Below, in pieces: positions 1 to 44,284 of a stretch of DNA of 44,284 nt. The stretch is from a virus: IMG/VR virus record IMGVR_UViG_3300029268_000003, positions 1 to 44,284 of that record; one strand, written 5' to 3'. The translations under genes and the position numbers were made by a program. Below the pieces are notes generated by a model that was given only the letters and a program-made list of their open reading frames with translations, did not search any database and was not told where the DNA came from. The stretch's first letter is position 1, and each line of letters starts with the position of its first letter.

Positions 1-104
1 TGCTGCAACGAATACAGGAGATAGAAGTGCTGCAACGAATACAGGATATAGAAGTGCTGCAACGAATACAGGAGATAGTAGTGCTGCAACGAATACAGGA
101 AATA
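1..104. repeat. Left copy of 104-bp terminal direct repeat
   Basis: Bases 1-104 are identical to 44181-44284. The reading frame of the gene that runs off the right end continues exactly into the left end, so this is the overlap of a circular or circularly permuted assembly, with unique length about 44,180 bp. Because the overlap lies inside a 27-bp tandem repeat, the true number of repeat units may have been mis-assembled. Confidence 0.9.
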
Positions 105-298
105 GAAGTGCTGCAACGAATACAGGATATAGAAGTGCTGCAACGAATACAGGAGATAGTAGTGCTGCAACGAATACAGGATATAGTAGTGCTGCAACGA
201 ATACAGGATATAGTAGTGCTGCAACGAATACAGGAGATAGAAGTGCTGCAACGAATACAGGATATAGTAGCGTTGCAACGGTAGAAGGTAAAAACAGT
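2..298 (+). repeat. 27-bp tandem repeat array (in-frame, coding)
   Basis: Ten consecutive 27-bp units start at 2, 29, 56, 83, 110, 137, 164, 191, 218 and 245, with a degenerate eleventh at 272-298. Each begins gctgcaacgaatacagga. The first 18 bases are invariant; differences fall in codon 7 (gat/tat/aat for D/Y/N) and codon 8 (aga/agt for R/S). The array continues at the right end from about 44158. Units are contiguous with no spacers, so this is a coding minisatellite and not a CRISPR. Confidence 0.95.
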
Positions 299-493
299 AT
301 TGCCTGTGGGTTAGGTATTCGAAATAGAGCAAAAGCCAGCAAAGGCTCATGGATTGTCTTAGTAGAATGGATTGAGGAAAATGACAAATGGACGATAAAA
401 GATATTAAGACCGCCAAAATTGATGGTAAAAAACTCAAGGCAGATACTTTTTATGAGTTAAAAAAAGGCAAATTTATTAAATCAAAAAAATAA
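2..493 (+). CDS. DUF7666-like nonapeptide-repeat protein, C-terminal part (continues from 43816)
   Basis: This is the 3' portion of a gene whose start is at 43816 on the other end of the contig; the joined protein is about 285 residues. The window opens in frame at base 2 within tandem nine-residue repeats of the form AATNTG[D/Y/N][R/S]S. Ten near-identical copies are followed by a degenerate one (VATVEGKNS). After the repeats comes a globular tail containing CGLGIRNRAKASKGSWIVL and WTIKDIKTAKIDGKKLKADT, ending in a lysine-rich KFIKSKK. Similar phage proteins have a DUF7666 N-terminal domain, Gly/Ala/Thr-rich short repeats likely to form a beta-roll or beta-helix, and this kind of C-terminal cap. 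The function is not known. The upstream stretch is also open in another frame (LQRIQDIEV repeats), which is only a shadow of the tandem repeat. Confidence 0.85.
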   Translation, partial: AATNTGDRSAATNTGYRSAATNTGDSSAATNTGNRSAATNTGYRSAATNTGDSSAATNTGYSSAATNTGYSSAATNTGDRSAATNTGYSSVATVEGKNSIACGLGIRNRAKASKGSWIVLVEWIEENDKWTIKDIKTAKIDGKKLKADTFYELKKGKFIKSKK

Positions 494-498
494 CGATT

Positions 499-765
499 AT
501 GAAATTACTCAATAAAATTAAATTTGAAATGGCAAATGTAAGCGATGCTTTAACCATGTTGCCAAGAGTTAATGCAATTTCTATGCAATTCAACAACTGT
601 GAAATTGAAGAAATGAAAGAATGCGAAAAAGAATTAAACGGACGTCTTGAATACAAAGAAGAATTTAAAATGATGAAATTTTTCTATACAGATGGACTGA
701 TTACCATTCATTGCTGGTCGAAGCCTTGTAAGGTTGTTACAACGGTGGAAATAATTACAGAATAA
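499..765 (+). CDS. Hypothetical protein, 88 aa
   Basis: A compact protein of unknown function, not recognised. It begins MKLLNKIKFEM, contains an acidic charged segment (EIEEMKECEKELNGRLEYKEEF) and ends with a beta-rich segment (LITIHCWSKPCKVVTTVEIIT). No membrane segment is visible. It starts 5 nt after the stop of the repeat protein, so the two are probably one transcript. Its ATG is preceded by aacgatt, a leader motif also found before the ATGs at 6633, 7397 and 43488. Confidence 0.6.
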   Translation: MKLLNKIKFEMANVSDALTMLPRVNAISMQFNNCEIEEMKECEKELNGRLEYKEEFKMMKFFYTDGLITIHCWSKPCKVVTTVEIITE

Positions 766-766
766 T

Positions 767-797
767 TTTTAAGAGTCAAAAAAAATAGTTATATTTA
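767..797 (+). promoter_or_regulatory. Candidate Bacteroidota-type promoter for the recombination operon
   Basis: TTTT at 767-770, a 19-nt spacer and TATATTTA at 790-797 fit the Bacteroidota -33/-7 pattern (TTTG, about 19-21 nt, TAnnTTTG) with one mismatch in each box. The recT-like ATG is 19 nt downstream. This is inferred from pattern only. Confidence 0.4.
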
Positions 798-815
798 ACA
801 AATAAACCTAAAAAA

Positions 816-1619
816 ATGAATTACAATTCAATTAAAACAAAGTTAGAAAAATATCCGCCTATACAGGTTGGAATATTTATCACTTATTTAAAGCAACTCA
901 AAACGGACAAAGACAAGGAAGGCGTTTTAAAGAATAAATGGTTTGCATACGCCAAAGAAGATGAGTTGATTGAGTTATTTGAAAAGGTGGCAAAAGACAA
1001 TATTTATATTGATGGGGATAGTGTTACCCTGTCATACAGAAATAAAGTCATATTGACTTATAATTATCAGGCATACAAAAATCTCGTGTTGAATATTTAC
1101 CCTGAAACAATATTTGACATTCAACTTGTGTATGAAGGTGATGAATTTTTCTTTAAGAAGTCGAGTGGTAAAATAATATACGAGCATACAATCACAGACC
1201 CATTTGCAACAAAAAAAATCATTTCTGGAGCCTATTGTATCATAAAAAACAGTAGAGGAGAATTTCTTGAAACAATAAACACGGAAGACATCGCAAAGAT
1301 GAAAGCAGTTGCCAAGACAAAAAACATCTGGAACGAATGGGAGAGTGAAATGGTTTTGAAATCTGTGATAAAAAGGTCGTGTAAACGTCATTTTAAAGAC
1401 ATCGTAGTTCATGTAGAAGTATTAGACAATGAAACAAACGACCTTGATAAATTAGAGCTGACAGAGGAGCAAAATAATTTACTTGAAAGAACTGAGGCAT
1501 TATTACCTGAAAAAATAAAAGACGAAACCCGTGATGCTTTAAAAGACCGCATCAAATCTAAAAACTTTCTGCAATATAAAACAGATATTTTAAATTACTT
1601 AAATAAAATTGAAGCATGA
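816..1619 (+). CDS. recT: RecT-family single-strand annealing protein
   Basis: A 267-aa protein resembling the RecT/Bet-like annealing proteins, which coat ssDNA and promote strand annealing during recombination-dependent phage replication. The recognisable core is the segment around residues 135-195: SGAYCIIKNSRGEFLET, then KTKNIWNEWESEMVLKSVIKR, followed by CKRH. This matches the RecT signature in which an aromatic 'W...EM..K.V.KR..KRH' follows a beta-hairpin. The C-terminus is acidic and Leu/Glu-rich. The stop overlaps the start of the next gene (ATGA at 1616-1619), a classic annealase-exonuclease pair. Family assignment is from residue pattern; an ERF or Sak type is less likely. Confidence 0.85.
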   Translation: MNYNSIKTKLEKYPPIQVGIFITYLKQLKTDKDKEGVLKNKWFAYAKEDELIELFEKVAKDNIYIDGDSVTLSYRNKVILTYNYQAYKNLVLNIYPETIFDIQLVYEGDEFFFKKSSGKIIYEHTITDPFATKKIISGAYCIIKNSRGEFLETINTEDIAKMKAVAKTKNIWNEWESEMVLKSVIKRSCKRHFKDIVVHVEVLDNETNDLDKLELTEEQNNLLERTEALLPEKIKDETRDALKDRIKSKNFLQYKTDILNYLNKIEA

Positions 1620-2410
1620 AACCAACATTTAATATATCTTGCAGTACGATAAAAGGATGGAACCAAGTTGACATGGGCGAAATGTGTGGCCTTTATTTCA
1701 AAGCAGCGTATATTGACAAGACGATTCCATTTCAGAGTCGCCCCGCCTTTGTAATAGGACAATGGGCGGAATATATGATGACAGGGGTAACTCCAAGAGA
1801 CGGAGCACCAGAACCAGTATATTTAAAAGACGGAAAAACATTAAACACTCAGTTTCAAAGATTAAAAAATCAGGCAGGTATTTGGAAAGAGTATTGCAAA
1901 AGAAAGGGAATAGAAAATTACAAAACAGGGCGAACGATTGAGTTTGAATTCAACGGCTATACAATTAAAGGAGTGCTAGACGTTGATTATATGAATGGTG
2001 ACCGCTTTACTATTATAGACATAAAGACATCGGGCTATCTGGATAATAAATGGGAGTCTAATGGTTGGAAAGATATTGAAAATAAAAAATTACTCACCAT
2101 TCAAGCACCGGGATATATTTGGCTCGTTCACAAGGCACTTGGAATTCCTATCGATAAAATTGACTTCTATTTTTATGTCATTCATTCAAATCACGATTAC
2201 GAAAGGAAAATATTTAAAATAATCTGCACAGAAGCATCTTTAAAATGGTTTGAAAGTGAAATTAATTACATTTCAAAATCTATAGAACATAATGAACTTC
2301 TTGGTTGGCCAAGCACTCAAAAATTCGAACATTGTGTCGAATGCGAACTTCGTGCAAATTGTTCTCGTAGATTATATGACCCAGAACCATTAAATGTTTA
2401 TCATATATGA
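1616..2410 (+). CDS. PD-(D/E)xK exonuclease with Cas4/AddB-like cysteine cluster
   Basis: A 264-aa nuclease, most likely the exonuclease partner of RecT that resects double-strand ends. The motif GVLDVD (D122, D124) followed by IIDIKT (D135, K137) is the D...(D/E)xK active site. A cysteine near the N-terminus (C24 in GEMCGLYF) plus C240-x2-C243-x5-C249 near the C-terminus reproduces the 4Fe-4S arrangement of Cas4/AddB-type nucleases. The Q-x3-Y segment (IQAPGYIWLV) after the active site fits RecB-family nucleases. It is translationally coupled to the upstream gene by an ATGA overlap. Its own stop lies in an ATGA that starts a 19-codon remnant just before the cassette block. Confidence 0.85.
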   Translation: MKPTFNISCSTIKGWNQVDMGEMCGLYFKAAYIDKTIPFQSRPAFVIGQWAEYMMTGVTPRDGAPEPVYLKDGKTLNTQFQRLKNQAGIWKEYCKRKGIENYKTGRTIEFEFNGYTIKGVLDVDYMNGDRFTIIDIKTSGYLDNKWESNGWKDIENKKLLTIQAPGYIWLVHKALGIPIDKIDFYFYVIHSNHDYERKIFKIICTEASLKWFESEINYISKSIEHNELLGWPSTQKFEHCVECELRANCSRRLYDPEPLNVYHI

Positions 2411-2414
2411 TAAA
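2397..2414. repeat. 18-bp perfect palindrome
   Basis: TTTATCATATATGATAAA reads the same on both strands and spans the stop codon of the exonuclease. It lies about 50 bp before the cassette block. It could be an operator or simply the coding of the NVYHI C-terminus plus AT bias; no role can be assigned. Confidence 0.4.
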
Positions 2415-2466
2415 GAAACGTTCCGAGTATTGGAGTATGATTTTTTACGACTTAAAAGACAAATGA
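2407..2466 (+). pseudogene. 19-codon ORF, possible 5' remnant of a gene interrupted by the cassette block
   Basis: ATG at 2407 overlaps the exonuclease stop (ATGATAA), the same coupling used between the two preceding genes. It encodes MIKKRSEYWSMIFYDLKDK and then stops at 2464-2466, immediately before the cassette-like region. The tight overlap with the phage operon and the abrupt end suggest the beginning of a backbone gene that the insertion cut. I find no obvious continuation after 5482, so it could also be a genuine micro-ORF. Confidence 0.35.
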
Positions 2467-2470
2467 TATT

Positions 2471-2755
2471 ATGAAAACAGAACTTGAAATTGCAAACGAA
2501 AGGATATTAGAATTGGAGGAGCAAGTAAAAAAACTTACTTCCAATACTGTGTTAGCGGTTCGTTGCCCCCTTATAGAAATTGATGCAGAGACATTACAAA
2601 TGTGTATTGATATGTATAATGGAGGCGAAAAACTGACTGCTATTAAATGGCTAATTGAGGAGGCAAAGCAAGATACATACACATTTGGAATTAAGTGGGC
2701 AAAGGAATATTTTGAAAGGATAGGGCTTGAAGCGGTGGAAGGCAATGACCGCTAA
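2471..2755 (+). CDS. Cassette 1: small coiled-coil protein, 94 aa
   Basis: Unknown function. The N-terminal 25 residues are a heptad-like coiled coil (LEIANERILELEEQVKKL). A compact helical segment follows (LQMCIDMYNGGEKLTAIKWL, then IEEAKQDTYTFGIKWAKEYF), loosely like the 'G-K-x-x-A-I-K-x-L-x-E' helix-turn-helix of ribosomal L7/L12 C-domains. That resemblance is weak. The stop TAA (2753-2755) lies inside the R'' box (GCTAAC) of the attC-like site, a common cassette economy. No promoter is evident; it is probably read from the recombination operon upstream. Confidence 0.65.
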   Translation: MKTELEIANERILELEEQVKKLTSNTVLAVRCPLIEIDAETLQMCIDMYNGGEKLTAIKWLIEEAKQDTYTFGIKWAKEYFERIGLEAVEGNDR

Positions 2756-2805
2756 CGGCTGAGTGTAAAAAATCGTTTTAATGTTTTTTACACTTTGTTA
2801 GCAGT
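2750..2805 (+). other. attC-like site 1
   Basis: R'' CGCTAAC ends at 2756. Stem GTGTAAAAAA (2763-2772) pairs with TTTTTTACAC (2784-2793) around the loop TCGTTTTAATG. R' is GTTAGC from 2797. The unpaired bases are asymmetric (GGCTGA on the left, TTT on the right), like the central spacer and extrahelical bases of attC. Predicted cleavage is between G2797 and T2798. Confidence 0.7.
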
Positions 2806-2863
2806 ATGTAATTTTATCCCTTTTGAGCGTGGGATGCTCACAACATAATTAATTAAATAAAAA

Positions 2864-3151
2864 ATGAAAAAGAAAGAAGTACAAATGGAAGAGTGCGATT
2901 GCATTTCAAAAGTAGCTGAAAACATTAAAGCAAAAATTACAGCCGACCAAACTGAGAAGCAAAAAGGATACAAGATGCTGAACGGAAATTGGGAACATCA
3001 TAGTTGGTATCCGAAAGTTCGGCTGTATTCAAATTACATAATTGAAAGCACTTTTGAAAAGAAGGATGGAAGTACAAGCAAACCAAGAAAAGACCATGTA
3101 AGTATTTTTTATTCTTATTGCCCATTTTGCGGTAAACCATTTCCGAAGTAA
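2864..3151 (+). CDS. Cassette 2: zinc-ribbon-like protein, 95 aa
   Basis: Function unknown. The CDC pair at residues 11-13 and the C-terminal CPFCGKPF (C86, C89) form a likely four-cysteine zinc site with the chain ends brought together, a layout common in small mobile-element and phage proteins. The middle part is basic and aromatic (NGNWEHHSWYPKVRLYSNYI). The gene fills its cassette, with about 66 bp of leader after the cassette start and about 26 bp before the next R'' box. The leader contains TTTTGAGCGTGGG, nearly repeated as TTTGAGCGAGGG in cassette 3. Confidence 0.7.
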   Translation: MKKKEVQMEECDCISKVAENIKAKITADQTEKQKGYKMLNGNWEHHSWYPKVRLYSNYIIESTFEKKDGSTSKPRKDHVSIFYSYCPFCGKPFPK

Positions 3152-3176
3152 TGGTGCGTTGGCGGGATAAAATTAT

Positions 3177-3237
3177 TACTGCTAACGGCACTCGGCTAAA
3201 GTGTCGTTTTAATGCACTTTTAGCCGATGTTATGTTG
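3177..3237 (+). other. attC-like site 2
   Basis: R'' TACTGCTAAC (3177-3186) is the exact 10-bp reverse complement of the first bases of its own cassette (GTTAGCAGTA, 2797-2806). Stem TCGGCTAAAGTG (3192-3203) pairs with CACTTTTAGCCGA (3215-3227) with a single extra T on one arm, resembling an attC extrahelical base. The loop is again TCGTTTTAATG. R' GTTATG starts at 3229. Confidence 0.75.
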
Positions 3238-3305
3238 GTGCGTAGGGCATTTGAGCGAGGGGCAGTTAAATATTTTAAATTAAATTTTTGCGAGGGAATT
3301 AATAA

Positions 3306-3884
<579 letters not shown>

Positions 3885-3900
3885 TTTAAAATATTTAATT

Positions 3901-3965
3901 GAACATAACGAATAGGGCTATGTGGCGTGGCTTTTCGCCATGACATATAGGACATGTTAGCAACT
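3901..3965 (+). other. attC-like site 3
   Basis: R'' AACATAAC (3902-3909) is the exact reverse complement of its own cassette start GTTATGTT (3229-3236). CTATGTGGCG (3918-3927) pairs with CGCC...ACATATAG (3936-3950), with several unpaired bases on the right arm. R' GTTAGC starts at 3956. The apical loop differs from the other three (TGGCTTTT), so this site belongs to a different attC subfamily. Confidence 0.65.
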
Positions 3966-4043
3966 GTATGGGCGTCAATTACCTACAAACGCTAATACGA
4001 GGTACACAGTAATAATTTTATTTTTTTAGGGAGGGAAAATATT

Positions 4044-4973
4044 TTGAAAATAACGACAGAAGAATTGCACGAACGGCAGAAATGGACACTTGAACAAAAG
4101 ATTGACCATAGCTTAGGAACATTAGAACAGTTCTACAATTATACAGATGGAAAATGTGTAGTAATGTTTTCAGGCGGAAAAGACAGTACGGTTTTATTAC
4201 ATTTAGCAAGAAGAATGTACCCGAACATTAAAGCAGTTTTTGTAAACACAACGAATGAGTTTTCGGAAATATTAAAGTTTGTGAGGCAAACAGATAATGT
4301 TGATGAAATAAGACCCAAAATGACATTTTCTCAAACAGTTGAAAAATATGGATTTCCTTTAATATCAAAAAAAGTTGCAAAGGCAATACAATACATTAAA
4401 TACCCATCACCAAAAAATGATAAAGTTCGCAACTTAGTTTTGACTGGATATAATTCTAAAGGGCAAAAATGCGAAAGTTATAAACTTGCTAAAAAATGGT
4501 ATTTTTTGAAAGATGAAGTTTTTGAAATTACTCATAAATGTTGCGAAATATTGAAACATAAACCATTTGCCGAATACCAAAAACAAAATAATGTTTATCC
4601 CATTACTGGAATTATGGCAGACAATAGCCAACAAAGGAAAGGAAACTATTTGCAATATGGGTGTAATATTTTGAATAGTAAAAAGGCTGTAAGCAGACCT
4701 TTGAGCATTTGGAATGATGATGATGTTTGGAATTACATTAAGAGATATAATGTTCCTTATTGCGATGTTTACGACAAAGGGGAAAATAATACTGGATGTG
4801 CTTATTGTGGATTTGGCTGCCATTTGGAAAAAGAAAGCAGATTTGAACGGTTAAAAGAACGAGAACCGAAACGATACGGGCAAATGATAAAATTAACTAA
4901 TAATGGAATTACTTACGAAACTGCAATCCAAACGGTTTTGAAAAAACCTAATGAGCGAGGGCAAAAAAAATAA
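4044..4973 (+). CDS. Cassette 4: PAPS-reductase-like PP-loop ATPase
   Basis: A 309-aa protein of the phosphoadenosine-phosphosulfate reductase/PP-loop superfamily, which adenylates or reduces sulfur substrates. The PP-loop VVMFSGGKDSTVLL (SGGKDS at 43-48) is intact. The middle contains YPITGIMADNSQQRKGN and RPLSIWNDDDVWNYIKRY, the family's second nucleotide-site region. A cysteine cluster TGCAYCGFGC (C252, C255, C259) suggests a metal or Fe-S site. Phage and defence-associated homologues (DndC-like) share this plan; whether this one acts in DNA modification, sulfur metabolism or counter-defence is not decided by the sequence. The likely start is TTG at 4044, preceded by AGGGAGGG; no in-frame ATG lies nearby. 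Confidence 0.85.
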   Translation: MKITTEELHERQKWTLEQKIDHSLGTLEQFYNYTDGKCVVMFSGGKDSTVLLHLARRMYPNIKAVFVNTTNEFSEILKFVRQTDNVDEIRPKMTFSQTVEKYGFPLISKKVAKAIQYIKYPSPKNDKVRNLVLTGYNSKGQKCESYKLAKKWYFLKDEVFEITHKCCEILKHKPFAEYQKQNNVYPITGIMADNSQQRKGNYLQYGCNILNSKKAVSRPLSIWNDDDVWNYIKRYNVPYCDVYDKGENNTGCAYCGFGCHLEKESRFERLKEREPKRYGQMIKLTNNGITYETAIQTVLKKPNERGQKK

Positions 4974-4977
4974 AATT

Positions 4978-5061
4978 ATGGGATTAACCGATAAACTTTC
5001 AAACGAGGTACGAACTAAGCCCATATTGTTGCTAACGGTCGCAAATATATTGTCGTTTTAA
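4978..5061 (+). CDS. Cassette 4: 27-codon ORF running into attC-like site 4
   Basis: ATG at 4978 opens 5 nt after the PP-loop gene stop and encodes MGLTDKLSNEVRTKPILLLT plus VANILSF. The reading frame passes through the R'' box and one stem arm of the attC-like hairpin and ends at the TAA inside the conserved loop (TCGTTTTAATG). The first 20 residues look like real protein sequence, so this may be a gene end lost to cassette formation or a genuine short peptide. Function unknown. Confidence 0.35.
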   Translation: MGLTDKLSNEVRTKPILLLTVANILSF

Positions 5062-5085
5062 TGCAATATATTTGCTGTTATACAC
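5028..5085 (+). other. attC-like site 4
   Basis: R'' GTTGCTAAC (5028-5036) is the exact reverse complement of its own cassette start GTTAGCAAC (3956-3964). Stem GCAAATATATTG (5041-5052) pairs perfectly with CAATATATTTGC (5064-5075) around loop TCGTTTTAATG. The asymmetric spacers are GGTC and T. R' GTTATAC starts at 5077. Confidence 0.75.
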
Positions 5086-5136
5086 TGGCACGGTTAATTT
5101 AGTAGAAACTTAAATTGAAACAAATAAAATAAAATT

Positions 5137-5427
5137 ATGGTAGCAGAAATTAAAAATCTCAATTCTTATGTTAAAGAGTTTGGGGAAGAATTACACAAAA
5201 CACATTTGGCTTATGCAATGGACAAAACACTTGCAGAACAAAGAGCAAAAGAAATAATTGATGATATTATTGAAAATGGATTGGAGCAAACAACTGTTGT
5301 GCGGTTTCCAAAATTGAGAGAACAAAATAAAGTATCATATCAGCAATTATGTGAAAAATATACTACAATTACATTAGAATATGTTTTTGCTCTTTGTGGT
5401 GGAGAATTGAGATGGATTCTTCAATAA
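5137..5427 (+). CDS. Cassette 5: hypothetical protein, 96 aa
   Basis: Not recognised. A largely helical protein beginning MVAEIKNLNSYVKEFGEEL, with an amphipathic helix (LAEQRAKEIIDDIIENGLEQ) and a hydrophobic C-terminus (TLEYVFALCGGELRWIL). No membrane segment or metal motif is convincing. It is the only gene of the last cassette, starting 59 bp after the cassette boundary. Confidence 0.6.
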   Translation: MVAEIKNLNSYVKEFGEELHKTHLAYAMDKTLAEQRAKEIIDDIIENGLEQTTVVRFPKLREQNKVSYQQLCEKYTTITLEYVFALCGGELRWILQ

Positions 5428-5436
5428 TTTTATTTT

Positions 5437-5481
5437 ACACAAATACTAAATTGGAACACTGATGTAGTGCTTGTGTATAAC
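5437..5481 (+). other. Degenerate or truncated attC-like site 5
   Basis: R''-like GTGTATAAC (5473-5481) is the exact reverse complement of this cassette's own start GTTATACAC (5077-5085), as in cassettes 2-4. However, no attC hairpin or GTTA box follows within 60 bp. Just upstream, ACACAA (5437-5442) and ACTA (5445-5448) pair with TAGT (5465-5468) and TTGTGT (5471-5476), forming a separate small hairpin. The right half of the site seems to have been lost at the junction with the phage backbone. Confidence 0.45.
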
Positions 5482-5523
5482 ATAGTATAGAACTAATGAC
5501 CTTTGCAAACAACTAATAATCAA

Positions 5524-5844
5524 ATGCAAAATTCGGACAACTATAAAATAGTTTATTCAAATCATTTTACATTTAACGGTAAAACTTTGGCCTTTAGAAA
5601 AGGATATTTGTTCGATATTAGTGGAATTAGTCCGTTATATTTGCCAATAAAAGAAGATAACGGTTGTCAGGGTTGGTACATCACAACAAAAGGTATTAGG
5701 AAATGGTTAGGTAAAGAAAAGGCAAAAGAATTAGCCGGACAAAGAATGCCTATTGAAGTTGATGTAAGTTATCTGCAATGGTGTACGCAAATCGAACTGG
5801 ATGAATGTTTTAATTTAGAAAATAATGGCAAGACTAAATATTGA
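5524..5844 (+). CDS. Hypothetical protein, 106 aa
   Basis: Not recognised. ATG at 5524 is preferred over an upstream TTG (5503). The protein has mixed beta structure (KIVYSNHFTFNGKTLAFRKG) and a segment YITTKGIRKWLGKEKAKELA followed by a hydrophobic-acidic tail. Its end overlaps the next gene by 20 nt. This is the first backbone gene after the cassette block and continues the early operon. Confidence 0.65.
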   Translation: MQNSDNYKIVYSNHFTFNGKTLAFRKGYLFDISGISPLYLPIKEDNGCQGWYITTKGIRKWLGKEKAKELAGQRMPIEVDVSYLQWCTQIELDECFNLENNGKTKY

Positions 5845-6064
5845 AAGACAAAAAAAATTAGAGCCGTTTCGAATGAATACCGCTAAAAAAAATATTCAAG
5901 AACTTGGTTATAATGTTACCGTAATAAGTAAAACATGTTTAATGTTTGAATATAAAGGCAGTATTATTTCCTATTATCCTTATAGCGGATGGGCTACTGG
6001 TAAAACAATAAATGATGGCAGAGGACTTGATAATTTATTAAAACAGATAACAAATGGCACGTAG
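5825..6064 (+). CDS. Conserved small phage protein, 79 aa
   Basis: A type often found beside phage recombination genes: IERQKKLEPFRMNTAKKNIQ, then ELGYNV, a short beta-hairpin (MFEYKGSIISYYPYSGWATG) and the terminal DGRGLDNLLKQI. Function unknown. It overlaps both neighbours (20 nt upstream, 11 nt downstream), indicating a tightly packed operon. Confidence 0.7.
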   Translation: MARLNIERQKKLEPFRMNTAKKNIQELGYNVTVISKTCLMFEYKGSIISYYPYSGWATGKTINDGRGLDNLLKQITNGT

Positions 6065-6533
6065 AATTGAGACATATGGAACAACGAAAAATGGAAAACA
6101 TTCCATTTCATACAGGGATGTATTTATGCAACAATGGGCGGCATTAGGGGACTGTAAGTTTAAAATCACAGTTGAAAAATTATACAAAAAACGCTCAACC
6201 TATACAATCAATGAAGACGGAAAGGAAGGGCGTGGAGAAAACGGATATTATCATCACATTATAGTTTCAACATTTATTCGTGGTTGGTTTGAAACTCACG
6301 GAGTGTGGATAACACACGCCAAAGCACATGAAAAGCTCAAAGACGAATGCAATTATAAGGAATGGGTCAATGAAGCAACTGGAGAAATAAAACAAGTAGG
6401 TCAAAGCACAGCAGATTTAACAACTGTTGAATTTGAAGAGTTTTGTGAAAGATGCAGAAATTGGATATTCGAATGGTTTAATATCGTGGTTAAATTACCA
6501 AACGAGCAAGGAGAATTGGAATTTACTCCATAA
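6054..6533 (+). CDS. Possible NinB/Orf-like recombination protein
   Basis: 159 aa. ISYRDVFMQQWAALGDCKF and VEKLYKKRSTYT at the N-terminus, YYHHIIVSTFIRGWFETHG in the middle, and STADLTTVEFEEFCERCRNW before WIFEWFNIVVKLPNE give the general plan of phage NinB/Orf-like recombination mediators, which help load annealing proteins on SSB-coated DNA. The location between RecT and SSB/NinG supports this. The match is by pattern and residue spacing only; a conserved phage protein of other function is possible. Confidence 0.5.
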   Translation: MARRIETYGTTKNGKHSISYRDVFMQQWAALGDCKFKITVEKLYKKRSTYTINEDGKEGRGENGYYHHIIVSTFIRGWFETHGVWITHAKAHEKLKDECNYKEWVNEATGEIKQVGQSTADLTTVEFEEFCERCRNWIFEWFNIVVKLPNEQGELEFTP

Positions 6534-6592
6534 TAACGTGCAAAATAGTTATTAAACATAAAATTAGTTAAAAAAGGAAAGAAAATAGGTCG

Positions 6593-6632
6593 TATATTCG
6601 TAGAATTATAAACCAATAAAACCATAGCGATT
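6593..6632 (+). promoter_or_regulatory. Candidate promoter/leader with CCATAGCGATT motif
   Basis: TATATTCG (6593-6600) is one mismatch from TAnnTTTG. It is followed 33 nt later by ATG in the context accatagcgattATG. The gene at 43488 has the same leader (ccatagcgattATG) at the same distance from a better -7 box. No clear -33 element is visible here. Confidence 0.35.
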
Positions 6633-6878
6633 ATGACAAATTACGAGAATGAAATAATGGAACTGTTAAAGGGAGAAACTCCCAAGCAGAAGCATCATTA
6701 TCTATGTGAAATAAAAAAATATTTTGACAAAGAGATAACACCCGAAATAGAATCAGTACTATTATCAACCGTTAATGAGTTAAATCAAAAGGGTGAAAAA
6801 ATGTATAAAGAACAAGGAACTTCAAGTTATATTGAAAGATGTATAAATTATGATGCAACTATGCTTATCTATGCTTGA
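6633..6878 (+). CDS. Hypothetical protein, 81 aa
   Basis: Not recognised. A helical, charged protein: MTNYENEIMELLKGETPKQK, a KKYFDKEITPEIESVLLSTV helix pair and a C-terminal SSYIERCINYDATMLIY. It starts with the shared ccatagcgattATG leader. It lies between the NinB-like gene and ssb, so a role in replication or recombination is possible but not shown. Confidence 0.6.
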   Translation: MTNYENEIMELLKGETPKQKHHYLCEIKKYFDKEITPEIESVLLSTVNELNQKGEKMYKEQGTSSYIERCINYDATMLIYA

Positions 6879-6953
6879 CAAATAAAAATAGAGTTGAAAA
6901 ACTTACATTTATTAAATGGCAGGAACAAATACAAAAATTAAAACAATAAATAT

Positions 6954-7376
6954 ATGTCAATAAATAAAGTTATTTTGATTGGAAATTGTGGAAAAGAACC
7001 CGTAATAAAAGTTCTTGCAAATGAAGTAAAAGTCGCTTCATTTTCAATAGCAACCACAAAAAGCTATAAAAAGCAATCGGGTGAATATGAAAAAATAACA
7101 ACGTGGCACAATATCACAGCATGGAGAGGTCTTGCCGGAGTAGTTGAAAAGTACGTTCACAAAGGCACTCAACTATACATTGAAGGAGAAATAAGCAATC
7201 GAAGCTATGACGACAAAGACGGAATAAAGCGTTATTTGACAGAAATAGTCGCTTTAAACATAACCTTGCTTGGTAAGAAAAGCGATTCGGAAGGAACGAC
7301 AGACGAAAAGCCTATTGACGTAAATGTTGATATTAATATTCCATCGGGTGCTCCAAGCGACGACCTTCCTTTTTAA
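6954..7376 (+). CDS. ssb: Single-stranded DNA-binding protein
   Basis: A 140-aa bacterial-type SSB with one OB fold: SINKVILIGNCGKEPVIK at the start, then ITTWHNITAWRGLAGVVEKY, VHKGTQLYIEGEIS and SYDDKDGIKRYLTEIVALNI. A short linker ends in the acidic tip PSDDLPF, the conserved docking peptide for replication and repair partners. It binds and protects ssDNA at the phage replication fork and acts with RecT and NinG in the same early region. Length and all core segments are normal. Confidence 0.95.
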   Translation: MSINKVILIGNCGKEPVIKVLANEVKVASFSIATTKSYKKQSGEYEKITTWHNITAWRGLAGVVEKYVHKGTQLYIEGEISNRSYDDKDGIKRYLTEIVALNITLLGKKSDSEGTTDEKPIDVNVDINIPSGAPSDDLPF

Positions 7377-7396
7377 TATAACTTATAACAACGATT

Positions 7397-7858
7397 ATGA
7401 AAGAACAACAGAAAAAAGAACAGATTCTCGACAGTTTACCTTACAGGGAATATGTCGTACAAGGTGAGCCATTGTGGAATGACAAATCAGTATATTTAGC
7501 AATGGAGTTATTCGGGCAATATAAAATACAGGAACAAGAAAAAAATAACAATATTCTTTCCTATATATCAGTCGCTCTTGTTATAGGTTGTATTATAGCA
7601 GGGTTTTGGGTAACTGGATTAAAACAAGACAATAGAACAATAAATACAATCAATGACAGAAATTACAATATAGCAAAGAACGCCATTCAAGTACTGAAAG
7701 AATACAATAAACAAAAGCTACTGTTGAATGATGTCACTTATTTTATTGGGCTTAGTGATGAAGAGCAAAAGCAACATACCAATAAAACCAAAAAACAAAG
7801 AGCCTTTAATTTTAATATTAATGATACTTTAAGTTTCGGAACATTATCGACAAATTAA
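7397..7858 (+). CDS. Single-pass membrane protein, 153 aa
   Basis: Function unknown. About 55 polar N-terminal residues precede one transmembrane helix (ILSYISVALVIGCIIAGFWV, roughly residues 53-73). About 80 polar, Asn/Lys-rich residues follow, with a coiled-coil-like KNAIQVLKEYNKQKLLLNDV. No signal peptide is seen. The start has the aacgattATG leader; the stop abuts the ninG start directly. An early single-pass membrane protein could act in superinfection control or anchoring of replication; this is speculation from topology. Confidence 0.65.
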   Translation: MKEQQKKEQILDSLPYREYVVQGEPLWNDKSVYLAMELFGQYKIQEQEKNNNILSYISVALVIGCIIAGFWVTGLKQDNRTINTINDRNYNIAKNAIQVLKEYNKQKLLLNDVTYFIGLSDEEQKQHTNKTKKQRAFNFNINDTLSFGTLSTN

Positions 7859-8503
7859 ATGGCACAGCGTTGTAAATATTGTCACAGTAAATTTATCCCA
7901 GTCTTTTTTAATCAAAAGGACTGCGGTAAAGAAATATGCCGTGACAAATTCGTGAAAGAAACATTGGAAAAAGCAAAGAAAAAACGTGAGAAAGATGCTA
8001 AAAAGGAACAATTAACACAAAGAAAGAATCGAAAGATTGAAAAGGACAATATTAAAACTCTTGGACAATGGAAAAACACTTTACAGCCATTAATTAATCA
8101 AATCGCCAGACTCATTGATTATGGCCAACCATGTATTGCAACCGGAAGTTATGTTGGAAAAATGAATGGAGGACATTGTATAGCTGTAGGTGCAAATTCT
8201 ACGCTCCGCTATAACTTACATAACATTCATATTCAAAGTGAGCATTCAAACAGTTACAAGGGCGGAGATAGCATTCGTTACAAGCAAGGAATTGAAAAAG
8301 TGTATGGAAAGGATTATTTAGAATTTATTGAAAGTCTTCACGCATTACCGGAAATCAACTTGTCTATAATAAACATTCAACAGGTCATGCCTATTGTTAG
8401 GACTATTATAAAGGAATTAAAGGACAGGGAACAAATATACAATCCAGAAGAACGGATGGAATTAAGGGAACAATTAAACGAAAGAATAGGAATTTATAAA
8501 TAA
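7859..8503 (+). CDS. ninG: NinG-family recombination protein
   Basis: 214 aa, matching phage lambda NinG (Rap) family proteins, which are structure-specific nucleases that cut recombination intermediates. The N-terminal zinc-finger cysteines are CKYC (C5, C8), C22 and C27. A long basic coiled segment (KETLEKAKKKREKDAKKEQL) follows. The catalytic-type core includes PCIATGSYVGKMNGGHCIAV, ANSTLRYNLHNIHIQSEHSN and SNSYKGGDSIRYKQGI, typical of NinG. It follows a membrane-protein gene with no gap and lies near ssb and recT. Confidence 0.9.
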   Translation: MAQRCKYCHSKFIPVFFNQKDCGKEICRDKFVKETLEKAKKKREKDAKKEQLTQRKNRKIEKDNIKTLGQWKNTLQPLINQIARLIDYGQPCIATGSYVGKMNGGHCIAVGANSTLRYNLHNIHIQSEHSNSYKGGDSIRYKQGIEKVYGKDYLEFIESLHALPEINLSIINIQQVMPIVRTIIKELKDREQIYNPEERMELREQLNERIGIYK

Positions 8504-8510
8504 ATAACAT

Positions 8511-8714
8511 ATGACACGACAAGAAGCAGAGGAAGCAATCGCAGCAGGAAAAAAAGTAACTCACAAGAGTTTTCAAGCAACTGAATTTATTCACAATAAA
8601 GAAGGACGACTATGTGATGAATTAGGTTTACCTTTAAATACAACCGGAGAATTTTGGTACTGGCATTCAGGTAACGCATGGGAGGAAGGATGGGAAATAT
8701 TCAAAGAGGAGTAA
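8511..8714 (+). CDS. Small Tad2-like protein, 67 aa (candidate)
   Basis: Begins MTRQEAEEAIAAGKKVTHKS, continues with a beta-rich stretch (FIHNKEGRLCDELG) and ends EFWYWHSGNAWEEGWEIFKE. The plan 'helix with AxxAGKKVxxKS, strands, C-terminal W-x-I-F/Y' is the outline of the small Tad2-like (DUF2829-like) phage proteins, some of which sequester Thoeris signalling nucleotides. Sequence is short and the match is by outline, so anti-Thoeris activity is only a hypothesis. The stop overlaps the start of the next gene. Confidence 0.55.
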   Translation: MTRQEAEEAIAAGKKVTHKSFQATEFIHNKEGRLCDELGLPLNTTGEFWYWHSGNAWEEGWEIFKEE

Positions 8715-8986
8715 TGGCTGTTATTAAAAACATAGCTGATAACACAAGAATCCATTTAGAGAAATTTTGCGAGAAGCATGGTTATATTCTTGATGTCTGC
8801 GAAATGAGAGGAGGTAAAGTGTTTTTTAAAATAAAATTTAAAAGACTTATGGGCGATAAATGTGCCAGTCTAATGCCCGGAGAATATATTTCAGTTGAAA
8901 AAGAAGAAGAAATAAAGAATATTAACATATCGGAAATTCAAAAAGTAATATTATCAATCAGAAAAGATTTAGAACGAACGAGTTGA
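8714..8986 (+). CDS. Hypothetical protein, 90 aa
   Basis: Not recognised. The ATG at 8714 overlaps the previous stop (TAATG) and is preceded by AAGAGGAG, an unusually good Shine-Dalgarno for this genome; an upstream in-frame ATG (8678) would overlap the preceding gene. The protein is basic: IRIHL-type helix near residues 8-20, CEMRGGKVFFKIKFKR beta-hairpin, then a C-terminal helix (SEIQKVILSIRKDLERTS). Confidence 0.6.
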   Translation: MAVIKNIADNTRIHLEKFCEKHGYILDVCEMRGGKVFFKIKFKRLMGDKCASLMPGEYISVEKEEEIKNINISEIQKVILSIRKDLERTS

Positions 8987-9276
8987 TTAAAATAAAAATT
9001 CCTAAAGTAGACCCAAATAGTTGGGTGCTTGTGAAAATATATAAAATGAAATATATTAATTTTCTTTTATGTACAAAAAAACCTTCCTTTAGAAAACAAA
9101 TAGCATTAAAACCTCAAACTATAGCAGGACTTAAAATACCTAAAAACTCTACAATTAACTGCATTTACGAGCATATTAATTACGATGAAATATTAAATAA
9201 TTGCAGCGTAAGAGGAGAAGAAGTCAATAGGCTGTTAAAATATGTGTTCATGGAAAACCTAAGAAATAAATATTAA
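8983..9276 (+). CDS. Hypothetical basic protein, 97 aa
   Basis: Not recognised. The most economical start is TTG at 8983, coupled to the previous stop (TTGA); the first ATG is at 9046 and would give a 76-aa protein. The sequence is basic and beta-rich (KIPKVDPNSWVLVKIYKM; IALKPQTIAGLKIPKNSTIN), ending in a helix (GEEVNRLLKYVFMENLRNKY). The start choice is uncertain. Confidence 0.5.
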   Translation: MIKIKIPKVDPNSWVLVKIYKMKYINFLLCTKKPSFRKQIALKPQTIAGLKIPKNSTINCIYEHINYDEILNNCSVRGEEVNRLLKYVFMENLRNKY

Positions 9277-9278
9277 AA

Positions 9279-9286
9279 TAAATTTG
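9279..9286 (+). promoter_or_regulatory. Candidate -7 element TAAATTTG
   Basis: An exact TAnnTTTG match 52 nt before the ATG at 9338, in a 61-bp intergenic gap. No TTG/TTTG is found at the right spacing upstream, so the promoter call is tentative. Confidence 0.35.
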
Positions 9287-9337
9287 CATAATACAAAAAA
9301 GTAAAGTACATTTAAAGTCTAATTTAAAACAAAAATT

Positions 9338-9784
9338 ATGGGAAAAAATCAAAATGAAATCAAAGTAGAAGAATTTATCTTCAAAGACGTATCGCAGGCA
9401 GAGCGTATTCAACTACTTCAGAACAATGCAGAACGACGTGAGGAATTTAGCTATTCCAGGCCATACACTTCTGCGGAACTTGAAAACATGAAAGATGACT
9501 TTGCTCAAAAGTCAATTCGTTTAAGCGAAATCAACGATGAATTGGAAGGTATAAAAGAACAATTCAAATCGGTAATGAAACCAATTAAAGAAGAAACAAG
9601 CAAACTACTTTCAGGTATTAAATTAAAAACCGCAGTCGTAACCGAATCAGTCTTCTTACTCGCAAATCAAGAAGATGGTACAATGGAATACAGGAACGAG
9701 CAAGGATACCTTGTACATTTTCGTAAATTGTTACCGGAAGAACGGCAGTTAAAACTGCAAATCAAACAAACAGGAACAGAATAA
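9338..9784 (+). CDS. Conserved hypothetical phage protein with coiled coil, 148 aa
   Basis: Function unknown. After an acidic N-terminus (EIKVEEFIFKDVSQAERIQL) it has a long coiled coil (residues about 45-90: AELENMKDDFAQKSIRLSEI and INDELEGIKEQFKSVMKPIK). A beta segment follows (TAVVTESVFLLANQEDGTME, then MEYRNEQGYLVHFRKLLPEE). This plan is common beside packaging and recombination genes in Bacteroidota phages. It is probably co-transcribed with the next gene, 21 nt downstream. Confidence 0.65.
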   Translation: MGKNQNEIKVEEFIFKDVSQAERIQLLQNNAERREEFSYSRPYTSAELENMKDDFAQKSIRLSEINDELEGIKEQFKSVMKPIKEETSKLLSGIKLKTAVVTESVFLLANQEDGTMEYRNEQGYLVHFRKLLPEERQLKLQIKQTGTE

Positions 9785-9805
9785 TAACCAAAAAAAACAA
9801 ATCAA

Positions 9806-10537
9806 ATGGAAGACGACAAAATTAAAAGCAAAAATAAGAGTACAACTCTTAAAGCATTGGAAACAGGATGTCAGCCCGGCACCTATATCTTTAGAGAAGA
9901 TTCGCCGCTGGTGATAAAAGAACCAGTACCCGTAAAAATAAACGGACTAATCACATCAGTAAGAAAGTGGATAGAAAAAAGAAGAAGCACTTTGGAACTG
10001 TTAAAATGTCACATTATTGTTGACAGAGCAAACATGAAAATATCTTTTGAGCAGGACGAGAACAATCATTACACTAATAAAATTAGTGGTAGTTTAAAAC
10101 TCAATCCTGATATGACAAAGTTTGGCATTAACAACGACAAACATTACACCACAGAAGAACTGGCAAACTTTATTAAAATGAATCGCCATTTCTTTGAAAA
10201 GCCGGAAATTGCAATGAAACTTGTTTCGGACTTAAAAAACTTCGAAGCCAAAGTCAATACTATTCTTGAAAGTAAAAACAACGACAGAGGCAGCGTAAGA
10301 AACCTGCAGGAACAAACAGTCAATAGTAATATACCTGAATCGTTTAAATTAAACATTCAAGTATTTCTTGGAATGCCTAAGGAAAAAATTGCTGTTGAAA
10401 TTATTATTAACGCAAACAACTTCAACTGTTCGTTATTAAGCCCAGACCTTTGTGATTTAATCAACAGAGTCAGGGATAACATTATCGACCAAGAATTAAA
10501 ACCCTTAGAAAAGGAATTCACAATTATTGAAATTTAA
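9806..10537 (+). CDS. Conserved hypothetical protein, 243 aa
   Basis: Not assigned. The chain has a basic N-terminus, then IKEPVPVKINGLITSVRKWI, a recurring phage segment, and EKRRSTLELLKCHIIVDRAN followed by an extended beta region (ISGSLKLNPDMTKFGIN). A helical part (YTTEELANFIKMNRHFFEKP) and a last third with IQVFLGMPKEKIAVEIIINA complete it. The overall pattern (N-terminal beta sandwich, central helices) resembles proteins encoded next to recombination genes in Bacteroidota phages. No catalytic motif is visible. Confidence 0.65.
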   Translation: MEDDKIKSKNKSTTLKALETGCQPGTYIFREDSPLVIKEPVPVKINGLITSVRKWIEKRRSTLELLKCHIIVDRANMKISFEQDENNHYTNKISGSLKLNPDMTKFGINNDKHYTTEELANFIKMNRHFFEKPEIAMKLVSDLKNFEAKVNTILESKNNDRGSVRNLQEQTVNSNIPESFKLNIQVFLGMPKEKIAVEIIINANNFNCSLLSPDLCDLINRVRDNIIDQELKPLEKEFTIIEI

Positions 10538-10563
10538 AAACTAAAAAATTAAAATTAAAAAAA

Positions 10564-10629
10564 ATGGAAACAAATATTAATGAAATAGAAATAAACGGAA
10601 ACGGAAACGGATACGGAAACGGATACTAA
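10564..10629 (+). CDS. Micro-ORF with Gly-Asn/Gly-Tyr tail, 21 aa
   Basis: Encodes METNINEIEI followed by NGNGNGYGNGY and a stop. The tail comes from a six-base repeat (ggaaac/ggatac). Start context AAAAAATG is good for this genome. Short Gly-rich tailed peptides occur in Bacteroidota phages, but no function is known. It may also be only a microsatellite. Confidence 0.45.
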   Translation: METNINEIEINGNGNGYGNGY

Positions 10630-10747
10630 CATTATTCAACAAATACAGACAAAGGGACTAATGGAAAAATGCTTACCATAAAGCGAATTTATAAAGTTAC
10701 AACTGAATATTTTCGCTGTCCTTTTGTTTGTCCTTTAAAGATGAAAA

Positions 10748-10945
10748 ATGAAAAAATCAGAAGAAACAAACATTCTTAGAATTGCATTAGGCTTGACAGG
10801 AATAGCAACTAACAACAGAACTGTCGATACAATTCTGGAAGTACAAAAGCAAGTGAAGAGGCTTGGAGGAAAATTCAGCGTATCGCATGCCGCTAAAATT
10901 GAAATTATGATAGAAAAAAAATATGCAGTTAAAACAAAACCATAA
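10748..10945 (+). CDS. Hypothetical protein, 65 aa
   Basis: Not recognised. It begins MKKSEETNILRIALGLTGIA, has a helix DTILEVQKQVKRLGG and ends SHAAKIEIMIEKKYAVKTKP. The N-terminal and central helices with KFSVSHAAKIE could form a small helical DNA- or protein-binding fold, but there is no firm motif. Confidence 0.6.
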   Translation: MKKSEETNILRIALGLTGIATNNRTVDTILEVQKQVKRLGGKFSVSHAAKIEIMIEKKYAVKTKP

Positions 10946-11017
10946 TTCACTCCGTATAAAAAAGATTAACTGGTGGATAATTTACTTCTACTATTATAAG
11001 GCGAAACTATTAAGAAA

Positions 11018-11182
11018 GTGAAAGCACAAAAAAAACCAAAAAAGAATGCAAGTTGCGGAAGTTGTTCTCTCATATTGAATGAAGATAGCTTAGGAAATGG
11101 CACATGTGATTATTTTAATTATTCAACTAACTGTTCTAAAAAGGGTTGTTATGCTCATAAACAGAAACAAAAGCGCAAATGA
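11018..11182 (+). CDS. Cysteine-rich microprotein, 54 aa
   Basis: GTG start at 11018; the stop overlaps the next ATG (ATGA at 11179-11182). A basic N-terminus (MKAQKKPKKNA) is followed by CGSC, then C, C and C within DYFNYSTNCSKKGCYAHK, and a basic tail. Five cysteines and a histidine suggest a small zinc-binding domain. Coupling to the following gene supports it being real. Function unknown. Confidence 0.65.
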   Translation: MKAQKKPKKNASCGSCSLILNEDSLGNGTCDYFNYSTNCSKKGCYAHKQKQKRK

Positions 11183-11517
11183 CAATAAAAAAAATATTGA
11201 AATATTTATTAAGTCTTAGAATAGTAAGTAACTTATCAGAAAAAAGATTACTTTCTTCTTACAATCAAGCAAGTTCTTATCTGTACATTGAATCAACATT
11301 AAAATTTAAACAATATATGTCTTCAAATACAGTAAGAAACACAGCATTTGAATTAATAAATGAGGAACAAAGAAATCACTTAAAAGAAACCATCGCAAAG
11401 GATGTGATTAAAATATTAATTAAAGACGGTTATATAGAATTTAACGAGATTAAAAAAGACGAAATAAATTCAACCAAAATAATTGCAAGTATTTGGGTAG
11501 GTAAAAAAGAAAAATAA
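11179..11517 (+). CDS. Hypothetical protein, 112 aa
   Basis: Not recognised. Basic N-terminal helix (MTIKKILKYLLSLRIVSNLS), a Tyr/Ser-rich middle, and a C-terminal region with KETIAKDVIKILIKDGYIEF and beta strands. It is coupled by overlaps to the cysteine-rich microprotein upstream (ATGA) and to the small terminase gene downstream (TAATG), so it sits in the packaging operon. Confidence 0.6.
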   Translation: MTIKKILKYLLSLRIVSNLSEKRLLSSYNQASSYLYIESTLKFKQYMSSNTVRNTAFELINEEQRNHLKETIAKDVIKILIKDGYIEFNEIKKDEINSTKIIASIWVGKKEK

Positions 11518-12098
11518 TGAAAAGGAAAACAAAACTCGACTTACCGAAAGAAGTTTTAAAGGAGGCGGAAGAGATAATCGCCGACTTGAATGATAAGCAG
11601 AAAGCCTTCTGCCGTGAGTATGTTAGGGACTGGAATGGTAGAAGGTCATACCATGCGGCATATCCAAATAATACAAATGAAACGGCCGATGTAAATGCAA
11701 GTAAATTACTAAGTAATACTAAGGTTCAGGAATATATAAAATATTTACGCGATAATTTAGAAGAAGCATGTGGAATTTCAAAGCTAAGAATCGTTGAAGA
11801 ATTAATGGTTTTAGCACTCACGGACACTACCGAAATGTATGATTCATGGATAACAAGAAAAGAATTAAGTGAATTAACTCCGGCATTAAGAGCATGTATT
11901 CAAGAGGTATCAACGTCTACTCGTAAAGTGTTTGACCAATCAAAGAAAAAAGACATTGAAGTGGAATTTGTAAAAATAAAATTTTACAGTCGCATTGAAG
12001 CAATGAAAGAAATAAAAAAGACACTTGGCTATGATGCTGCTGAAAAGTTTGAAACCAAATTAAATTTAAGTGGAACAATTAAAATATCATATAAATAA
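11517..12098 (+). CDS. Terminase small subunit (Terminase_2/XtmA-like)
   Basis: 193 aa. LNDKQKAFCREYVRDWNGRR followed by SYHAAYPNNTNETADVNASK and LLSNTKVQEYIKYLRDNLEE is the classic N-terminal DNA-binding region of Terminase_2-family small subunits, which recognise the packaging site and recruit the large subunit. The C-terminal half (KLRIVEELMVLALTDTTEMY ... FYSRIEAMKEIKKTLGYDAA) matches the family's oligomerisation region. The large subunit is about 1.1 kb downstream, separated by four small genes. Confidence 0.9.
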   Translation: MKRKTKLDLPKEVLKEAEEIIADLNDKQKAFCREYVRDWNGRRSYHAAYPNNTNETADVNASKLLSNTKVQEYIKYLRDNLEEACGISKLRIVEELMVLALTDTTEMYDSWITRKELSELTPALRACIQEVSTSTRKVFDQSKKKDIEVEFVKIKFYSRIEAMKEIKKTLGYDAAEKFETKLNLSGTIKISYK

Positions 12099-12151
12099 AG
12101 GGACAGGCGAAAACCTTCAACAGAGTAGCCAAAATATAAATAAATAAAAAT

Positions 12152-12424
12152 ATGTATACATTAAGAAGAATTAATTCCGACAAATTAGAAATCAACACAA
12201 ATTTGAATGAAAATTATGTTTTGGTTTTAGAAGAAAAAAACAAAAAGGAGTTCTCGAACATTGGAACTAAAATATTAAAATTCGAAACACCAGAAGAATT
12301 GAAAGATATTTATGGATTCGTATCATTTAACGAAGGACAATCTATAATACCATTGTATAAAAAGTCACAATACTACATCATGCAAAGTGACGGAAAGACA
12401 TTTGATAACATAACCCTTAAATAA
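12152..12424 (+). CDS. Hypothetical protein, 90 aa
   Basis: Not recognised. Beta-rich: [40 protein letters not shown], then [20 protein letters not shown] and [20 protein letters not shown]. The pattern suggests a small beta-barrel-like domain. It lies between the terminase subunits, with a 53-bp gap upstream and 2 bp downstream. Confidence 0.6.
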
Positions 12425-12426
12425 AG

Positions 12427-12570
12427 ATGAAAAAATCAAGAAGAAACTTAGGTGGTCGCCATCAACTTCCAATCACAGTAACAAAGAAGCCACAAAGAAA
12501 TGACCTTTGTCCATGTGGTTCCGGTGAAAAATATAAACATTGTTGTATTAACAAAAAATTATACAGATGA
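12427..12570 (+). CDS. SEC-C motif zinc microprotein, 47 aa
   Basis: Encodes a basic N-terminus ([20 protein letters not shown]) and then [16 protein letters not shown], a complete SEC-C zinc motif (C-x-C ... C-C) as found at the C-terminus of SecA and in many small proteins. Start and stop are tight with neighbours: ATG 2 nt after the previous stop and ATGA overlap with the next. SEC-C proteins are seen near terminases in Bacteroidota phages; the role is unknown, possibly binding of nucleic acid or protein. Confidence 0.8.
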
Positions 12571-12770
12571 TGTATAAGACAGAGTTGACTCCTGACGAGT
12601 TGGAATTACTAAAAACTTTCATTGCAAAGGGCGGACAACTATTTTACGGCATTAGGCGACTTAAACCTTCTACAATCAATATTGAAGTGGTAGGAATTGT
12701 TGATGTAAAAATGTTGGACGTTTTACAAAAGACCAGTTATATGCAATATTTAAAAGCCAAAAGAAAATGA
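12567..12770 (+). CDS. Hypothetical protein, 67 aa
   Basis: Not recognised. [20 protein letters not shown] with a Gly turn, then beta segments ([20 protein letters not shown]) and a basic end. ATGA overlaps on both sides place it firmly in the packaging operon. Confidence 0.6.
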
Positions 12771-13243
12771 AAACAATTAAATTCAAAGAATGTTCTACGA
12801 TTATTGAAAATACAAAGGACGGAAGTCAAATTCCTTGCTTAGTCGTTAATAACAATCGGAAAAATACCATCACATGTTGGAATGCTACCTTCACAGAACG
12901 TTTAAAAATATTGCTTACAGGTCGCATTTGGCTTGGTGTAGAAACATTCGGAAATAATGTTCCAGTACACATGACAACTAAGAAGAATGAATTGTTTATT
13001 GTTGCTAAAGACAGTACAAAAATGTCAAGACAACAAATTGTCAAAGGTATTGCAAGAGAATACCACGAGTCTAAAATAAATATTGATTTATTATATGGCA
13101 TGTGCCTGGATTACCCGGAGATAAAAGACATTAACATATTTATTCGAAACACTATATACGATGCCAGAAGCAATGCAAAGTCTTTGCAAGATTCATTCAA
13201 TCACAACGTAAAAGTCCACAACTATAAGAAAAATGACAATTGA
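12767..13243 (+). CDS. Conserved phage protein, 158 aa
   Basis: Contains TITCWNATFTERLKILLTGR followed by IWLGVETFGNNVPVHMTTKK, a segment found in a widespread uncharacterised family of small tailed-phage proteins often encoded near the terminase. The rest is basic and helical (KMSRQQIVKGIAREYHESKI). Function not known. It overlaps the large terminase gene by 11 nt. Confidence 0.7.
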   Translation: MKTIKFKECSTIIENTKDGSQIPCLVVNNNRKNTITCWNATFTERLKILLTGRIWLGVETFGNNVPVHMTTKKNELFIVAKDSTKMSRQQIVKGIAREYHESKINIDLLYGMCLDYPEIKDINIFIRNTIYDARSNAKSLQDSFNHNVKVHNYKKNDN

Positions 13244-14723
13244 ATTTGATAAAAATTGTTATAACCCTTTATACTGGCATTTAAAAAAATACATTACCGA
13301 CCCTTCTATTCGCTATATTCACGTAATAGGCGGGTCAAGTGCAGGTAAAACTCACACTATTACTCAGGTTTTATCCGAAACAATATTGACGGAAGATGTA
13401 AATGTTAAAGTATTTCGTAAGGAGTCAACAACATTGTGGGACACTGTTTACAAGGACTTTGAATATATTGTTGGTAAATTAAACGAATTCATACCAGTCT
13501 TTAAAATACTTGACAAGTGGATTAATCGTGGAACAAAGTATCAAATCAAATTCGGTGGACTGGACGACCCAGAAAAGGCAAAAGGACTTTCGCAGTTTAA
13601 ATACATTTTTCTAAATGAACTCAGTAAATTTCTCTTCACAGACTTCAAGGAAATCAAACGAAGGATGCGAGGTATATTTGGACAGACTTGTATTACAGAT
13701 TGCAATCCTATTTCGGAACAAATGTGGTTAAATACTGAAGTAATTGAAAAAGATACTTGGATTGATTTACCAACATTTGTTGAAGAGGCAGAAGGAATTT
13801 CTCAACTCGGCCATGACTCTTATGTGAAGATAAATACCGCCGGAAATACTGTGTTAATTAAAACAACATACAAAGATAATTACTGGATTGTTGGACATCC
13901 TGTTGAAGGCTATGGAATGGTTGACGAAAATACTTTAAAGGAATTTGAATGGATGCAAAAGCATAGTGAATATGACTATATGGTTTATGGTAAAGGAGAA
14001 TTTGGAACAGTTAAAACCGGAAACGAATTTTGGAGAGCATTTGACATTAATAAACATGTACGGCCTGTTAGATATGAAAAAACAACTACGATACATGTAT
14101 CAATTGATAACAACGTTCATCCATATATTGCTATATCCTTTTGGCAAGGCTTTTTAGAGCAGAAAATAATAAGACAAGTTCATGAAATCAAATGTGAAGA
14201 CCCGAACAATACGGCATCCAGAGCAGGGCAGAAAGCATTGCACTATTTACAGTCAATAGGTTATGACGACGTAGTATTTATATATGGTGACTATAGTACT
14301 AAAAATGCCAACACTATTGACGAAAAGAAACGTTCTTTCTATGACCTGTTTGAAGAACAAATAAAAGAGAAGTATCAAGTCCGTGACAGAGTTTCTCCGA
14401 ATACTTCTGTAGCAATGAAAGGGGAGTTTATTAATGCGCTCTATAATTCTTGGCAAGGCTGGACGATAGAGATTTCAGAACATTGCAGAACGTCCATATC
14501 AGACTATATTGATGTCAAGACAAATGCAGAGGGCGGTATGTTGAAGAAAAAATATACAGATAAATTACTCAAATATTCATACGAGTTGAATGGACATTTT
14601 TCGGACACTAAGAAGGATTTCATATGCGAATTTTTATATACTGAATTTAACCAGTACCAAAACAAGGGAGGCAGTAACTATCAAGACATTGAGATAGGTT
14701 CTACTGGACAAAATCAGTATTAA
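13233..14723 (+). CDS. Terminase large subunit
   Basis: 496-aa packaging motor. The ATPase Walker A is VIGGSSAGKT (about 31-40) and the Walker B region YIFLNELSKF (about 124-133, acidic E129) follows. FRKESTTLWDTVYKDFEYIV is a typical terminase adenine/coupling region. The C-terminal half carries the RNase H-like nuclease: IHVSIDNNVHPYIAISFWQG (first acidic strand), then VVFIYGDYSTKNA with the second acidic residue and a C-terminal acidic region near SDYIDVK. It cleaves concatemers and pumps DNA into the procapsid through the DUF935 portal. Length and motif order are normal. Confidence 0.9.
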   Translation: MTIEFDKNCYNPLYWHLKKYITDPSIRYIHVIGGSSAGKTHTITQVLSETILTEDVNVKVFRKESTTLWDTVYKDFEYIVGKLNEFIPVFKILDKWINRGTKYQIKFGGLDDPEKAKGLSQFKYIFLNELSKFLFTDFKEIKRRMRGIFGQTCITDCNPISEQMWLNTEVIEKDTWIDLPTFVEEAEGISQLGHDSYVKINTAGNTVLIKTTYKDNYWIVGHPVEGYGMVDENTLKEFEWMQKHSEYDYMVYGKGEFGTVKTGNEFWRAFDINKHVRPVRYEKTTTIHVSIDNNVHPYIAISFWQGFLEQKIIRQVHEIKCEDPNNTASRAGQKALHYLQSIGYDDVVFIYGDYSTKNANTIDEKKRSFYDLFEEQIKEKYQVRDRVSPNTSVAMKGEFINALYNSWQGWTIEISEHCRTSISDYIDVKTNAEGGMLKKKYTDKLLKYSYELNGHFSDTKKDFICEFLYTEFNQYQNKGGSNYQDIEIGSTGQNQY

Positions 14724-14850
14724 AAGATGTTGAATAACATAAAAATAATCACAAAAACATGTTCTTTAGTATTTTTTTTGGACATACCGTCGTATTACCT
14801 TTACCTATATTAATTAACAACAATATTTTAGCAACATTAAAATAAATAAA

Positions 14851-15093
14851 ATGACAGCTCTTGAAAGTCTAGTTCTTGCCTTGATTCGAAATAATCCAGG
14901 TATTACAAAAAAAGAAATTATTTATTTTAGTGGCTATTCTAACGTAGCCATTCGCAAAAGCATAAAAGTACTTTTACATGACGGCAGAATTAAAAAGTCT
15001 GTAAAGCGTTTTAAAGTACATTACGACGTAAAAAACACATTAAATGAAATCGAATGTAAACAAGTACTGCATTCGATTTCAAAAAAGGAATAA
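14851..15093 (+). CDS. Winged-helix DNA-binding protein, 80 aa
   Basis: MTALESLVLALIRNNPGITK then KEIIYFSGYSNVAIRKSIKV and LLHDGRIKKSV form helix, helix-turn-helix and a basic wing, as in small MarR/GntR-type winged-helix domains. The gene stands alone between the terminase operon and the late promoter at 15113-15142, ending 20 bp before it. It is therefore a candidate regulator of late transcription, possibly reading the TTGTAAAA direct repeats in that promoter. Confidence 0.75.
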   Translation: MTALESLVLALIRNNPGITKKEIIYFSGYSNVAIRKSIKVLLHDGRIKKSVKRFKVHYDVKNTLNEIECKQVLHSISKKE

Positions 15094-15101
15094 AAATATA
15101 T

Positions 15102-15142
15102 TTGTAAAAGTGTTGTAAAACATATTTTTCGTATTATATTTG
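15102..15142 (+). promoter_or_regulatory. Late structural promoter with TTGTAAAA direct repeats
   Basis: TTG (15113-15115), a 19-nt spacer and TATATTTG (15135-15142) match the Bacteroidota -33/-7 consensus exactly. The ATG of the connector gene is 19 nt downstream. TTGTAAAA occurs twice, at 15102-15109 and 15113-15120, spaced exactly 11 bp (one helical turn). A second TATATTTG lies at 15097-15104. The repeats overlap the -33 box, so they look like an operator. The promoter drives the operon ending at the 39355 terminator. Confidence 0.75.
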
Positions 15143-15160
15143 TCTAAAATATATACGAGT

Positions 15161-16261
15161 ATGTCTTACCTGCGCCTATATGATTATTCAAGCATAATAC
15201 AGCAAGAGAATCTCACTGTAATTCAAGGCAATAACAAAATTAGACAGGAGTCAGAAGCTACAGCAATAGAGGAGGTGAGTAGCTATCTAAGACACAGATA
15301 CGCCACCGAATTAATATTTAAAGATGTATTGCCTTTCAGAGCAGTAACACGCACAACGCCGGGAACATATTCTCCAGCATCAACCTACGCATTGTCTGAA
15401 AGGGTTGCATATGGTAACAATATATATAAATGCACAACAATAATTACAGTTCCTGAAGCATGGAACGCATCGCACTGGTTGAAATTAGTTAGTGAAGAAC
15501 AATTCATTCCCGGAGACCTTGTTGAATATACAGAACCAGTTTTTTCTGTTACAAAAGCATACGAAATATCTGACAGAGTTGTATATGCTGGTAATATTTA
15601 TAAATGTATTGCTCCAGTCACAGCTACGGCATGGAATTCTGTAAAGTGGACTTTAATTTGCGCAGAAAATACATTGTATTATGTTACTCAATCAGTTTTT
15701 AATCAGTACCCGGACGAATGGCAAGCAACTTACACAGAACAATCCTACCTTCGTAATCTAAATGAAATATCAGGCTGGGATGTTTCAAGTAAAATATTAT
15801 ACTTGAAGAAAAAAGCAGTCGGAACAATAGTTATATATCCAACCGCAGCAGATTCGACAAATGAAACAAACGCAATCACTACAATTACATTCGATGAATC
15901 AGGAATAGAATATCCAATAGCCGTCACGGTTTCTCCGTCGTCCACATTGTCGGGCTGGTGTTCTGTTGTTAATTTTATAACGACAGGAACAGAATGGACT
16001 ATTGAAATGACAAAGGCGTACATTGAAGGCGATAATCGTAATGCTAAAATCAAGACATGTGTTATGGATGTTGCCTTAAATGAGCTTCACAAAAGAATTA
16101 ATCCTCGTAACATTCCAGAATTAAGAGTTAAAGCGTATGACGACGCTGTGTCGTGGTTGAATAAAGTTGCAAAAGGATTAATTATGGTAGATTTACCATT
16201 GAGAGCTAACAAAGAAGACGGACAAAATATTGAATTCGGTAACGATACACCCGCATACTAA
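15161..16261 (+). CDS. DUF1320-like head-tail connector with two carbohydrate-binding-like modules
   Basis: 366 aa. The N-terminal part (EEVSSYLRHRYATELIFKDV) and the C-terminal part (DVALNELHKRINPRNIPELR then VKAYDDAVSWLNKVAKG) fit the Mu gp36-like DUF1320 connector, which seals the portal. Inserted are two CBM5/12-like repeats at about 74-110 and 132-167 (ALSERVAYGNNIYKC...WNASHW and AYEISDRVVYAGNIYKC...WNSVKW). A beta-rich region follows. This size is over twice the usual connector. The ATG at 15161 is used because an upstream in-frame TTG lies inside the -7 box. The first gene of the late operon. Confidence 0.75.
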   Translation: MSYLRLYDYSSIIQQENLTVIQGNNKIRQESEATAIEEVSSYLRHRYATELIFKDVLPFRAVTRTTPGTYSPASTYALSERVAYGNNIYKCTTIITVPEAWNASHWLKLVSEEQFIPGDLVEYTEPVFSVTKAYEISDRVVYAGNIYKCIAPVTATAWNSVKWTLICAENTLYYVTQSVFNQYPDEWQATYTEQSYLRNLNEISGWDVSSKILYLKKKAVGTIVIYPTAADSTNETNAITTITFDESGIEYPIAVTVSPSSTLSGWCSVVNFITTGTEWTIEMTKAYIEGDNRNAKIKTCVMDVALNELHKRINPRNIPELRVKAYDDAVSWLNKVAKGLIMVDLPLRANKEDGQNIEFGNDTPAY

Positions 16262-17526
16262 TGAAAATACCTTGGACAAATATTGAAATAGGGAAAATCA
16301 CAAACGTTGACAAGAAACAAAACGAGCGTGAACGAATTGAAAATTTAGTCACAGAACAACAGCTATATCGGGAAACTGAGAACATTAAGAAATGGAGGGA
16401 CGCATTAATATCCGCAGAGATGGTTCCAAACCCAGACTGTTCAGCACTAATTAGAATATTCAATGAAGCACGACTGGACGCACAGGTTACCGCAGTGATT
16501 GGAACAAGAATAAACAAGTTGCTAGCAACTAAATGGGTTTTAAAAGATGCTAATGGTGATATTAACAAAGAGGCAACTGCTTTAATTGACCGTAAATGGT
16601 TTCAAGATATAAGAAAATATATTAACGAGGCACAATATTACGGCTTTTCTCTTATACAACTTGGGCCAATAATAAACGACCAATTCACTGATATAACTAT
16701 TGTTCCGAGACAGAATGTCATTGCAAAATACAAAGGTCTAAATCCGACTACTGGTTCGTATGCTGCCGATGAATTAATAAAGTTTAAAGAAAAACCATAT
16801 CAATATTGGTGTATTTGGGCAGATACTGGAGAGTTTGGACTATTAACTCAAGTTGCACCTCATGCAATTTGGAAAAAGAATTCACTCGGATTCTGGGCTC
16901 GTTACTTGGAATTATTTGGAATGCCTGTACGTCTGGGAAAGACAGACATAGCTGACAAAGCAAGAAAAGCAAATATGTCCACCATGTTAGCAAATATGAC
17001 ATCAGCTGCATGGGCAACATTTGATTCTAAAGACACAATCGAGTTCATTCAGAACAATGGAACATCAGGCAATGCTATATATAAAAGTATGGCGGAATTT
17101 AATAACTCCGAAATCAGTAAAATTATTCTTGGTCAGACAATGACTACCGACAACGGTTCCAGTAGAAGTCAGGCGGAAGTACATGAAAGAGTTCTTGATG
17201 TCTATCTACAGGCCGACCAACACTTCGAACAAGGTGTAATGAATAGTGAAGTGTTACCAATCTTAGAATTTCATAGACTAATTCCGGCCGGATTAAAATT
17301 CGAGCATGTGAATTATGAAAGTATGGAAATTAAACTGCAAAAAATAACAGCAGTCAAAGAATTAACAGTAGCCGGATTTATTATTGACCCTGTATTTGTG
17401 GAAGGTTATATTGGAATAGATATTGCAGGTGTAGGTGTTCCTATTGTGCCCGGACAAAAAGAACCTAATAACATAATTAAAGAAGTCAATGCTCTTTATG
17501 CTAATTACTTTAAAAAAGTTGAGTAA
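16261..17526 (+). CDS. Portal protein (DUF935, Mu gp29-like)
   Basis: 421-aa portal, the dodecameric ring at the capsid vertex through which DNA is packaged. Characteristic DUF935 pieces are DAQVTAVIGTRINKLLATKW, KYINEAQYYGFSLIQLGPII, the region FWARYLELFGMPVRLGKTDI, and near the C-terminus SKIILGQTMTTDNGSSRSQA followed by EVHERVLDVYLQADQ. The ATG shares its A with the preceding stop. Placed directly after the connector gene. Confidence 0.9.
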   Translation: MKIPWTNIEIGKITNVDKKQNERERIENLVTEQQLYRETENIKKWRDALISAEMVPNPDCSALIRIFNEARLDAQVTAVIGTRINKLLATKWVLKDANGDINKEATALIDRKWFQDIRKYINEAQYYGFSLIQLGPIINDQFTDITIVPRQNVIAKYKGLNPTTGSYAADELIKFKEKPYQYWCIWADTGEFGLLTQVAPHAIWKKNSLGFWARYLELFGMPVRLGKTDIADKARKANMSTMLANMTSAAWATFDSKDTIEFIQNNGTSGNAIYKSMAEFNNSEISKIILGQTMTTDNGSSRSQAEVHERVLDVYLQADQHFEQGVMNSEVLPILEFHRLIPAGLKFEHVNYESMEIKLQKITAVKELTVAGFIIDPVFVEGYIGIDIAGVGVPIVPGQKEPNNIIKEVNALYANYFKKVE

Positions 17527-18416
17527 TGTCAAGAACAATCCAAACAATATACAACGAAATAATTACAGAGAAGCAGACATTTACTTCTCTTAATAGTCTT
17601 ATACCTAATCCAGATACTGCTCAGACATTTCTTGCAGATTTAAGCAGTACTTCAAAGGTTGCAATCTGGAGACTTTTATGTTGGTTAATGGCTTTCTTGG
17701 TTTGGACGCACGAACAAATATTTGACCAACATGTTATTGAAATAGAAGCAAGGGTTCAAGAAATCATCCCCGGAACAACACGCTGGTATAGAAATCAAGC
17801 TATGTTATTTCAAGACGGATATGGATTAACATGGGATGGTGAAAAATACATTTATGCAGACACCACAAGCCTTGCAGCCGAAAATTCTAAAATAGTTACT
17901 CAGGCAGCCTGCATTGAAGTGAATACAAATGTAATATTGAAGATTGCAGGCGGAACATTAGGAGCATTTGCGCCCATTACAGCTGCTCAATTACTATCTT
18001 TTACTTCTTACATCAATACAAAAAAATTTGCTGGAGTTAATGTTACGGTAATAAATTGGGCTCACGACTTACTAAAAATACAGTACACAATTGAATATGA
18101 CCCTCTAGTAATTGGAGCAACAGGTTTATTATTAGCAGATGGAACAACATATCCAGTTGTAGAAGCTATAAATAATTATATTCAGGCATTACCCTTTAAT
18201 GCTACGTTGAAAATGCCTGCCCTAACAGATGCAATTCAAGCAGTAAATGGAATTCTAACGGCTGTATGTGAAGTAGCAGAAGGAAAAGCAAATGGAGCAA
18301 CAATATACACAGATATTCTTGCCACAACAACGGATAGTTATGTTGCTTATTCGGGTTATATGTTAATTGACCCAGCGTTTCCATTAAGTAGTCAAATAAC
18401 TTACATACCCGGCTAA
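17526..18416 (+). CDS. Baseplate J-like protein
   Basis: 296 aa. The middle and C-terminal parts are the clearest: TRWYRNQAMLFQDGYGLTWD, the lysine-rich VNVTVINWAHDLLKIQYTIE, YPVVEAINNYIQALPFNATL and ALTDAIQAVNGILTAVCEVA. The 'AI..Y...LPF......I..V.G' end resembles the Mu gp47/P2 gpJ baseplate wedge family, which forms the periphery of the contractile baseplate and holds fibres. The N-terminal third has a hydrophobic helix (VAIWRLLCWLMAFLVWTHEQ). It precedes an I-like and a fibre gene, as J-I-fibre modules do. Confidence 0.7.
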   Translation: MSRTIQTIYNEIITEKQTFTSLNSLIPNPDTAQTFLADLSSTSKVAIWRLLCWLMAFLVWTHEQIFDQHVIEIEARVQEIIPGTTRWYRNQAMLFQDGYGLTWDGEKYIYADTTSLAAENSKIVTQAACIEVNTNVILKIAGGTLGAFAPITAAQLLSFTSYINTKKFAGVNVTVINWAHDLLKIQYTIEYDPLVIGATGLLLADGTTYPVVEAINNYIQALPFNATLKMPALTDAIQAVNGILTAVCEVAEGKANGATIYTDILATTTDSYVAYSGYMLIDPAFPLSSQITYIPG

Positions 18417-18982
18417 TGAATTTACTGATAAACTATAAAAATATAGCCGTAAATATACTTCCGCATTTTTTACGGAAAGACAATTTAAAAAATTGGGTTT
18501 ATGCTTTTATAAAGCCTTTGGAAACACTTCACAATGATGTTACGAAACCAGTATTTAGTTTCGGACAAATCAATAAAGCATTTTATCAGTGGTATTCCTA
18601 CATACATAATTTTTTAAGATTTAATGGACAAATAATTTATTTAGAAAAATATCTAAATAGTATTTATTACCCAACACTGGCTGACCCAAATTTCTTAACA
18701 GGAGAAACATGGCACTCGCTTGGCGGTATGTGGATATTAGACACAGCAAGTTCAAGCATAAAATATGTCTATAACAAATCAGAAGGATTACCACCTATTT
18801 ATGTGTATAATTTATCAGAAAATATACCTGTTTATTTATATAATACAAGTGAAGTAGGAACATATGATTTTATTGTACTTGTTCCTGTCGCTGATTATAC
18901 AACTGCAATGGTGCCGTTATTAACAGCGAGAATAAACCAATATAAACTGGCAGGTAAAAGGTATTTAATAGCAACTTATTAA
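18416..18982 (+). CDS. Baseplate/tail protein I-like
   Basis: 188 aa. Starts with NLLINYKNIAVNILPHFLRK, a helix-rich region with an aromatic segment (FYQWYSYIHNFLRFNGQIIY) and repeats of VYN.SE (YVYNKSEGLPPIYVYNLSE). It ends FIVLVPVADYTTAMVPLLTA RINQYKLAGKRY. Position between J-like and fibre genes suggests it is the gpI/Mu gp48-type protein connecting baseplate and fibre; sequence similarity is not strong. Start overlaps the previous stop. Confidence 0.5.
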   Translation: MNLLINYKNIAVNILPHFLRKDNLKNWVYAFIKPLETLHNDVTKPVFSFGQINKAFYQWYSYIHNFLRFNGQIIYLEKYLNSIYYPTLADPNFLTGETWHSLGGMWILDTASSSIKYVYNKSEGLPPIYVYNLSENIPVYLYNTSEVGTYDFIVLVPVADYTTAMVPLLTARINQYKLAGKRYLIATY

Positions 18983-18992
18983 TAATAACAAA

Positions 18993-20090
18993 ATGAACTT
19001 ATTTAAAACCACAGAACTTGGCGGACTTCCTTTAAACTTAAACGACTTCCGCTTTATATTTGGCCAAGATACATATACAGGCGGAATTTACCAAGTATTA
19101 AATTCCATGCTTCGCCGTTTCGGAAACAACTTTATCATATATGGTTGTGAAGTAAGCGGAACCGACATTACAGCAGGCCTTGTTATGCTTGACGGTGAAT
19201 TGTTATTTGTAGACTTACATGCCTTTGGAGCAAATACACATTTTGCAAAAGTCACAACATATCATGCAGACGGATTAAAGGTATTTGAAGATAACACACC
19301 GCCCACAGGACACGACACCTATCAAAAAGACAGAGCAACTGTGTCTGCGGTAGTTGGAACAGTTGCATTTGCTACTATGCCACGACTAAAAGGTCGAGGA
19401 GAAAATTATCTTAATGTAACAACTATAACATTAACAGCATCAAAATTAATTACTATAACACCCAACAACGGAAATATCTATAATATTAAAAGCGATGGTT
19501 CTACTCATGTAGAATTAAGTGGTATTATTGACACCAGCACAAAGGTAGAGGGCGAAGAAATATATATTAAGATTGATTCTACATCAGACCCAATAATTAT
19601 AAATGTAGGCACGGCTGCCGGAGAAATAAATGGATTTAAAGGATTAAAATGTATTGCCACGGCTGGAACAATAATGAAATTAATTTATAGTCAAGGTGGA
19701 GTTTGGTATGTAAAGTCTGCTTCAAAAGCATTACTGACAACACCGTATAAGGATGCTGCTGGCATAACAACATATAAAAGAACACTAACTAAAATAATTG
19801 AGTTAGGAGACTGGAATATGGATGCAACGACAAATGTTGATGTAGCACATGGATTAACAGGAAGTAAAATAATTGATGTCAGAACTAAAATATTTAGGAA
19901 CGCTCCAAGTGGAGGATTATCTTATAATTTGGAGTCAGCAATAGCCAATGACGGAGTAGTTGATGGCGTTATTATTTGGGACGATACTCATATTTATAAC
20001 AATAGAAAAACAGGGGGTAATTTTGACATCGCAAATTTTAATTCCACATCTTTCAACCGTGGATTAATATATATTATATATGAGGAATAA
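18993..20090 (+). CDS. Tail fibre protein
   Basis: 365 aa. N-terminal baseplate-attachment region (KTTELGGLPLNLNDFRFIFG then QVLNSMLRRFGNNFIIYGCE). A beta-rich shaft follows (TTITLTASKLITITPNNGNI, IINVGTAAGEINGFKGLKCI), and a C-terminal domain near WNMDATTNVDVAHGL, IDVRTKIFRNAPSGGL and VIIWDDTHIYNN. This layout is typical of receptor-binding fibres following gpI. The C-terminus overlaps the next gene by 11 nt. Confidence 0.7.
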   Translation: MNLFKTTELGGLPLNLNDFRFIFGQDTYTGGIYQVLNSMLRRFGNNFIIYGCEVSGTDITAGLVMLDGELLFVDLHAFGANTHFAKVTTYHADGLKVFEDNTPPTGHDTYQKDRATVSAVVGTVAFATMPRLKGRGENYLNVTTITLTASKLITITPNNGNIYNIKSDGSTHVELSGIIDTSTKVEGEEIYIKIDSTSDPIIINVGTAAGEINGFKGLKCIATAGTIMKLIYSQGGVWYVKSASKALLTTPYKDAAGITTYKRTLTKIIELGDWNMDATTNVDVAHGLTGSKIIDVRTKIFRNAPSGGLSYNLESAIANDGVVDGVIIWDDTHIYNNRKTGGNFDIANFNSTSFNRGLIYIIYEE

Positions 20091-20394
20091 AATAATAATC
20101 ATATTTATTTGTGCATTATTTTCTTGTAAAAAAGAGAATACCACATGTATGGACGGAAATTATGGATGGTTGAATTCTTATAGTTTCATTGAAGAAAATA
20201 TTATTTTAAAAGGAAACATGCAAAATGTCATTATTAAACCAGGTCTGTTGATTCAAAAATTAAAGGCAGGAACTTATATAGGAGGCACAGACACTTTAAT
20301 TATTAATTCTTGTGACACAACATATAGAGGATTTGTAAATGATGGAACATTTGGATTAGGAAACTTAAATATTAATACTGATAGTTTACCATAA
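20080..20394 (+). CDS. Lipoprotein, 104 aa (candidate superinfection exclusion)
   Basis: Signal peptide MRNKIIIIFICALFSCKKEN with a Bacteroidota-style lipobox LFSC (Cys16 as the lipidated residue), then a soluble beta-rich domain (LKGNMQNVIIKPGLLIQKLK, AGTYIGGTDTLIINSCDTTY). Four cysteines in total, two or more in the mature part. The gene sits between the fibre and Mu F-like head genes, overlapping both by one or more bases, so it is expressed with late genes. Phage lipoproteins in this position could block receptors (as T5 Llp does), but this is inference. Confidence 0.75.
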   Translation: MRNKIIIIFICALFSCKKENTTCMDGNYGWLNSYSFIEENIILKGNMQNVIIKPGLLIQKLKAGTYIGGTDTLIINSCDTTYRGFVNDGTFGLGNLNINTDSLP

Positions 20395-21176
20395 TGTTAT
20401 CAGAGAAAGAAATAAACAAACTATTAAATGATGTTTACAGGGGTAAAATCTCTTTAGACGATTTACCTGTTGATTTATTTTTAATGACTGGTAAGAAACT
20501 TCAGGCAGCATTATATCAAGGATTCGGACAAACCTTAAAAAGTAAAAGCATTGAAGCACCTGCATACGAATTATTAAATTCACTTCGCACAAATGCTTAT
20601 CGTTTTTCTGGAGCTAAAACATTTCAAAACATTAAAGACACTCAGGCACTAACGATGGACAGTAAAGGATATATTCGTTCCTTTAGTGAGTTCTTACCAG
20701 ATGCAAGAAAATTATATGATATCTATAATGTTAATTGGCTTGATGCAGAATACAACACAACTATATCGCTGGCTGATTCTGCTGCAAAATGGCAGCAATA
20801 CGAAGCAGACGCAGGCACATTGCCCTATTTAGAATATCAAGCTGTCATGGACAGTAACACAAGGCCGGAACATGCTTCAATGAATGGAATATTGTTACCT
20901 GTCAATGATTCTTTCTGGAATAGTAATATGCCTCCCAACGGGTGGAGATGCCGATGTGAAGTGATTCAAGTTCGTTCTGGAAAACAAACCACATTAACAC
21001 CAGCGAAAAGGGAAGAATTAAAAAACGAAGTAGAACCTATGTTTCGAAATAATCCCGGAACCAGTAAAATGTTATTTAAAGAAGCCGGCAAGGACGCTCA
21101 CCCATATTTTAAAGTAGGTGAGAAATACGAGAGTAAAAAGCAAAATAATTTCGGCCTTGAAATTCCAAAACCATGA
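20394..21176 (+). CDS. Mu F-like minor head protein
   Basis: 260 aa. The SPP1 gp7/Mu gpF morphogenesis signature is clear in EYQAVMDSNTRPEHASMNGI then LLPVNDSFWNSNMPPNGWRC and RCRCEVIQV. These proteins sit inside the procapsid near the portal and are ejected with DNA. The N-terminus (EKEINKLLNDVYRGKISLDD) and the charged C-terminus (KDAHPYFKVGEKYESKK) fit the family. Coupled to the next gene by ATGA. Confidence 0.9.
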   Translation: MLSEKEINKLLNDVYRGKISLDDLPVDLFLMTGKKLQAALYQGFGQTLKSKSIEAPAYELLNSLRTNAYRFSGAKTFQNIKDTQALTMDSKGYIRSFSEFLPDARKLYDIYNVNWLDAEYNTTISLADSAAKWQQYEADAGTLPYLEYQAVMDSNTRPEHASMNGILLPVNDSFWNSNMPPNGWRCRCEVIQVRSGKQTTLTPAKREELKNEVEPMFRNNPGTSKMLFKEAGKDAHPYFKVGEKYESKKQNNFGLEIPKP

Positions 21177-21646
21177 GCGGAATAAAAAAAATAGGTGATT
21201 GGAAATTCAAACAGAATCTGCGAAAATTACAGGCAGCTAAAATAAACATGCCTTTAATAATAGGTAACGAAGCAGTAAATCATTTCAAAGAGGGATTTGT
21301 TTCACAAGGTGGACAGACTGATGCAAGTGAGGGTGGTTGGAAGCCTAGAGAATACACAAGAAAAACAAGAAGTGGTAAAGTTTCTAAAAGTAATTCGTCA
21401 AATATACTTGTAAAATCAGGAGCATTAAAAAGAAGTATTCGCATAATAAAAAAAACATGGAGTGGTATTGTTATAGGCTCAGTCGGTTTAAAATATGTTT
21501 CAATACACAACTTTGGATTAAAGGGCAGAGCATGGGGAAAATACGACTTTACAATGCCAAAACGTGAATTTATTGGCAAGTCAGCAAAATTAAGAAAAAG
21601 AATACTGTGGTTGATTAAAATGGAAATGAAACTTATAATGAAATGA
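21173..21646 (+). CDS. Mu G-like virion morphogenesis protein
   Basis: 157 aa. IKKIGDWKFKQNLRKLQAAK, the WKPREYTRKTRSGKVSKSNS basic region, ILVKSGALKRSIRII and FTMPKREFIGKSAKLRKRIL are hallmarks of the phage virion morphogenesis (Mu gpG/P2 gpS-like) family, tail-completion proteins at the head-tail joint. Coupled on both sides by ATGA overlaps. Confidence 0.85.
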   Translation: MSGIKKIGDWKFKQNLRKLQAAKINMPLIIGNEAVNHFKEGFVSQGGQTDASEGGWKPREYTRKTRSGKVSKSNSSNILVKSGALKRSIRIIKKTWSGIVIGSVGLKYVSIHNFGLKGRAWGKYDFTMPKREFIGKSAKLRKRILWLIKMEMKLIMK

Positions 21647-22170
21647 GTGTAAAAAAAGATATTTGGACGGTAATGAAAAGTAAATTGCTTGAGTTAAAAA
21701 ACTCAGGAACCATACAACATTACGCACGATGGAATAATCAAATTGTGAAAGAGGGTCAGGAAATCTCATTTGCACGCCCGGCTGTATTTGTACAAATGGC
21801 AATAAATTGGAATACTACAGGCATAAAACCCGACAACGCAAACCAATACAATAAGCAAATAGGAATATGCACCATGACTTTACATTGTGTATTTGAAAAG
21901 TACACGGATGAAAGTACTGCATATGATGAATTGGATGAATCGTTGGATGTCATTATAGAAAAATTCCACTTGCTTGATATTAGTGCATTCGTTACTCCTC
22001 TTGTAAGAAGCAATGAAAGACTGGACGAAGACCATAACAATATAATTATTCATGAAGTTGATTACACATGTCAAGTGCAAGAAACATTTGAGAATAAAAA
22101 TGTTGTTGATGCAACAGGCGGTGATGATAACAAGATACAATTAACATTAAATATGACCGTAGACGCATGA
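21643..22170 (+). CDS. Tail terminator-like/minor tail protein
   Basis: 175 aa. The chain has RPAVFVQMAINWNTTGIKPD, a beta-strand GICTMTLHCVFEKYTDESTA and a C-terminal DYTCQVQETFENKN segment. The N-terminal helix WTVMKSKLLELKNSGTIQHY and general size fit tail terminator proteins that follow gpG-like proteins in Mu-like operons. Assignment rests mainly on position. Coupled to the preceding and following genes by ATGA. Confidence 0.5.
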   Translation: MSVKKDIWTVMKSKLLELKNSGTIQHYARWNNQIVKEGQEISFARPAVFVQMAINWNTTGIKPDNANQYNKQIGICTMTLHCVFEKYTDESTAYDELDESLDVIIEKFHLLDISAFVTPLVRSNERLDEDHNNIIIHEVDYTCQVQETFENKNVVDATGGDDNKIQLTLNMTVDA

Positions 22171-22334
22171 CAAGTATAAACGAAAAAGAACTCAAGAGAA
22201 AACGTGCCATATATGTTCAGCAAAGAATGGTTGGCGTAAAGCACCGAGCTAAAATGATAAAAAAATTATCAGAGGAGTTATTTATCTCAGTACATGCAAT
22301 ATACAGAGATTTAAAAGTTGATTTGTCTGAATAA
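22167..22334 (+). CDS. Small helix-turn-helix protein, 55 aa
   Basis: ATG overlaps the previous stop (ATGA). A basic N-terminus MTSINEKELKRKRAIYVQQR is followed by MIKKLSEELFISVHAIYRDL, a clear helix-turn-helix (recognition helix SVHAIYRDLKV). Its location between the tail-terminator-like gene and the protease, followed by a 96-bp gap, is consistent with a local regulator of the capsid genes. Confidence 0.65.
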   Translation: MTSINEKELKRKRAIYVQQRMVGVKHRAKMIKKLSEELFISVHAIYRDLKVDLSE

Positions 22335-22430
22335 ATCGCAACACGCAAATCAATAAGTCACACACTATTGGAATCAGTCAAATATTGTATTTAATTTACC
22401 TAACCGAACATTCAATCACATTAGTGTACT

Positions 22431-23609
22431 ATGTTAAAGTTTTTCAATAAGATAGGCGAAAATGAATATGAAATAATTCTTTCCGGGGAGATTGGATGGA
22501 GTGTTAATGGCAAGGAAATAGCAAAAGAAATTCGCTATCTTAATACTATTGGAGCTAAAAAAATTACTGAAAGAATAAATTCACCCGGTGGAAATGTTGT
22601 AGACGCTTATGATATTGTTGATGCTAATATTAACAGTCAGGCAGTGATTGAAACTATTGTTACAGGGTTAGCAGGTTCAGCAGCAGGATGGATTGCAGCA
22701 ACAGGCACAAAAGGAAATCGTAAAATTGTTGATTATGGTATGGGTATGATTCACGACCCTAGCATGGGCGGAGATACTATTGAAACAACAAAAGACGAGA
22801 AGATTAAAACCGCATTACTTGCCATTAAAGAAAGTATCGCAACAATATTTGTCAATGTTACAGGAAAAATAATAGACGAAATAAAATCATTAATGACAAA
22901 AGAAACATGGTTTCTTGGGGACGCATGGGTTTCTAATGGATTTGCTGACAAGGTTATTAAAACAAATAACAAAAAGGCAAGAAAAGAAAACATGACACCG
23001 ATGGAAATTATGAATTATTGTGTAAATGTAGGATTCCAAACATTAATTGAAGAGGAAGTAATTACTAATCAAAATTCAAATATGAAACTATTATTAGGTC
23101 ACCTTAATTTAGCTGAAGCAGCTAATGAAACACAAATCCTTGATGCAATTAAAAAAATTGAAAAGGATTTGTCAGATGTAACAACCGAAAACGCAACTTT
23201 AAAAGCTGCAAACAAAACCTTGACAGACGAAAAGGTTATTTCTGACGGTAAGATTAAAGTATTTACCGACAAACAAAAGGCAGAAAATGTTGCAAAAGTT
23301 CTTACTATTGTAGACCAAGCAGTAAAAGACGGAAAAATTCGTGAGTCTGAAAAAGCACACTTTATCACATTGTTTGGTGAAGATTCTGCAACGGCAGAAA
23401 ACACAATGAAGTTAATTGCCATTCCGGGTGCAAAAATCACTGACAAAATCACTGAAACTAACACAGGTATTCCTGCTGACCGTAAAGACTGGACACTCCG
23501 TGACTGGGAAAAGAAAGATGAAGCAGGTCTTAATAAAATTAAAGCCGACAATCTTCCCTTATACAAAGAAATGTATAAGAAAGAATACGAAAAAGAATAC
23601 GTAGAATAA
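22431..23609 (+). CDS. ClpP-like prohead protease with scaffold domain
   Basis: 392 aa. N-terminal ClpP/S14 peptidase: ERINSPGGNVVDAYDIVDAN, nucleophile S83 in GLAGSAAGWIAATG and H108 in YGMGMIHDPSMG, with the ETWFLGDAWVSNGFADKVIK end of the fold. From about residue 215, a long helical, charged region (KKIEKDLSDVTTENATLKAA; NKTLTDEKVISDGKIK) looks like a scaffold that assembles inside the procapsid and is then degraded. The C-terminus (DWTLRDWEKKDEAGLNKIKA) is a usual motif of this phage protease-scaffold group. It precedes decoration and capsid genes. Confidence 0.9.
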   Translation: MLKFFNKIGENEYEIILSGEIGWSVNGKEIAKEIRYLNTIGAKKITERINSPGGNVVDAYDIVDANINSQAVIETIVTGLAGSAAGWIAATGTKGNRKIVDYGMGMIHDPSMGGDTIETTKDEKIKTALLAIKESIATIFVNVTGKIIDEIKSLMTKETWFLGDAWVSNGFADKVIKTNNKKARKENMTPMEIMNYCVNVGFQTLIEEEVITNQNSNMKLLLGHLNLAEAANETQILDAIKKIEKDLSDVTTENATLKAANKTLTDEKVISDGKIKVFTDKQKAENVAKVLTIVDQAVKDGKIRESEKAHFITLFGEDSATAENTMKLIAIPGAKITDKITETNTGIPADRKDWTLRDWEKKDEAGLNKIKADNLPLYKEMYKKEYEKEYVE

Positions 23610-23648
23610 CCAATTCAAACAATTAGCAAACTATAAAAATCAAATAAA

Positions 23649-24587
23649 ATGGGAAATACTATTAGAAGTCCTTTCGGTGGAGCAGAATTGCAAACACCTG
23701 TTTATGGAGCTACGATTGCAGTAACCATAACAAATTCAGAAACTGTTATTACTCCCGGCACCTTAACAGGCCCGGCTACTATTAATTTAACAATTGATTC
23801 CGAAGTTCAAGGCGGAGCAGAAATTGCTCTTATTTTAACTGACGATGGAGCTGGTCGTGTTGTAACATTTGGAACTGGATTTCATACTGGAACTCCTGCT
23901 CACACAATGGGCGCAGGTTTAACAACCGCATTAGTATTTCAACATGACGGAACTGATTTTATTCAGGTTGATTCAGCTGGAACTGCAATAAACATTGCAG
24001 CAGCTCAAGCAGCAACCGCAGCCTTATTGGCAGGAACAACTGCAAGAACTGGAAGAATTAAAAATACCACAGCAGGTTCTGTTATAACACCTGAAGCAGG
24101 AGTCACTGCTGTTGATTATGGTGACGGAACACATATTACTACAGTACTAACATTAGCCGCTAAAAACATTGGAGCAATTGCAGCCGCAGCCAATGAAGCA
24201 ATAGGTGTAAAAATTGCTGCCTTCCCTGCTGGTGTACATATACATAAAGTTGCTCGCATGAGTATTGGATTGACTGGTGATGCAGGTGTTGCAGCAGATA
24301 CTCCAGATTTAGGTTTGGGCTCTGTAGTTGCTGTTGGTGCTGTCGCTGTATTAGGTGGAACAGCTACATTTGAAGATTACATAACAGGACAGACGGTCAC
24401 AAATTGTACTGGAACTGCTAAAGTTGCAATGACTGTTCCAACTGCCGGTGTGTTAACTGGGATTGCATTAAATGCCACTGGTGATGTAAAAGATTTATAC
24501 CTTAATGTCGCCGATGGTTGGGCTGCTGCGTCAGCAACTTTGACTGCAACTGGAACTATTGTTATTTCATGGGAAAAAATCGCATAA
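23649..24587 (+). CDS. Putative capsid decoration/structural protein
   Basis: 312 aa, very Ala/Gly/Thr-rich and beta-rich with few charges. ATINLTIDSEVQGGAEIALI and TFGTGFHTGTPAHTMGAGLT form an N-terminal beta domain like those in Bacteroidota phage virion proteins. The second half (VKIAAFPAGVHIHKVARMSI, LGLGSVVAVGAVAVLGG) resembles an outer-capsid beta-sandwich. Position between protease and major capsid is the usual one for decoration proteins. No family can be named with certainty. Confidence 0.6.
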   Translation: MGNTIRSPFGGAELQTPVYGATIAVTITNSETVITPGTLTGPATINLTIDSEVQGGAEIALILTDDGAGRVVTFGTGFHTGTPAHTMGAGLTTALVFQHDGTDFIQVDSAGTAINIAAAQAATAALLAGTTARTGRIKNTTAGSVITPEAGVTAVDYGDGTHITTVLTLAAKNIGAIAAAANEAIGVKIAAFPAGVHIHKVARMSIGLTGDAGVAADTPDLGLGSVVAVGAVAVLGGTATFEDYITGQTVTNCTGTAKVAMTVPTAGVLTGIALNATGDVKDLYLNVADGWAAASATLTATGTIVISWEKIA

Positions 24588-24628
24588 AAAAAGTAAAAAC
24601 AATTAAAAAACAAATAAAAATTAAAACA

Positions 24629-25696
24629 ATGAAAATCGCAAAATTCTTAATGGCAATATTATTCTCCACCTTACTTGGCGGAGTATTGGCCGCAACAATT
24701 GAAGTATCTCCAGCAGCTACAATTTTTCCCTTGATTGGCGTCAGTATGTTTACTCATATGCCGTCAGGAGTGTTCGGAATGGCCTTTCAAACTGAAGCAT
24801 GGACACGAGATGTGCAGGAACAGTTATTTTCTAAAGTCTTTGGATTTATTCGAAATTCTGTAAACCATGATGCTTTTGTGAATAATAAAACTGTTCACGT
24901 TCCACAAGGTGGAAGTATAGGTAATGTTGAAAAGAATCGAGCCGTATTGCCAGCAACTATATCCCAAAGAACGGATACAGATTTAACATACGACTTAAAT
25001 AACTATACGACTGACCCGATTGTTATTACAAATCTTGAAGCTATTCAAGCATCTTATAACAAAAGGAATAGTGTATTAAACCAGCATATTAATAAAATTA
25101 ATAGTCGCATTGCAGAAGAAGTTCTTATCTCTTGGGCTGCCACAACAACCAATCAGATTATAGCTTGTTCTGGTGCAGCTACAGCAAACATCACTCCTCC
25201 GAGTGGAGTTGGTAATAGAACGCTATTAACACCTCTTGACTTGTCACAAGGTGCAGCCAAACTTGATGAACAAGAAGTTCCACAGCAAGGCCGTTATTTG
25301 GCAATCCCAAGTAAAATGTATTGGTCTTTCGTAGAAGCTCACAAAGCATTCTTATTGAACATGGACTATAATAGAGGCATTACAGATGCCGACATGGCAT
25401 TAGGTGTTGTTTCTAAAGTATATGGTTGGAACATCATTCCTCGTGGTGTAGTAACAGTATATAAAAATGCTGCTGTAACACCAAACGCAGTTGGAGCAGC
25501 AGCAGTTGCTACTGATAGATTTGGTGCAGTAGGTTGGCATCAAGACTTTGTTTGTAATGCTCTTGGAAGTGTTAAAACATACTACAGACAAGACGACCCA
25601 ACATTCTTTGGTGATGTGTTATCAGCAGAAGTAAATCATGGTTCTGCAAAATCAACCACAGCAATGAATGGTATAGTTACTTTTGTTCAGTCCTAA
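24629..25696 (+). CDS. Major capsid protein with signal-peptide-like N-terminus
   Basis: 355 aa. HK97-fold capsid features by pattern and position: AWTRDVQEQLFSKVFGFIRN, NNKTVHVPQGGSIGNVEKNR, ISQRTDTDLTYDLNNYTTDP, INKINSRIAEEVLISWAA, GRYLAIPSKMYWSFVEAHKA and the C-terminal YYRQDDPTFFGDVLSAEVNH. The N-terminus MKIAKFLMAILFSTLLGGVL then AATIEVSP is basic plus hydrophobic, like a Sec signal peptide, and is unusual for a capsid protein; it may be removed by the prohead protease. Start at 24629 is preferred over 24518, which would overlap the decoration gene. A terminator follows. Confidence 0.8.
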   Translation: MKIAKFLMAILFSTLLGGVLAATIEVSPAATIFPLIGVSMFTHMPSGVFGMAFQTEAWTRDVQEQLFSKVFGFIRNSVNHDAFVNNKTVHVPQGGSIGNVEKNRAVLPATISQRTDTDLTYDLNNYTTDPIVITNLEAIQASYNKRNSVLNQHINKINSRIAEEVLISWAATTTNQIIACSGAATANITPPSGVGNRTLLTPLDLSQGAAKLDEQEVPQQGRYLAIPSKMYWSFVEAHKAFLLNMDYNRGITDADMALGVVSKVYGWNIIPRGVVTVYKNAAVTPNAVGAAAVATDRFGAVGWHQDFVCNALGSVKTYYRQDDPTFFGDVLSAEVNHGSAKSTTAMNGIVTFVQS

Positions 25697-25702
25697 TAAT
25701 AC

Positions 25703-25733
25703 AAAAAGAGCTGTCAAAATGGCAGCTTTTTTT
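25703..25733 (+). terminator. Intrinsic terminator after capsid gene
   Basis: AGCTGTC (25709-25715) pairs with GGCAGCT (25721-25727) around AAAAT, with one G-U pair. It is flanked by A5 upstream and T7 downstream. It follows the most highly expressed virion gene and may act as a partial terminator, reducing expression of the tail genes relative to capsid. Confidence 0.8.
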
Positions 25734-25760
25734 AACGTTTAACAATTAAAAATTATTATT

Positions 25761-26402
25761 ATGATAACAATAGAACAATTAACTATCGGAGCAATCCCTT
25801 ATTTTGAGAACAATGACAATGAAAGTATTCTTGCAACAGACGACGGACAATATTTTTGGCCTACACATGCTCATTTCGCAAAGTCTCATGTAGGTAATAT
25901 GTCGGAAAGAATCTTTACTATAAAAAGGGAAGATGCTATTTCAGCCGCCGAAAAACAAAACACGTCGGAAAACTTACAGAAAGAAATTGATGCTGAAAAA
26001 GCACAAAAAGATTTGGAAGTATATAATAAGTCTGTCAAAAAAGCGGAGGAAGCCTTTGGTAAAGAAAAATATGAAGATGCAAGAAAAGCATGTGATTTAA
26101 TTCTTACTCTTAAACCAAACGATGCTACTGCACAGAACATGATTACAAAAATCAACGAATTATTATTGAAGGCTGAATCTAAATTAAAAGAAGATGCTGA
26201 AAAGGAAATAAAAGATACAGCCGAAAAAGAATATAACGACACCATTCAAAAAGCAGACGAATTATTTGCTAAAAATGATTTCGAAAATGCTATGAAAAAC
26301 TATGACAAAGCGTCTTTAATAAATCCCGACCAGCAATATCCAAAGGATAAAATTATAGAATGCTCTACTGAAATGTCAAAACCGAAAAAAGGTAAAAAAT
26401 AA
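25761..26402 (+). CDS. TPR-like repeat protein in virion operon
   Basis: 213 aa. N-terminal 50 residues (MITIEQLTIGAIPYFENNDN; YFWPTHAHFAKSH) precede an acidic coiled region. Two TPR-like repeats follow: VKKAEEAFGKEKYEDARKAC with LILTLKPNDATAQ, and IQKADELFAKNDFENAMKNY with KASLINPDQQYPKDKI. The 'YPKDKI' ending is typical of Bacteroidota cell-envelope TPR proteins. The tail is lysine-rich (EMSKPKKGKK). A structural scaffold or head-tail role is likely by location, but it might be a captured host domain. Confidence 0.65.
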   Translation: MITIEQLTIGAIPYFENNDNESILATDDGQYFWPTHAHFAKSHVGNMSERIFTIKREDAISAAEKQNTSENLQKEIDAEKAQKDLEVYNKSVKKAEEAFGKEKYEDARKACDLILTLKPNDATAQNMITKINELLLKAESKLKEDAEKEIKDTAEKEYNDTIQKADELFAKNDFENAMKNYDKASLINPDQQYPKDKIIECSTEMSKPKKGKK

Positions 26403-26420
26403 TATTATAAAAAATATCAA

Positions 26421-28067
26421 ATGAGCAATTTAGCCGATGTAAGATTTAATAGAAATCAATCAGGAACCGGAAGGCCGTTACCTAACTACGACCATGTTTC
26501 CGGGTTCTTATTTTATACAGCCGACCTTGAACTTCCTACTGGATTCACAACAACCGACAGAATAAAAACATTGTATTCTATTGGTGATGCAGAAAATCTT
26601 GGTATTATTAACACATTTGCTGGTGAAGTAAAACCAACAGGCGGAAATTTTCTTATAACTGCTACAGGAACAGCAGGAGATATTTGTTCTGTTATTATGG
26701 ACGGCGCTATACTTGGAAGCTATACTATGGCTGTCGCTGATACTGTTGATTTAATTGCAGCAGGATTAAGAACAGCAATAAATGCTTTAACTGCTGTGCA
26801 TGGTTATAGTGCAGCAGGAGCAACAGCAAATGTTCTTTTAACTGCACCAACAGGACTAGGAGTTGCCGTAAATGCAGGCTCACATTTAACCTATGTTGCA
26901 TCAGGAACAGGAGCTGCAACCGTAACACAGTTTACAGGCGGTATTGGCGATTTTAAAGCAGTAATGCACTATCATATTTCTGAGTATTTCCGTATGCAAC
27001 CAAACGGAAAATTATATGTAGGCATTTACACCACACCAACAGTATCTTATGATGGAACTGGAATTGCCTTGATGCAAAACTTTGCAGCAGGTGAAATTCG
27101 TCAGTATGGTATTTTCGTACAAAGTGAAGTTATAACAACAGGAGCAATCACATTAACACAGGCAATATTAACAACGTTAGAAACAGGCCACAAGCCATGT
27201 TCTGCATTAATGCACATTGATTGCACTGGAAAAACACTTGCAACATTATCTGATTTATCAACCCTTACTTGCAACAGAGTTTCTGTTGTTATAGGTTCAG
27301 ACGGTAACTGGCATCAATTAGCCTACTCTAATACTAAGGCTTATATTATAGGGGATAAAATCATCCACTCTAATAAAAGTTATATTTGTAAAGCTCCTTC
27401 AACTGGTAACAATCCATTTGACACAACAAAATGGACTATGACAGGTTATGCCTTACAAAGTATCTGTGGATATACAATTTCATGTCTCGGAAATGCTCTA
27501 GGTGTTGTTTCTGTTAGTAAAGTGCATGAAAATATGGGATGGGTGCAGAAATTCAACATTGCAGTCGGAACAAATATGGACATCGCTGCCTTTGTTACTG
27601 GAGACCTTTACAATTCCCAGTCAACCTCTCTCATGACAACTGTTAATAATTTACATTACATTTTCCTTCGTCACCATATTGGAACTACCGGAACATACTA
27701 TCAGGACTCATGGACTGCAATAACACAAACCAATGACTACTGTAAACTTGAAATGAGCCGAGTAATGGACAAGGCAGTAAGAGGTATCAGAACTCAATTA
27801 TTACCTTCGTTAAAAAGTCCTTTGTACGCTGACAAAACAACCGGATATCTTAGTGAAACAACTATTGCAGTATTTACAAATTTATGCAATAGTGTTACCG
27901 AACAAATGGAAACTGATGGAGAAATTAGTGGAGGTGCCGCAGTTATTAACCCGGCACAAAATGTAATATCTACCGAGCAATTAGTAGTCGCAGTAACTAT
28001 TGTTCCTGTAGCTTCTGCAAATGAAATAGTCGTAAACATAGGCTTCGCCTTAACATTAACACAATAA
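26421..28067 (+). CDS. Contractile tail sheath protein
   Basis: 548 aa. The N-terminal part (VSGFLFYTADLELPTGFTTT) and especially the C-terminal part (TNDYCKLEMSRVMDKAVRGI, LSETTIAVFTNLCNSVTEQM, SGGAAVINPAQNVISTEQLV, NIGFALTLTQ) match contractile sheath proteins that polymerise around the tube. Two inserted modules are visible: a Gly/Ala-rich beta domain at about 73-172 and a CBM5/12-like module at about 303-338 (AYIIGDKIIHSNKSYICKAP...TTKWT). Inserted domains in sheaths point outward. This gene makes the phage a myovirus. Confidence 0.85.
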   Translation: MSNLADVRFNRNQSGTGRPLPNYDHVSGFLFYTADLELPTGFTTTDRIKTLYSIGDAENLGIINTFAGEVKPTGGNFLITATGTAGDICSVIMDGAILGSYTMAVADTVDLIAAGLRTAINALTAVHGYSAAGATANVLLTAPTGLGVAVNAGSHLTYVASGTGAATVTQFTGGIGDFKAVMHYHISEYFRMQPNGKLYVGIYTTPTVSYDGTGIALMQNFAAGEIRQYGIFVQSEVITTGAITLTQAILTTLETGHKPCSALMHIDCTGKTLATLSDLSTLTCNRVSVVIGSDGNWHQLAYSNTKAYIIGDKIIHSNKSYICKAPSTGNNPFDTTKWTMTGYALQSICGYTISCLGNALGVVSVSKVHENMGWVQKFNIAVGTNMDIAAFVTGDLYNSQSTSLMTTVNNLHYIFLRHHIGTTGTYYQDSWTAITQTNDYCKLEMSRVMDKAVRGIRTQLLPSLKSPLYADKTTGYLSETTIAVFTNLCNSVTEQMETDGEISGGAAVINPAQNVISTEQLVVAVTIVPVASANEIVVNIGFALTLTQ

Positions 28068-28071
28068 AAAA

Positions 28072-28491
28072 ATGAATACAGTTCCTTTAATTAACGGAAG
28101 GTCGTATGATTATGTACATATAACAATGACCATATTAGGTGTGCCTATTGAAGGCGTGAAGTCGATTAATTACACTGAAGAACAGGAAAAAACAAATAAC
28201 CACGGTACAGGTGAAGCTCCGGTTTCACGAGGCCGTGGCCCAGTAACTTGCAAAGGAAGTCTTGAGTTACCAATGGAGGAGGTAGAAAGGATTCGTGCCG
28301 CATCTCCGACAGGTAGTTTGTTAAAGATTGACATGTTTGACATTGTAGTGGTTCATGGAGTAGTTGGAAAAATCGCAGTTCACACATTAAAGAACGTTGA
28401 ATTCCTTGACGACGGTGTTGAGACATCAAGTGGTGACACTCAAATCTGTAGAACATTTAACATATTGCCAAGTCATATTAAATACGTCTAA
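28072..28491 (+). CDS. Tail tube protein
   Basis: 139 aa. Position directly after the sheath, size and beta-rich composition fit the inner tube: MNTVPLINGRSYDYVHITMT, ILGVPIEGVKSINYTEEQEK, the Gly/Arg loop NNHGTGEAPVSRGRGPVTCK and CKGSLELPMEEVERIRAA. SKETE-like residues are replaced by this EEQEK turn typical of Bacteroidota tubes. It stacks hexamers around the tape measure protein. Confidence 0.85.
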   Translation: MNTVPLINGRSYDYVHITMTILGVPIEGVKSINYTEEQEKTNNHGTGEAPVSRGRGPVTCKGSLELPMEEVERIRAASPTGSLLKIDMFDIVVVHGVVGKIAVHTLKNVEFLDDGVETSSGDTQICRTFNILPSHIKYV

Positions 28492-28493
28492 AA

Positions 28494-28775
28494 ATGCAAG
28501 AAGAAAAAACATATTTTGTAATAATTGACGAAAAGGAAGTATCCTGCACAATTAAAGAACCTCGATTTGAGGAGCTAAGTTTTGCCTTTTCTGCATTAAT
28601 GGAAAAAAAGAACATCAAAGCGGGGTGGTTGGATGCGGGTAAATGTATTTTTGACACTTGTAAGAAATCTTGTGACCCTGTTATTTTAGAAAATCCAAGT
28701 ATGTTATTAAAACTTTGTTTGCAAATTGCAGACGATTATATGATGACATTTCAAGATGATTTTAAAAAAAAATAA
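28494..28775 (+). CDS. Tail assembly chaperone (short form)
   Basis: 93 aa between tube and tape measure. Small helical protein: KTYFVIIDEKEVSCTIKEPR, FEELSFAFSALMEKKNIKAG, LDAGKCIFDTCKKSCDPVIL, ending DDYMMTFQDDFKKK. Position and size match the lambda gpG-like chaperones that coat the tape measure protein. It ends at TAA (28773) immediately after a nine-A run, and the -1 frame stays open beyond it for 60 codons, giving the long form described separately. Confidence 0.8.
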   Translation: MQEEKTYFVIIDEKEVSCTIKEPRFEELSFAFSALMEKKNIKAGWLDAGKCIFDTCKKSCDPVILENPSMLLKLCLQIADDYMMTFQDDFKKK

Positions 28776-28954
28776 AATTTCATAAAATAAATAAAAAAGG
28801 TATCGGATTCAGGCAAATGGACGCTTTAATCCGGTACTTTTTACATAAGGAGTGTACAACAATTGACGATTTTGCAAAGTACTGGAATGAGGTTGTGTAT
28901 CTTTCACAAATAGGAGTGTTAAATATGGCTCAATTGCCTTTAAAACTCGAATAA
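28772..28954 (+). CDS. Frameshift extension of the tail assembly chaperone
   Basis: In the -1 frame relative to the chaperone, 60 codons are open from 28772 to the stop at 28952-28954, 3 nt before the tape measure gene. The product (IKFHKINKKGIGFRQMDALI, RYFLHKECTTIDDFAKYWNE, VVYLSQIGVLNMAQLPLKLE) looks like real protein. The slip site is the A9 run 28764-28772 (A AAA AAA in the zero frame), since an in-frame TAA at 28763 bars an earlier shift. No good ATG exists for it alone until 28924. The fused protein would be 153 aa, parallel to lambda gpGT. Confidence 0.75.
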   Translation: MKFHKINKKGIGFRQMDALIRYFLHKECTTIDDFAKYWNEVVYLSQIGVLNMAQLPLKLE

Positions 28955-28957
28955 CAA

Positions 28958-30604
28958 ATGACTGACGAACAGGTAAGTTATATTATAACATTGCATGATA
29001 ATTTCAGTAAGAAATTAGAATTAATAAACTCCAGAACAAAAAAAACCGACGGAGTCATAAGCCGATTTGGTGGTAACATAAGAAGAATGTTTGCAGGTGT
29101 TGGTATTGCAATGGCGGGTTCTAAAATTATTAAAATGATTGCCGACCACGAACAAGCAATGGCGGAATTATCCAGCATTACAGGACTGACAGGAAAAGAC
29201 TTAGATGCAATGGGTATGAAAGCAGGTCAATTATCAAAACAATTCGGAACATCAAGCACAGAAATATTAAAATCAATGGCAATTGTTGGTAGTAAAGCAC
29301 CGCAATTATTAGGGAACGCTGATGCACTTGCAGAAGTGACAAGGCAAGTTGATATTATGTCAAAAGCATCAGGCATGGACGGAGTTCAAAGTGCAGACGC
29401 TTTGACAAAAGCCATGAATATATTTGGTTTAAGTGCAGATAGAGCCGCCTATGTGAATGACGTATTTGCAACATCAGCTCAAAAAGGTACTGCTCCAATT
29501 AATGCTCTTGCAGATGCTATGGTGAACGTTGGCCCTGCCGCTCGTGCAATGGGATATTCTTTCGAAGATACAAATATATTATTACAACAACTTGCAGCAG
29601 GTGGTATGGAAGGCGTTGATGCTGGAACAAAACTAAAAATGGTATTATCACAAATGGCTGCAACTGGACAAAAAGAATTAAATCCACGTTTTACGTCTTT
29701 GAAAGATATAATGAAAAATCTTGCAAAACAAACCAACACAACAGATAAGGCTATGGCATTATTTGGTAAAGATAGTTGGGCAGTGGGTAAGATTTTAACA
29801 GACCAGATTGAAGTTGTAGACCGTTTAAATGGCAAATTAAATGAAACTGGAACAGCCTTGTCAATGGCAGAAACAAATACGAATACATTGAAAGGTAGCT
29901 GGGAAGAATTAAGTGGAGCTTTTGATGGTTTTATTAACAATGTAGTGAATGGGAAAAGCGAAGTAAGTAATTTCTTCAAAGGTATTGTTGACGGTGCTAA
30001 GAGTACGGTTGATTATCTGTCAAAAATAATGGGCACATTCGAACAAACCACATCTGCTCAAGCAGACGAGGTTGTTACTAAATTATCCGATAGAGTCAAT
30101 TCTATGGTTAATATGTCTGATAAAAAGAAAGCCATTGACCTTGCAATTACAGAATATCAGGATATTGTTAATAGAATGCAAAACGCTTATAGTAAGTCTA
30201 TAAAATCAGATTATCAGTCTAAATTTTTAAGAGGTTTTAAATTATTATCATCAAGCGGAGCTTCAATGTTTAGTTCTGACTTTAATGTTAATTATGAAAA
30301 ATCACAATTTGACCAAGCCCAGAAGACGTTAACTAAATTACGAGGTCTAAAAGATAATTTAGGTATGCCTATTGGAACTTCGGGTGTGACAGACCCTACA
30401 GACCCATCAAATAAAAAATTAACAGATTACACAAAAATAACAGCAGCCGCTCCAAAGGTTTTCAATATTAACATTGAAAATCTTGTTGAAAATTTTGCAG
30501 TTAATACAAATACAATGAATCAAACTTCTGAAAGTGTAAAGAAGCAAATCATAGAAACATTCATGGAAGCAATCAATGACGTTCAAATATTAGCAAACTC
30601 ATAA
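28958..30604 (+). CDS. Tail tape measure protein
   Basis: 548 aa. The TIGR01760/PhageMin-like core is clear: IADHEQAMAELSSITGLTGK, QLSKQFGTSSTEILKSMAIV, LTKAMNIFGLSADRAAYVND, FATSAQKGTAPINALADAMV, YSFEDTNILLQQLAAGGMEG and LKGSWEELSGAFDGFINNVV. It fixes tail length; with about 1.5 angstroms per residue the tail should be near 80 nm, which is short for a myovirus. The N-terminus has a coiled region (NFSKKLELINSRTKKTDGVI). Confidence 0.9.
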   Translation: MTDEQVSYIITLHDNFSKKLELINSRTKKTDGVISRFGGNIRRMFAGVGIAMAGSKIIKMIADHEQAMAELSSITGLTGKDLDAMGMKAGQLSKQFGTSSTEILKSMAIVGSKAPQLLGNADALAEVTRQVDIMSKASGMDGVQSADALTKAMNIFGLSADRAAYVNDVFATSAQKGTAPINALADAMVNVGPAARAMGYSFEDTNILLQQLAAGGMEGVDAGTKLKMVLSQMAATGQKELNPRFTSLKDIMKNLAKQTNTTDKAMALFGKDSWAVGKILTDQIEVVDRLNGKLNETGTALSMAETNTNTLKGSWEELSGAFDGFINNVVNGKSEVSNFFKGIVDGAKSTVDYLSKIMGTFEQTTSAQADEVVTKLSDRVNSMVNMSDKKKAIDLAITEYQDIVNRMQNAYSKSIKSDYQSKFLRGFKLLSSSGASMFSSDFNVNYEKSQFDQAQKTLTKLRGLKDNLGMPIGTSGVTDPTDPSNKKLTDYTKITAAAPKVFNINIENLVENFAVNTNTMNQTSESVKKQIIETFMEAINDVQILANS

Positions 30605-30605
30605 A

Positions 30606-31301
30606 ATGGGAGCAGTAACATTCAGAGTACCGGATTTTAGAGAAGGAGCTGTCAAGGCAATAGCCGAGGTAAAAGTAGACCTTGCTGATGTTGCTGTACA
30701 TTGGGGAGCAAAAGCATTATTTAAAACACTAGGTAGAGTATATTTAGAAGACGAGAGAATTGCAACCAGTTATCTTGGCACACCTGTATTTTCGAATCTT
30801 ATATTCGGAAAAGTTATTGAAAATATTTTAACAAAATATGTACCGGGAACCAGTGTTCTTGTAGGTGATGCAAAGGCAAATTATTATTATGATTTAAAAG
30901 GAATTGCTACGCCATTTTACCCTATTAGAATTGATACAGTGCTTCTGACGGTAAGTAGAAGTAAGCGTATTGTAAAAACAGAATTACAAGGCTATGACGG
31001 CACTGTAAAGGAATACATAGGCGCAGACGATTATCAAATAACTGCAAATGGTGTATTAAATATTGGAGAACACGTCTACCCTCAATCAGCGGTAGAATTA
31101 TTAAAAACAATATGTAATATACCAGACCAAATACCTGTTACATCTAAATTTTTAGAGATATTTGGAATAGACTATGTTGTTATTACTGATTTTAATTTTG
31201 ACGAACAAAGAGGAAATCGCAGTGAGCAGGCTTTTACAATAACAATGATTTCTGATGTGGCTCCAGAATTAGAAGTTGGTGAGGAAACGATGTCTGTTTA
31301 A
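30606..31301 (+). CDS. DUF6046-like tail/baseplate protein
   Basis: 231 aa. LGTPVFSNLIFGKVIENILT, RIDTVLLTVSRSKRIVKTEL, QGYDGTVKEYIGADDYQITA and FLEIFGIDYVVITDFNFDEQ are typical of the uncharacterised DUF6046 family encoded after tape measure genes in Bacteroidota contractile-tail phages. Probably a baseplate initiator, in the place of a LysM/gp53-like or DNA-circulation protein. Start lies 2 nt after the previous stop. Confidence 0.7.
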   Translation: MGAVTFRVPDFREGAVKAIAEVKVDLADVAVHWGAKALFKTLGRVYLEDERIATSYLGTPVFSNLIFGKVIENILTKYVPGTSVLVGDAKANYYYDLKGIATPFYPIRIDTVLLTVSRSKRIVKTELQGYDGTVKEYIGADDYQITANGVLNIGEHVYPQSAVELLKTICNIPDQIPVTSKFLEIFGIDYVVITDFNFDEQRGNRSEQAFTITMISDVAPELEVGEETMSV

Positions 31302-31319
31302 GTACTTAAAAAGTCGACA

Positions 31320-32381
31320 ATGTTAGTATCGAGAAGTAAAATAAAGATATTTAAAAATGACGTTCTCACAAACATATTTGAGGAGTGTGAAAATATTATT
31401 GTTAGAAGCTCGTGGGAAGAACTGACAGATACAGCGGAGGTATCAGTAAGAAATATCTACATTAAAAACAATAAGCAGGTAAAAAGCGAAATTCAAAGAG
31501 GGCAACCCATTGAAATTCAATTAGGTTATAATCCTTTATTGGTAAAAAGATTTTCTGGTTATATAAAAAAGGTAACAACGGACAGTCCGTTTAAAATGTT
31601 TTGTGAAGACGAAGCATATTTATTAAAACAAGTATGTATTAGTACTCCTTACAGTAAGCAGAATTTGACCGTTAAAACACTTTTAAGCGACCTACAAACG
31701 GCACTCGGAACAAATATAACAGTAAACGCTCTTGACGCTGGAATAGGTACTTGGCAAGTGTCAAACGGCTCTACTATAATAGATGTGTTGGATGAATTAA
31801 AAAGTAAATTCGGATTAATATCTTTTTTTAGAGACGGTGAATTATTTATTGGCTCGCCTAAATTTCTCACTGCGACATTTCCTTTAAAATATTGTGAAGG
31901 AGAGTTTGACTTCTACTTTGACGGTGAGAATGCAAACATAATACCGGGTTGGAATTTAACATGGAACGACATGGACGACATTCGTCAAGTCATAAAAGGC
32001 GTTTCTATTAAGCCCGACAACTCAAAGATTGAGAGGTATGTGTTTTATAAAAAAGGAATACCAACAGTTCAAGCAACACAGCCAGAAGGAAATATGATTA
32101 CCCGGTTTCAATATAACATTTCACAAGCAGATTTAGACGCTTATTTGTTAGCGGAATTGCCATTGATAAATTATACAGGATGGAAAGGTGACTTTACAAC
32201 CTTTGGAGATTGTCGTAAAGCTGGACTTGGTGGAGTTGTTCAGCATGGAGACAAAGTAAATTTACATTCATTAAAAGAACCAGAAAAGGACGGTAAATAT
32301 CTTGTAAAAAGTGTATCTTTAGAGTTTGGAAGTGGTGGATACAGACAAATAATAAGTCTTGACCAAAAATTAACAACATGA
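31320..32381 (+). CDS. Baseplate hub protein (gpD/gp27-like)
   Basis: 353 aa. The beta-rich N-terminus (ECENIIVRSSWEELTDTAEV, EIQRGQPIEIQLGYNPLLVK, RFSGYIKKVTTDSPFKMFCE) followed by KQVCISTPYSKQNLTVKTLL and IDVLDELKSKFGLISFFRDG resembles the late-control D/gp27-type hub that closes the tube and carries the spike. The C-terminal HGDKVNLHSLKEPEKDGKYL and VKSVSLEFGSGGYRQIISLD fits this group. ATGA overlap with the next (spike) gene supports the role. Confidence 0.75.
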   Translation: MLVSRSKIKIFKNDVLTNIFEECENIIVRSSWEELTDTAEVSVRNIYIKNNKQVKSEIQRGQPIEIQLGYNPLLVKRFSGYIKKVTTDSPFKMFCEDEAYLLKQVCISTPYSKQNLTVKTLLSDLQTALGTNITVNALDAGIGTWQVSNGSTIIDVLDELKSKFGLISFFRDGELFIGSPKFLTATFPLKYCEGEFDFYFDGENANIIPGWNLTWNDMDDIRQVIKGVSIKPDNSKIERYVFYKKGIPTVQATQPEGNMITRFQYNISQADLDAYLLAELPLINYTGWKGDFTTFGDCRKAGLGGVVQHGDKVNLHSLKEPEKDGKYLVKSVSLEFGSGGYRQIISLDQKLTT

Positions 32382-32917
32382 CATTATTAGGTGCTATAAA
32401 AAGTATTTTTAATTATTTACTTGCAAGAGAAAAAATATATTGCATCATTGGAGAAGTGACGGTTGTTGATAACGGAAAAAGAACTTGCACAGTAAAACCA
32501 ATAGATGGCACACCTGATTTGTATGATGTTAGAATGACCCCTGAAATAAGCACAACAGGCGGGTTATTAGATGGATTATGTGTATTTCCAAACAAAGGCT
32601 CAATGGTTGTTGTGGCGTTTTTAAATCCGACAACTGGAGTGATAATAAGTTCAAATACTGCCTCGCAAATATTTAGTGACACAAAGTTATTTCAATTTAA
32701 TCAAGGTAAGAATTTTGGACTGATAAAAATTGTAGAATTAACAACAAAATTAAATCAATTAAAAACAGAATTTAATAATTTTGTATTAGTGTATAATAGT
32801 CATGTTCATACAGGGGTGACAGCTGGTGGTGCTTCAACAGCAGTAACGCCGTCACAGGCAGTAAATGCAACACCGTTTAATAAAAGTGATTATGAAGATA
32901 CACTTATAACACATTAA
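32378..32917 (+). CDS. Baseplate spike protein (gpV/Mu gp45-like)
   Basis: 179 aa. OB-like N-terminal domain (IYCIIGEVTVVDNGKRTCTV; PDLYDVRMTPE; NKGSMVVVAFLNPTTGVIIS) then a helix and the C-terminal NSHVHTGVTAGGASTAVTPS. The H-x-H near the tip is the pattern that binds iron in membrane-piercing spikes. The protein trimerises at the hub and punctures the outer membrane. It lies between hub and gp25-like genes, as expected. Confidence 0.8.
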   Translation: MTLLGAIKSIFNYLLAREKIYCIIGEVTVVDNGKRTCTVKPIDGTPDLYDVRMTPEISTTGGLLDGLCVFPNKGSMVVVAFLNPTTGVIISSNTASQIFSDTKLFQFNQGKNFGLIKIVELTTKLNQLKTEFNNFVLVYNSHVHTGVTAGGASTAVTPSQAVNATPFNKSDYEDTLITH

Positions 32918-32919
32918 AA

Positions 32920-33228
32920 ATGGCAACAGTAAAAGACATATCAATAACAGACGACGGATTACAATTCAAGAACGGAGATATCTTAGTAGAATTATCTGAT
33001 AACATGCACATACAACATTTATTAGAGGCCAATAAAGGGCAATATTATCAATATCCATTAATTGGCGCAGGTATGAGAAATTTTATTAAATCGCCAATGA
33101 GTGCCTTAATATTAAAAAAAGAAATAAGAATAAATTTAGAATCTGACAATATGACCGTTAATCGAGTTAGCATAATACAATCAACGGATGATTTTCTTGT
33201 TGATATTGATGCAGAAAGGAAGATATGA
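32920..33228 (+). CDS. gp25-like baseplate wedge protein
   Basis: 102 aa. FKNGDILVELSDNMHIQHLL, EANKGQYYQYPLIGAGMRNF and SPMSALILKKEIRINLESDN reproduce the plan of gpW/gp25-type wedge proteins, which have a lysozyme-like fold without activity and start sheath polymerisation. Location between spike and LysM genes agrees. Confidence 0.75.
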   Translation: MATVKDISITDDGLQFKNGDILVELSDNMHIQHLLEANKGQYYQYPLIGAGMRNFIKSPMSALILKKEIRINLESDNMTVNRVSIIQSTDDFLVDIDAERKI

Positions 33229-33512
33229 ATTATACAGTAAAAAACGGACAGAGTATTTTTGATGTGTGTCTGCAATTCTTTGGCACATTAGAATATTTAT
33301 TTACAATATTGTCCGACAATAATTTGGACTTAAATTCTCCATTGACAAGTGGAATGGAATTAAAAATCAACAATAACCTGCTCGGAAATGAATTGATAAA
33401 ACGAACGATTATTAAAAATAATTGTATATTTGTAAACGAACAACAGACAATAATTCAAACAAATGGTGTAGGTGATTATAATAACGATTTTAATAATGAT
33501 TATTTTATATGA
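33225..33512 (+). CDS. LysM-domain baseplate protein
   Basis: 95 aa. N-terminal LysM-like domain: NYTVKNGQSIFDVCLQFFGT, LEYLFTILSDNNLDLNSPLT, SGMELKIN. The 40-residue remainder is polar (FVNEQQTIIQTNGVGDYNND). Short LysM proteins (gpX/gp53-like) connect hub and wedge in contractile tails. ATGA overlaps on both sides. Confidence 0.8.
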   Translation: MNYTVKNGQSIFDVCLQFFGTLEYLFTILSDNNLDLNSPLTSGMELKINNNLLGNELIKRTIIKNNCIFVNEQQTIIQTNGVGDYNNDFNNDYFI

Positions 33513-33883
33513 GTCTTAAAACAAGAGCCGCTCTTTTAGCACAGAACATTGCAACTATAACCACTAATGGTGTTGGAGCAATTACAGGAGCAATACATCG
33601 CACCATAAACGCTGATATTATTGATTCCTGTGTAAATAAAACAACTGACGCAAATCAATGTCGTCAGCAAGAATGTAAATCAAATGTTGCAATAACAACA
33701 GTAGGAACGGCAATAACGTTTGATAATGTTATCGGAACAGGTGGTAAAAGTTATTCGTTACAGGTTAATTGTTACGATGCTTCAGGAAACGTAGATTATA
33801 TTGTTACATTAAGGACAGCAACTGGATTTACAATTACACCAGCAATCAATTGTTCAATAGATTATACAGCAACTAAAGTTTAA
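33509..33883 (+). CDS. Hypothetical virion protein, 124 aa
   Basis: Not recognised. An Ala/Thr-rich N-terminus (LLAQNIATITTNGVGAITGA) with a helix, four cysteines (CVN, CRQQEC, and later ones) and a beta-sandwich-like half (VGTAITFDNVIGTGGKSYSL; YDASGNVDYIVTLRTATGFT). Probably a baseplate or fibre accessory protein because it is coupled by ATGA to the LysM gene. Confidence 0.6.
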   Translation: MSLKTRAALLAQNIATITTNGVGAITGAIHRTINADIIDSCVNKTTDANQCRQQECKSNVAITTVGTAITFDNVIGTGGKSYSLQVNCYDASGNVDYIVTLRTATGFTITPAINCSIDYTATKV

Positions 33884-33887
33884 CTAT

Positions 33888-34445
33888 ATGAAAAAGATAT
33901 TATTTCTATTAGCACTTTGTATTATAACAATAAATGTTATTTCACAAAATAAAAAATTCACCAATGTAACAATAAGTGGCACAATATATTCAGGTGGTCG
34001 TGATACATTAACAGATAAAAGATTTTCTTTATCTGATATTTATTCAAATACTATTATAGGTTTATATTCTGGATTAAAAATAACAACAGGTTCTAATAAT
34101 ACAGCATTAGGTTATAAATCAGGATATAGTAACACAACTGGAACAGGAAATATTTTTCTTGGTTATACGGCTGGAAATTATTTAGTTTCTTCATCAAATC
34201 AATTATTCATTCATAATAATTTAGGTATTACAGATTCAACAACAGCCAAAACACATTCGTTGATGTACGGACAAATGAACGCAACAGTTGCTTCACAACA
34301 ACTAACAATAAACGCAGTGTTATTATTACCACCATTAAGTTCTGCACCATTTTCAGGAACAGAAGTAGAAGGAATGATATATTTAGGAACAGACCATCAT
34401 ATCTATTACTGGAATGGAACAATATGGAAACAATTAGATAATTAA
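33888..34445 (+). CDS. Secreted fibre-like protein with signal peptide, 185 aa
   Basis: The N-terminus MKKILFLLALCIITINVISQ is a strong Sec signal peptide in the Bacteroidota style (cleavage after VIS or before Q). The mature part is beta-rich, with TGSNNTALGYKSGYSNTTGT then GNIFLGYTAGNYLVSSSNQL: repeats resembling YadA-head/peptidase S74-associated 'NxALGYxxG' blocks of fibres and of host surface proteins. It ends with a compact domain (TEVEGMIYLGTDHHIYYWNG). A signal peptide on a protein in a fibre cluster is odd. Either a decorative protein for the host surface or recent capture of a host secreted gene. Confidence 0.7.
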   Translation: MKKILFLLALCIITINVISQNKKFTNVTISGTIYSGGRDTLTDKRFSLSDIYSNTIIGLYSGLKITTGSNNTALGYKSGYSNTTGTGNIFLGYTAGNYLVSSSNQLFIHNNLGITDSTTAKTHSLMYGQMNATVASQQLTINAVLLLPPLSSAPFSGTEVEGMIYLGTDHHIYYWNGTIWKQLDN

Positions 34446-34449
34446 TATT

Positions 34450-34791
34450 ATGACATACAACTTTGAATCAATAAAAATAGGCGACACATACGATGGAGCA
34501 ACCTTTGATGTTGTTAGAACACCATCACCAGTTGTATTAACAGGTGCAGAAATTATATTTCAAGTTCGTAAAGCAGATGTGTTATACATTGAAAAACGTG
34601 TTGGTTCTGGAATAACAATATCTTCAGCAATACAATTTATTTTATCACCTTTTATTGTTGTGTCAAATCAAACAGGTATTGAATTAACAGCAGATACATA
34701 CGATTATGATATTCAATTTATATTTACTGATGGAACAGTTAAAACATACATCAGTGGAACGTTTACAGTAATAAAAGATAACAATTATTAA
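34450..34791 (+). CDS. BppU-like baseplate upper protein N-domain, 113 aa
   Basis: YNFESIKIGDTYDGATFDVV, LTGAEIIFQVRKADVLYIEK, ELTADTYDYDIQFIFTDGTV and KTYISGTFTVIKD form the small beta-sandwich plan of BppU-like N-terminal domains, which attach fibres to baseplates. Immediately upstream of the next fibre gene. Confidence 0.6.
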   Translation: MTYNFESIKIGDTYDGATFDVVRTPSPVVLTGAEIIFQVRKADVLYIEKRVGSGITISSAIQFILSPFIVVSNQTGIELTADTYDYDIQFIFTDGTVKTYISGTFTVIKDNNY

Positions 34792-34792
34792 A

Positions 34793-35746
34793 ATGGATAA
34801 CATAATTGTAAACATAGCCGAAACGCCAACAGTTGTTACCGTAACAGTGACATCAGGTGGTTCTTATTTACCAAATGTTACAAATGATGCACAGTTGAAA
34901 CGTGCTGAAAATGATTTTACAACGTTCACTGAAAAAACAGTTCCAATCAGTGCAGATGTACTATTGATTGAAGATAGTGCAGATGCAACACCATACAAAA
35001 AGAAAAAAGTAACATTGGTTAATTTACTTGCAGGTGCAGTAATGACATTACAGGCAATGGGTAATTTATTTCATTCTGCAACAACAAAAGCAACACCAGA
35101 TAATGCTGATGAATTTACTTTTGCTGATTCTGGTGCAGGTAATTTGTTAAAAAAATTCACATTCTCTGATTTAAAAACAATATTATCATCAACATTTAAT
35201 TTTAGTAATATTCATGCTTTAAATGCAGATGCAGAAACAACAACAACAATTGGTACCTTAATTCATGGAAGTGCAGATAAAGTAACACCAGTTGATGCAG
35301 ATGAAGTTGGAATTTGGAATAGTGTTGGTGGTTTGTTAGCACGTGTAAGTTTTACTAATGTTAAAGCATTTTTAAAGTCTTATTTTGATTCATTAACAAC
35401 AACATTTACCAATAAACGAATAACACCAAGAGTTTGCTCTATAGTTTCAAATGCAAACCCAACATTTAATACAGATGATTATGACGGAGTAACTATTACT
35501 GCATTGGCAACGGATATTACAAGCATGACAACTAATATGACAGGCACACCAACTATATTTCAAAAATTAATTGTTCGATTTAAAGACGATGGAACACCAA
35601 GAGAAATAGCATGGGGTACAGGATATGAAGCTAAAGGTGCAAGTTTACCTACATCAACGGTAACAAGTAAAACAACTACGTGTGGTTTTCTTTATAGTAC
35701 AGTAACAAGTAAATGGGGATGTGTTGCAGTATCAATTGAAGTATAG
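34793..35746 (+). CDS. Tail fibre protein with internal duplication, 317 aa
   Basis: Two repeats of a fibre module are visible: NLFHSATTKATPDNADEFTF...LLKKFTFSDLKTILS (about 97-147) and TLIHGSADKVTPVDADEVGI...LLARVSFTNVKAFLK (about 155-205). A C-terminal beta domain follows (RVCSIVSNANPTFNTDDYDG; QKLIVRFKDDGTPREIAWGT; TTTCGFLYSTVTSKWGCVAV). Such 'P.DADE...WN' modules are common in phage fibres. It lies 2 nt downstream of the BppU-like gene. Confidence 0.75.
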   Translation: MDNIIVNIAETPTVVTVTVTSGGSYLPNVTNDAQLKRAENDFTTFTEKTVPISADVLLIEDSADATPYKKKKVTLVNLLAGAVMTLQAMGNLFHSATTKATPDNADEFTFADSGAGNLLKKFTFSDLKTILSSTFNFSNIHALNADAETTTTIGTLIHGSADKVTPVDADEVGIWNSVGGLLARVSFTNVKAFLKSYFDSLTTTFTNKRITPRVCSIVSNANPTFNTDDYDGVTITALATDITSMTTNMTGTPTIFQKLIVRFKDDGTPREIAWGTGYEAKGASLPTSTVTSKTTTCGFLYSTVTSKWGCVAVSIEV

Positions 35747-35749
35747 AAT

Positions 35750-37135
35750 ATGGCAGATAATTTATATTTAGTTACAGCAGATGGTACTTTTACTAATATA
35801 GCAAATTGGTCACAAGGTGTTGTTCCTTCTGGTGCTGATGGATTTGTTACAAGATTCGATATTAATTCACCAAATGTTTCTTTAGGTGCATCAAGAATTG
35901 TTAATTTTTTAGATTGTAGTGGATATTTAGGAACTATAACAGGAGTTGGTTATAATTTACAAGTATTAGGAACTACAACATTAACAAATACAATGACATT
36001 AAATTTAGGTAATGGAAGTGTAATGTGTTCGGGAAGTGGTAATATTACAAGTAATGGACTTACAGGATTTAATTTAAGAATTGGTGGGGTTTCACAAACA
36101 TTTACACTTATTGATAATTTTACAATAAATAATTTATTATTAGGTGAAACAACAGGTGCAGTTATAAATGGGAATACTATTTATATTGCAGGAACTTTAA
36201 GTTCTTCTACAACAGCAATAACATCAGGTACAACAAATATAGTAATGAATGATACAGGAACATGGAGTAATTCAAGTACAGGACAACTTAGAAATAATTT
36301 AACAATAAGTTCTTCAAATGTAACAATATCAGGAATTGTTCGATATAATACGGGAACTTTAACCATATCTGTTCCTATAATACATCTTAATAGTCATTTA
36401 TATATTGCATCATCAGCTATAATTGATGTTAATAGTGCTGGTGAATTTGGTACGTTAAGACGTTCAGGTAATAATACTGTAACCTTATTGAGTGATATAA
36501 ATTGTCATACTTTTCTTGTTGGTATAACATTACTGGCAACAAATATGAGTGGTAATTATAATATTAATGTATCGGGTGATTATACAGTAAATGTTACCAC
36601 AGGTTCTGTTAGTGGTGGCAATATAGTAATGACAGGTGATGGTACATTTTCAATGCCTGTATTAACAACGGGTTCTCATAGAAATAATTTAACTATTAAC
36701 ACAGCAGGAACTATTGTAGTTAGTGGTACAATTAGACATTGGATTGGTTTAATAAAAATAATATCTGGAACTATAGATGCGACAGGTTCAACATTAGAAT
36801 TAGTTGTATGTTCTCTTGATTTACAAGGTCAAACATTAAATAATGTTACATTAACATATAGTTTGGGTTCTGTTGTAACATTAAAAAGTGAACTAAAAAT
36901 ATTAGGGATTTTATCAAATGCAAATTTACACGCAACTAATGATAAATTTATTTCAGATGTTGTTGGAAATAAAAGAAAACTAACAATGTTAGCTGGTTCG
37001 AGCCAAACAATAACTGATTTAGATGGAACTGACATTGATAGTGCTGACGGTTATCCTATAATTACAAGTGGTGCATTAAGCAATACTTCAAATTGGTATT
37101 CAGAATTACCAAATAAAATGTTTTTAAATCTATAA
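35750..37135 (+). CDS. Beta-helix receptor-binding or adhesin-like protein, 461 aa
   Basis: Almost entirely short beta strands rich in Asn, Thr, Ser and Gly: FLDCSGYLGTITGVGYNLQV, TTLTNTMTLNLGNGSVMCSG, NNLTISSSNVTISGIVRYNT, repeated up to the end. This is the texture of right-handed parallel beta-helices of phage receptor-binding proteins and depolymerases. The N-terminus (LYLVTADGTFTNIANWSQGV) is a typical repeat-domain opening. No catalytic triad can be picked out. It is the last structural gene and the likely host-range determinant. Confidence 0.65.
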   Translation: MADNLYLVTADGTFTNIANWSQGVVPSGADGFVTRFDINSPNVSLGASRIVNFLDCSGYLGTITGVGYNLQVLGTTTLTNTMTLNLGNGSVMCSGSGNITSNGLTGFNLRIGGVSQTFTLIDNFTINNLLLGETTGAVINGNTIYIAGTLSSSTTAITSGTTNIVMNDTGTWSNSSTGQLRNNLTISSSNVTISGIVRYNTGTLTISVPIIHLNSHLYIASSAIIDVNSAGEFGTLRRSGNNTVTLLSDINCHTFLVGITLLATNMSGNYNINVSGDYTVNVTTGSVSGGNIVMTGDGTFSMPVLTTGSHRNNLTINTAGTIVVSGTIRHWIGLIKIISGTIDATGSTLELVVCSLDLQGQTLNNVTLTYSLGSVVTLKSELKILGILSNANLHATNDKFISDVVGNKRKLTMLAGSSQTITDLDGTDIDSADGYPIITSGALSNTSNWYSELPNKMFLNL

Positions 37136-37172
37136 CAAAACTCAAATGCAAAACAAAAAGCAGTAATATGAA

Positions 37173-37580
37173 ATGAAAAAGAAAAAAGTTGGTGGTTATT
37201 TGAGCAGAAAAAACATGGTGTTAATCATGTCGGGAATAACAATTACAGTTGGCGCATTTATTATAATAACTATTATAACATCATTTAGCAGTACAAAGAA
37301 AAATATTGACAGTATTCCTTCAAATGCTCGCGCCTGTTATGTGCGTGATTCAACAATGAATGCAGATTTCGCAGCAAACAATAAATCACAACAAATTCAA
37401 ATTGATGCAATACGAGACACATCAAACACAGTGATTTGTGAAGTATTGGAAGAAGTAAGGGAAATAAAAAAACAAAATGCACTTGATAGAGTTATTTTAA
37501 AAGAAATTTGCAAAAGAACAAAAGGTCTTGAAATATATGGTAGGTTAATGGAAGGAACAACACAAAATAATGAATTATGA
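37173..37580 (+). CDS. Single-pass membrane protein, candidate spanin/lysis protein
   Basis: 135 aa. Basic N-terminus (MKKKKVGGYLSRKN), one transmembrane helix (MVLIMSGITITVGAFIIITI, about 15-37) and a long periplasmic part that is helical (ADFAANNKSQQIQIDAIRDT; ICEVLEEVREIKKQNALDRV). This topology, plus overlap (ATGA) with the endopeptidase gene, is as expected for an i-spanin (Rz-like) or holin-regulator. The exact role is not determined. Confidence 0.6.
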   Translation: MKKKKVGGYLSRKNMVLIMSGITITVGAFIIITIITSFSSTKKNIDSIPSNARACYVRDSTMNADFAANNKSQQIQIDAIRDTSNTVICEVLEEVREIKKQNALDRVILKEICKRTKGLEIYGRLMEGTTQNNEL

Positions 37581-38044
37581 AATTAAGCAATAGTTCGTTT
37601 AAAAAACTTTTAATTGGTGTAAGTATTGTATTATCTGCAATTACTGCACATGTAACATACAAAGAAGTCACTGTTACAAATACAGGCATTCCAAACAAAC
37701 CAAATCAGGAACAATTAACAAATATTAAATATGTTTGTGATTCGGTATTTGAAAAGGCAAGAAACCATTTTAAAGTTCCTATTTATATATCAAGTGGTAT
37801 AAGGGTTATAGCTGTAAATCAAGCAGTGCATGGTGTTGAAAATAGTCAGCATGTAAAAGGTGAAGCACTCGACCTTGATTGTGATGTGTATGGTAAAATA
37901 ACAAACAAACAATTATTTAATTATATTCACGACAGTCTTGATTACGACCAGTTAATCACTGAAGGTGGTAAAAATGGTTGGATTCATGTTTCTTATGTGA
38001 TAAAAAACAATAGACACGAATCATTTAATATTAATAACCCATGA
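37577..38044 (+). CDS. Membrane-anchored M15 peptidase endolysin
   Basis: 155 aa. N-terminal helix (LLIGVSIVLSAITAH) as signal-arrest-release or anchor, then a Peptidase_M15-like zinc endopeptidase: YISSGIRVIAVNQAVHG, S90-Q-H92-VKGEALD99-LD and W135-I-H137-VSY, with H92, D99 and H137 as zinc ligands and E near 129 likely catalytic. It cuts peptide bridges in peptidoglycan for host lysis. Flanked by two membrane-protein genes by ATGA overlaps: a lysis cassette. Confidence 0.9.
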   Translation: MKLSNSSFKKLLIGVSIVLSAITAHVTYKEVTVTNTGIPNKPNQEQLTNIKYVCDSVFEKARNHFKVPIYISSGIRVIAVNQAVHGVENSQHVKGEALDLDCDVYGKITNKQLFNYIHDSLDYDQLITEGGKNGWIHVSYVIKNNRHESFNINNP

Positions 38045-38265
38045 AAAAGTATTATAAAAGTAAAATATTATGGTTGTCAGTAGTATTAATATTAATTGAC
38101 GTCGTTCCTATTATTAGCGAATGGAATTTATCTACAATGCGACAAACGGATTGGATTTCGTCAGGTATTGTAATTCTTTTAATTATTGCACGAACGTGGT
38201 TTACAACAAAGCCAATAAAAACAAGAAAAGCAATTCGTGAAAAACAAAATAAAATAAGACTGTGA
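38041..38265 (+). CDS. Candidate holin, 74 aa
   Basis: Two predicted membrane helices (ILWLSVVLILIDVVPII and WISSGIVILLIIARTWF) separated by a short polar loop (SEWNLSTMRQTD), with a basic C-terminus (KTRKAIREKQNKIRL). Size, topology and coupling to the endolysin gene are those of class II-type holins. Assigned by topology and position. Confidence 0.65.
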   Translation: MKKYYKSKILWLSVVLILIDVVPIISEWNLSTMRQTDWISSGIVILLIIARTWFTTKPIKTRKAIREKQNKIRL

Positions 38266-38294
38266 AAAACTATTTTTAACAATACTTAAAATAT

Positions 38295-39305
38295 ATGTAT
38301 AACATTCACACGCATCCCGGATTAAGAGATGAAGACGTTTGTAATGGACTATTGCCAGGAGGTATAATAAAAGCTATAAGGTCAGATGTAGGCTTTTTTA
38401 TGTTGGAAAAATTTCCTTTTGGAAGCGACTCGTTCAAGCGTATGATTGTCATGGCTAAAATGTGCAGAAATAACGACGCACAAGGTATGTTTAATGTACT
38501 CAAGGCAGAGTATCCAACAGATAAGACTATTTTTGTCGCTCATGCTGTAGACATGGAGAATATGGGTGGAGGAAATGCAAAAAGACCCTATTGGGAGCAA
38601 TTAGTAGAATTAAATGATTTAAAGAATAATAATCCGGGTCAAGTAATTCCGTTTATTCATATAGATACAAGAAGGGAAAATTATTATGAGTTGTTCAAAT
38701 GGGCTATGGATAATGACTGGGGAGGAGTTAAATTATATCCACCAATGGGTAAGTTTCCGTTTGACGAGGAGTTTGATAAAGTTTTCGATGATTGTGAGAG
38801 ATTAAACAAGCCAGTATTAGCTCATTGCACTGCCGGAAATCCTATTTGTTGGAAAGGAAGTAGAAGAGCATTAAAATTATTATTAGAACAATGTAAAGTT
38901 CCTGTTGATTGGAAGAAATCAAATAAAGACCTGTGTGCTTATTTTACACATCCTGAAAATTATAAATGGGTATTTGCAAAACATCCAAAATTAAAAGTAT
39001 GCCTTGCCCATTTTGGAAGAGAAAATGAGTGGGATAAAATAATACTAGGAATGTTAGAACAATATCAGGGACTTTATATAGACATATCATATTCCTTGTA
39101 TGATGAAAAACGTTGGCCTAATTTACTTATACTTTTAAGAACTAATCCAACATTTAGAACTCGTTGTTTGTTTGGTTCTGATTGGTATTTGGATTTAGCA
39201 GAAGGTCAAGAAAAACAATTTTCTAAAAATTTAAGAGCTACTTTAGGTGAAGAACTATGGGAGCAAATCACAGTAATTAATCCGAAACATTATTTATATT
39301 CATAA
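38295..39305 (+). CDS. Amidohydrolase-2 family metal-dependent hydrolase
   Basis: 336 aa TIM-barrel hydrolase. H5-T-H7 in NIHTHPG, K146 in WGGVKLYPPMGK, H177 in VLAHCTAGNP, H239 in CLAHFGREN and D296 in LFGSDWYLD line up with the metal site of amidohydrolase-2 proteins (HxH ... H ... H ... D). It hydrolyses an amide- or lactone-type substrate or decarboxylates; the substrate is unknown. No phage function is established for the family. It is the last gene before the late terminator, 30 nt after the lysis genes. Confidence 0.8.
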   Translation: MYNIHTHPGLRDEDVCNGLLPGGIIKAIRSDVGFFMLEKFPFGSDSFKRMIVMAKMCRNNDAQGMFNVLKAEYPTDKTIFVAHAVDMENMGGGNAKRPYWEQLVELNDLKNNNPGQVIPFIHIDTRRENYYELFKWAMDNDWGGVKLYPPMGKFPFDEEFDKVFDDCERLNKPVLAHCTAGNPICWKGSRRALKLLLEQCKVPVDWKKSNKDLCAYFTHPENYKWVFAKHPKLKVCLAHFGRENEWDKIILGMLEQYQGLYIDISYSLYDEKRWPNLLILLRTNPTFRTRCLFGSDWYLDLAEGQEKQFSKNLRATLGEELWEQITVINPKHYLYS

Positions 39306-39354
39306 AATAGTTTACATTTACAGAATATTTTTTTAGGTTTATTCTGCCATTTGG

Positions 39355-39389
39355 AAAAACAGTAGTTAAAAACGACTACTGTTTTTTTT
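39355..39389 (+). terminator. Strong intrinsic terminator of the late operon
   Basis: AAAAACAGTAGT (39355-39366) pairs perfectly with ACTACTGTTTTT (39375-39386) around loop TAAAAACG, with eight Ts at 39382-39389. It ends the operon that starts at the 15113 promoter. It could act on the other strand too because the stem carries As. Confidence 0.92.
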
Positions 39390-39393
39390 ATGC

Positions 39394-39410
39394 GTTATAA
39401 TTTGTATAAC
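39394..39410. repeat. 17-bp inverted repeat, possible operator
   Basis: GTTATA-ATTTG-TATAAC: perfect six-base arms. It lies just after the terminator and 37 bp before the candidate -33 box at 39447. A regulatory site is possible. Confidence 0.4.
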
Positions 39411-39446
39411 AAAACAAATAATAGTTAAAGAACAGAAAAAACTATA

Positions 39447-39477
39447 TTGTAAATACAAAATGAGTACTTTACTTTTA
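39447..39477 (+). promoter_or_regulatory. Candidate promoter of the second early region
   Basis: TTG (39447-39449), a 20-nt spacer and TACTTTTA (39470-39477), one base from TAnnTTTG. The same TTG-20-TACTTTTG is found at 43426-43456. The ATG at 39494 follows 17 nt later; the ATG at 39460 lies inside the spacer and is excluded as a start. The stretch 39306-39493 otherwise holds only the terminator and the inverted repeat. Confidence 0.55.
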
Positions 39478-39493
39478 CATCAAATATATTATA

Positions 39494-39649
39494 ATGAATC
39501 AAACTCCAAAAAAATGGCCTGTGGGAATAAAATGTACATATACAGAAATAAACTGCATAGCACGAGTATATGGGTATTGTTGTGCAGAAAAAACATCAAG
39601 AATTAAAAATGCCTGTAATGAGCAAAATAAAGTAAAACCAAAAAAATAA
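39494..39649 (+). CDS. Cysteine-containing microprotein, 51 aa
   Basis: MNQTPKKWPVGIKCTYTEIN then CIARVYGYCCAEKTSRIKNA and a basic tail. Five cysteines suggest a metal-binding or disulfide fold. The stop shares its A with the ATG of the next gene (TAATG). First gene after the candidate promoter. Function unknown. Confidence 0.55.
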   Translation: MNQTPKKWPVGIKCTYTEINCIARVYGYCCAEKTSRIKNACNEQNKVKPKK

Positions 39650-40050
39650 TGGACGATATTAAAACTGTAGACGACCAATATGGCAATTTGATTCGATGTT
39701 GTAATAATGGCAGGCGAATAGTCTTATCGCTTAAATTAGCAGCGGAAAAACGTGCTCGTAGGCTTGGATTTATAAACATCTCGACCCAGACATTTTTTGT
39801 CCGTCGTAATTCTAAAAAACATTTATTTATAAAATTAAACGCATACGGTTTTAATTACAAAATTCTAAGCGAAACCAGTAACTTTGACAAGGTTCGTCTG
39901 GACGATGAGAAGTTTTCTTGGATAATCCCTGTAAAGTACATACTAGAGAATGGTGTGTTTCTCAACTTCCTTAACAAAGGTGGATTTGAATTACAAATAT
40001 TTATCAGTCTATCAAAAATTGAAAGTTATAAACGAAATAAAAACTTTTAA
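39649..40050 (+). CDS. Hypothetical protein, 133 aa
   Basis: Not recognised. A basic helix (GRRIVLSLKLAAEKRARRLG) is followed by beta strands (FINISTQTFFVRRNSKKHLF and KLNAYGFNYKILSETSN) and a C-terminal hydrophobic part. It has no membrane segment. Precedes the pseudoknot element by 43 nt. Confidence 0.55.
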   Translation: MDDIKTVDDQYGNLIRCCNNGRRIVLSLKLAAEKRARRLGFINISTQTFFVRRNSKKHLFIKLNAYGFNYKILSETSNFDKVRLDDEKFSWIIPVKYILENGVFLNFLNKGGFELQIFISLSKIESYKRNKNF

Positions 40051-40092
40051 TATAAAAAATTTGTTATTAAAAAATAATTATTACATTTGTAA

Positions 40093-40215
40093 TGTACTAA
40101 AGTGGTTCAAAATGTTTAGATTATTCATTATTAATAATATACCCTCACGGGTACGTAAAGCCGGAAAAAAGGTATTGAACCACCTTAGTACACGGCTTTC
40201 GTGCTTTGTGAGGGT
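40093..40215. ncRNA. Large H-type pseudoknot (two interleaved long inverted repeats)
   Basis: Stem 1: TGTACTAAAGTGGTTCAA (40093-40110) pairs with TTGAACCACCTTAGTACA (40175-40192), 17 of 18 bases. Stem 2: 40141-40163 (ACCCTCAC, GTACG, AAAGCCG) pairs with 40193-40215 (CGGCTTT, CGTGC, GTGAGGGT), about 20 pairs with a one-base bulge and a small internal loop. Strand order is 1-2-1'-2', so each stem has one strand in the other's loop, and 1' abuts 2', allowing coaxial stacking. It ends 11 nt before the ATG at 40227 and hides a GAGGG. Likely a structured leader controlling that gene, or an origin/recombination element. One odd pair is a wobble on + and one on -, so the transcribed strand is not decided. 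Confidence 0.7.
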
Positions 40216-40226
40216 TACTTTTTAAT

Positions 40227-41045
40227 ATGCAAAGTAGAATTAATTTATTCAAACAATTGAGAGCATATTATAGCTTCGTATTTAACGAAAACAAGAATAT
40301 TACTCCATCACATACAAGCCTTTATATGTTTCTATTAAATCAAAACAATCGTGCAAATTGGGTTGAATGGTTTAAATGCCCAGCCGATACTGCTATGTAT
40401 GGAGCATTAATAAATTCAAATAAAACATATTACAAAATATTAAATGAATTGGTTGATTTTGGATTAATAGAATTACAAAAAGGAATAAATAATTATAAGG
40501 CACCTAAAATAAAAATAGTTATTTTAAATTACGAAAATGATATGGAAAAACCTGAAATTCAAATACCAGAATTAGAAAGTAGTAGTGTATTAAATACACG
40601 GCTACTTACACCTCTACTTACACAGCTACATACACTTCTACCTACACTCATAGATAAACATAATACTAATTTACAATTAACTTTAAAACTAACTAAAAAG
40701 AAGCGTGAAGATAAATCTTCTCTTTACACAAAAATAATTGACATTTATTCATTATGGTTTTTTAATAAATTTAAAACAAAAATTCAATTTGACGGTTCGG
40801 ACGGAAAGGCTGTAAAAAAAATAATTTCATATTTGGAATCAAACGAGGCAGGTGACGAAAATGTTATTAAAAATTTTACAGTCGTTTTAAATAATTATGA
40901 CCAATGGGATAAGTTTTATAAAAAACAAACACGAATAAGGCAAATAGAATCTAATTTATCGAATATAATAACATCATTTAAAAATGGAAACGAAAAATTC
41001 TCAGAAGAATCAATTAATGCAGCATACGAAAGATTTGGAAAATAA
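40227..41045 (+). CDS. Putative replication initiator (winged-helix, DnaD-like plan)
   Basis: 272 aa. N-terminal winged-helix-like domain with NITPSHTSLYMFLLNQNNRA, WVEWFKCPADTAMYGALINS and KTYYKILNELVDFGLIELQK, a segment typical of replication initiators of Bacteroidota phages and plasmids. A linker rich in Thr/Leu (LLTPLLTQLHTLLPTLIDKH) leads to a C-terminal helical domain (IISYLESNEAGDENVIKNFT; NYDQWDKFYKKQTRIRQIES) with the 'YxxWxxFYxK'-like element seen in DnaD-type proteins. It probably loads the host replicative helicase at the phage origin. Translation may be governed by the pseudoknot upstream. Confidence 0.65.
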   Translation: MQSRINLFKQLRAYYSFVFNENKNITPSHTSLYMFLLNQNNRANWVEWFKCPADTAMYGALINSNKTYYKILNELVDFGLIELQKGINNYKAPKIKIVILNYENDMEKPEIQIPELESSSVLNTRLLTPLLTQLHTLLPTLIDKHNTNLQLTLKLTKKKREDKSSLYTKIIDIYSLWFFNKFKTKIQFDGSDGKAVKKIISYLESNEAGDENVIKNFTVVLNNYDQWDKFYKKQTRIRQIESNLSNIITSFKNGNEKFSEESINAAYERFGK

Positions 41046-41319
41046 TCTTCCGGCTTTAGTTGATTCAAACAAACCAATATTTATCAGTGAGTATTATAAT
41101 AAAATGACTGTGGCAACTGCCCAGCAATCAACTCAAATATCTTCTATTAGACACGAAAAAGGTGTAGAATATTTAGAAAAGTTAATTATAAAGGTGATAA
41201 CAGAAGTTTTAAAACTTATTCCAAATGATTTTAAAACCGACAATGTTATATATTTCACAAAATTAATTGTCAATGAATTTTGGCGGTGGAAAATAGATGA
41301 CATAATGTATGGGTTATAA
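40984..41319 (+). CDS. Hypothetical protein in replication region, 111 aa
   Basis: Not recognised. Helical: LVDSNKPIFISEYYNKMTVA, then VEYLEKLIIKVITEVLKLIP and a C-terminal FTKLIVNEFWRWKIDDIMYG. The last part resembles the 'NEFW.xK..DI' element of proteins that accompany replication initiators in these phages, but it may be truncated. It overlaps the previous gene by 62 nt; base use and frame support it. The 165 bp after it contain only a 20-codon ORF (41309-41371) of doubtful reality and the candidate -7 box. Confidence 0.55.
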   Translation: METKNSQKNQLMQHTKDLENNLPALVDSNKPIFISEYYNKMTVATAQQSTQISSIRHEKGVEYLEKLIIKVITEVLKLIPNDFKTDNVIYFTKLIVNEFWRWKIDDIMYGL

Positions 41320-41449
41320 AGTTGATTTAATAAAATTAACAAAAGAATTAACGGAAATTGAAAATAAATAAGCGTCCAAAACATCAAAACAATATAAAAA
41401 TTAGTTATCAAACATATAAATCAATATATTTTAATCAAATAAATGAACT

Positions 41450-41457
41450 TAAATTTG
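41450..41457 (+). promoter_or_regulatory. Candidate -7 element TAAATTTG
   Basis: Exact TAnnTTTG, 28 nt before the ATG at 41485. TTTT at 41429-41432 lies 17 nt upstream as a weak -33 box. Confidence 0.45.
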
Positions 41458-41484
41458 TAGAAAATTAACTTAAAATTAAAACAA

Positions 41485-42072
41485 ATGACAAAATCACAGA
41501 AAAACATTTTTGAGATTATAAAGAATAATCCTCAAATAACCAGCACTAAAATTGCTGAATTGACAAAAATGCCGATTAAAACGGTTGCAAATAATTTAAT
41601 TATTATGAATGCAGAAAACATCATAAATCGTGAAATGATTGAAAAACGGTTATGTTATACGGTTAAAGAAGTAAAATCGGAAGAAACTTTACCAATCGAA
41701 AAAGAAACACCTTCACATACACTCGAAAAAAAGCAACCAAAGGCTGTGAAAACTGTTTTAAAGGGCGAAAAGAAAAAAGTAACGCCAAAGGTTGTAAAAA
41801 AAGAAAAGGACGTAGTAATTAAAGTTAAATATGAAAAACAAAAAGGTGTTTCAAAAATTGTAATGGCTGAAATTGCAAAAGGTAAAACAACTTTAGAATC
41901 ACTAAATAAAATTCTTTTAAAAACATTTCCAGAAAGACCGGAAAAAAACAACAAAACATATTTTGCTAATTTTCTTAAAGGCAAACGACCTCTTTTAATT
42001 GAAAGACGGCAAAAAGTGGAATTAATTATTGAAATGGAAAACGATGTTGCTTATTATTCGTTAAAAAAATAA
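41485..42072 (+). CDS. Winged-helix protein with lysine-rich linker, 195 aa
   Basis: N-terminal helix-turn-helix of MarR-like type: SQKNIFEIIKNNPQITSTKI, AELTKMPIKTVANNLIIMNA, NREMIEKRLCYTV. A basic low-complexity linker (GEKKKVTPKVVKKEKDVVIK) follows. A C-terminal domain (SKIVMAEIAKGKTTLESLNK; FANFLKGKRPLLIERRQKVE) looks like a second helical DNA-binding unit. A transcriptional or replication regulator. It shares a stop/start (TAATG) with the methyltransferase gene, so the two are co-expressed. Confidence 0.7.
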   Translation: MTKSQKNIFEIIKNNPQITSTKIAELTKMPIKTVANNLIIMNAENIINREMIEKRLCYTVKEVKSEETLPIEKETPSHTLEKKQPKAVKTVLKGEKKKVTPKVVKKEKDVVIKVKYEKQKGVSKIVMAEIAKGKTTLESLNKILLKTFPERPEKNNKTYFANFLKGKRPLLIERRQKVELIIEMENDVAYYSLKK

Positions 42073-42800
42073 TGGGTATTGTTTCAAATATCTATTTAAT
42101 AGATTGTCTGGAATACATGAAAACTATTCCAGACAAATATTTTAATCTTGCAATTTGCGACCCGCCCTACGGTATTGGTTTTTCAGATTACGAACGCTAT
42201 TCAAGAAGAACAAAAACAAAAAAACGCTATACCGAAACAGGGGAAAAAAAATGGGATAACGATATTCCAATAAAAGAATATTTCTTTGAATTAATAAGAA
42301 TAAGTAAAGAACAAATTATATTTGGTGGTAATTATTTTACATGTTTAACAGGAGATGAAACACCTAATTTAAAAACAATTCAACAATTTAAAAAATATAT
42401 TGAGAAATCAAAACAAAATTGGATATTTTGGTATAAAAAAAATCCAGTTCCAAACTTTGCAGATGGTGAACTTGCATGGTCTTCATTTGGCTATAATGAA
42501 CAAATCGATTTAATGTATTATGGCAATGTAGGTAGGGATAGAATACAAATACATCCAACGCAAAAACCAATATATTTATATAAAATAATTTTAAATAAAT
42601 ATGCTAAACAAGGCGATAAAATTTTTGATTCACACATGGGTTCTGGTAGTTCTGTTATTGCGGCTTGTGAAATGGATTTTGAAATAACGGCATGTGAAAT
42701 TGATAAAGATTATTTTGAAGGTGCAAAAAAAAGAATTGAAAATCATTTATTGCAACTTGATATATTTAAAAACAAACCAGAAATTATTTTTAATATATAA
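42072..42800 (+). CDS. Beta-class DNA N-methyltransferase (N6-adenine or N4-cytosine)
   Basis: 242 aa. Motif IV ICDPPYGIGF (DPPY at 30-33) lies near the N-terminus and the AdoMet-binding motif I HMGSGSSVIAACEMDFEITA near the C-terminus, the order of beta-class N6_N4_Mtase enzymes. Intermediate elements are EQIIFGGNYFTCL, WIFWYKKNPVPNFADGELAW and HPTQKPIYLYKIILNKYAKQ. No cognate restriction gene is nearby, so it is an orphan methylase that may protect phage DNA or mark origins. Target sequence unknown. Confidence 0.92.
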   Translation: MGIVSNIYLIDCLEYMKTIPDKYFNLAICDPPYGIGFSDYERYSRRTKTKKRYTETGEKKWDNDIPIKEYFFELIRISKEQIIFGGNYFTCLTGDETPNLKTIQQFKKYIEKSKQNWIFWYKKNPVPNFADGELAWSSFGYNEQIDLMYYGNVGRDRIQIHPTQKPIYLYKIILNKYAKQGDKIFDSHMGSGSSVIAACEMDFEITACEIDKDYFEGAKKRIENHLLQLDIFKNKPEIIFNI

Positions 42801-42806
42801 ATAAAA

Positions 42807-43046
42807 ATGAAATTTCCTCATAAAAAATTAGTAGAAGCCGGATTCATTATGTACGACTTCAAAGACGATGAGATACATTACAAGAACCATTCTATCGGTA
42901 AGGATGTAAGTATTGAGGTAACGACAGAATATAAGCCTTTAAAACAATATGTAGAATTAAATATAAAGGAACGTTACCAAAAAATAGAGGTTAAATCATT
43001 CGATGACTTACTTTTACTTTGCAAACTTCTAAATATTTTAAAATAA
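42807..43046 (+). CDS. Hypothetical protein, 79 aa
   Basis: Not recognised. FPHKKLVEAGFIMYDFKDDE and YKNHSIGKDVSIEVTTEYKP form a small alpha/beta fold, ending in a helix FDDLLLLCKLLNILK. It follows the methyltransferase with a 6-bp gap. Confidence 0.55.
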   Translation: MKFPHKKLVEAGFIMYDFKDDEIHYKNHSIGKDVSIEVTTEYKPLKQYVELNIKERYQKIEVKSFDDLLLLCKLLNILK

Positions 43047-43066
43047 AATAACATCTTTATTCTAAT

Positions 43067-43411
43067 ATGCGGGAAACATTATACATTATATCCGACATCG
43101 AAAAAGAAAACCTACAGCAATTAATTCAAAGATTAAGCGATAAAGGGTATCAAATACTAAACACGCATAGAAATACAGCATTGTCTGATTTAACATTATG
43201 TGAAAAAGTACTTTTATTGCCGGGTTATGATAACAATGAACACTGTAGAAAATTATATAGTCTAGCATTAAGTTTGAATAAAATATTTATTAGCAGATTA
43301 CAATGCTATAATAAATACAGTCCAATTCAACACAGAATTGCAGCAACATACAGAAGTATAGGAAGAAACAGAATGGAAGATGTAAAATTACTGTTCAATA
43401 ACATAGAATGA
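43067..43411 (+). CDS. DUF4406-like nucleotide-hydrolase-fold protein, 114 aa
   Basis: LYIISDIEKENLQQLIQRLS, DKGYQILNTHRNTALSDL, LCEKVLLLPGYDNNEHCRKL and YSLALSLNKIFISR follow the pattern 'YISG...A...L...G..V.NP ... D.V.LLPG...S.GA..E..LA..LG..V' of DUF4406/nucleoside 2-deoxyribosyltransferase-like proteins. The diagnostic catalytic residues are only partly present (D near 74, E77), so activity is uncertain. Short for the family. Confidence 0.5.
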   Translation: MRETLYIISDIEKENLQQLIQRLSDKGYQILNTHRNTALSDLTLCEKVLLLPGYDNNEHCRKLYSLALSLNKIFISRLQCYNKYSPIQHRIAATYRSIGRNRMEDVKLLFNNIE

Positions 43412-43425
43412 TATGTTTTAAAACA

Positions 43426-43456
43426 TTGCCTTATAAATTAGTATGACATACTTTTG
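43426..43456 (+). promoter_or_regulatory. Bacteroidota-type promoter for the 43488 operon
   Basis: TTG (43426-43428), a 20-nt spacer and TACTTTTG (43449-43456), an exact TAnnTTTG. ATG at 43488 lies 32 nt downstream with the leader ccatagcgattATG, as at 6633. It should drive the acidic protein, the repeat protein and, across the circular join, the 499 gene. Confidence 0.65.
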
Positions 43457-43487
43457 TCAAAGTTAAACTTAAAAAACCATAGCGATT

Positions 43488-43796
43488 ATGAAAAGAACTT
43501 ACGATATAGAAGTTGAAGAAGAAAAAGACTTCACGGTAGAATTTACAGCAGAACCACACAAAGAAGATGACGGCATAGGTGCTTATGAATTTTGGGGCAT
43601 GAAAGGTCACGACTCGCAGCCATACATATCTTGTGAGCGTTCAGATATAACGTGGAAAAAAGAGTTGCACAGCGACGAGCAAAATAAGCAAATCGAGCAA
43701 TACTTGGAAAAGAATTACGAAACAATTGAAACGGAATTCTGCAAGGAATACGAAGACAACTTGCCAGACAAAGCAGATTTTATTGACGAAAATTAA
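43488..43796 (+). CDS. Acidic hypothetical protein, 102 aa
   Basis: Not recognised. Very acidic (EVEEEKDFTVEFTAEPHKED; NLPDKADFIDEN at the end) with GAYEFWGMKGHDSQPYISCE in the centre. Acidic small early proteins of phages are often DNA mimics or inhibitors, but nothing here proves it. Begins with the shared ccatagcgattATG leader. Confidence 0.6.
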   Translation: MKRTYDIEVEEEKDFTVEFTAEPHKEDDGIGAYEFWGMKGHDSQPYISCERSDITWKKELHSDEQNKQIEQYLEKNYETIETEFCKEYEDNLPDKADFIDEN

Positions 43797-43815
43797 ACTT
43801 AAAATAAAACTATAT

Positions 43816-44284
43816 ATGATAAAAGAAGAAATAATCACAACCTATAAAGGTTTTGATGAAAATTTAAAATGTAAAGATTATCAATTTGAAATTGGAAAAT
43901 CTTATGAAGAAAAAGGCAAAATCAAAGCGTGTAATAATGGATTTCATGCCTGTCCTCAACCTTTAGATGTGTTTTCTTATTATTCACCAACAACTAATAG
44001 ATTCGCAGAAGTTGAACAATCCGGAACACTAGATAAAAGCGAATCAGATAAAATATGTTCGTCTAAGATAACCATTAAAGGTGAGATAAATTTATTCAAT
44101 CTATTAAAAATAGGTGTTGAAAAAATATTATCAACCGTGAATTGGAAAGACAATAAAGCAACGAATACAGGATATAGTAGTGCTGCAACGAATACAGGAG
44201 ATAGAAGTGCTGCAACGAATACAGGATATAGAAGTGCTGCAACGAATACAGGAGATAGTAGTGCTGCAACGAATACAGGAAATA
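43816..44284 (+). CDS. DUF7666-like repeat protein, N-terminal part (continues at base 2)
   Basis: ATG at 43816; 122 codons up to the join at 44181, where the frame runs into base 2 without a break. The N-terminal domain is TTYKGFDENLKCKDYQFEIG then KSYEEKGKIKACNNGFHACP and PLDVFSYYSP, followed by RFAEVEQSGTLDKSESDKIC and SSKITIKGEINLFNLLKIG: the DUF7666 plan (YKGFD..L.C ... CENGFHAC..PLDV..YY.P...R...V...G). Nonapeptide AATNTG repeats start at about residue 114. The domain's function is unknown; it occurs in phages and in toxin-associated genes. Confidence 0.9.
   Translation, partial: MIKEEIITTYKGFDENLKCKDYQFEIGKSYEEKGKIKACNNGFHACPQPLDVFSYYSPTTNRFAEVEQSGTLDKSESDKICSSKITIKGEINLFNLLKIGVEKILSTVNWKDNKATNTGYSSAATNTGDRSAATNTGYRSAATNTGDSSAATNTGN
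44155..44284. repeat. Right end: start of tandem array and right copy of the terminal repeat
   Basis: The first, degenerate 27-bp unit (aaagcaacgaatacaggata...) begins at about 44155. From 44181 the sequence is identical to 1-104. With both ends joined, the array has about 12 units. Confidence 0.9.

Follow-up and report, generated by a model that had tools for sequence, protein, structure and literature searches.

The DNA analysed here, referred to below as the window (44,284 nt, the whole of IMG/VR virus record IMGVR_UViG_3300029268_000003), carries at positions 40093-40215 an element that is probably a structured 5′ leader, acting as an attenuator of a replication-initiator operon and gated by a loop-loop pseudoknot. 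Judged by architecture and position, it is the long-S1 extreme of an RNA family that occurs in viruses of Bacteroidota and has apparently not been described before. Two inverted repeats, S1 and S2, are interleaved in the order 1-2-1′-2′, with 1′ and 2′ contiguous, at exactly the positions given in an earlier sequence-only reading, and two helices in this order form an H-type pseudoknot. The following features were located:

40060-40063, + strand: TTTG, predicted -33 promoter element of Bacteroidota type, separated by 18 nt from the -7 element
40082-40089, + strand: TACATTTG, predicted -7 promoter element, by match to the Bacteroidota consensus
40093-40110, + strand: TGTACTAAAGTGGTTCAA, 5′ arm of S1, pairing with 40175-40192 at 17 of 18 positions
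40097-40119, + strand: CTAAA(GTGGTTCAAAATG)TTTAG, weak candidate for hairpin A, by comparison with relatives
40141-40163, + strand: ACCCTCACGGGTACGTAAAGCCG, 5′ arm of S2, pairing with 40193-40215
40169-40186, + strand: AAGGT(ATTGAACC)ACCTT, candidate for hairpin B inside S2, by sequence and a fold of -3.1 kcal/mol
40175-40192, + strand: TTGAACCACCTTAGTACA, 3′ arm of S1, by sequence
40193-40215, + strand: CGGCTTTCGTGCTTTGTGAGGGT, 3′ arm of S2, by sequence
40216-40223, + strand: TACTTTTT, interrupted U-tract after S2, terminator-like and weaker than in most relatives
40227-41045, + strand: putative replication initiator or helicase loader of 272 aa, by tblastn and a weak profile match

S2 of the window comprises about 21 pairs, including G-U pairs and one bulge, and ends 11 nt before the initiator ATG at 40227. 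The duplex energies were -22.0 kcal/mol for S1 and -34.3 kcal/mol for S2. When the 44 kb window was Markov-shuffled 60 times, no copy contained a compact interleaved pair of equal strength, which confirms the earlier observation; in the real window the + strand held exactly one such pair, the - strand none. GGTTCAA (40104-40110) in the 5′ arm of S1 is the counterpart of the contact made by loop A in the family, and the loop of candidate hairpin B carries the complementary TTGAACC. The arms of candidate hairpin A are complementary, yet they were left unpaired by RNAfold, and this hairpin is not stable alone. The sequence after S2′ reads TTACTTTTT, with T5 at 40219-40223, where relatives mostly show T6-T9 after S2; a scan of the window for terminator-like structures gave no call at this U-tract on the + strand. 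A 37-aa ORF running from 40112 across the knot was considered as a leader peptide and rejected, as none was evident in Gundel, Danklef or other members.

The Bacteroidota promoter consensus is TTTG/TANNTTTG, and transcripts of F. johnsoniae start 4-5 nt after the -7 element (PMC6847099). The transcript of the window element is therefore predicted to start at about 40094, at the foot of S1. In relatives, hairpin A starts mostly 4-6 nt past the -7 element, and TTG was found at a distance of 16-22 nt in 29 of 73 distinct relatives. The interval from S2 to the initiator ATG is too short to hold a further promoter, and the initiator would therefore need either read-through or transcription from upstream. 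The protein encoded from 40227 showed similarity to the replication proteins of Gundel_1 (E=4e-8) and Danklef_1 (E=2e-7) in tblastn, and a weak match to phrog_270 (E=0.037).

Since its portal protein is nearest to those of Flavobacterium phages, the window phage is, by sequence, of Bacteroidota type; it also has tail sheath, baseplate and RecT genes. Searches of IMG/VR with the P0001 and terminase proteins gave no close relatives of the window, a RecT search yielded two loci in neither of which the element was detected, and nucleotide BLAST of the element returned AT-rich chance matches only. Two further genes of the window were noted. An amidohydrolase-like protein of 336 aa (38295-39302; PF04909, E=9e-12), an unusual phage cargo, is encoded after the lysis gene and ahead of the replication leader, and a PP-loop protein resembling PAPS reductase or QueC (4044-4970; PF01507, E=6e-26) is encoded in the early region. 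In another viral contig, of 44 kb, long simple repeats encode Arg-Pro, Leu-Gly or Ser-Arg dipeptide runs (L011:130-2200).

The Rep proteins of Gundel_1 (a Tenacibaculum phage) and Danklef_1 (a Polaribacter phage) are weakly similar to the product of the window gene. Their upstream regions are unrelated in sequence and show the same order of promoter, S1, S2, S1′, S2′, T-run and initiator. The RNA also precedes the Rep genes of P12002L, elemoF and phi46:3, and a Danklef-type RNA lies directly before Rep in Freya_1, so that Tenacibaculum, Polaribacter, Cellulophaga and Flavobacterium all have isolated phages with the design, which also occurs in more than 120 viral contigs. In whole-genome descriptor scans of these phages, the Rep-linked element was the top promoter-linked match. 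A pattern derived from two members, CTCTCACAAT-N-GTGAGAG, retrieved 60 viral stretches with about 41 clear members, and a family scan after a second search with window-like Rep proteins gave 132 elements, 73 of them distinct, in 131 loci.

The common layout consists of the promoter, hairpin A, a stem S2 enclosing hairpin B, a U-tract and the start codon. Hairpin A sits at the predicted 5′ end and is followed by an A/U-rich linker, often ending in TTATT. According to the alignment of members, loop A contains 7-8 nt complementary to loop B, and S1 is this loop-loop contact. S2 of the family looks like the stem of an intrinsic terminator: stem and T-tract lie between promoter and rep gene, as in attenuators of the pT181 type. 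The window shows the promoter, the interleaved S1 and S2, a T-rich tract after S2 and an ORF start within about 50 nt, and its S1 is the longest seen, the loop-loop contact being widened to 17/18 bp. Other long-S1 leaders were found in L088, L171 and L120, and S1 runs of 13-14 nt in L238, L245, L246 and L253. The window was missed by the scanner and by the covariance models R1 and R2 because its S2 is longer and bulged; both models are too loop- and length-specific for divergent members or for the window, the assignment of which to the family is based on common architecture and position rather than on a model score. The pseudoknot of the sequence-only reading stands, as a long-stem member of a family and not as a singleton.

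Several observations were made on the neighbourhood of the RNA in single phages. A small ORF lies between RNA and Rep in Danklef_1 (L003:2140-2508, GIY-YIG-like by eye) and in phi46:3 (L017:2222-2671, annotated as HNH), and no endonuclease-like ORF is present at this place in the close relatives Freya_1 (L013), L029 and L033; homing may favour the site just 3′ of the RNA. The RNAs of Danklef_1 (L003) and Freya_1 (L013) are 97.7% identical and the C-terminal parts of their Rep proteins 85% similar, while the N-terminal domains differ, i.e. a domain was swapped and the RNA left unchanged. Gundel_1 carries a second RNA copy before an antirepressor gene (L020:33905-33996), with loops unlike those of its Rep-linked copy.

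All nested helices covaried in 18 sequences found by the fixed pattern. In 21 sequences with different loops, 23 of 25 pairs (8 of the 25 being kissing pairs) were changed on both sides and 99.4% of cells were paired, counts that lean towards structure because rows of both alignments had been shortened in variable linkers to hold the column register and the 21-sequence set came from a scanner requiring loop complementarity. The covariation score was 0.874, compared with 0.221 after shuffling (0/500) and at most 0.14 in slid registers. Judged from these alignments, all four helices of the family covary. A test that was not conditioned on S1 used DUF6291 leaders for which the sole selection rule was a promoter followed by a T-run at a distance of 70-135 nt. 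By this rule 53 of 76 viral DUF6291 loci qualified, with 30 distinct leaders, and 28 of these reached an A-zone/B-zone complementarity score of 15, as against 18% of zones mixed between loci; at a score of 17 the figures were 77% and 5% of mixed pairs. Compensatory changes were thus found and both repeats were kept together across dozens of phages, which supports the RNA pseudoknot that had been read from the window, as well as its placing as the leader of a replication initiator. When only Watson-Crick pairs were used to fix the register, the S2 pairs of 50 distinct elements included 46 G-T and 1 A-C combinations. Since G-U is tolerated on one strand only, the sense-strand RNA, rather than a DNA cruciform, is by this count what selection acts on. 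Hypervariable kissing loops serving as a specificity code were also considered and found no support, as variation in the kissing pairs does not exceed that in the S2 stem.

A scanner run over 2.5 Mb, both strands, gave 93 promoter-linked elements, nearly always one to a locus, many of the loci overlapping or having been chosen near Rep. An ORF of at least 90 aa came next in 79 elements, and the distance from the end of S2 to its start was 5-32 nt in 78 of them and 47 nt in one; in several of the 14 remaining elements a smaller ORF followed. Shuffled controls gave 7 matches at a score of 57 or more per 0.98 Mb, and a promoter was present at 2 of all 15 matches. Window-like Rep loci, which represent a second initiator type, had the element upstream in 50 of 78 cases, usually about 190-250 nt away, leaving room for one small ORF. 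No element was detected in about a third of the loci sampled, such prevalence figures being no census, as similarity of Rep or a single loop sequence had served to select the loci. The downstream genes belong to unrelated families, comprising DUF6291, DnaD-like helicase loaders, DUF1376, and O-like and primosomal proteins; in some contigs a helicase, a ParB-like protein, a methylase or an antirepressor follows the element. The gap before the Rep gene held no element in RAP44, bajarodcaudo virus 4 or AP45, nor was one evident at Rep of BS-TP3. In bacterial assemblies (L163-L195), only 3 of 32 DUF6291 loci had a leader by promoter and T-run, against 53 of 76 viral loci, a fourth (L177) being recognised by eye, and the exact family pattern had no match in the bacterial genome collection. 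The element may accordingly be typical of non-integrated phages, but the contrast is no more than a hint, as the Rep genes of viral and bacterial samples also differ.

In the attenuator that we consider probable on comparative evidence, transcription would begin at the foot of hairpin A, which would fold first. Hairpin B would then emerge inside the growing S2, and its loop could pair with loop A to form S1 before S2′ has been transcribed. Closure of S2 over hairpin B beside the U-tract would terminate transcription 5-32 nt before the initiator start codon, and failure of S2 to close would allow read-through into the initiator. The loop-loop contact would gate this choice and set the dose and timing of the initiator. 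We infer in vivo termination at S2, modulation of S2 by S1 and initiator control as the purpose. The same architecture before Rep of Gundel_1, Danklef_1/Freya_1, P12002L, elemoF and phi46:3 argues for such an attenuator, as do the covariation, the G-T excess in S2, the narrow spacing to the start codon and the replication-related proteins encoded downstream. Against it stand the loci in which no element was detected, the copies that precede non-initiators (antirepressor, helicase, methylase) and, in the window itself, the interrupted U-tract, the hairpin A left unpaired by RNAfold and the failure of model R2 to find the element.

The main alternative, though rather unlikely, is that the element yields a small RNA of its own, stable and about 90-130 nt long, which would work in trans via loop A or B like P4 CI or P1/P7 C4, with the initiator expressed mainly from upstream transcripts. 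Its role could lie in superinfection immunity, in copy-number feedback or against a host or defence target. A compact RNA would indeed be delimited by the promoter of the element, by the hairpin with which the transcript is predicted to begin and by the terminator with which it would end. The replication genes of P4 are controlled by its CI RNA through premature termination from the leader (PMC4825925), and one Gundel_1 copy precedes an antirepressor gene. The constant spacing of 5-32 nt to the start codon, however, suggests action in cis. Other targets of the loops are unsupported, since the kissing 8-mers had no extra copies in their loci (5 vs 6.7 expected) and the 9-mer of the window was not in excess.

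That the leader controls translation, with S2 and the loop-loop contact exposing or occluding the start region of the initiator, is improbable. The distance of S2′ from the ATG is 5-32 nt, and initiation in Flavobacterium is tuned by structure close to the start codon (PMC6847099), but the start codon is outside the structure and nearly all members have a conserved T6-T8 tract after S2′, which is a mark of intrinsic terminators. Nor is the GAGGG in S2′, to which the sequence-only reading had drawn attention as buried, likely to be a Shine-Dalgarno site, because Bacteroidota mRNAs lack such sites (PMC6847099). There is still less chance that the element is the RNA part of a replication origin, i.e. 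a primer or R-loop-forming transcript for the adjacent initiator: its association with several unrelated initiator families would fit a role in replication, but copies also precede an antirepressor and other genes, one Gundel_1 copy lies 17 kb from the Rep-linked copy, and the 3′ end is of the terminator type. A DNA-level cruciform, a protein-binding site or a chance structure is very improbable, for although inverted repeats near initiators are common in replication origins, the excess of G-T over A-C in S2 (which disfavours the cruciform proposed earlier), the polarity of promoter and T-run, covariation in the true register only and the lack of equivalents in shuffled genomes all speak against it.

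A reading that goes beyond the attenuator itself, and is rather unlikely, is that this undescribed family, mostly with one copy per phage, gates replication in a large proportion of Bacteroidota phages and that the terminated product of the self-kissing leader also recognises nascent leaders in trans, which would amount to an RNA-only control of copy number or superinfection independent of the initiator family. Little is known of the regulation of replication in Bacteroidota phages. A structured and strongly covarying RNA placed before several unrelated initiator families, in about two thirds of the sampled viral loci, would be a general control point of replication. Its function is directly testable, as phages in culture carry members (Freya, Danklef, Gundel, P12002L, phi46:3 and elemo).

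Rfam 15, at gathering and permissive thresholds, gave no match at the element in the window, in L002 and L003 or in the sources of 18 member loci. No description of such an RNA was found in a limited search of open-licence full-text literature. The nearest systems in action would be the P4 CI RNA, by which replication genes are controlled through premature termination from the leader (PMC4825925), the C4 RNA of P1/P7 and the attenuators of pT181/pIP501. Like CI, the family is a replication-operon leader RNA with complementary segments. CI, however, arises by processing of a longer primary transcript, and its pairing partners seqA and seqC are separate sites, whereas the complementary segments of the family are two hairpin loops in one leader with its own terminator-like stem; the hosts here are Bacteroidota, and the two are set apart by description and Rfam only. 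C4 controls the antirepressor ant in P1/P7. It is likewise a structured phage RNA, and one family copy precedes an antirepressor gene, but the family gave no Rfam match to C4 (RF01695) at the gathering score, and C4 is listed from Proteobacteria and phages (PMC2864571).

With pT181 (PMC3753616) and pIP501 the family shares leader hairpins, a kissing contact and, before the replication initiator, an intrinsic terminator, which in the family is a terminator-like stem with a T-tract. There, attenuation of the rep genes is driven by an antisense RNA from the opposite strand, whereas the partner loop of the family is in the same RNA. Antisense promoters (TAHHTTTG, reverse strand) were not enriched over the leaders (8/73, background 32/271), and antisense attenuation after the scheme of pT181, an attenuator of a plasmid rep gene, was therefore rejected for the family. 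The leaders of T4 gene 32 and S15 resemble the family in having a pseudoknot in the 5′ leader upstream of the regulated gene. Those pseudoknots are binding sites of the protein encoded downstream and prevent ribosomes from loading, whereas the structure of the family ends in a terminator-like stem and the proteins encoded downstream belong to several unrelated families, so that binding by the 40227 protein, as envisaged in the sequence-only reading, is unsupported. To our knowledge, none of P4 CI, C4 and pT181/pIP501 shares a cis loop-loop pair around its own terminator stem. With the proposed leader, the known controls of intrinsic terminators would be joined by a loop-loop gate acting in cis.
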